Shown: one piece after another, positions 1 through 34,797 of the stretch | How positions within the stretch are numbered: position 1 is the first letter of the stretch | Layout of the letters: every line of letters starts with the position of its first letter | Source: Sulfurimonas sp. | GTDB taxonomy: Bacteria > Campylobacterota > Campylobacteria > Campylobacterales > Sulfurimonadaceae | Reading direction: 5' to 3' | DNA length: 34,797 nucleotides | NCBI RefSeq assembly: GCF_028694895.1 | Contig: NZ_JAQVKA010000012.1 | Coordinates: forward strand, 1 to 34,797 | The notes under the pieces: model-generated | What the model was told of the DNA's origin: nothing | The model's database searches: none | Seen by the model: only the letters and a program-made list of their open reading frames with translations | Program-made: the position numbers and the translations under genes

Positions 1-786
1 CCACTTCTACCAAAGAGACATCAAACACTTCTTTTCTCAGCAACATTTAGCGATAAGGTAAGAAAACTCTCAAAGCTAATCCTAACTAAACCTGCATTTA
101 TAGAAACATCTAAAAAGAACTCAACTGTAGATACAATAAATCAAGTAGTTTACCTTGTAGATACTGATAGAAAAGCTGCACTTTTAGCATATATCATAGG
201 TTCAAGAAATTTTAGACAAGTTCTGGTTTTTACGAGAACAAAAGCAAGTGCAGACCTTTTGGTAGTTGAGCTTAAAAAAGATGGTCTAAAGTGTGGGATA
301 ATCCATGGAGATAAAACTCAAGCAAACCGTCTAAAAACTCTAAACGAGTTTAAAGAGGGCAAAACCAAAGTTCTAGTAGCAACCGATATCGCTTCAAGAG
401 GTTTAGACATCGAAGAGTTGCCATTTGTCATAAACTATGAACTCCCATCAATTCCAGAGGATTATGTACATAGAGTAGGGCGTACGGGGCGTGCTGGGCG
501 GGATGGAATGGCAATTAGCTTGATAGATATTTATGAGAAATTTGACATAAAAGATGTAGAAAAACTTATAGGGATGAAGATTCCTCAAGAAGTGGTAGCT
601 GGATTTGAGCCAGATCCAACGATAAGAAGAGCTGATCAAGATGAGATAAAACTCAAAAGTGAGCATAAAAAAGTAGAAAAAAAATATGTGAAAAAAGTTC
701 ATAAAAAAGATGAAAGCCCTAAAAAAACTAGCACATTTAAAAAGCCAGTTAGTACTAAAAAAAGAAAAACGTCAAAGCGCGATTAA
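1..786 (+). CDS. DEAD-box ATP-dependent RNA helicase, C-terminal part (5' end outside window)
   Basis: The reading frame is open from base 1, so the gene starts upstream; 261 codons are visible. The fragment begins just before motif III (SAT, visible residues 14-16). It then shows the complete second RecA-like domain: motif IV (VLVFTRT), motif V (VLVATDIASRGLDI) and motif VI (YVHRVGRTGRAGRDG). The last ~55 residues are a Lys-rich tail that probably binds RNA. The motif set and basic tail fit the RhlE-type helicases that unwind short RNA duplexes during ribosome assembly or RNA decay; the exact subfamily is an inference. truC follows after 6 bases, so the two are probably co-transcribed. An internal TTG at 259 is not the start, because conserved helicase sequence continues upstream of it. 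Confidence 0.93.
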   Translation, partial: PLLPKRHQTLLFSATFSDKVRKLSKLILTKPAFIETSKKNSTVDTINQVVYLVDTDRKAALLAYIIGSRNFRQVLVFTRTKASADLLVVELKKDGLKCGIIHGDKTQANRLKTLNEFKEGKTKVLVATDIASRGLDIEELPFVINYELPSIPEDYVHRVGRTGRAGRDGMAISLIDIYEKFDIKDVEKLIGMKIPQEVVAGFEPDPTIRRADQDEIKLKSEHKKVEKKYVKKVHKKDESPKKTSTFKKPVSTKKRKTSKRD

Positions 787-792
787 GATATT

Positions 793-1518
793 TTGCTAGA
801 GATTTTATACCAAGATGAATTTTTAGTAGCTATAAATAAACCAAGTGGACTTTTAGTTCACCGCTCGCCAATAGACAGACATGAGACAGAGTTTGCTGTG
901 CAGATTTTGCGTGATCAGCTAGGGCAGTTTGTTTATCCAATTCATCGCTTAGACAAACCAACTTCTGGCGTTTTGTTATTTGCACTTGATAAAGAGAGTG
1001 CAAAAATCATGGGTGATAAGTTTACTTCTCGTGAGGCAAAAAAGAGCTATATCGCCGTTGTTCGTGGTTATGCTCCAGAAAATGGAGTGATTGAGTATGC
1101 TCTAAGCATTAAGCTTGATAAGATAGCCGATAAAGATAGCTCCGAAGATAAAGAGCCTCAAGAGGCAACAACCAACTATGAAAGACTAGCCACAGTTGAG
1201 CTTGATTTTAAAGTTGGAAGATATGATAAAACTCGCTACTCACTTGTAAAACTTTATCCGCTCACAGGTAGGAAACATCAGCTCCGCCGCCATATGAAAC
1301 ATATCTCTCATCATATACTTGGAGATACTAAGTATGGAAGAGGAGAGCACAACATACTAATCAGAGAAGAGTTTGATTGTCATAGGATGTTACTTCACGC
1401 TATAGAGCTTCAAATCACTCACCCATTTACGCAAGAGCTTCTTTGTATCAAAGCGCCGCTAGATACCACGTTTGTGGATATCTTTAACTCTTTTGGATGG
1501 GATGAGTGCCTTATATAG
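793..1518 (+). CDS. truC: tRNA pseudouridine synthase TruC (RluA family)
   Basis: This 241-residue protein has the RluA-family catalytic motif HRLDKPTSGVLLFA near residues 51-64, whose Asp attacks the target uridine. The N-terminus (LEILYQDEFLVAINKPSGLLVHRS) closely follows E. coli TruC, which makes pseudouridine 65 in tRNA. A second RluA signature, LTGRKHQLRRH, lies near residues 157-167. The length is close to the TruC norm. The start is a TTG only 6 bases after the helicase stop; no ATG fits the conserved N-terminus, and the ribosome binding site is weak, so translational coupling to the helicase is likely. Family assignment is secure; the TruC rather than RluA/RluC label rests on the N-terminal match. 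Confidence 0.85.
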   Translation: MLEILYQDEFLVAINKPSGLLVHRSPIDRHETEFAVQILRDQLGQFVYPIHRLDKPTSGVLLFALDKESAKIMGDKFTSREAKKSYIAVVRGYAPENGVIEYALSIKLDKIADKDSSEDKEPQEATTNYERLATVELDFKVGRYDKTRYSLVKLYPLTGRKHQLRRHMKHISHHILGDTKYGRGEHNILIREEFDCHRMLLHAIELQITHPFTQELLCIKAPLDTTFVDIFNSFGWDECLI

Positions 1519-1568
1519 AGTTAATGCTATTTATGTATAATCATATCAAATTTTAAATAGGAGCTTTA

Positions 1569-2012
1569 ATGGAAGCAATGTATCCATACGCACACGTAAT
1601 TCACTTGATGTTAGCAATCATATTTTTAGGATATGTATTTACAGACTTAACCATGATTTCAGCACTAAAAGGCAAGTTTAGCAAAGATGTAAATGAGAAA
1701 ATCAACAAAACATTAGGAGTTAAAAGCTTCAAGATATTTCCAATCACAGTTCTTGTTATAGTCTTAACTGGCGGTATGATGATGTCAAAGTATATAAACT
1801 CAAGTGCTGGCTTTTTTGAGACTAACCTTCAAAAACTTCTGGTTATAAAGATAATTTTGGCTTTAATCATAGCGCTTGGAATTTTGTACAATCTATATAA
1901 AAAGATTGCTAAAAAGCCTAAGCATCCTTTTATGGAAAATCATTTTCATAAATTAGTAATTGTTTTAGGATTTTTCATAGTGCTTCTTGCAAAAATGATG
2001 TTTGAGGTATAA
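1569..2012 (+). CDS. Small CopD-like multi-pass membrane protein
   Basis: The 147-residue protein has about four hydrophobic helices (roughly residues 7-28, 54-72, 86-107 and 126-144). Two His residues lie at the start of the first helix (H9 and H12 in the stretch YPYAHVIHLML). This layout resembles the small CopD / copper-resistance-type membrane proteins found in many Campylobacterota, where such His residues could bind metal or haem; that function is not shown here. AGGAG sits 6 bases before the ATG. The gene lies 50 bases after truC on the same strand and may have its own promoter. The family assignment is tentative. Confidence 0.75.
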   Translation: MEAMYPYAHVIHLMLAIIFLGYVFTDLTMISALKGKFSKDVNEKINKTLGVKSFKIFPITVLVIVLTGGMMMSKYINSSAGFFETNLQKLLVIKIILALIIALGILYNLYKKIAKKPKHPFMENHFHKLVIVLGFFIVLLAKMMFEV

Positions 2013-2035
2013 GGTATCTATAAGAGGTAACATAT

Positions 2036-2085
2036 CGACTGGTAACTCCACTTCATTTAAATCGAGGCGAAGTTATGTGCAGTCG
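2036..2085 (-). other. Long imperfect hairpin downstream of the 2104-2361 gene
   Basis: An outer 6-bp stem (CGACTG / CAGTCG) encloses a second stem starting TAACT / AGTTA that runs for about 12-13 pairs to an AT-rich loop. Read as minus-strand RNA, nearly all non-Watson-Crick positions are G-U wobbles. Read as plus-strand RNA, most become A-C mismatches. The structure is therefore better suited to the minus-strand transcript, whose gene ends 19 bases away. No clear U-run follows, so it is not a textbook intrinsic terminator. It could be a 3' UTR stabiliser, a Rho-assisted terminator or a small RNA. Confidence 0.5.
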
Positions 2086-2103
2086 TAAAATAGTTTAAGT
2101 ATT

Positions 2104-2361
2104 TTAGTTTTTTCGCCAGTAATTGTTTGCTGCGGCTATCGTTTGAAATTCGATGGCAACGACTTGACTAGCAGCCGTGAGACTATCAGGATCAACAGAG
2201 TATGTTTTTCTGCCTTCTTTGAGAGCGTCAAGGTCAGGTTGGATGTTATGTATGGTGTGGCGAACCATCATCATAGCTAAAGCACGACCTTCCTCGGGAG
2301 TCTTTGTAATCAATGTTCCGCCTGGAACTAGAACCAATTCTGAATCTGGTAAACGAGTCAT
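2104..2361 (-). CDS. Hypothetical 85-residue protein
   Basis: I do not recognise a family. The protein is soluble, with no signal peptide or membrane segment, and has a predicted helical middle (TPEEGRALAMMMVRHTIHNI) and an Asn/Trp-rich end (AAANNYWRKN). Reality is supported by a good AGGAG ribosome binding site 7 bases before the ATG, an extended -10 promoter 56-64 bases upstream, and a structured element just after the stop. Its GC content is higher than that of the flanking DNA, which may hint at separate origin. It is transcribed opposite to both neighbours. A 71-codon frame on the other strand is only its shadow. Confidence 0.7.
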   Translation of the reverse strand: MTRLPDSELVLVPGGTLITKTPEEGRALAMMMVRHTIHNIQPDLDALKEGRKTYSVDPDSLTAASQVVAIEFQTIAAANNYWRKN

Positions 2362-2416
2362 AATATTTCTCCTATTTTTGTTTTTTTACTAAAAGAATTT
2401 TTCTCTTAGCTTGTCC

Positions 2417-2425
2417 ATTATATCA
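2417..2425 (-). promoter_or_regulatory. Extended -10 promoter for the 2104-2361 gene
   Basis: On the minus strand the sequence reads TGATATAAT, a TGn extension plus a perfect TATAAT. It lies 56 bases before the ATG, with no good -35. It directs transcription toward the hypothetical gene. Confidence 0.55.
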
Positions 2426-2579
2426 CAGATTATTTTTTGCTTTTATATTTTAAATCAAATAAAAAGTATCCTTGTCTAAGTGTTTTATACAGATTTTATT
2501 ATGACAATTAGTATATATTTTTAAGGATATTAATCTTGAATATAAGAAAAAAAAACTCTATTTTTGAAAGTTGTTTCAG

Positions 2580-2585
2580 TATAAT
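2580..2585 (+). promoter_or_regulatory. -10 box for the Excalibur-type gene
   Basis: A perfect TATAAT lies 29 bases before the ATG at 2615, with no recognisable -35. This suits the poor -35 conservation typical of sigma-70 promoters in this phylum. GGAG follows as the ribosome binding site. Confidence 0.45.
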
Positions 2586-2614
2586 AATTTTAATTAATAT
2601 TTATCGGAGTTAAT

Positions 2615-2839
2615 ATGAAAAACGTTATTTTATTATTGGTTGTATTTGTTATAAGTTTAAGCGCATCAGGGAGTAATTATAAATGTGATGGTAGAAAATA
2701 CTGTTCGCAAATGACTTCATGTGAAGAAGCAAAGTTCTTTTTAAAAAACTGTCCTGATACAAAAATGGATGGTGATAAGAATGGGAATGGAAAGGGCAAT
2801 GGAATCCCTTGTGAAAAACAATGGTGTGGTAAAAAATAG
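2615..2839 (+). CDS. Secreted Excalibur-type calcium-binding domain protein
   Basis: The 74-residue protein has an N-terminal signal peptide (hydrophobic residues 4-17, likely cleaved near residue 18-19). The mature part is Cys-rich with Cys at 24, 30, 36, 46, 66 and 71. It matches the Excalibur family, whose hallmark is DxDxDGxxCE; here that motif is stretched to DGDKNGNGKGNGIPCE (residues 52-67), with Asn replacing the central Asp and extra Asn-Gly units. The family is thought to bind Ca2+ outside the cytoplasm; disulfides are likely. GGAG lies 7 bases before the start. The next gene begins 60 bases on. Function is unknown. Confidence 0.82.
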   Translation: MKNVILLLVVFVISLSASGSNYKCDGRKYCSQMTSCEEAKFFLKNCPDTKMDGDKNGNGKGNGIPCEKQWCGKK

Positions 2840-2899
2840 CAGTGATGATATTGCAATCTTAAATCAATTTTACAATTTACACCAATTAAAGAGTATATA

Positions 2900-3712
2900 A
2901 TGAAACTAACGTCCATAGAAAATATCCATTGTCCTGAACTTGAGATTTATAATAAATTTAAAAAGCATGCCTTTTTGAGTGATAATAGCTTTTTGGCAGA
3001 TAGCCCAAAGGTTGTCAACTTTCTTCTTGAAACAAACCTACAGATAAAAAGTATCCTTGCGACACAAGAGTATTATGATCAAAACACAGCTCTTATAAAA
3101 AGCAAAAACATTGAAACACTCTATGTTACAGATAAGAAAGAGATGGAGAAAATCGTCGGACACTCTTTGCATCACAACTGCATGATGCACGGAATACGCC
3201 CAGATGAAACTCCGCTCACAGAGTTAGACAATCATATTCTCATGCTTGATGCCATCTCATCAACAGAAAACGTAGGCTCACTCTCAAGAAGTGCAGCGGC
3301 TCTAGGCGTAAACTCTCTTCTTGTACCATCTAATGGCCCACACCCATATGGTAGACGCTCGCTTAGAGTCTCTATGGGTTATGTTAACCGTCTCAAGTTG
3401 CATGTATATGATGACATCATGGTAACGATACAAAAATTAAAAGATATGAACTACAAAATCTTTGCCGCAGAGATAACAGAGAACTCAATACCGCTTATGA
3501 ATGTAGAAGTACCAGAGAAATGGGTGCTACTGATGGGACATGAAGGAGATGGAATATCTAAAGAAATTTTGGCTATTTGTGATGAGGTAGTACATATAGA
3601 GATGCAAGATGGCATAAAAAGCTTCAATGTAGCGGTAGCTGCTTCTTTGCTGATGTATCAGTTTAAGCATAAAGAGGTACTTTTGGGCACTAAAATGGCA
3701 CTAAGTTTATAA
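2900..3712 (+). CDS. SpoU/TrmH-family RNA 2'-O-ribose methyltransferase
   Basis: This 270-residue protein has the three SPOUT knot motifs: motif 1 STENVGSLSRSAAALGV (N124, G126, R130), motif 2 LLMGHEGDGIS (G213, E215, G218), and motif 3 with SFNV at residues 241-244. These bind S-adenosylmethionine and place the catalytic Arg and Asn for ribose 2'-O-methylation of rRNA or tRNA. Residues 1-110 form an N-terminal region of the type that helps recognise RNA. The target cannot be told from sequence; RlmB-like rRNA or TrmH-like tRNA activity are both possible. The ATG is preceded by a weak AAAGAG. Confidence 0.88.
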   Translation: MKLTSIENIHCPELEIYNKFKKHAFLSDNSFLADSPKVVNFLLETNLQIKSILATQEYYDQNTALIKSKNIETLYVTDKKEMEKIVGHSLHHNCMMHGIRPDETPLTELDNHILMLDAISSTENVGSLSRSAAALGVNSLLVPSNGPHPYGRRSLRVSMGYVNRLKLHVYDDIMVTIQKLKDMNYKIFAAEITENSIPLMNVEVPEKWVLLMGHEGDGISKEILAICDEVVHIEMQDGIKSFNVAVAASLLMYQFKHKEVLLGTKMALSL

Positions 3713-3754
3713 AAGTTGCTTGAGAATGCCTAAAATAGGGCTTAAATGAAGATG

Positions 3755-3829
3755 TGGCTCCGAATACTGGATTCGAACCAGTGGCCAAGTGATTAACAGT
3801 CACCTACTCTACCGCTGAGCTAATTCGGA
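3755..3829 (-). tRNA. tRNA-Asn (anticodon GTT)
   Basis: The minus strand folds into a full cloverleaf. The 7-bp acceptor stem is TCCGAAT/ATTCGGA, the D arm is GCTCAGCGGTAGAGT, the anticodon loop is CTGTTAA with anticodon GTT, and the T loop is TTCGAAT. The discriminator is G and CCA is encoded. It lies 13 bases downstream of tRNA-Met and is probably co-transcribed with it. It is identical, CCA included, to the copy at 24882-24956. Confidence 0.97.
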
Positions 3830-3842
3830 ATCTTAAAAAATA

Positions 3843-3919
3843 TGGTGTCAGAGGGGGGACTCGAACCCCCGACCCCCGGCTTATGAGACCAGTGCTCTAA
3901 CCAGCTGAGCTACCCTGAC
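3843..3919 (-). tRNA. tRNA with CAT anticodon, probably elongator tRNA-Met
   Basis: The minus strand folds with acceptor stem GTCAGGG/CTCTGAC, anticodon loop CTCATAA (anticodon CAT), a GC-rich T stem and encoded CCA; the discriminator is A. The G1-C72 pair argues against an initiator tRNA, which has an unpaired 1-72 position. A tRNA-Ile2 whose C34 becomes lysidine also has a CAT gene anticodon and cannot be fully excluded by eye. Confidence 0.92.
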
Positions 3920-3936
3920 ATCCTTTAAGAGGCAGA

Positions 3937-3942
3937 ATTATA
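3937..3942 (-). promoter_or_regulatory. -10 box of the tRNA-Met/tRNA-Asn transcription unit
   Basis: Minus-strand TATAAT ends 17 bases before the mature 5' end of tRNA-Met. The surrounding plus-strand GAATTATACTT also occurs at the second tRNA-Asn promoter. The -35 region is weak. Confidence 0.6.
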
Positions 3943-4064
3943 CTTACTTGAAACTTTAAATAACCTAAGAATACGAAATATAGGGCGCCAAACAAACAAA
4001 AATATCAAATACTTAGATAAATGCAATTAATATCAATAATCTTTAGTGAATTATATTAGAAAGC

Positions 4065-4083
4065 TTTAGTCTAAGTGGCTAAA
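4065..4083 (+). promoter_or_regulatory. Inverted repeat TTTAG-N9-CTAAA upstream of the groESL promoter
   Basis: Two 5-base half-sites in perfect dyad are separated by exactly 9 bases, and the repeat ends 6 bases before the -35 box. The N9 spacing is that of the CIRCE operator bound by HrcA, but the arms are short and do not match TTAGCACTC. It may be a diverged CIRCE, another regulator's site, or chance. Confidence 0.35.
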
Positions 4084-4089
4084 TGCACA

Positions 4090-4118
4090 TTGACTTTGTT
4101 ACCTTTTTTCTGTAATAT
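4090..4118 (+). promoter_or_regulatory. groESL promoter (TTGACT-N17-TAATAT)
   Basis: A strong -35 TTGACT (4090-4095) and -10 TAATAT (4113-4118) with the ideal 17-base spacer lie 35 bases before the groES ATG. This is one of the two best sigma-70 promoters in the window and suits a highly expressed chaperonin operon. Confidence 0.75.
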
Positions 4119-4153
4119 TGCGTTCATAAACAATATGATTTAAGGAGTTTTAT

Positions 4154-4414
4154 ATGAATTTTCAACCATTAGGCAAAAGAGTCCTAGTAAAAAGAGTAGA
4201 AGAGGCAAATACTACAGTAAGTGGTATTATTATTCCTGATAATGCACAAGAGAAACCTTCGCGTGGTGAGGTTGTAGCAGTTAGTTCAGAAGTTAAAGAG
4301 TTGAAATGTGGAGATATGGTTCTTTTTGGAAAGTTTTCAGGTAGTGAAGTAACACTTGATGGAGATAAATTTTTAGTAATAGATAGTGAAGATATTTTTG
4401 GAATCATCAAATAA
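4154..4414 (+). CDS. groES: Co-chaperonin GroES (Hsp10)
   Basis: The protein is 86 residues long, slightly short of the usual 94-97. It begins with the GroES-type start [12 protein letters not shown]. The mobile loop (about residues 17-33, with the [20 protein letters not shown] region) contacts GroEL, and the C-terminus ends in the typical EDIFGIIK strand. It forms the heptameric lid of the GroEL folding chamber in the cytoplasm. AAGGAG lies 6 bases before the ATG. groEL follows after 34 bases in the same operon, and both are served by the promoter at 4090-4118. Confidence 0.97.
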
Positions 4415-4448
4415 AAAATAGAGTAAAACAAAATTAAAGGAATATGAA

Positions 4449-6077
4449 ATGGCAAAAGAGATAATTTTTTCGGATAATGCAAGAAATGCACTTGCGCGTG
4501 GTGTGGCAAAACTTACAGATGCGGTAAAGGTTACAATGGGGCCTCGTGGTCGTAATGTTTTGATTCAAAAGAGTTATGGTAATCCTGTAATTACAAAAGA
4601 TGGTGTATCTGTTGCTAGAGAGATAGAGTTAAAAGATAGACTAGAGAACATGGGTGCTACACTTGTAAAAGATGTTGCTTCAAGAACTGCTGATGAAGCA
4701 GGAGATGGCACAACAACCGCAACTGTTTTAGCAAATGCAATTTTTTCTGAGGGTCTTAGAAACATCACAGCTGGAGCAAATCCTATCGAAGTAAAAAGAG
4801 GAATGGATAAGGCTTGTGAAGAGATTTTAAAACACTTAAAAGCATCAAGCAAAGCAATCAATGGTAAAAAAGATATAGCACAAGTTGCAACTATCTCTGC
4901 AAACTCTGATACTGCTATTGGCGATATGATTGCTGAAGCTATGGAAAAAGTTGGCCAAGATGGTGTTATCACTGTTGAAGAAGCTAAGGGAATCGTGGAT
5001 GAACTTGATGTTGTTGAGGGTATGCAGTTTGACCGTGGATACTTAAGCCCATACTTTATTACAAATACAGAGAAGATGACAGCTGAGATTGAAAATCCTT
5101 GGATTTTATTGGTAGATAGCAAGATTGCTTCACTTAAAGATCTGCTTCCAGTTTTAGAGCAAGTTCAAAAAACTTCTCGCCCACTTCTTATAATTGCTGA
5201 AGATGTAGAGGGTGAGGCGTTATCTACGCTTGTTGTAAATAAGCTTCGTGGTGTTTTAAATATCTCTGCAGTTAAAGCTCCCGGTTTTGGCGATAGAAGA
5301 AAAGCTATGCTTCAAGATATCGCAGTACTGACCGCTGGAACTGTTATCTCTGAAGAGACAGGACACACACTAAGTGCAGCAACTATTCAGCAGCTAGGAC
5401 AAGCTTCTCGCATAGTTATAGATAAAGACAACACTGTAATCGTAAATGGTGCAGGAAAATCTGAAGCGGTACAAGCTAGAGTAGCTGAGATCAAAGTTCA
5501 GATGAATACAACAACAAGTGAATATGACAAAGAAAAACTTCAAGAGCGTTTAGCAAAACTAAGTGGTGGTGTTGCTGTTATCAAGGTTGGTGCTGCTAGT
5601 GAAACTGAGATGAAAGAGAAGAAAGACCGCGTTGACGATGCTCTCTCTGCTACTAAAGCTGCTGTTGAAGAGGGAATTGTGATAGGTGGAGGAGCTGCTC
5701 TTGTTCGTGCTGCTGCAAAAGTAAAACTTGACCTGAGTGGTGATCAAAAAATTGGTTGTGAAATAATTCTTCGTGCTGTAAAAGCACCACTAAAGCAGAT
5801 AGCAACAAACGCTGGATATGATGCTGGTGTTGTTGTAAATGCAGTTGAGATTGCAACTAATGAGAACATAGGCTTTAACGCGGCAACGGGTGAGTATGTA
5901 GATATGTTTGAAGCTGGAATTATCGATCCATTTAAAGTTGGTCGTGTAGCACTTACAAACGCTACTTCAATCTCTAGTTTACTTCTTACAACAGAAGCTG
6001 CGATTTATGAGCTTCCTGAAGAAAAACCTGCTATGCCAGATATGAGTGGTATGGGCGGAATGCCAGGAATGATGTAA
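4449..6077 (+). CDS. groEL: Chaperonin GroEL (Hsp60)
   Basis: At 542 residues this is a full-length group I chaperonin. The ATP-binding equatorial motif [11 protein letters not shown] lies at residues 85-95, and the hydrolytic region around [14 protein letters not shown] is present. The N-terminus ([15 protein letters not shown]) and the flexible Gly-Met C-tail ([11 protein letters not shown]) are canonical. It forms the two-ring ATP-driven folding machine with GroES. AAAGGA precedes the ATG at good spacing. A hairpin just after the stop ends the operon. There is no sign of a second groEL copy in this window. Confidence 0.99.
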
Positions 6078-6084
6078 TCATTTT

Positions 6085-6109
6085 TTAAACCACCTCTTTG
6101 GTGGTTTAA
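6085..6109. terminator. Bidirectional hairpin between convergent groEL and tpx
   Basis: A perfect 10-bp stem (TTAAACCACC / GGTGGTTTAA) with a 5-base loop lies 8 bases after the groEL stop and 4 bases beyond the tpx stop on the other strand. The A/T ends of the stem can act as short U-tracts in both directions. Confidence 0.75.
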
Positions 6110-6112
6110 GGT

Positions 6113-6622
6113 TTATCTAGCTAGTTTTATAGCTTCAAGCGCAGCTTCATAATTTGGCTCAGACGTAACTTCTTCAACAATCTCTTTATATACAATCACT
6201 CCGCTTCTATCAATCACAAAAACAGCTCTAGCACTTAGTCCTATTAGTTTGTTGTCAGCCATTAAAACACCATATGCTTTACTTACGCTCTTATCCAAAT
6301 AGTCACTTACAACAGTTAGATTCTCAATCCCAGAAGTTGTACAAAAACGCTCAGAAGCAAATGGTAAATCCATAGAAACAACTGTTGTCTCACAAATATC
6401 AAGATTGTTTACATCTTCGTTAAATCTTCTTGTCTCAGCAGCACATGTATCAGTGTCTAGTGAAGGAACTGTAACAATTAGTTGTATCTTATCTCTAGGT
6501 CCACCGATTGACACATTGTTTAGATCTGTACCTATAGCAGTCACAACTGGTGCGCTGTCCCCAACTCCTATTTGATCCCCAATGAGTGTAACTTTAGTTC
6601 CATGAAATTTTGTTGATTGCAT
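6113..6622 (-). CDS. tpx: Thiol peroxidase Tpx (atypical 2-Cys peroxiredoxin)
   Basis: The 169-residue protein reduces hydrogen and alkyl peroxides using thioredoxin. The peroxidatic Cys is C60 in VPSLDTDTCAAE and the resolving Cys is C94 in ERFCTTSGIEN, the spacing seen in E. coli Tpx (C61/C95). A third Cys (C77) matches the non-catalytic one known in the family. AAGGGAA lies just before the ATG. It is a single gene, convergent with groEL and divergent from the small membrane protein at 6734. It is probably part of oxygen defence in a microaerophile. Confidence 0.97.
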   Translation of the reverse strand: MQSTKFHGTKVTLIGDQIGVGDSAPVVTAIGTDLNNVSIGGPRDKIQLIVTVPSLDTDTCAAETRRFNEDVNNLDICETTVVSMDLPFASERFCTTSGIENLTVVSDYLDKSVSKAYGVLMADNKLIGLSARAVFVIDRSGVIVYKEIVEEVTSEPNYEAALEAIKLAR

Positions 6623-6698
6623 GAATTTCCCTTAATTTTTTTTTAATTATATTATCATAAAAGATATGTAATTAATCTTTTATTTCTCACTTTTTAAC

Positions 6699-6704
6699 TA
6701 TAAT
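6699..6704 (+). promoter_or_regulatory. -10 box for the small membrane protein at 6734
   Basis: A perfect TATAAT lies 29 bases before the ATG, with no convincing -35. Confidence 0.4.
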
Positions 6705-6733
6705 TGGGGAAAATATATGGCTAAGAGAGTTAA

Positions 6734-6973
6734 ATGAAAATCGAAAATCCTTTTGAGAGTGGTCATATAAAAAATTATATTTTGCTCTACGCTAGTGTTG
6801 TAGTAATTATGATACTTTTTTTTATAGCAACTACGCTTTTTCATGATGTATCAAGTGTTGATGAGAAAGTTTTTAATTATGATAAAAATAGCTCTGTAAG
6901 TATAAATAAAGAGCTAGAAGTAGAGCAAACCCCTCCTAAGAAGAGATTTAAACTCTTAGAAAGAGGCTATTAA
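6734..6973 (+). CDS. Small single-pass membrane protein, unknown function
   Basis: The 79-residue protein has one strong transmembrane helix (about residues 14-36), followed by a polar segment and a basic end (PPKKRFKLLERGY). No family is recognised. It is too short to be TonB, although it sits convergent to exbD. Its stop codon directly abuts the exbD stop codon with no intervening base. The start has only a weak AAGAGAG site but a TATAAT box upstream. A six-codon frame starting at 6717 overlaps the leader. It is likely real but unproven. Confidence 0.6.
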   Translation: MKIENPFESGHIKNYILLYASVVVIMILFFIATTLFHDVSSVDEKVFNYDKNSSVSINKELEVEQTPPKKRFKLLERGY

Positions 6974-7366
6974 CTACTCTTTTGTGATGATAAATAGTTG
7001 CTCGTGGTTTAAACGTTTTAAGATATCCATAACGCTAACAAAGTCTTGAAACTTTGACTCTTTATCACTTCTTAAAAGAACGGCTTGTTCTTTGTCTACT
7101 GATGAGAGTTTTTCTTCGAGTGTTTTTAAATCCACCTTCTCTTTTTCAAAAAAGATATCACCTTTTGCATCAATATAGATAGTTACCTCTTTTTTATTGT
7201 CCTCTTTTTTAGCTGCTTTTGCATCTGGAAGCTCGATAGGGATAATTCCTTGGTTTACAAAGGTGGCTGTTGTTAAAACCATAACTAAAAGAACAAGCAT
7301 TATGTCGATAAAAGGTATAACATTTATCTCATCAAAACGCTTTCTTGCTTTTTTAAATTTTGCCAT
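6974..7366 (-). CDS. exbD: ExbD/TolR-family biopolymer transport protein
   Basis: This 130-residue protein has a short cytoplasmic N-terminus, one transmembrane helix and a periplasmic domain. The helix carries the family's essential proton-channel Asp (D21 in INVIPFIDIMLVLLV, equivalent to D25 of E. coli ExbD). With ExbB it uses the proton gradient to power TonB or a Tol-like partner. It starts 6 bases after exbB. ExbD is more likely than TolR because the cluster has no tolA, tolB or pal, but no TonB gene is present either. It is the last gene of the pyrC operon. Confidence 0.92.
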   Translation of the reverse strand: MAKFKKARKRFDEINVIPFIDIMLVLLVMVLTTATFVNQGIIPIELPDAKAAKKEDNKKEVTIYIDAKGDIFFEKEKVDLKTLEEKLSSVDKEQAVLLRSDKESKFQDFVSVMDILKRLNHEQLFIITKE

Positions 7367-7372
7367 ATTTAG

Positions 7373-7822
7373 TTACTTATTTTTCTTGTCTTGTGCAACA
7401 TCAAAGAGCGTCAATAGTTTTTCTACTTTGCGAAGAAGCATTGTATAAAAGAAAATAGCTGGCATCGCTACAAGAAGTCCCATTGCAGTTGCTTTTAGGG
7501 CAAGAGCAAGACCAACCATGATTTTTTTTGCATCTATTGTTCCAACTTCACCCATAGTATAAAACGTAAGCATTATCCCTATAACTGTTCCCAATAGCCC
7601 AACATAAGGAGCGTTTGCACCAATAACACTTATCATACTTAAGTTGTCTGTCAAATCAATCTCTAACTCATCTCTGTTATCATAATCACTTAGACGTAAA
7701 GAGGTATAAAACATCATTCTCTCAATAAAGAGCCAAAGAGTAATTACACTCATAAGTATAAGAAGTCCCATTACTCCGTAGTCTAACGTTGCCTCTGCGT
7801 ATGCTAAGATACTTTTTTCCAC
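7373..7822 (-). CDS. exbB: ExbB/TolQ-family proton channel protein
   Basis: The GTG at 7822 was chosen. It shares its G with the TAG stop of the histidine kinase gene (TAGTG) and has AAGGA upstream. The longer frame starting at 7906 would run 84 bases into the kinase gene and add residues unlike ExbB. The resulting 149-residue protein has three transmembrane regions (about 15-34, 72-95 and 108-131). It carries the MotA/TolQ/ExbB signatures APYVGLLGTVIGIM (71-84) and ALKATAMGLLVAMPAI (108-123). It is shorter than E. coli ExbB (~244), as is usual for the compact Campylobacterota form. It partners the downstream ExbD. Confidence 0.92.
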   Translation of the reverse strand: MEKSILAYAEATLDYGVMGLLILMSVITLWLFIERMMFYTSLRLSDYDNRDELEIDLTDNLSMISVIGANAPYVGLLGTVIGIMLTFYTMGEVGTIDAKKIMVGLALALKATAMGLLVAMPAIFFYTMLLRKVEKLLTLFDVAQDKKNK

Positions 7823-8664
7823 TAATTTTCCTTGAATTTTAATATAACTGTCGTGCCGATATTTGGAATAGATTTGAAATTTAAGGTTACACTGTTTGCA
7901 TCGCAAAAACGTTTGACCATACTAAGCCCGATTCCAAAGCCTCGCATGTTTTCATTGCTTTGATAATATTTATCAAAAATCTTTAAAAGTTCTACTTCAT
8001 CCATGCCGCAACCATAATCTTTTATGTATAGAGAATGCTGGTGCAATGTTATATCTATTTTGTGAATATTTAGTGAATATTTTACAGCATTGTCCAAAAG
8101 ATTGTCAATGACTTTGGATAAGCCAATAATATCGTTGGTTATTTTTGTTGGCTCAATGTCTAAAGTAAACTCTATATGCTGATATATCTGTTTTAAAAAG
8201 TCGACTCTATTTACAAGCAGTTCATCAAGAGAGATTGTCTCATGCTTGATATTTGCACTTTGAAGTTTTATCATGTAGTCAAGCTCATTATATCGTTCTT
8301 GGAGCATACTGCACGCACTCTCTATCCTAGAGGCTCTTTTTAAATCCTTCTCGCTTGAGAGAGCTTTTTTTAACATACTGATATTTGTTTTGATTGTACT
8401 TATTGGTAGATTTAGCTCATGAAGTGTCTCGCTTGAGAGGTTTTGAAGGTTACTTACATGTTCAAAAAGAGGGTCAATAGAGAGTTTTGCGATTATGATT
8501 CCAGTAAAAATAGTAAGTAAAAAAAGAACAAAAAATAGCAAAAATATATTTTGTGTCTCAACTATAGAGACAAAATAGTACAAAATTCCTAAAAGAGAGA
8601 GCGCTGTTAAAACATAGTAGATAAAGATTGTTATGCGTAAGTTACGAAACAAGTCTGTATCCAA
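7822..8664 (-). CDS. Sensor histidine kinase with almost no sensor domain
   Basis: The 280-residue kinase has two transmembrane helices (about 11-33 and 40-60) joined by only ~6 residues, so there is no periplasmic sensing domain. The phospho-accepting His is H82 in LHELNLPIS. The ATPase domain shows the N box (DNLLDNAVKYS, 187-197), G1 (DYGCGM), the F box (FDKYYQ) and G2 (GFGIGL, 242-247). Its first 23 bases overlap the response regulator gene, and its stop overlaps the exbB start. It therefore most likely phosphorylates that regulator. The layout suggests sensing within the membrane or through a partner protein; the signal is unknown. Confidence 0.92.
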   Translation of the reverse strand: MDTDLFRNLRITIFIYYVLTALSLLGILYYFVSIVETQNIFLLFFVLFLLTIFTGIIIAKLSIDPLFEHVSNLQNLSSETLHELNLPISTIKTNISMLKKALSSEKDLKRASRIESACSMLQERYNELDYMIKLQSANIKHETISLDELLVNRVDFLKQIYQHIEFTLDIEPTKITNDIIGLSKVIDNLLDNAVKYSLNIHKIDITLHQHSLYIKDYGCGMDEVELLKIFDKYYQSNENMRGFGIGLSMVKRFCDANSVTLNFKSIPNIGTTVILKFKEN

Positions 8665-9295
8665 TGCCTCTAATGTTTTCTATATTTATTTGCGGAAGAA
8701 GTTGTTTGATGCGGTTTATATAAACCCTCAAAGCTCCATCGCTTCCGCCTTCGCTACTACTCCAAAGCGTGTCTAAAATCATCTCTTTTGGTACAGTATT
8801 GTTTACATGTTTCATAAGAAGTAGTAGTAATTGGTACTCTTTTTTTGAGAGTTCTACCTCTTTGTTATCGTACAAAATACGTCTGTGCGCATAATCATTA
8901 CAAAGTAATCCTATGCAGATAACATCATCTTTTTTTGCTCGCTTGAGTAGTGCTGTTATGCGTAAGATGAGTTCATCAGAATCAAAAGGCTTTGTTATAA
9001 AGTCGTCTGCACCACAAGTGAAGCCTTTTTTGAGTATCTCTTTATCTTTGTGAGAAGTTAAAAAGATTGCCGGAGTTTCATCGTCCGACTCTCTTAACTC
9101 TTTTAGTAAAGTCGTACCATTTATGAGCGGTACGTTAATATCAAGGAGATAAAGATCAAATTTTTGCTGATAAGTTTTATCTAGTGCGGCTTGACCATTT
9201 GGGGCATGAACAACTTCCATGCCATTTTCTTCAAGTAGGTCGATAAGAGTCTCTGCAAAGAGCATATCATCTTCTAGGAGTAAGATTTTACTCAA
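8642..9295 (-). CDS. OmpR-family response regulator
   Basis: The 217-residue protein has a receiver domain (about 1-115) with the acidic pocket E8/D9/D10, phospho-acceptor D52, T80 and K102. The winged-helix DNA-binding domain (about 130-217) has the typical end ENIRGIGYRLVS. The start is a TTG at 9295 that overlaps the pyrC stop by 8 bases; no ATG matches the conserved receiver N-terminus. It is paired with the kinase that follows. Targets cannot be read from the sequence; the co-transcribed exbB-exbD genes are natural candidates. Confidence 0.94.
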   Translation of the reverse strand: MSKILLLEDDMLFAETLIDLLEENGMEVVHAPNGQAALDKTYQQKFDLYLLDINVPLINGTTLLKELRESDDETPAIFLTSHKDKEILKKGFTCGADDFITKPFDSDELILRITALLKRAKKDDVICIGLLCNDYAHRRILYDNKEVELSKKEYQLLLLLMKHVNNTVPKEMILDTLWSSSEGGSDGALRVYINRIKQLLPQINIENIRGIGYRLVS

Positions 9296-10295
9296 CGCTT
9301 CTTATCGCCCAGTTTATTACTTTGTTTGCATACATTGGAACTACATTGCTATAGTTTGCAGGTACGATAAAAGGGCGTTTTTCTAGGATGACCTCTTTAA
9401 ACTCAGGACAAAGCTTATAGATGCTTTGAGCATTATCGCTTACAAATGCTTGAAGGTTATCGAGTTTATCATACTGCTCAAATATTTCACATAGAACTTG
9501 CAGAGCAATAGGAGCACTAAAAACACCAGCCGCGCAACCAGAACACTCTTTTTTCTCTTTTGAGTGAGGCGCTGAATCTGAGCCAAACATAACTTTTGGA
9601 TGAGCTTCGAGTGCAACGCTAAGAAGTGCGTCTAAGTCTTCAGGACGCTTTGCTATTGGCTTGCAGAAGTTATGAGGCATCATCATACCACCAACAACGT
9701 CATCAAGAGTAAAAAGAAGATGATGAACTGTTATGGTTGCGTAGAGATTTTTATGTTTATCTAGCATATCAACTGCTGCTTTTGTTGTGATATGCTCCAT
9801 AACTATCTTTAAATCTGGAAAATTTGTAGCTAAGAGTTCGTAGATACTCATAAACTCTTCTTCTCTATCCATCACAAAACCATCAGTCTCACCGTGAACA
9901 CAAAGTGGAATCCCAAGGATACTCATAGCTTCTAATGTTTCGCGCATCTCTTCTATGTTAAACGAAGAAACGCCGCCCTCAGAGTTGGTAGTAATCCCAG
10001 CAGGATAGAGTTTTATAGCTGTTACATGATCAACGATACTTGCTAAAAACTTTTTATCGTAATTTTTGTAAAAAAGTGTCATATATGGTTCAAAATAGTC
10101 ATTTGGAACAGCCGCCATTATGCGCTCTTTATACGCTTTTATATCTTCTAATGTTTCAACTGGGGGAACAAGATTTGGCATTATTAGCGCACCGCTAAAG
10201 CTATAAGCACTAAGTGGAGCTATGTTTTCTAGCATGACTCCATCGCGAAGATGAAGATGCATATCTAGAGGCATTAAAAGTGTATGAGTTTTCAT
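9288..10295 (-). CDS. pyrC: Dihydroorotase (PyrC type)
   Basis: The 335-residue zinc enzyme closes carbamoyl-aspartate to dihydroorotate in pyrimidine synthesis. The metal ligands are visible: H13 and H15 in DMHLHLRDG, the carboxylated Lys K95 in AIKLYPAG, H134 (CVHGE), H168 (VMEHITT) and catalytic D239 in MFGSDSAPHS. The length and motifs match the short E. coli PyrC class rather than the longer PyrC of Gram-positives. AAGGA precedes the ATG and a TGATATAAT promoter lies 34-42 bases upstream, so this gene heads the operon that continues into the two-component and exb genes. Confidence 0.97.
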   Translation of the reverse strand: MKTHTLLMPLDMHLHLRDGVMLENIAPLSAYSFSGALIMPNLVPPVETLEDIKAYKERIMAAVPNDYFEPYMTLFYKNYDKKFLASIVDHVTAIKLYPAGITTNSEGGVSSFNIEEMRETLEAMSILGIPLCVHGETDGFVMDREEEFMSIYELLATNFPDLKIVMEHITTKAAVDMLDKHKNLYATITVHHLLFTLDDVVGGMMMPHNFCKPIAKRPEDLDALLSVALEAHPKVMFGSDSAPHSKEKKECSGCAAGVFSAPIALQVLCEIFEQYDKLDNLQAFVSDNAQSIYKLCPEFKEVILEKRPFIVPANYSNVVPMYANKVINWAIRSVE

Positions 10296-10328
10296 GGACG
10301 TCCTTAAATTGCGTAAAAAATTATCAAA

Positions 10329-10337
10329 ATTATATCA
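10329..10337 (-). promoter_or_regulatory. Extended -10 promoter of the pyrC operon
   Basis: Minus-strand TGATATAAT (TGn plus perfect -10) lies 34 bases before the pyrC ATG, in the gap after the phosphohexomutase gene. It supports an independent transcription start for pyrC and the four genes behind it. Confidence 0.55.
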
Positions 10338-10352
10338 AAATATGTTTTACCT

Positions 10353-10375
10353 CTCTCTTTTAAAGAGAGTTTTTT
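10353..10375 (+). terminator. Intrinsic terminator pointing into the end of the phosphohexomutase gene
   Basis: CTCTCTTTTAAAGAGAG forms a 7-bp stem with a 3-base loop, followed directly by six T residues on the plus strand. It overlaps the stop codon of the minus-strand gene at 10360. On the minus strand no U-run follows, so the signal is best formed for plus-strand (antisense) transcription. Confidence 0.55.
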
Positions 10376-11718
10376 GCCTCTTTTATGAGGTTGTTGATAG
10401 AGTCTTCATAAAGTTTTGCTTCTGCTTGTGAAGTTGACTCAAAACGAGTTACTAAAACAGGAGTTGTGTTACTAGCTCTTACGAGTCCCCATCCATGTTC
10501 AAAGTTTATACGAACACCATCTACATCTATGATGTTTTTTATCTTTGGAAAATTCGCTGGAGGGCTCTTTAGTAGCTCTTTTACTCTATCTATGATTTTA
10601 AATTTTTCGCTCTCCGTTGTTTTTACTTTAATCTCCTCAGTTGAGAAAACTTGAGGAAGTTTTGCAAGCTCTGCGTCTAAGTCAATCCCATCATGAACAA
10701 GCTCTAACATACGAAGAGTTGCATAGATAGCATCGTCATAACCAAAGTAACGGTTTTTGAAAAATATATGACCACTTACTTCACATGCAAGGTCTGCGTT
10801 TATCTCTTGCATCTTTACCTTGATGTTTGAGTGTCCAGTTTTGTACATGATTGCTGTTGCACCACGCTTCTCTAACTCATCGTACATAACTTGAGAACAT
10901 TTTACCTCTCCAACAACTGTTGGTTTATCCATCTTCATAGCAAACAAAAGAGCCATCATATCGCCCTTGATGTTGTTTTTATGAGTAAGAACTGCGATTC
11001 TATCGGCATCTCCATCATAAGCAAAAGCGATGTCGCCCTCACTTGAGAGGAGTTTTTTGATATCTTCTAAGTTATGCTCATCTGAGGGGTCTGGGTGGTG
11101 GTTTGGAAAAGTTCCATCAGGGTCTACATAAAGCCCTTTGGTATGTAGTTTAAGCGCAGAGAAGATTCTCTCTGTAACGATTCCAGCAACACCATTTCCA
11201 CAGTCATAAACGATGCGAGTCGGCATACCTTTTAAGTGCCCAAACTCACCAACTAAAAAGTCAACATAACGAGAGAGTGCATCTATCTTTGTGACTTCTC
11301 TTTTTGCTTCTGGTACGCTCTTGATTGTCTCACACTCACGCCCTAAAGCATAGATGTCTTCACCAAAAAATGGCGCTTTGTCTATGGTTATCTTAAAACC
11401 ATTATATTCGCTTGGATTGTGTGAACCTGTAATCATGACAGAAGCAGAAACTAAGATGCCATCAAACTCGTTGTAGTTACAAAAGTAGTTTACAGGAGTG
11501 GGAACCATTCCCATATCTAGAACTCTCTTCCCACCAGCGTTTAACCCACGAACAAGGTACTCAAAAAGGATAGGCGAGTGGTCTCTTGCATCGTAGCCAA
11601 CAGCCACATATTCGCCTTTGATTTTTGAAGCAAGCGCGTACCCTATGCGAGTAACACTCTGCTCATTTAACTCTTGCTCATAAATCCCTCTAATGTCGTA
11701 CTCTCTGTAAATGCTCAC
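10360..11718 (-). CDS. Phosphomannomutase/phosphoglucomutase (AlgC-like phosphohexomutase)
   Basis: The 452-residue enzyme moves phosphate between C1 and C6 of mannose or glucose phosphates for polysaccharide and lipopolysaccharide precursors. Conserved sites appear in order. The phospho-Ser loop is TGSHNP (97-102, S99). The Mg2+ site is DGDADR (235-240). The sugar-binding motif is EVSGH (313-317). The phosphate-binding loop is RASNT (414-418) near the C-terminus. Length is typical. The start is GTG, with AAAGGTGG upstream. It lies 76 bases after the biotin carboxylase gene on the same strand and may share its transcript. Substrate preference cannot be told from the sequence. Confidence 0.93.
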   Translation of the reverse strand: MSIYREYDIRGIYEQELNEQSVTRIGYALASKIKGEYVAVGYDARDHSPILFEYLVRGLNAGGKRVLDMGMVPTPVNYFCNYNEFDGILVSASVMITGSHNPSEYNGFKITIDKAPFFGEDIYALGRECETIKSVPEAKREVTKIDALSRYVDFLVGEFGHLKGMPTRIVYDCGNGVAGIVTERIFSALKLHTKGLYVDPDGTFPNHHPDPSDEHNLEDIKKLLSSEGDIAFAYDGDADRIAVLTHKNNIKGDMMALLFAMKMDKPTVVGEVKCSQVMYDELEKRGATAIMYKTGHSNIKVKMQEINADLACEVSGHIFFKNRYFGYDDAIYATLRMLELVHDGIDLDAELAKLPQVFSTEEIKVKTTESEKFKIIDRVKELLKSPPANFPKIKNIIDVDGVRINFEHGWGLVRASNTTPVLVTRFESTSQAEAKLYEDSINNLIKEAKNSL

Positions 11719-11794
11719 TGTGCCACCTTTATAGTTTTATAAGTGCAATTTTACTACAACTCCCTTTTTATTTGGTTAGAGTGAGAGAAATATT

Positions 11795-13246
11795 TTAATG
11801 TCTAATAACTAGCTTATGCTCTTTTATCTTGTTTATCAAGTTTGTTATAAATGACGTTTTTTTCTCTTCTTCTGCTATTGTTTTTGTAGCTTTTAGGTTG
11901 AAGAGTTCCATCTTTTTGTCAAGGTAACTTGTGTTGATATTTCCTGCCATGAAGTCAGCATCTTTTACTATCTCTCTGTGAAGTGAGAGGTTTGTGATAA
12001 CGCCATCTATGTAAAACTCATCTAGCGCTCTTGATGCTTTTTTAACAGCGCCTTCCCAGTCAAGTGCCCAAACGATAAGCTTTCCTACCATAGAGTCATA
12101 GTTTGGTGGGATTGTATAACCTGTATAAACGCTTGAGTCAAGGCGTACTCCAGGGCCTCCGGGAGTTATATAGTTTGTGATAGTTCCGATTGATGGCATA
12201 AAGTTGTTCTGGGGATTTTCTGCGTTTATTCTAAACTCTATCGCATATCCACGGAAGTTTATCTCTTCTTGAAGATACTTTAGTTTATCTCCCTCAGCTA
12301 TTTCTATCATTCTCTGAATTATGTCAATTCCTGAGATTATCTCAGTTACTGGGTGCTCAACTTGAACTCTTGTGTTCATCTCTATAAAGTAGATATTGTC
12401 GCCCTCATCAAGCAGATACTCGATTGTTCCAACGCTCTCATAGCCTAGTTTTAACATCGCTTTTATTGAAATTCTAAATAGCTCTTTTCTAGCTTCAGGG
12501 TTTAGTCTTGGTGAAGGTGCAATCTCTATAACTTTTTGATGACGTCTCTGGATTGAGCAGTCTCTCTCGCCTAAATGTACAACGTTGCCGTATTTGTCAG
12601 CTACTATTTGTATCTCAATATGTCTTGGGTTTTCTACATATTTTTCGATAAATACTTCACCTTTTCCAAAATACTTTTTAGCCTCATTTGTAGCAGAGTC
12701 AAACATCTCATCAAAAAGCTTTGCACTCTTAACTATTCTCATACCACGCCCACCGCCGCCAAATGCAGCTTTTATGATAACTGGAAAACCTATCTTAGTA
12801 GCGACTTTAGCACCCTCAGCTTTATCTATGACTGGCTCATCAGTTCCTTCTAAAACAGGTACACCTATCTCTCTCATAGCAACTTTTGAAGCCATCTTGT
12901 CTCCAAAGAGAGCTATGTGTGCAGGTTTTGGACCGATGAAAATTACGCCTCTGTCTTCACATGATTGTGCAAACTCAGCATTCTCAGATAAGAAGCCATA
13001 CCCTGGGTGAATAGCGTTACAGCCGGCTTTTAGAGCAAGTGTGATGATTCTATCATAGTCAAGATATGCTTGAAGTGCGTCGCCAGTTATCGGGTAGCAC
13101 TCATCCGCTTTTTTTACCCAAATACCCTCAACATCAACCTCTGAGAAGATAGCGACACTTTTTATGTCTAGCTCTTTACAAGCTCTAATGATTCTTAGAG
13201 CTATTTCGCCTCTGTTTGCAACTAGTATTTTAGTAATTTTTTTCAT
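11795..13246 (-). CDS. Biotin carboxylase subunit (AccC fold; probably pyruvate/2-oxoacid carboxylase type)
   Basis: This protein is an ATP-grasp enzyme that carboxylates biotin with bicarbonate. Visible motifs are ILVANRGEIALRII, HPGYGFLSEN (80-89), the ATP-binding loop KAAFGGGGRGM (159-169), GERDCSIQRRHQK and FIEMNTRVQVEHPVTE. At ~483 residues it is longer than typical AccC (~450), with a charged C-terminal extension. Stretches such as the INAEN..FMPSIGTI region look more like the stand-alone subunits of pyruvate or 2-oxoglutarate carboxylases than fatty-acid AccC. That would suit anaplerosis or the reverse TCA cycle; this is an inference. No biotin-carrier partner is adjacent. The ATG at 13246 is preferred because GAGG lies 8 bases away; an ATG at 13252 sits only 2 bases from it. 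Confidence 0.9.
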   Translation of the reverse strand: MKKITKILVANRGEIALRIIRACKELDIKSVAIFSEVDVEGIWVKKADECYPITGDALQAYLDYDRIITLALKAGCNAIHPGYGFLSENAEFAQSCEDRGVIFIGPKPAHIALFGDKMASKVAMREIGVPVLEGTDEPVIDKAEGAKVATKIGFPVIIKAAFGGGGRGMRIVKSAKLFDEMFDSATNEAKKYFGKGEVFIEKYVENPRHIEIQIVADKYGNVVHLGERDCSIQRRHQKVIEIAPSPRLNPEARKELFRISIKAMLKLGYESVGTIEYLLDEGDNIYFIEMNTRVQVEHPVTEIISGIDIIQRMIEIAEGDKLKYLQEEINFRGYAIEFRINAENPQNNFMPSIGTITNYITPGGPGVRLDSSVYTGYTIPPNYDSMVGKLIVWALDWEGAVKKASRALDEFYIDGVITNLSLHREIVKDADFMAGNINTSYLDKKMELFNLKATKTIAEEEKKTSFITNLINKIKEHKLVIRH

Positions 13247-13384
13247 CTTCATTGCCTCGTAAATAAATTTTGACGAAATTCTATAACTTTATAAAAATAA
13301 ATTCTTCACTATTAATGCTCATAAAATTATCTGTTATTGCTAAATATATACTCATTTTGTGTCTAAAAAGTGATTTGTTTTTGC

Positions 13385-13390
13385 TACAAT
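13385..13390 (+). promoter_or_regulatory. Candidate -10 box very close to the AraC-type gene start
   Basis: TACAAT ends 7 bases before the ATG at 13398, so transcription would begin about at the start codon. No -35 of quality was seen. Confidence 0.35.
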
Positions 13391-13397
13391 ATAAACT

Positions 13398-14273
13398 ATG
13401 AAAAAAGGAACACTTCAAAAAAGAGTACAAATCGCCAATGATATAATGTACTATATCTACACGCACATCGAGACAAATATAGCGATGGATGAGCTTAGTG
13501 AGGATTTGAAGATTAGTAAGTTTCACATGCATAGAATTTTTAAAGATGTCTTTGGTAAAAATATCTATGAGAGTATAAAGTCTATCAGACTTCAAAAAGC
13601 ATCAAACCTACTTTTAACAAATAAATATTCAACAATCAGCGATGTAGCAAACATTTGCGGATATAGCTCTCAAACATCATTTCTACGAGTCTTTAAAGAG
13701 CGTTTTAGCATGACACCAAAAGAGTGGAAGAAGGGCGGATATAAGAAGTTTTCACAACATATTATCGAGCAGTCTCCAAAAGCAAAACAATCAACTGCGA
13801 AGTTTGACCACCTAGAACCTACCATTGTAAAGATGCCTGTAATTGAGAGTTACTACATAAGACACAGTGGCTACAACGCGCTTATTAGCACTACTTGGCA
13901 AAAGCTTCAAACATGGGTTTTTAGTAACAATATAACAGAGTATAAACAGATAGCCCTTTTTCACGATAACCCAACGATAACGCCGCTTAGTGAGTGCCAA
14001 TATGTTGCGTGTATAGTTGTTGATAAAGGCGTAAAAGTAAATAGCGATAGGCTGCCAAAGTTTAATATCTCTGAGGGGATATATGCGAAGTTTGACTTAG
14101 TTGGAGAGCAGGGCGATATGCTAAAGTTTATCCAGTGGCTCTATCATGAGTGGCTTCCAAAAAGTGAGTATGAAACAACTACGAAACCGCCCTATGTTAT
14201 ATATAAGAAAAATAATTATCTTTCAGAGGATAGTAAGTTTGATATAAGTTTTTATCTATCAATCAAATTTTAA
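13398..14273 (+). CDS. AraC-family regulator with GyrI-like effector domain
   Basis: The 291-residue protein has an N-terminal AraC-type DNA-binding domain with two helix-turn-helix units (about 28-50 and 78-101, the latter in ISDVANICGYSSQTSFLRVFKERF). A C-terminal domain of about 133-291 resembles the GyrI/SbmC small-molecule binding fold. This order is that of Rob-like regulators, which respond to drugs or other small ligands. It is divergent from the biotin carboxylase gene and 46 bases before pepN, so either could be a target. No Shine-Dalgarno sequence precedes the ATG. The ligand is unknown. Confidence 0.88.
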   Translation: MKKGTLQKRVQIANDIMYYIYTHIETNIAMDELSEDLKISKFHMHRIFKDVFGKNIYESIKSIRLQKASNLLLTNKYSTISDVANICGYSSQTSFLRVFKERFSMTPKEWKKGGYKKFSQHIIEQSPKAKQSTAKFDHLEPTIVKMPVIESYYIRHSGYNALISTTWQKLQTWVFSNNITEYKQIALFHDNPTITPLSECQYVACIVVDKGVKVNSDRLPKFNISEGIYAKFDLVGEQGDMLKFIQWLYHEWLPKSEYETTTKPPYVIYKKNNYLSEDSKFDISFYLSIKF

Positions 14274-14319
14274 TACAAATACCACTTATGCTATTATTAT
14301 AAAAAAATAAAGAGATATT

Positions 14320-16878
14320 ATGAGCCAAGTAGAGACTATATATTTAAAAGATTATAAAGCACCACAATTTTTGATAAAAACATGCGATTTGGTTTTTGAG
14401 TTATTTGAAGATTATACGCAAGTTACAAACATGATGAAAATAACAAAAGAGGATAAAAGCGCTAAAGACTTAGTTCTTGACTGTGCCGATTTAGAACTTC
14501 TTGATATATATCTTGATGATGCAAAGCTTGATGAGAGCAGATATATTATAGAAAAAGAGAGTCTAAAAGTATTGGATGTTGGCGATGAGTTTAAAGTTAT
14601 CATCATCAATAAAATCTATCCTCATTTAAACTCTGAGTTAGAGGGACTTTACAAATCTGGAAATATATTTTGCACGCAAAATGAGCCTGAGGGCTTTAGA
14701 AGAATCACACCTTACTTGGACCGTCCAGATGTTATGGCTGTTTTTAAAACAACACTCGTTGCAGATAAAGAGCGTTATCCGATTTTATTAAGTAATGGAA
14801 ACAGAGAGTCAAACTTCAAGCTTGATGATGGTAGACACGGCATCACTTGGTTTGATCCACATCCAAAACCATCTTACCTTTTTGCTCTTGTTGCTGGAGA
14901 TTTGGGCGTTATAGAGGATAAATATATAACAAAAAGCAAGAAGTATGTAAGACTCTATATCTACACAGACAAAGGTAATGAGTCTAAGTGTAAGCATGCT
15001 ATGAAATCGTTAAAAGATGCGATGAAGTGGGATGAGGATGTTTATGGAAGAGAGTACGATTTAAGCCTTTATAACATCGTGGCGGTTGATAGTTTTAACA
15101 TGGGCGCTATGGAGAACAAAGGTTTAAACATCTTTAACTCTGCTTATGTTTTAGCAGATGAAGATAGTGCAACTGACGCAAACTATATGGGGATACAGAG
15201 TGTTATAGCACATGAGTATTTTCACAACTGGACAGGAAACCGCATCACTTGTCGTGACTGGTTTCAGCTCACGCTAAAAGAGGGGCTTACGGTTTTTCGC
15301 GATCAGTGCTTCTCAGCAGATATGAACTCAAAAGAGGTTCAGAGGATTGAAGATGTAAAAGCACTTCGCGAGAGACAGTTTGTAGAGGACGCTTCGCCTA
15401 CTGCGCACCCAATTCAGCCAGATTCATATATGGCTATAAACAACTTCTACACAGCAACTGTTTATGAAAAGGGTGCTGAAGTTATTCGCATGATTCACAC
15501 CCTTATTGGAGAGAAGAAATATAGAGCAGGAATGGATTTGTATTTTGAGACTTTTGATGGACAAGCGGTTAGAACTAATGACTTTTTATGGGCTATGAGC
15601 AAGGCTGGTGGTGTTGATTTGGAGCTATTTAAGAGATGGTACCATCAATCAAGAACACCAAAACTAAAAGTGGATGAGAGTTTTGAGGATGGAGAGTTTA
15701 GAGTTACTTTAACACAAATAGTTCCAAACGCAGTAGATGGAACTACTCAAAGTGCATACTACTACCCTTTAAAAATAGCGCTTTTAGATAAGAGCGGAGA
15801 AGAGATTTTAGAAAAAGTTCTAATCATCTCAAAAGAGAGTGAAGAGTTTATTTTTAAAGCTAAATCAAAACCAATTTTATCAATAAATAGAGATTTCTCA
15901 GCACCTATAATTATAGAGCACAAAGAGAGCGATTATGCCTTTTTGATGAAGCATGATAAAAATAGCTTTGTAAAGTATGAATCAGCACAATCATTTGCCC
16001 TAGAGACTATTGAAGCTTTGATGAGAGGCGAGGTGCTTGATGAAGAGTATGTTGTAGCGTATGGTCATATCTTAGAAGATGAGCTTGATTTATCGTATAA
16101 AGCCCTACTTTTAGAGCTTCCAAGTGTCTCAGCAATTATGCAAAGAACTGAGGTGATTGATTTTGAGATAATATATGAGGCAAAAGAGAAGCTTCAAAAA
16201 CATCTCGCTTCTACATTTAAAGATAAGCTCTTAGAGATTTACAGACAAAACCATAAACCAGAGTCAAAAGAGCTTGATGCAAAAAGTATAGGGCAGAGAA
16301 GTCTAAAAAATCGCTCTTTAAAACTGCTATCATCTTTACAAAGCGATGAGATTGCTATTTTGGCAAATGAGCAGTATAACAACTCTCTAACGATGACTGA
16401 TAGAATTATCGCACTTGATATTTTAGAAGATATTTCAGCTGCTCTCTCGGCTAGTGCACTTGATAACTTCTATAACAGATACAAAAAAGATGCTTTAGTG
16501 ATGCAAAAATATTTCTCAATTTTAGCCTCTTCACATAGAGTTGGCACACTTGATCGTGTTATGGCTCTTCAAAATGATGATGCGTATAATGAACTTATAC
16601 CAAATTTTGTTCGCTCACTTATTGGAGTTTTTGCTAGAAACTATAAATATTTTCATGCAAAAGATGGCTTGGGATATAAGTTTATTGCAGATAAGATTAT
16701 AGATATTGATAAGATAAATCCACAAATGGCATCAGGTTTAGCAGGTGCATTTAAGATATATGAAAAGTTAAATGAGAAGAATAAAAATGTTATGAAAATA
16801 GAGCTGCAAAGAGTCTTAAAAGAGCACTCACTTTCTAAAAATGTTTATGAAATTATTAGCAAGATTTTGAAAGTTTAA
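14320..16878 (+). CDS. pepN: Aminopeptidase N (M1 zinc metallopeptidase)
   Basis: The 852-residue cytoplasmic enzyme removes N-terminal amino acids from peptides. It shows the substrate-binding GAMEN motif (262-266), the zinc site HEYFH (298-302) and the third ligand E321 in LTLKEGLT. The order of domains and full length match E. coli PepN (~870), including the large C-terminal helical domain. AAGAGA lies before the ATG. It follows the AraC-type regulator by 46 bases. A weak intrinsic terminator follows. Confidence 0.97.
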   Translation: MSQVETIYLKDYKAPQFLIKTCDLVFELFEDYTQVTNMMKITKEDKSAKDLVLDCADLELLDIYLDDAKLDESRYIIEKESLKVLDVGDEFKVIIINKIYPHLNSELEGLYKSGNIFCTQNEPEGFRRITPYLDRPDVMAVFKTTLVADKERYPILLSNGNRESNFKLDDGRHGITWFDPHPKPSYLFALVAGDLGVIEDKYITKSKKYVRLYIYTDKGNESKCKHAMKSLKDAMKWDEDVYGREYDLSLYNIVAVDSFNMGAMENKGLNIFNSAYVLADEDSATDANYMGIQSVIAHEYFHNWTGNRITCRDWFQLTLKEGLTVFRDQCFSADMNSKEVQRIEDVKALRERQFVEDASPTAHPIQPDSYMAINNFYTATVYEKGAEVIRMIHTLIGEKKYRAGMDLYFETFDGQAVRTNDFLWAMSKAGGVDLELFKRWYHQSRTPKLKVDESFEDGEFRVTLTQIVPNAVDGTTQSAYYYPLKIALLDKSGEEILEKVLIISKESEEFIFKAKSKPILSINRDFSAPIIIEHKESDYAFLMKHDKNSFVKYESAQSFALETIEALMRGEVLDEEYVVAYGHILEDELDLSYKALLLELPSVSAIMQRTEVIDFEIIYEAKEKLQKHLASTFKDKLLEIYRQNHKPESKELDAKSIGQRSLKNRSLKLLSSLQSDEIAILANEQYNNSLTMTDRIIALDILEDISAALSASALDNFYNRYKKDALVMQKYFSILASSHRVGTLDRVMALQNDDAYNELIPNFVRSLIGVFARNYKYFHAKDGLGYKFIADKIIDIDKINPQMASGLAGAFKIYEKLNEKNKNVMKIELQRVLKEHSLSKNVYEIISKILKV

Positions 16879-16887
16879 TTTTTTCAT

Positions 16888-16919
16888 CTACTAAGAAATC
16901 ATAAGTAGTAATTTTTTTT
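16888..16919 (+). terminator. Probable intrinsic terminator after pepN
   Basis: A 5-bp stem CTACT/AGTAG is followed within 4 bases by eight T residues, starting 10 bases after the pepN stop. The stem is short, so the terminator may be leaky. Confidence 0.5.
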
Positions 16920-16996
16920 ACAAAGTTTTTTTTTAATTTTTTGGGATATTATTGTTGTGAGTTTTTCTTAGGCTTAATTAACAATAAGGACGTTAT

Positions 16997-18466
16997 ATGG
17001 CAAGATTAGTTGTTCTTGGTGGAGGAGTCTCCGGCCATACAGCTGCAACGTTTGCGGCAAAATGGTTAGGCTCGGCGCATGAAGTGATAGTAGTTACTCC
17101 AAACTCAAAGTGGAACTGGGTTCCTTCAAATATTTGGGTTGGAGTTGGTGAGATGAGTAAAGAGGACGTTACCTTTGATTTAGCTCCTGTATATAAAAAA
17201 GCTGGTATTAATTATAAGCAAGCAAAGGCTGTTTCAATTAATCCAGAGGGCTCTGAGTCAAGCAGTAAACCTTTTGTAACTGTAGAGTTTACCTCAAAAG
17301 GCAATGAAGGTAAAACTGAAAACATAGAGTATGATTATCTAATTAATGCGACAGGTCCTAAGTTAAACTTTGGTGCTACGCCTGGCCTTGGAGTGGGTTC
17401 TGAACTTGGAGAGTTTACAGTTTCAGTTTGTACACCTGATCATGCAGTTCATGCAAATGATGAATTTCAAAAATCAATTCAAAAGATGAAAAACGGTGAA
17501 CGTCAGAGATTTTTAGTTGGAACTGGACATGGTTTATGTACATGTCAAGGCGCTGCGTTTGAGTATATCTTCAACATAGAACATGAAATTAATAAAGCTG
17601 GTGTTCGTGATATGGCTGATTTAACATGGATTTCAAATGAGGCCTTCTTAGGCGACTTTGGTGTTGGTGGATTACATATGAAGAGTATGGGATTTGCAGT
17701 TAGCTCGAAAATATTTGCAGAATCTCTATATACAGAGAGAAACATAGATTGGATTATTGGCGCACACGTAAATAAAGTTGAAAAAGGTAAAGCTCATTAT
17801 GAACTCCTTGATGGAACAATGGGCGAAGAGGAATTTGACTTCTCTATGCTAATTCCTCCTTTTGCAGGTGTTGGACTTAAAGCATTCGCAAAAGATGGCA
17901 CAGATATCACGTCAACTGTTTTTGCACCTAATGGCTTTATGAAAGTAGATGCAAACTACTCCGCTGGCGCTTATGAGAACTGGAAGGCAAGTGACTGGCC
18001 TTCAACTTACCAAAACCCAACGTATGGCAATATGTTTGCTTGTGGTATCGCATTTGCACCTCCACATACAATCTCAAAACCAATGAGTTCTCCAAACGGA
18101 ACTCCAATCAATCCAACACCTCCTCGTACTGGTATGCCTTCTGGAATTATTGGAAAAGCTGTTGCACACAGTATTTGCGATAAGATCTTAAAAGGAGAAA
18201 ACTCTCCACTACATGAGGCTTCAATGGCTAATATGGGTGCTGCTTGTGTTGCTAGTGCTGGTAAAGGTGTGTTCACTGGAACTGCTGCTGCAATGACAAT
18301 CTACCCTGTTATCCCAGACTTTGAGAAGTATCCAGGTACTGGTCGTGATACGGATTATACTTTTGGAGAGATTGGTCTAGCTGGACATTGGATTAAACAT
18401 ATCCTTCATTATCTATTTATCTGGAAGGCTAAGTTAAAAACTGGCTGGACAATGATTCCAGAATAA
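16997..18466 (+). CDS. sqr: Sulfide:quinone oxidoreductase-like flavoprotein
   Basis: The 489-residue protein starts with an FAD-binding dinucleotide fold (VVLGGGVSGHTAATFA, residues 5-20). It has a second FAD contact (INATGP, 116-121) and a C-terminal part with amphipathic segments (GHWIKHILHYLFIWKAK) that may hold it to the membrane. Cys residues at 145, 181, 183 and 349 are placed roughly like the three redox Cys of sulfide:quinone reductases; further Cys lie at 394 and 417. It probably passes electrons from sulfide to quinone. The subtype is uncertain: the paired GLCTCQG cysteines and two long insertions set it apart from the classic enzyme. Other flavocytochrome-c-like functions are possible. 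AAGGACG precedes the ATG. Confidence 0.8.
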   Translation: MARLVVLGGGVSGHTAATFAAKWLGSAHEVIVVTPNSKWNWVPSNIWVGVGEMSKEDVTFDLAPVYKKAGINYKQAKAVSINPEGSESSSKPFVTVEFTSKGNEGKTENIEYDYLINATGPKLNFGATPGLGVGSELGEFTVSVCTPDHAVHANDEFQKSIQKMKNGERQRFLVGTGHGLCTCQGAAFEYIFNIEHEINKAGVRDMADLTWISNEAFLGDFGVGGLHMKSMGFAVSSKIFAESLYTERNIDWIIGAHVNKVEKGKAHYELLDGTMGEEEFDFSMLIPPFAGVGLKAFAKDGTDITSTVFAPNGFMKVDANYSAGAYENWKASDWPSTYQNPTYGNMFACGIAFAPPHTISKPMSSPNGTPINPTPPRTGMPSGIIGKAVAHSICDKILKGENSPLHEASMANMGAACVASAGKGVFTGTAAAMTIYPVIPDFEKYPGTGRDTDYTFGEIGLAGHWIKHILHYLFIWKAKLKTGWTMIPE

Positions 18467-18489
18467 AAAAAATATTAAAGGAGAAAAAA

Positions 18490-18654
18490 ATGGAAAAAAA
18501 AGCAGAACATAATTTCAAAGCTTATGGAAAAAATTTTAATTCAATGACGCCTGGTCCTTTTGCACTTAAGCTAAGAACTTGTAAAATCTGGCAATTTATA
18601 AGATTTATTGTTATAAATATAAAGATGCTTGTCGTAGTAAGAAAAAGCCACTAA
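18490..18654 (+). CDS. Small 54-residue basic protein behind the SQR-like gene
   Basis: This short gene has a perfect AAGGAG ribosome binding site exactly 6 bases before the ATG and starts 24 bases after the SQR-like stop. The product begins polar (MEKKAEHNFKAYG), contains a PGPF segment, and ends in a hydrophobic helix with a basic tail (FIRFIVINIKMLVVVRKSH). It may associate with the membrane. No family is recognised. A hairpin follows its stop. Position and ribosome binding site suggest it is translated with the flavoprotein and could be a small accessory subunit. Confidence 0.7.
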   Translation: MEKKAEHNFKAYGKNFNSMTPGPFALKLRTCKIWQFIRFIVINIKMLVVVRKSH

Positions 18655-18662
18655 GCTAACAC

Positions 18663-18693
18663 GGTAAAGGTTTCAGAACTTGAAATCTTTGCC
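18663..18693 (+). terminator. Hairpin between the small protein and the deformylase-like gene
   Basis: A 12-bp stem (two G-U pairs when read as plus-strand RNA) with a 7-base loop ends 23 bases before the next start codon. No T-run follows, so it may attenuate or stabilise the transcript rather than fully end it. Confidence 0.5.
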
Positions 18694-18716
18694 AAATTAC
18701 AAAAATAGAGAGAGTG

Positions 18717-19523
18717 ATGATTAAAGAGATAGTTACCTACCCAACTCCCCCAAGTGTACAATATGCAATAGATGTAAGAGTTTTAGATGAAGAGATAGAA
18801 ACCCTTTTACAAGACTTAAAAGATACTATAAAAGCCAATTCATTAGAAGCTTTAGCAGCATTTCAAATTGGTAGTTATTACAACATAGTGGTAATTGCAA
18901 AAGAAGATGGAGAGTTTTTAGAGCTTATAAACCCGAGGGTTATAGGTCATAAAGGTAGAGTTACAACTGTAGAGAAAACCGCTTATTTTCCAAATTTAAG
19001 TGCGAACGTAACTAGGTATGAAACTATCTCTTTAGTCTATCAAGATAGAGATTTAAAACAGCGTTCACTAAAGGCTGATGGAGCTTTTAGCATATTACTG
19101 CAAAGAAAGGTTGATTATACTTTTGGTTCAACCTTTTTAAACAAGCTAAACAAAGAAGAAAGAAAACAGTTTCAAAAAAAACTAGAGTTTGGAAGTGATC
19201 TTGCAATCTCAGAGCTTTGTCCTACGACATTTAAAAGAGACTATATTATTAAACTTATCAATATAATAATGATTATAATGGCTATACTTCTCTTGGCATC
19301 TTTGTTTGTAGATGAGCCGTTATCTAAAGAGTTTTGGCATTATCAAAGTTATCTTGCTCTTAGTGCATTTAGCTTAAATATAATCTACTTTTTTTATGCG
19401 CAGTATGAAGGAAAACGTTTCACTTCATGTACGAGTTGCCAAATAGGAAACATTATAGGTACTGCAACTATATCTTTGATAAAGTTATCAGTAATTATGA
19501 TATTTTCATATCTTATAATGTAG
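18717..19523 (+). CDS. Membrane-anchored inactive peptide deformylase-like protein
   Basis: Residues 1-155 align along their length with peptide deformylase. ALAAFQ (45-50) stands for GLAATQ, LELINPRVIGHKG for the LINPE strand, the EGCLS position reads EKTAY (86-90), and QHEMDHLVG reads QRKVDYTFG (129-137). The three metal ligands (Cys, His, His) are Thr88, Arg130 and Tyr134, and the catalytic Glu is Lys131. Deformylase activity is therefore not expected. Residues 176-268 add three transmembrane helices and a CTSC pair (238-241) not found in deformylases. The ATG at 18717 has AGAGAG upstream; a GTG one codon earlier is less likely. The hybrid kinase starts 16 bases later, suggesting a joint sensory or scaffolding role (inference). 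Confidence 0.85.
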   Translation: MIKEIVTYPTPPSVQYAIDVRVLDEEIETLLQDLKDTIKANSLEALAAFQIGSYYNIVVIAKEDGEFLELINPRVIGHKGRVTTVEKTAYFPNLSANVTRYETISLVYQDRDLKQRSLKADGAFSILLQRKVDYTFGSTFLNKLNKEERKQFQKKLEFGSDLAISELCPTTFKRDYIIKLINIIMIIMAILLLASLFVDEPLSKEFWHYQSYLALSAFSLNIIYFFYAQYEGKRFTSCTSCQIGNIIGTATISLIKLSVIMIFSYLIM

Positions 19524-19539
19524 GAAAATTTTAGAATCT

Positions 19540-22194
19540 ATGAAAAAAAAGATACCAAATCTAGTAAAAAATTTAGACACTTTAAAAGGTTCAAAAGAGC
19601 TTATTTTAAAGCAGTGGTTGTCTTATGACTCTCCACAAAAAATCCTTAAGCTTCATGATATAGATAAGAATCAATTTCTAAGTGATTATGCAAACGGCGT
19701 TTTTGACTACTTTATGGGCGTAATTGCTGGTGTAGTAAATATAGGAGATTGCCCTGTTATGCGGAAGTTTCTTGCTTTTTTAAAAGGCAAAGAGATAAAA
19801 ACAGAAGAGCTTTTTGATATTTGTAGCCATTTTCGCCGCTCTATAGTTGACTTTACATATGATGCCAATATTAACTCTAAAAACCTTTTTGAAGAGATAT
19901 CTTATATGTTTGACCAAAACTTTCAAGGGCTTTTGGGATACTACACAGATACAATTTATCAAAAAGAAAAAGAGATAGATAGACACGTAAAGCTTCTTAG
20001 TGAGTATCAAAATGCGCTTGATGAGAGTGCTATTATCTCTAAAACGGATAAAGATGGAAAGATTACTTACGTTAATGATAAATATATAAGAATAAGCGGA
20101 TATGACGCAGATGAACTAATTGGAAGTTATCATAGTATTGTAAAACATCAAGATATGCCTGAGGATTATTTTAAAGATTTATGGTTTCAGCTTGAAAATA
20201 TGGGTATTTTTAGAGGCACTATAAAAAATAATAAAAAGAATGGTGATTACTTTTATGTTGATGTAACAATCGTTAAAATCGTTGATCCATATGACAACAC
20301 AACTGAGTATATCTCTATAGCAAACGACGTTACAACGCTTATAGATGCAAGACTTGAAGCACAAAAAGCATCACAAGCTAAAGAGTATTTTTTATCAAAT
20401 ATGTCGCATGAGATAAGAACCCCTCTAAACGCAATTTTAGGCTTTGTAAATCTTTTAATAGACCAAGACCTCTCAAAGCAGCATAGAAAATATCTAGAAA
20501 TTATTTTAAATAGTGGAGAAAATCTCTTAAGCATCATTAATGATATTTTGGACTTCTCAAAACTAAGAAGTGGTGAGTTTACTATTGAGCCTAGAATCTT
20601 TTCTATTCATAGTGAAATTAGCCATACATTAGAGCTTTTCGTTGCTTCTGCTAACTTAAAAGAGATTACAATCACATCTTTTATAGACCCATCAATACCT
20701 AAAGAGTTATATGCAGACTCTCTTAGAATAAAGCAGATACTCTCAAACTTTTTAAGTAATGCTATCAAGTTTACTAGAGCTAAAGGACATATACATGTCG
20801 AAGCAACTTGTAAAGATAGAATCCTTAGAGTAAGTGTTAGAGATAATGGAATCGGTATAGCAGCAGGAGACATCTCAAATATTTTTACAGCTTTCACTCA
20901 AGCTGGAGGTGCAGAGGTAGAGCATATGGTAGGAACTGGGCTAGGGCTTTCTATATGTCATCAGTTATCTCAACATATGGGCGGAATGGTTCATGTTTCA
21001 TCTGAGCTTGGTCAAGGAAGTACATTTTGGCTCGAACTTCCAGTTGAGATTCATGATAACTCTTGTCAAGTCTTTAATGATTTGGAAGAGATAAAAAAAT
21101 ATAAGAAAATTTTCTATATAAAAGATATGCAGCATGATTATAGATCAGCATCATTTTTGCGATACGCTAATATTTTTGGAATGGATATAGAGATTTCAGA
21201 GAAAATAAGAAGTGAACATGATGTAGTTATATTTTTAGAAGAGGATGTTGATGAAGAGTTTAAAGAAAAAATCATCAACTCAAATAAGAAGTATATAGCA
21301 CTGACAAATAGACCAAGTGATATATATGAGAAGTATCCACACATCTCAACTATCTGTTTTCCTCTTTACTGCTCAAAAATAAAAGCAGCGTTTGATGAGT
21401 TAAATCATCCAGATGAGGCTCCTTTACACAAACTAGAAAAAGCAAAAAAATTTAAAGGACATGTTCTAATAGCTGAAGATAATGAAGCAAATCAAGAGCT
21501 TGTTAAGATTTTACTAGAAAGATATGGGCTAACTTATGATCTTGCAAATAATGGGCTTGAAGCTGTAAATCTTTATAAAGCAAATAATTATGATTTGATT
21601 TTAATGGATGAACAGATGCCAACGATGGATGGTAACGAGGCTGTTAGAATTATTTTAGATTATGAACAAGAGAATAATTTAAGACATACTCCAATCTCAG
21701 CACTTACAGCAAATGTTATAAAAGGTGCAAAAGAGAGAGGTTTAATGAGCGGATTTGACTCATTTTTGGGCAAGCCAATAGTTATAAAAGAGTTAGAGAG
21801 AGTTTTTTCCAACTATCTAAGAGCTTCTAAGATACCAGCTCCAAACAAAAAAGTAGCAACTAAAAATAGTAGTATAGAAGGGCTTGATCTATATAAACTA
21901 ACTCAAGAGTTGATGCTTAGTGAGAGCGAACTACTTATGTTAGCTAACTTATTTATCAAAAAAATGTCAAAACAGATACCTGAGATGCAAGAAGCAATTT
22001 TAAAAAGAGATTATTCAAAAATGGCGCTTATAGCACATAGTATAAAAGGCTCAAGTGGTAACTTTAGACTAGAAGATGTGCAAGAGAGTAGCACAAAGTT
22101 TGAAAAAATGGCTAAGAAAAAGGATATCAACTACAACTATGAAGAAGCATTTAAAAAGATAAAAGATAGACTTCTGGAGATAAAAATCATATAA
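19540..22194 (+). CDS. Hybrid sensor histidine kinase (PAS-HisKA-ATPase-receiver-Hpt)
   Basis: The 884-residue soluble kinase has an all-helical N-terminal domain (about 1-145). Next come a PAS domain (about 160-275), the phospho-His domain with H290 in MSHEIRTPLNAILGF, and the ATPase domain (N box around 403-411, DNGIGI 435-440, GTGLGL 465-470). Residues ~522-625 look like a receiver fold that has lost its Asp. A true receiver follows with D690 in LILMDEQMPTMDG, and a C-terminal Hpt domain has H833 in IAHSIKGSSG. This supports a His-Asp-His phosphorelay ending on a separate regulator. It has no transmembrane helix of its own, while the gene just upstream encodes one. The separate regulator could be the convergent 22236-22985 gene product, but this is unproven. 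Confidence 0.93.
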   Translation: MKKKIPNLVKNLDTLKGSKELILKQWLSYDSPQKILKLHDIDKNQFLSDYANGVFDYFMGVIAGVVNIGDCPVMRKFLAFLKGKEIKTEELFDICSHFRRSIVDFTYDANINSKNLFEEISYMFDQNFQGLLGYYTDTIYQKEKEIDRHVKLLSEYQNALDESAIISKTDKDGKITYVNDKYIRISGYDADELIGSYHSIVKHQDMPEDYFKDLWFQLENMGIFRGTIKNNKKNGDYFYVDVTIVKIVDPYDNTTEYISIANDVTTLIDARLEAQKASQAKEYFLSNMSHEIRTPLNAILGFVNLLIDQDLSKQHRKYLEIILNSGENLLSIINDILDFSKLRSGEFTIEPRIFSIHSEISHTLELFVASANLKEITITSFIDPSIPKELYADSLRIKQILSNFLSNAIKFTRAKGHIHVEATCKDRILRVSVRDNGIGIAAGDISNIFTAFTQAGGAEVEHMVGTGLGLSICHQLSQHMGGMVHVSSELGQGSTFWLELPVEIHDNSCQVFNDLEEIKKYKKIFYIKDMQHDYRSASFLRYANIFGMDIEISEKIRSEHDVVIFLEEDVDEEFKEKIINSNKKYIALTNRPSDIYEKYPHISTICFPLYCSKIKAAFDELNHPDEAPLHKLEKAKKFKGHVLIAEDNEANQELVKILLERYGLTYDLANNGLEAVNLYKANNYDLILMDEQMPTMDGNEAVRIILDYEQENNLRHTPISALTANVIKGAKERGLMSGFDSFLGKPIVIKELERVFSNYLRASKIPAPNKKVATKNSSIEGLDLYKLTQELMLSESELLMLANLFIKKMSKQIPEMQEAILKRDYSKMALIAHSIKGSSGNFRLEDVQESSTKFEKMAKKKDINYNYEEAFKKIKDRLLEIKII

Positions 22195-22235
22195 AGAGTA
22201 GGAAAGTTTTATAAGTTAAAAGTGTAGCTTATGAA

Positions 22236-22985
22236 CTACTTCTCTATGTAGTAGCCAATTCCTGAAGCATTTTTTATAATATCTGTTGGGAGTTTGCTTC
22301 TTAGTCTCCAAACAAGCGTTCTTATGCTGTTCTCCGTTGCTCCACTCTCTCTCCAAACATAATTTATTGCTTGTTCAAAGTTAATGATACTTCCTAGTTT
22401 TGCAACAAGAAGATGAAGTATGGCATTTTCTTTTTTTGTCAATTTTAATTTTTGATCGTTGAAGCTAATCTCTTTTTTTACAATGTTTATTGAGTAAGAA
22501 GTGCCAAAGGTAACAGTTGTACCATTTAGTTCACTTTTTTCATAAAGAAGTTTCTCTACACCTTTTTCATCTATCTTAGAAGCGCTTATCTCTTCGTATC
22601 TTTTGCACTCCATTTCAAATTTAAAAACTGCCATTTGAATAGTAGCATGAAGTGAAGATGGGTCAAAAGGCTTTACTATATAGCCATATGGTTCAGTTTT
22701 TATAGCTTCTGAGATGATATCATCATCACTATGAGAAGTTAGATATATAAAAGGAATAGAGTAATTTTGTTTTATTCTTCTACCTAGAGTTATTCCATCA
22801 CTTCCTTCTTGAAGCGAGATATCGATAAGAACAAGATGAGGTGTATGTGTTTGAACATTTTCTAAAGCATCAGGAATATTATCACAAGTTGCTAAAATTT
22901 TATAACCTTGCTTCTGTAAAGATAGTTTTAGATTTAGCGCTGTTATCTCGTCGTCTTCAACAATGATAATTGTGTGTTTTTCCAT
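22236..22985 (-). CDS. Response regulator with winged-helix output domain
   Basis: The 249-residue protein has a receiver (about 1-122) with E10/D11/D12, phospho-acceptor D55 in LVLIDISLQEGSDG, T83/S84 and K105. A linker leads to an OmpR-type winged helix (about 165-249) ending in NASGIGYYIEK. It converges on the hybrid kinase gene with a 41-base gap, making it a plausible final acceptor of that phosphorelay. The ATG has a weak AGAGAA site. The upstream region shares repeats with the divergent GNAT-nitrilase gene. Confidence 0.92.
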   Translation of the reverse strand: MEKHTIIIVEDDEITALNLKLSLQKQGYKILATCDNIPDALENVQTHTPHLVLIDISLQEGSDGITLGRRIKQNYSIPFIYLTSHSDDDIISEAIKTEPYGYIVKPFDPSSLHATIQMAVFKFEMECKRYEEISASKIDEKGVEKLLYEKSELNGTTVTFGTSYSINIVKKEISFNDQKLKLTKKENAILHLLVAKLGSIINFEQAINYVWRESGATENSIRTLVWRLRSKLPTDIIKNASGIGYYIEK

Positions 22986-23079
22986 GGTATTCTCTAATTA
23001 TTTAGTATGTTTTTGTAATGAAATATTGTCGTCATCTTAGCATAACAATATAAGTTTTTTTTATTTAAGAAGAAGAAAT

Positions 23080-23107
23080 GTGATAATTGTGATAATATCG
23101 TTACAAT
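23080..23107. promoter_or_regulatory. Direct repeat and dyad between two divergent genes
   Basis: GTGATAAT occurs twice, one base apart (23080-23087, 23089-23096). The second copy is part of an imperfect dyad ATTGTGA-N8-TTACAAT (23086-23107). The palindrome ACACGTGT follows at 23111-23118. The cluster lies ~95 bases before the response regulator start and ~80 bases before the -10 of the GNAT-nitrilase gene, which suits a shared operator. Confidence 0.4.
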
Positions 23108-23187
23108 ATTACACGTGTTTTTAAATTTTATTTTTAATTATAAAAAAACCATTCTTCTGCTTTTTAATTCCATCTAAATTTGTTAGT

Positions 23188-23193
23188 TATAAT
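23188..23193 (+). promoter_or_regulatory. -10 box for the GNAT-nitrilase gene
   Basis: A perfect TATAAT lies 31 bases before the ATG at 23225. It also lies downstream of the TTG at 23180, so that earlier in-frame start would be outside the transcript. Confidence 0.5.
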
Positions 23194-23224
23194 AGTATGT
23201 TTAAAATCATTAGTTGGAAAGATT

Positions 23225-24760
23225 ATGAAGATAGTTGAAGTAGAAAATATAGAATTAACATTTTTAAGTATGCAAGATTATGAAGAGTTAAAAGAGATGA
23301 TGCTTGTAGTTTACGAATCGATGCCAGAGTCGTATTGGAGTGAGAATCAGATTAAAACTTTGATAGATAAATTCTCAGAAGGGCAAGTAGTTATTAAAGT
23401 TGATGGCGAGGTAGCAGCTTGCGCGTTGTCAATCATTGTAAACTATGAAGAGTTCTCAGATAAACATACGTACAAGGAAGTAACAAGTAACTACACTTTC
23501 AACTCTCACTCAGACAGTGGAGATATGTTATACGGAATAGATGTTTTTGTAAAACCAAAGTTTAGAGGATTAAGGCTTGGAAGACGTTTATATGATTATA
23601 GAAAAGAGTTGTGTGAAAGATTAAATCTCAAAGGTATCGCCTTTGGAGGAAGAATACCAAACTATCATAAATACTCTCATGAACTATCTCCAAAAGAGTA
23701 CATAGAAAAAGTAAAAAGAAAAGAGATAAATGATCCAGTTTTAAATTTTCAGATTTCAAATGATTTTCATCCTTCTAAGATTATAAAAGGCTACCTTAAA
23801 GGGGATTCTGCATCTGGCGAGTTTGCTGTTTTGTTGGAATGGAAAAATATCTACTATGAAAAACCAAATAAAAAAGCAGCTACAAAGAAAAAAGTAGTCC
23901 GTCTTGGCCTGATTCAGTGGCAGATGCGACCATATAAAAACTTGGGCGAGTTACTTCAACAAGCAGAGTACTTTATAGATGCAGTCTCTGGATATCGATC
24001 GGATTTTGCACTATTTCCTGAATTCTTTAACGCTCCATTAATGGCAGAAAATAACCATCTCTCAGAGCCAGAAGCTATTAGAAAACTAGCAGAACATACA
24101 AAGAGCATAGTTGAGAAGTTTTCTGAGTACTCTATCTCATACAACATCAATATTATCACAGGAAGTATGCCAGAACTCAAAGATGGGAATCTTTACAATG
24201 TTGGATATTTATGCAGACGAGATGGAACTATTGAGAGATATGAGAAGATACATGTTACCCCTGATGAGGTAAGAGTATGGGGCATGCAAGGTGGTAACAA
24301 AATAGAAACATTCGATACTGACTGTGGCAAGATAGGGATACTTATATGTTATGACGCCGAGTTTCCAGAACTAAGTAGGTTACTAGCTGATGAGGGGATG
24401 GATATACTCTTTGTTCCTTTTTTAACAGATACTCAAAATGGTTATTCAAGAGTTAGACACTGCTCACAAGCCAGAGCTATTGAAAATGAGTGTTATGTGG
24501 CAATAGCTGGAAGCGTTGGCAACTTGCCAAATGTTCACAATATGGATATGCAATTTGCTCAGTCAGTGGTATTTACCCCATGTGATTTTGCATTCCCAGC
24601 AAATGGAATCAAAGCCGAAGCGACAGCAAATAGCGAAATGACACTTATAGCAGATGTAGATATAGACTTACTACGAGAGTTAAACCAATTTGGAAGTGTA
24701 AAAAACTTAAGAGATAGAAGAAAAGATTTGTTTGATTTAAAGAAAAAAACTCTTATTTAA
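23225..24760 (+). CDS. GNAT acetyltransferase / carbon-nitrogen hydrolase fusion
   Basis: The 511-residue protein joins two enzymes. Residues ~1-205 are a GNAT domain with the acetyl-CoA loop RGLRLGRRLYD (114-124). Residues ~222-500 are a nitrilase-superfamily domain with the complete triad E266 (FPEFF), K341 (EKIHVTPDE) and C375 (LICYDAEFPE). Fusions of this type are known, but their substrates are generally unassigned; the hydrolase half probably cleaves an amide. ATG 23225 with GGAAAG upstream is preferred over TTG 23180, which would put 15 non-conserved residues in front and precedes the -10 box. It is a single gene. Confidence 0.9.
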   Translation: MKIVEVENIELTFLSMQDYEELKEMMLVVYESMPESYWSENQIKTLIDKFSEGQVVIKVDGEVAACALSIIVNYEEFSDKHTYKEVTSNYTFNSHSDSGDMLYGIDVFVKPKFRGLRLGRRLYDYRKELCERLNLKGIAFGGRIPNYHKYSHELSPKEYIEKVKRKEINDPVLNFQISNDFHPSKIIKGYLKGDSASGEFAVLLEWKNIYYEKPNKKAATKKKVVRLGLIQWQMRPYKNLGELLQQAEYFIDAVSGYRSDFALFPEFFNAPLMAENNHLSEPEAIRKLAEHTKSIVEKFSEYSISYNINIITGSMPELKDGNLYNVGYLCRRDGTIERYEKIHVTPDEVRVWGMQGGNKIETFDTDCGKIGILICYDAEFPELSRLLADEGMDILFVPFLTDTQNGYSRVRHCSQARAIENECYVAIAGSVGNLPNVHNMDMQFAQSVVFTPCDFAFPANGIKAEATANSEMTLIADVDIDLLRELNQFGSVKNLRDRRKDLFDLKKKTLI

Positions 24761-24881
24761 TTCGAAGAACTAGGCAGATATATTTAAATTCTATTGAAGT
24801 AGACTATAAAAAGGCACTATAGGGGCACTATATAAAAATAAGGTGGCTTTATTATCGTATTTTAGGAAGTTTTTAATGTGG

Positions 24882-24956
24882 TGGCTCCGAATACTGGATT
24901 CGAACCAGTGGCCAAGTGATTAACAGTCACCTACTCTACCGCTGAGCTAATTCGGA
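24882..24956 (-). tRNA. tRNA-Asn (anticodon GTT), second copy
   Basis: The minus strand is identical over all 75 bases to the tRNA-Asn at 3755-3829, with anticodon GTT and encoded CCA. It has its own strong promoter 18 bases upstream of the mature 5' end. It lies 56 bases beyond the radical SAM gene stop on the same strand. Confidence 0.97.
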
Positions 24957-24973
24957 ACATTTAATAGGTCGGA

Positions 24974-25002
24974 ATTATACTTCATGAGGCACTAAAAGTC
25001 AA
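24974..25002 (-). promoter_or_regulatory. tRNA-Asn promoter (TTGACT-N17-TATAAT)
   Basis: Minus-strand TTGACT (24997-25002) and TATAAT (24974-24979) are separated by exactly 17 bases, in the short gap behind the radical SAM gene. The predicted start lies about 10 bases before the mature tRNA. Confidence 0.8.
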
Positions 25003-25012
25003 GGTAATTGAG

Positions 25013-25945
25013 CTACTTTAGGCGTTTTCTTTTTTCGTTTTCATGAAGAATGAAAAATTCTAAACCGCCTATTTTTTTCGTGATAACAAGTTTTTTAGAA
25101 ATCAACTCTTTAAGGCGTAGCTTACTCTTTTCATCAAAGAGTAGGTCTATGTCCTCTAGAGTTAAAGGTCTTTTATCAAGCGTGTTTAAAATGTCTTCAT
25201 CACTATAGGGTGCGTTATTTGGCTCCGCATGAACTCTTGAAGCTATATGTATAGGAAGTGAACTATCAAACAGATGTGAAGCCTCATAAAGCTCTTTATA
25301 GCTAAGTCCAACAACTGGGTAAGCAGGCGGTCTATCAATAGTGCCTAAATCTATTCTAGTTGCTTTTACTTTTAGTAAAACTTCATTTAGTTTAGAGATC
25401 TCTTCTTTTGTATCATTTAATTCATGAACAAAGAGTATCTCTATAAAGAGTTTTCCTTTATAAACTTGTGAAAACTCTTCCACTCTTTGAACTATTTTGT
25501 CTATCTCTATATCTTTGTAAGGTCTATCTATTCGCTTAAAGACGCTTGGAGTGATAGCGTCAAGTGAGAGTTTTACTTGATCAAGCTTTAGAAGCAAAGA
25601 AAATACTTTGTCATCAACAAGTGTTGCGCTATTTGTTAAAATAAGTGTTTGAGTGGAGTTTTTTATCTTGTTAATTTCATCGATAAGTTCTTCTAGGTGT
25701 GGATAGAGTGTTGGTTCACCGTTTGCAGTTAACGTAATAACGTCTATCTTATCATGTAGATGAGTTTTTAGCTCATCAATGATAGTAGATACTTCAACTA
25801 CGTCTACTTGTTTATCTGTTGTGGCACTTGGAGCTAGTTCGCAGTAAAGACAGTCAAAATTGCACTGTTTTAGAGCAGGGGAGAGATCTATACCCAAAGA
25901 AGAACCAAATCTTCTTGAGTTTATAGGACCAAAGATTGTTTTCAC
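25013..25945 (-). CDS. Radical SAM protein
   Basis: The 310-residue protein has the radical SAM cluster motif CNFDCLYC (C28, C32, C35), which binds a 4Fe-4S cluster and S-adenosylmethionine. The early GPINSRRFGSSLGIDL and TANGEPTLYPH (SAM-binding GE motif) place it in the group annotated as wyosine-related radical SAM proteins, whose bacterial role is unclear. The C-terminal ~70 residues look like a winged-helix segment with basic residues. The GTG start follows the hemE stop with no gap (TAAGTG), so translation is coupled. The substrate is unknown. Confidence 0.88.
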   Translation of the reverse strand: MKTIFGPINSRRFGSSLGIDLSPALKQCNFDCLYCELAPSATTDKQVDVVEVSTIIDELKTHLHDKIDVITLTANGEPTLYPHLEELIDEINKIKNSTQTLILTNSATLVDDKVFSLLLKLDQVKLSLDAITPSVFKRIDRPYKDIEIDKIVQRVEEFSQVYKGKLFIEILFVHELNDTKEEISKLNEVLLKVKATRIDLGTIDRPPAYPVVGLSYKELYEASHLFDSSLPIHIASRVHAEPNNAPYSDEDILNTLDKRPLTLEDIDLLFDEKSKLRLKELISKKLVITKKIGGLEFFILHENEKRKRLK

Positions 25946-26977
25946 TTATTTTTTACTAACTCTATGACACTCTTTAATAAAGTGTTTTGCATTCTCTACT
26001 GGAACATCTGGAAGTATTCCATGACCAAGGTTGAAGATATGTCTTTTTCCGCCCATTACTTTTTGAATAGCCTCAACAGACTCAGTAGTTGCCTCTTTTG
26101 AGTAGAGTCTACATGGCTCCATATTTCCCTGAAGAACATATTTACTTCCAAGCTTCTCTTTTGCTAAGTCCATTGGTGTTGACCAATCAACTCCAAATAC
26201 TTCAAAATTTCCATACACTTTATCTAAAAATGCAGGTATTCCTTTTGGAAACATAATGATAGGAATATGAGGATATTTTGATTTTAGATACTCTGCAATT
26301 TCGACCATATATTTCCATGAAAATTCATCATATTTTGATGGCTCAATTGCTGCTGCCCATGAGTCAAAGATTTGAACTACATCTATGCCAGCTTCTATCT
26401 GTTTTTGCATATATAACTTTACAACTTCAGTCACTTTTGCAAGAATCTTATGAAGAAGCTCTGGATTTGAGTACATCATCTTTTTGCAGATATTGTATGT
26501 TTTTGTTCCCTCTCCCTCTATCATATACGTAGCAAGTGTCCATGGAGCTCCAGTAAAGCCTATTAGTGCCTTATCGTCTGCTAGTTTCTCTTTTATAAGC
26601 TTGATAGTGTCATAAACATAAGTCAGTTTTGAAGCTGCCTCATCACCGCCTATGAGTCTATCTAGGTCAGCTTCATCTTTTATAGGGTCATCAAACTTTG
26701 GTCCTTCTCCTGTAACAAACTTCAAGTCCATTCCCATCTCAAGAGGAATTACTAAGATATCACTAAAGAGTATCGCAGCATCAACTCCAACAATATCTAC
26801 TGGTTGAAGAGTTACTTCACAAGCCTTTTTAGGGTCATGGCAAAGATTTAGAAAGTTTCCAGCTTCAGCTCTAACTTTCATGTACTCTGGAAGATAACGG
26901 CCAGCTTGACGCATCATCCAAACAGGAGTGTATGGAGTCTCTTTACCAAAACATGCATCTACAAATATTTTACTCAT
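25946..26977 (-). CDS. hemE: Uroporphyrinogen decarboxylase
   Basis: The 343-residue enzyme removes four carboxyl groups from uroporphyrinogen III to give coproporphyrinogen III in haem synthesis. The N-terminal signature [10 protein letters not shown] (23-32) and the catalytic Asp in FSDIL (D73) are present, as is the later [12 protein letters not shown] region. Length is typical. AAGGA precedes the ATG. It sits between the UPF0114 gene (19 bases upstream) and the radical SAM gene (no gap) in the gyrA-flgR-asd run. Confidence 0.97.
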
Positions 26978-26996
26978 TTTAATCCTTGATATTATT

Positions 26997-27515
26997 TTAG
27001 TGACTTTTTCCGACTTTACTTAAAAAATAAAGGCCAACCGAAACAGCTGTTATCGATAGAGCCAAATATAGCAAATCTAAGGCGCCGTTATATGTTGTAA
27101 GTCCTACCTTTTGGAAAAACCCAACAACTAAAACCATAACGATAACTTTAGATATTTTATCTTTTAATTGATCTAGCGAATGAACTGCTAATAGCTGATT
27201 TTCACATCCATCTTTATCTTTTGCTGGGTCTAAATCTGAAATGAAAAGTTCATAAAGACCAAAAGAGAAGATAATCATCACAACACCAATAAGATAAAGG
27301 TCCACTGCACCTATAATTCCGCCAACAACCTCTTCATGGAAGTGCTCAGGATGAGAGTTTGTTATATAGGTATTTATAACAAATTTTGCTGTTTCAAAAA
27401 CATCAAAGCTTGCAACTACAAAAAGTAAAATTGCGCCAATGAGTCCAAAAATTACAGCAAGAAGTATTATAAATCTTGAGTTCCACAATCCATTTTCAAA
27501 AATTCTCTCTAGCAC
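26997..27515 (-). CDS. UPF0114 (YqhA-like) membrane protein
   Basis: The 172-residue protein has four predicted helices (about 16-37, 66-86, 122-139 and 147-166) and the family's [14 protein letters not shown] stretch (85-98). The family occurs widely in bacteria and has no established function. The start is GTG with GAGGAAAA at good spacing inside the end of asd, whose stop is 3 bases away, so translation is probably coupled. Confidence 0.85.
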
Positions 27516-27518
27516 TGG

Positions 27519-28553
27519 TTACTTTTCCTCTTCCATTTCAATCCATTTTTGAGCTATGCGAACAGCGTTTGTTGCAGCGCCAACTCTTAAGTTGTCAGCT
27601 ACTACAAACATATGGAGGATTGTTTTGTCAAAATTATCTACTCTAATGCGTCCTACAAAAGTTTCATTTTTCTCTAGCGCAATTGAAGGCATAGGATAGA
27701 TTGATTTTTCCGGGTTATCAAGAATAACGATATTTTCTGCTTTTTCTAAAATTGCTCTTGCTTTGTTCGCATCAACTTCACAAGCAAATTTTACACTTAT
27801 AGCTTCTGCATGTCCACGAAGAGTTGGAACTCTAACACATGTAGCACTTAGAGGAATCTCTCTATGCATGATTTTGGTAGTTTCATTTACCATCTTCATC
27901 TCTTCTTTTGTATAACCAGTGTCTAAAAATTTATCGATTTGAGGGATAACGTTTAAAGCAATTCTATGAGCAAAAGCTTTTACTTCTGCATCATCAAGTT
28001 TAAAAGCAAAGAATGATTGCATCTGTGCTACAAGCTCTTCCATAGCGCTCTTTCCAGCCCCAGAAGTTGCTTGATAAGTACTAACATCAATTCTTAGTAT
28101 TTTATATGCATCATCAAGAGGTTTTAAAGCTTGAACCATTTGAATAGTTGAGCAGTTTGGATTGGCAATAACTCCAGTTTTTTTCCATTTTGCGATATCT
28201 TGTGGATTTACTTCAGGTACAACAAGAGGAACGTTTTCATCCATTCTAAAGTGAGATGTATTATCGATTACTACAGCTCCAGCTTTAACAGCTGAGGCAG
28301 CAAACTGAGCACTCACGCTTCCACCAGCTGAGAAGAGTGCTATCTCGATATCTTCTTCTTCAAAAATAGTATCCGTTAGCTCTTTAATTACTACATCTTT
28401 TCCAGCATACGATACTTTTTTTCCAGCGCTTCTTGAACTTGCTAGTGGAATAAGCTTGTTGATTGGAAAATTCACCTCTTGTAAAATTGCTAATATCTCT
28501 TCTCCAACGGCTCCGTTTGCACCGACAACTGCTACATTATACTTTTTTGACAT
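27519..28553 (-). CDS. asd: Aspartate-semialdehyde dehydrogenase
   Basis: The 344-residue NADP enzyme reduces aspartyl phosphate to aspartate semialdehyde for lysine, threonine, methionine and diaminopimelate synthesis. It shows the nucleotide-binding GANGAVGEEIL (11-21), the catalytic Cys in NPNCSTIQMV (C134), and the acid-base His in LRGHAEA (H248). AAGGAA lies before the ATG. It follows flgR by 27 bases, the same order as in Campylobacter jejuni. Confidence 0.97.
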   Translation of the reverse strand: MSKKYNVAVVGANGAVGEEILAILQEVNFPINKLIPLASSRSAGKKVSYAGKDVVIKELTDTIFEEEDIEIALFSAGGSVSAQFAASAVKAGAVVIDNTSHFRMDENVPLVVPEVNPQDIAKWKKTGVIANPNCSTIQMVQALKPLDDAYKILRIDVSTYQATSGAGKSAMEELVAQMQSFFAFKLDDAEVKAFAHRIALNVIPQIDKFLDTGYTKEEMKMVNETTKIMHREIPLSATCVRVPTLRGHAEAISVKFACEVDANKARAILEKAENIVILDNPEKSIYPMPSIALEKNETFVGRIRVDNFDKTILHMFVVADNLRVGAATNAVRIAQKWIEMEEEK

Positions 28554-28580
28554 ATTTTGTTCCTTATAAATTTATACATT

Positions 28581-29735
28581 TTATTTACTAAAACCTCTTG
28601 AGCTTAAAAAGAGTCCCTCAGGAGCAATTTCATCTGTATCACTCAGTATTACAGCTCTCTCAACTACAGAGATTAACTCTCTAATATTTCCTGGCCAATT
28701 GTAAGCTAAGAGCTGTTTTTTTGACTCATCTGAAAAACTTTTTAATTCAAAACCATATTTTACACAATTTTGTTCTAAAACTTTTTGAGCAATCTCTAAA
28801 ATCTCCTCTTTTCTCTCAACAAGTGGTGCAATCAGTATAGGAATAGTGTTTAGACGGTAGTATAAATCTTCTCTAAAGTCACCATCTTTTATCTTTTGCT
28901 CCAAATCTGCATTTGTAGCAGCAACAACTCTTATGTCAATCTTTGTACTTTTTGAAGAGCCAAGACGTCTTACCTCTTTTTCTTGAAGTGCGCGAAGTAG
29001 CTTTGCTTGAACGCCATAAGGCATCTCAGCTATTTCATCTAAAAAAAGAGTCCCGCCATTTGCTAGTTCAAACTGTCCAGCTTTCGCTTCAGTTGCGTCT
29101 GTAAAAGCGCCTTTTTCAAATCCAAAGAGCTCACTCTCTATGAGGTTATCTGGGATTGCGGCCATATTTATTGCTATAAAAGGTTTCTTTGCTCTAGGGG
29201 AGTTCTCATGTATAAAAGATGCAAAAACTTCTTTACCAACACCACTTTGACCTAATAGCAAAATGCTTGCATCAGTTTTAGCAGCTTTTCTAGCAATATT
29301 TAGAGCTGATTCAAGTGCTTTTGAGGTTCCATAAAAACCATTATTGTTAACACTTTTTGGCTCTATACTTGTAACTTTTTTTACTTTTTGTATTTTATCT
29401 TCTCTTCTTATAGCAGATATCAAAGTATCTACATCAAAAGGTTTTAATAAAAAATCTTTAACTCCAAGATGAATAGACTCTATAGCTCTTTGAAGAGTTG
29501 CATTTCCAGTCATAATAATAACTTCAAACTTTCCCTCAAGTGCCTTTACAAACTCTATTCCATCCATTCCAGGCATGTTTATATCTGTAATGATAAGATG
29601 AAAAGTATCATCGATGCCCTTTAGTGCATCTTTTGCATTTTTAAATGTTTTGATTTCAAACTCTTTATAATCGCTCATCGCGATTTCAAGAGATTTTCTC
29701 ATATTGATATCATCTTCAACTATTGCAATTTTCAC
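28581..29735 (-). CDS. flgR: Sigma-54 flagellar response regulator FlgR, lacking a DNA-binding domain
   Basis: The 384-residue protein has a receiver (D51 in LIITDINMPGMDG, K98) and an AAA+ domain. The AAA+ domain carries Walker A GQSGVGKE (162-169), the sigma-54 contact loop GAFTDA (209-214; GAFTGA is the consensus) and Walker B LFLDE (230-234). It ends at WPGNIRELISVVERAVIL plus ~25 residues, with no Fis-type helix-turn-helix. Helicobacter pylori FlgR also lacks this domain and activates sigma-54 flagellar genes from solution. The N-terminus MKIAIVEDDINMRKSLE fits FlgR. Its kinase (FlgS) is not in the window. The start is GTG, with AAGGTG upstream. Confidence 0.88.
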   Translation of the reverse strand: MKIAIVEDDINMRKSLEIAMSDYKEFEIKTFKNAKDALKGIDDTFHLIITDINMPGMDGIEFVKALEGKFEVIIMTGNATLQRAIESIHLGVKDFLLKPFDVDTLISAIRREDKIQKVKKVTSIEPKSVNNNGFYGTSKALESALNIARKAAKTDASILLLGQSGVGKEVFASFIHENSPRAKKPFIAINMAAIPDNLIESELFGFEKGAFTDATEAKAGQFELANGGTLFLDEIAEMPYGVQAKLLRALQEKEVRRLGSSKSTKIDIRVVAATNADLEQKIKDGDFREDLYYRLNTIPILIAPLVERKEEILEIAQKVLEQNCVKYGFELKSFSDESKKQLLAYNWPGNIRELISVVERAVILSDTDEIAPEGLFLSSRGFSK

Positions 29736-29746
29736 TAAATTTCACC

Positions 29747-30157
29747 TTATCTTAAAGGGGTGATTTTAGCTAAAGTATCATTAATATCGACTTTGAAGCA
29801 AGTTGTTCTTAGTGTAAGCGTTGTGGTTGAGCTGTTTTGTAGATTTGTAGTTGTCTCTTTATGTTCAACATGAAGACCGAGTTTATGAATATAGTCTATA
29901 AATTCAGTAGAGTTTTGAGAGATTATTTTTTTTAAGTCATCTTGAGAATTAGTATATAAAAAAAGTTCTGAGTAAGGGTTGCCGTTACACTTTTTCATAC
30001 TCTTTGAAACAAGAAGTGTTTCATTATATAGGGTGGCATCTTTGACTATGTATCTGTAGGAGATAAGATACTCGCTCGCACTAAGTGAGAGAGAGTATAG
30101 AACTATTATCGAGCAAAGTCTGAGTGTGAAATTACAATCTCCATCTCTACTTCGCAT
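29747..30157 (-). CDS. Small exported protein in the flgQ position
   Basis: The 136-residue product has a short polar start and a hydrophobic segment (about 13-27, LCSIIVLYSLSLSAS) that looks like a signal peptide, then a hydrophilic domain with Cys at about 57 and 119. It starts at ATG 30157, with GAGGG close by, 52 bases inside the flgP-like gene; no other ATG, GTG or TTG fits before the signal segment. In Campylobacter jejuni the gene between flgP and flgR is flgQ, needed for motility. Homology to FlgQ is suggested only by position, not by sequence I can recognise. Confidence 0.65.
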   Translation of the reverse strand: MRSRDGDCNFTLRLCSIIVLYSLSLSASEYLISYRYIVKDATLYNETLLVSKSMKKCNGNPYSELFLYTNSQDDLKKIISQNSTEFIDYIHKLGLHVEHKETTTNLQNSSTTTLTLRTTCFKVDINDTLAKITPLR

Positions 30158-30702
30158 AAGCCCTCTTTAAAAGTTGTTTCAACAATGTCTGCATTTCTAA
30201 CTATTGCTTGAATGTATGTACGGATTGTTGATTTTTGAACCATCATATTTTTGATAGTATCTTGTCCATCAACACGAACGCCTTTTATTTTTTCAGCAAT
30301 TGATCTATATGCATCAGCAATAGCAGCTCTTTTAGCAAGTGCATAAGCTTGAGCAGGAGAAGATGTATTCATAGGTGCAACACCTTGACCAATAACTGAG
30401 ATGTGCATAGATTTGTTTTGTTTTAAAATCTCCTCTTGTGCTGCCATAGTAGCTAACTCTTCTTCTCTTTGAGCTTTAACTTGAGCGAGTTTATCCATTG
30501 TTCTTTGGCTCTCTTCTCTTGCTTGAGTAGCTTGGATTGTTGCAACAGCCGCTTCTTCTTTAGCCTTTGTAGCTTCTGCACGAACTGCTGCTAATTCAGC
30601 ATTTGTTTGCTCTACAACAGTAGTATCAACTACGAGAACTTTATCAGCTCCAAAAAGTGATGAAACACTTAAAAGCATCGCAAGTAGTATAGAATATCTC
30701 AT
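30106..30702 (-). CDS. flgP: FlgP-like protein with LPP20 domain and N-terminal coiled coil
   Basis: ATG 30702 is chosen because AGGGA lies 7-8 bases before it and the product then begins with a clean signal peptide (MRYSILLAMLLSVSSLFGA). The earlier in-frame start adds 14 basic residues. The 198-residue protein has a Glu/Ala/Gln-rich coiled coil (about 31-96) and a C-terminal LPP20-type domain (about 98-192, SPAQAYALAKRAAIADAYRS to EVEMEIVIS). Campylobacter FlgP has this domain and forms the flagellar basal disk; its gene also lies between gyrA and flgR. Unlike that lipoprotein, no lipobox Cys is present here. The assignment rests on domain plus synteny. Confidence 0.78.
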   Translation of the reverse strand: MRYSILLAMLLSVSSLFGADKVLVVDTTVVEQTNAELAAVRAEATKAKEEAAVATIQATQAREESQRTMDKLAQVKAQREEELATMAAQEEILKQNKSMHISVIGQGVAPMNTSSPAQAYALAKRAAIADAYRSIAEKIKGVRVDGQDTIKNMMVQKSTIRTYIQAIVRNADIVETTFKEGLCEVEMEIVISHSDFAR

Positions 30703-30747
30703 TGTTTGTCCCTTGGTGTGGTTTAATAATCTCTTCTTAAGCATCTA

Positions 30748-33231
30748 CTATTCCAATTCATCTGAGCCAAAAATTGAGTCATCATCTTCGTCTTCTTCTA
30801 TAGGTTGTTTTGGACAACGAGAAACGTTTACAACATCATCACCTTTTACAATATAGACACCGCTTGTATTCCTACTTGATTTAGAGATGGTTTGCATATC
30901 AACTCTTATCATTTTTCCAGCTTTTGTAAGAGCCATCATGTCCATATCTTCATCTACCATAAGACATCCGACAACATATTTTCCAGTTTTAGCAGTCATT
31001 TTCATAGCTATAACACCGCTTCCACCACGGTTTGTTAAACGATACTCTCCAGCATCCGTACGTTTACCGATACCTTTTTCACTAACTATGAGTATCTCTT
31101 CTTCATCATTTGCAATTATGTTAGCATCAACTACTTCATCTTCTGCGTGTTTAAACTTGATACCTCTAACACCTCTTGTATTTCTACCTTGATCACGTGT
31201 TTTTTCAATATCAAACTTTATACACTGTGCTAATTTAGTTACTATAAAGAGATACTGTATGCTCTTATCAGCGATTTTAGCTGTAATGATAGAGTCATCA
31301 TCATCAAGACTTATTGCTCTTACACCATTACTTCTGATGTTTGAGAATTCGCTTAGATTTGTTCTCTTTACAACACCTTTTTTAGTGAAGAATACTAAAG
31401 ATTTATCTTCACTAAAGTCAGTTGTTGGGTTGATTGATTGAATTTGCTCATCTGCTACAAGGTTTAGAAGATTTACAACTGCTTTACCTTTTGCTGTTCT
31501 GCTTCCTTCTGGAATCTTATAAACTTTAAGCCAGTGAAGTTGTCCACGGTCAGTTACAAAAAGAAGTGTATCGTGTGTGTTACATGTAAAGAATCTCTCT
31601 ATAAAGTCATCTTCATAAATAGTAACAGCGATTTTACCTTTACCGCCTCTTTTTTGTTTCTCATATTGTGCTAGTGGAACTCTTTTAATATAGCCTCTAT
31701 GTGTAATTGTTACAACCATTGGCTCATTAGGTATAAGGTCTTCTATATCAATGTCATCATAATCATCTTCTATATCTGTTCTTCTTACATCAGTATATGT
31801 AGCTAAAATTTCATCAAATTCTACATCGATGATTCCATGAAGAACTTCTTCACTTTTTAAGATTGATTCTAAGTAAGCGATAAGCTTGATAAGCTCAAGA
31901 AGTTCGTTCTCGATTTTTTCACGCTCAAGGCCTGTTAATCTTCCAAGACGCATATCCACAATGCTTTGAGCTTGAATAACACTAAAGTCAAACTCTGAAA
32001 CAAGGTTGTCTCTTGCGTCTTCAATATTTTTACTTGATTTTATAACTCTAATAATCTCATCAATAATATCAAGAGCTTTTTTTAGACCTTCTAAGATATG
32101 CGCTCTTGCTTTTGCTTTTTCAAGGTCAAAAATTGTACGACGAATGATAATTGTTTTACGGTGATTTATAAAGTGTTTTAAAATATCAATTATTCCAAAT
32201 ATTCTTGGCTCTTGATTTAAGATAGAGAGCATGATGATTCCAAAAGTTACCTGCATGCTAGTTTGCTTAAAGAGGTTATTTAGAACTATTTCACTCATTG
32301 CATCTTTTTTTAGCTCTATTACAACACGAATACCATCACGGTCAGATTCATCACGAATCTCTGAAACGCCATCAATCATCTTGTCTTTTACAAGGTTTGC
32401 AATGTTTTCAATAAGACGAGCTTTATTTACTTGGTAAGGAAGCTCATCAATGATGATAATATCTCTGTTGCCTTTTTTCTCAATATGAACTTTAGCACGA
32501 ACCTTGATGCGCCCACGGCCAGTCTCATAAGCGTCCATTATCCCTTTTTTACCAAAGATAGTTCCGCCAGTTGGAAAGTCAGGTGCTTTAATATGCTCCA
32601 TTATCTCATAAAGCTCAATATCAGGATTTGCTAATAATGCTTTTAATCCAAGCATAATCTCTTGAGGATTGTGCGGAGGAATATTTGTTGCCATACCAAC
32701 AGCGATTCCAGATGAACCGTTGATTAAGAGGTTAGGAACACGAGTAGGCATAACATCAGGCTCTTTTGTTGTGCCGTCATAGTTGTCTATCATGTTTACT
32801 GTGTTTTTCTCTAAGTCTTTTAGTAACTCTCCAGCATACTTTGTCATCCTAGCTTCAGTATAACGCATAGCAGCAGCGTTGTCTCCATCCACTGAACCGA
32901 AGTTTCCTTGGCCATCTACTAGTTGCATTCTCATAGAGAAGTGTTGCGCCATACGTACAAGCGCATCATAAACAGCAGTGTCGCCGTGCGGGTGGTACTG
33001 ACCAATAACGTCACCAACAATACGCGCCGATTTTTTAAACTTTGATCCATGAGAGAGACTTAGTTTATCCATAGCGTAAAGGATTCTTCTGTGAACAGGT
33101 TTAAGCCCATCACGAACATCTGGAAGTGCACGACCGACAATTACACTCATAGAGTAATCAAGGTAACTACTCTGAAGCGTCTCTTCAATGTTTATGCTTT
33201 GAATATTATCGTTGTTTAACAAGTTGCTCAT
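30748..33231 (-). CDS. gyrA: DNA gyrase subunit A
   Basis: The 827-residue subunit breaks and rejoins DNA during negative supercoiling. The catalytic Tyr lies in the [11 protein letters not shown] stretch. The quinolone-determining region reads [17 protein letters not shown], with the Thr and Asp normal for susceptible Campylobacterota. The GyrA box, here QKRGGKG, marks the DNA-wrapping C-terminal domain, which ends in an acidic tail ([16 protein letters not shown]). ATG 33231 with TAGGTG upstream is preferred to the GTG three codons earlier. It heads a run of eight minus-strand genes. Confidence 0.98.
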
Positions 33232-33240
33232 ATAAAACAC

Positions 33241-33443
33241 CTAATCTTTTTAATATTGAAAAATTAATTCTATGAATGGTATCTCAATATCGCTTAAGAG
33301 TTATGTAAAAAATAAGAAAAAATAAATAACTCATCATCGGTGCGGAGATAGAACAGTTGATTAAAAAATAATCATAAAATTGATTAATGTCATAAATTAA
33401 GCATGTATAATTTGAGCAGAAATATTATACAAAGGTATAGAAG
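33241..33443. other. Divergent intergenic region between gyrA and amt
   Basis: This AT-rich stretch of about 200 bases must hold the promoters of both gyrA and amt. A TATAAT for amt is visible at 33406-33411. I found no clear -35, no sigma-54 type GG-N10-GC element by eye, and no open frame of note. Confidence 0.5.
33406..33411 (+). promoter_or_regulatory. -10 box for amt
   Basis: A perfect TATAAT lies 32 bases before the amt ATG; the -35 region is poor. Confidence 0.45.
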
Positions 33444-34694
33444 ATGAAAAGGTATCTCTTAAGTGTGTTATTACCCTCTTTTGCGTTTGCAGAGGATTCG
33501 TTAAATAGTGGCGACACTGCTTGGATGTTAGTAGCAACTGCTTTTGTAATGTTAATGACACCAGCTGGATTAGCACTATTTTACGGTGGTTTGACACGTT
33601 CAAAAAATATACTTAATACAATGGGTATGAGTTTAGGTGCTTATGCTGTTGGAACACTTGTTTGGGTTGTGGTAGGTTACTCTATAGCATTTGGAGATGG
33701 TGATATTATAGGAAGTGGTAAAGTTATGTTAATGAATATCACTTCAGATACTCTAAGAGGTAGTATTCCAGAACTTTTATTTGTTGCATTTCAGGGAACT
33801 TTTGCAGCAATTGCGGTCGCGATTGCTAGTGGTTCTATGATTGAGCGTGTAAAATTTTCTACATATATAGTTTTTGCTGCTCTTTGGGTAGCTCTAGTTT
33901 ATGCGCCTGTTACTCACTGGGCATGGGGCGGAGGAGAGACTCTTAACTTTGGCGAGATGGATTTTGCGGGGGGAACAGTTGTTCACTTAAATGCAGGTAT
34001 TGCTGGTTTTGTTGTTGCTATGATACTTGGACGCAGAAGAGACTATGGCAAAGTTGCTATTAAGCCATTTTCTCCAGTACTTGTAGTTCTTGGCGCATCA
34101 CTATTGTGGTTTGGATGGTTTGGCTTTAATGCAGGTTCACAACTAGCTTCTGATGGTGTTGCTGCTTCTGCATTTTTAGTTACAAATGTTGCTGCATCAC
34201 TGGGTGTAATTGGTTGGATTATTGCAGAGTGGTTAGTTTATAAAAAAGCAACTTTAATCGGAGGAGCTTCTGGTGCAGTTGCAGGGTTAGTTGCTATTAC
34301 TCCAGCTTCTGGAAGTGCAGGGGTAGATGGTGCAATTATAATAGGTCTAATCGGAGGAGCTATTGGTTTTTTTGGTGTAGCAAAACTTAAAAATATGTTT
34401 AAAGTTGATGATGCTCTTGATGCATTTTGGATTCATGGCTTAGTTGGCATCTGGGGCTCAATTGCAACGGCTATATTTATAGCACCTTATGCAATGAGTG
34501 AAGGCTATAACATCTCTTCTCAGCTTCTCAGTCAAGTTAAGGCAATAGGGTTAACAATACTTTACAGCGCTATTGCAACAGCAGTTGTCTATTTTATAGC
34601 ATCTGCACTTACGGGTGGTGGCAGAGTTGATGATGAGAGTGAGAGTAGAGGTTTGGATGAAACAGTCCATGGAGAAAAGGCAATAAATCTTTAG
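33444..34694 (+). CDS. amt: Ammonium transporter Amt
   Basis: The 416-residue protein has a signal peptide (MKRYLLSVLLPSFAFA) and about eleven transmembrane helices. It carries the channel's twin His pair, H181 in DFAGGTVVHLNAG and H331 in AFWIHGLVGIWG, plus the structural Asp D173. It takes up ammonium across the inner membrane when nitrogen is scarce. A PII gene begins 74 bases later, the usual amt-glnK pairing in which PII blocks Amt when nitrogen is plentiful. AAAGG lies 8 bases before the ATG. The C-terminal tail that contacts PII is complete. Confidence 0.96.
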   Translation: MKRYLLSVLLPSFAFAEDSLNSGDTAWMLVATAFVMLMTPAGLALFYGGLTRSKNILNTMGMSLGAYAVGTLVWVVVGYSIAFGDGDIIGSGKVMLMNITSDTLRGSIPELLFVAFQGTFAAIAVAIASGSMIERVKFSTYIVFAALWVALVYAPVTHWAWGGGETLNFGEMDFAGGTVVHLNAGIAGFVVAMILGRRRDYGKVAIKPFSPVLVVLGASLLWFGWFGFNAGSQLASDGVAASAFLVTNVAASLGVIGWIIAEWLVYKKATLIGGASGAVAGLVAITPASGSAGVDGAIIIGLIGGAIGFFGVAKLKNMFKVDDALDAFWIHGLVGIWGSIATAIFIAPYAMSEGYNISSQLLSQVKAIGLTILYSAIATAVVYFIASALTGGGRVDDESESRGLDETVHGEKAINL

Positions 34695-34768
34695 ATTTTC
34701 TCTAATTGATTATTTGCCAAAAAGAGTAAATGTGGTTACAATTTTAAACTAAATTTGGAGAGATTATT

Positions 34769-34797
34769 ATGAAAAGAGTAGAAGCGGTTATTAAACC
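34769..34797 (+). CDS. glnK: Nitrogen regulatory protein PII, first codons only
   Basis: Only nine complete codons are visible before the window ends: MKRVEAVIK, which matches the start of GlnB/GlnK proteins. TTTGGAGAG precedes the ATG. Its position behind amt favours GlnK, the regulator of the transporter, over GlnB. Confidence 0.8.

Follow-up and report, generated by a model that had tools for sequence, protein, structure and literature searches.

What use is a peptide deformylase (PDF) fold once its catalytic residues are gone and a membrane domain has been added? The question is raised by an intact open reading frame of 268 aa on the forward strand (positions 18,717–19,523) of a Sulfurimonas contig, whose whole stretch of 34,797 nucleotides is referred to here as the window. 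The analysis confirms that its product, below called the pseudo-deformylase, is a PDF fold without the catalytic residues that continues into a helical membrane domain. Taken as a whole, it is best explained as an accessory of the sulfide:quinone oxidoreductase (SQR) module, a pseudo-deformylase that uses its cysteines to handle or sense sulfane sulfur; we give this reading a probability of about 0.5.

A preliminary description of this DNA had recognized a deformylase in roughly the first 155 residues, and Pfam, PDB sequence matches and structure prediction all agree. PF01327 covers residues 2–149 (E=5.4e-31; 107.7 bits against a cut-off of 22.8), the best PDB sequence matches are PDFs throughout, and the domain can be delimited to residues 1–157 (18,717–19,187, forward strand). 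In an AlphaFold model computed from a 72-member alignment (mean pLDDT 90.9; pTM 0.60, the orientation of the domains not being fixed by the model), residues 1–160 adopt the same fold as E. coli PDF (1icj; Z 23.7, rmsd 2.4, 160 residues aligned), and a viral structure library searched with the pseudo-deformylase returned ordinary phage deformylases only. The homology to Def (PF01327) is clear and extends to the motif spacing and to Gln50, Glu86, Gln129 and Asp133, which are retained. Unlike Def, the window protein lacks the three metal ligands, Glu133 and the motif-1 Gly43, and it carries a three-helix membrane domain with a cysteine triad. Alignment with E. coli PDF and the homologues places Thr88 (18,978–18,980) at the metal ligand Cys90, and Arg130-Lys131-Val132-Asp133-Tyr134 (19,104–19,118) at His132-Glu133-Met134-Asp135-His136, the HExxH motif; the two histidines become Arg130 and Tyr134 and the catalytic Glu becomes Lys131, exactly as had been read from the letters alone. 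Motif 1, GxGLAAxQ in PDFs, starts with Leu43 (18,843–18,845) in place of Gly43, a change that the earlier reading overlooked, as it did a third conserved cysteine and a short ORF upstream. Gly occupies this position in nine out of nine canonical PDFs and Leu in 117 of the 145 pseudo-deformylase homologues. The equivalent residue in AtPDF1B is Gly41, where the replacements G41M/Q lower kcat/Km about 1000-fold and a bulky side chain blocks closure of the active site (PMC3101196). The window protein falls below every NCBIfam PDF cut-off, including that of the equivalog TIGR00079 (71.8 bits against 103.95), and pseudo-deformylases and canonical deformylases form separate clades in the tree (SH-aLRT 100).

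The family comprises 145 distinct members of 30–100% identity. The thorough homologue search was conducted within the phylum Campylobacterota; a scan across 84,980 species genomes picks up only close relatives, and its best 80 loci bear Campylobacterota names, bar one titled only 'bacterium'. Thr88, Arg130, Lys131 and Tyr134 are invariant in 94 unique close homologues (43–100% identity), and across all 145 members position 88 is T, S, D or N, position 130 R, Q, H or V, position 131 K, Q, M or T, and position 134 Y, F, M, L or I. None of the 145 has the full equivalent of the Cys90/His132/His136 set, none has Cys at 88 or His at both 130 and 134, and none has a Glu at 131, so the ligand losses, the conservation of which the preliminary description had singled out for checking, hold throughout the family. 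Decay or mis-assembly of a PDF gene, for which one could cite the copy in Sulfurovum mangrovi (NZ_CP087125.1; L224, 12,001–12,816) that is split into two CDS, both annotated 'peptide deformylase', is refuted by the family alignment with near certainty, because the replacements are invariant down to 43% identity and almost all of the more than 150 matches have an open reading frame. The earlier suggestion that the fold has been reused is thereby strongly supported. The window's own genome also encodes a normal deformylase of 175 aa with GCLS and HExDH (L167), and canonical PDFs read from eight genomes, this one and seven others, have kept GCLS and HExxH in every case. Many genomes of the order lack the family, among them every sampled member of the small-genome families f11 and f14.

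The best-conserved part of the protein is not the former active site; it is a triad of cysteines, C168 and C238-x-x-C241, in and next to the membrane domain. Three transmembrane helices and a CxxC pair had been described before and are both present, while the third cysteine of the set had been missed. Model and transmembrane prediction place the helices at residues 174–195, 200–234 and 236–267 (19,236–19,517, forward strand). Cys168 (19,218–19,220) lies in the linker before the first helix, is followed by Pro169 and is invariant in alignment A1, and the C238-T-S-C241 motif (19,428–19,439) sits at the predicted cytosolic end of the last hairpin. Each of the three cysteines is found in 144 of 145 homologues, and in 92 members the triad accounts for every cysteine of the protein. 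Lys and Arg flank the putative cytosolic helix ends; the positive-inside rule therefore predicts that the PDF-like domain and the triad lie at the membrane surface on the cytosolic side, and the three cysteines are probably close together in space. Searched on its own for fold relatives, the membrane domain yielded nothing significant (best E about 1.3, helical bundles only), and its profile matched no PDB sequence. The FeoB-associated Cys-rich membrane proteins (PF12669) resemble it in having a transmembrane segment that adjoins a Cys pair, and match weakly in 11 of 72 membrane-domain members (best E=1.3e-4), the window member not among them. In contrast to PF12669, the pseudo-deformylase has three helices rather than one, and no FeoB gene occurs among its identified neighbours; the matches were judged chance-level, likely due to transmembrane and Cys composition.

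The contrast between triad and pocket bears on the possibility that the protein binds N-formyl peptides or nascent chains without cleaving them, as had been proposed. Despite the retained fold and the four retained PDF residues (Gln50, Glu86, Gln129 and Asp133), this is improbable and found no support: along with the metal ligands and the catalytic Glu, the pocket has lost Gly43, where a bulky residue would prevent active-site closure as in AtPDF1B, and has gained Arg and Lys. In deep clades the pocket residues drift (S/T/D, R/Q/H, K/Q/M and Y/F/M/L/I at the four positions), whereas the triad stays constant, and the genomic partners are sulfur genes rather than translation genes.

The foremost of these partners lies immediately upstream. 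A 489-aa flavoprotein of the SQR family is encoded at 16,997–18,466 (forward strand; PDB 3hyv, E=3e-39), and its product is in itself ordinary. Cys145, Cys183 and Cys417 are near-invariant and, in the alignment with 3hyv, fall near cysteines of known SQRs that we take to be the catalytic ones. SQR is a monotopic membrane protein, and no transmembrane helix is predicted here. An SQR gene of the same orientation precedes the pseudo-deformylase in 99 of 144 homologues, at a distance of 183–563 bases; these include the whole deepest clade, and the adjacency extends over at least six families (f1, f4, f6, f7, f17, f18, f22) despite differing outer genes. A hand count over 150 genomes of the order finds SQR in each of the 47 that have a clear match to the pseudo-deformylase; none of the 64 genomes without SQR has such a match, and 39 of the 86 genomes with SQR are without the pseudo-deformylase, from which it follows that SQR does not need it; the 64 genomes have neither. 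One genome (G220) has a membrane-domain match and no detected SQR, as expected if SQR lies off the contig, since the match is at a contig edge. On the SQR tree the link seems to have been gained or lost five times, compared with 15 changes in shuffles. With so few changes, vertical descent accounts for some of the adjacency, which may largely go back to one ancient insertion. Members of one f7 clade, and some of those in the clade of a second paralogue, stand away from any sulfur gene.

Between the two genes lies an unannotated, conserved ORF of 54 aa (18,490–18,654, forward strand), preceded by AAAGGAG, a good ribosome-binding site. It is present in all 99 SQR-linked pseudo-deformylase loci and in 19 of 20 SQR loci without the pseudo-deformylase, and none was found beside the second-paralogue genes with MerR, CMD or DsrE neighbours. 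Its consensus ends in RTC-x-iwQfiRF-xx-INiKM-xx-VV-x-KSH, and it matches no entry in Pfam or NCBIfam. Judged by gene order, it accompanies SQR itself and does so almost throughout the Campylobacterota. Most pseudo-deformylase homologues are thus encoded directly downstream of SQR plus this ORF, and the protein is very probably an accessory of the SQR module.

A different partner, the hybrid histidine kinase encoded downstream, had been favoured in the preliminary description, which correctly placed its start 16 bases after the pseudo-deformylase (intergenic positions 19,524–19,539) and proposed that the two form one sensory unit. The kinase (19,540–22,194, forward strand) is predicted to be soluble, with a conserved N-terminal domain followed by PAS, HisKA, HATPase, REC and Hpt domains, and it is convergent with a gene for an OmpR-type response regulator whose position is conserved (22,236–22,985, reverse strand). 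On this proposal the pseudo-deformylase would be a membrane co-sensor, its triad or pocket sensing sulfide, polysulfide or redox state and the kinase driving the regulator; the short gap and the lack of a transmembrane segment in the kinase fit well. The adjacency is indeed conserved within the family to which the window belongs and among its close relatives, and the regulator is mostly there too. However, the kinase lies directly downstream in only 68 of 144 homologues, compared with 99 of 144 for SQR upstream. In families f4, f6, f17, f18 and f22 the pair of SQR and pseudo-deformylase persists with no adjoining kinase, and the kinase has a conserved N-terminal domain and a PAS domain of its own. 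At one locus (L204) the same type of kinase follows SQR in a genome that lacks the pseudo-deformylase. The sensory unit is weakened by these observations, the kinase was demoted as main partner once neighbourhoods were compared across families, and a co-sensor role is unlikely; the conclusion that SQR is the ancient partner and the kinase a secondary one is well supported. The N-terminal 155 residues of the kinase (19,540–20,004) form a conserved soluble domain with no Pfam match, which carries the motifs IL-x-lH-x-Id, VFDYFmgvi and iG-x-CPvM and recurs at 100 loci, many of them beside SQR. Beyond the regulator, positions 23,180–24,760 (forward strand) encode a 526-aa protein with a GNAT acetyltransferase and a carbon-nitrogen hydrolase domain.

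Two unusual settings point to the part of the protein that does the work. A clade of second pseudo-deformylase paralogues, often in the same genomes (L149, L150, L076, L085, L087, L099 and others), has as neighbours a MerR regulator, a carboxymuconolactone-decarboxylase (CMD)/AhpD-like protein with a CxxC motif and a DsrE-family protein, once more thiol or sulfur proteins, which suggests that it may belong to a cassette of its own for sulfur or thiol stress. In another genome (G332; L222 / L226), SQR and the 54-aa ORF are followed by a 98-aa protein that consists of the membrane domain alone (E=1.1e-6), with CTGC and with neither a PDF part nor the linker Cys168. Two further candidates for PDF-less copies (G224 and G220) turned out to be gene fragments at contig edges, whereas the G332 copy is real. 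Because of these two settings, the core of the protein appears to be the membrane cysteine domain and not the old active site.

The genomic evidence for an SQR accessory would equally suit a structural subunit that holds SQR at the membrane or assembles it there, with a structural metal ion (Zn or Fe-S) bound by the triad. Such a role is in line with the three invariant cysteines, which share one end of a helical hairpin, and with an SQR that has no predicted transmembrane segment. It is doubtful all the same: SQR occurs without the protein in 39 of 86 genomes, the second paralogue adjoins other genes than SQR, and three cysteines by themselves leave a tetrahedral site incomplete, so that a fourth ligand or a dimer would have to help.

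The preferred reading remains an SQR accessory that works through sulfur chemistry. The cytosolic PDF-fold domain, having lost deformylation, would now be used for docking or for binding a ligand, and the triad at the cytosolic membrane face would form the working centre, beside monotopic SQR, which the model assumes to sit on the same face. There the triad would most likely accept or sense sulfane sulfur made by SQR (persulfide or polysulfide), or switch as a thiol/disulfide pair, and so pass sulfur on or adjust SQR, presumably by direct contact. That the triad deals with sulfane sulfur chemically, as acceptor or sensor, has in our view an even chance of being right. More tentatively, the 54-aa companion and the pseudo-deformylase might make the SQR of Campylobacterota a multi-component system, in which the membrane triad, on the cytosolic side, takes up the sulfane sulfur and passes it on or signals its presence.

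Pseudo-enzymes and deformylases are each known already; the combination seen here is new. In the open-access literature we found no link of deformylase with Sulfurimonas or SQR, no pairing of deformylase with the term pseudoenzyme, and no description of a pseudo-deformylase or of a 54-aa partner of SQR. Should the SQR link prove functional, two components of sulfide oxidation have been overlooked, a membrane pseudo-enzyme and a 54-aa protein; the handling of SQR-made sulfane sulfur in the cell would become directly testable, and the family would be a clear example of how a housekeeping metalloenzyme was converted into a sulfur-metabolism module that uses no metal. The label 'peptide deformylase' is wrong in at least one database record, since the catalytic residues are replaced, and it probably hides an overlooked part of sulfide metabolism in the sulfur-oxidising Campylobacterota. 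The split copy of Sulfurovum mangrovi follows an SQR-like gene and lies on a 395-kb replicon that is called a plasmid and carries ribosomal protein genes.
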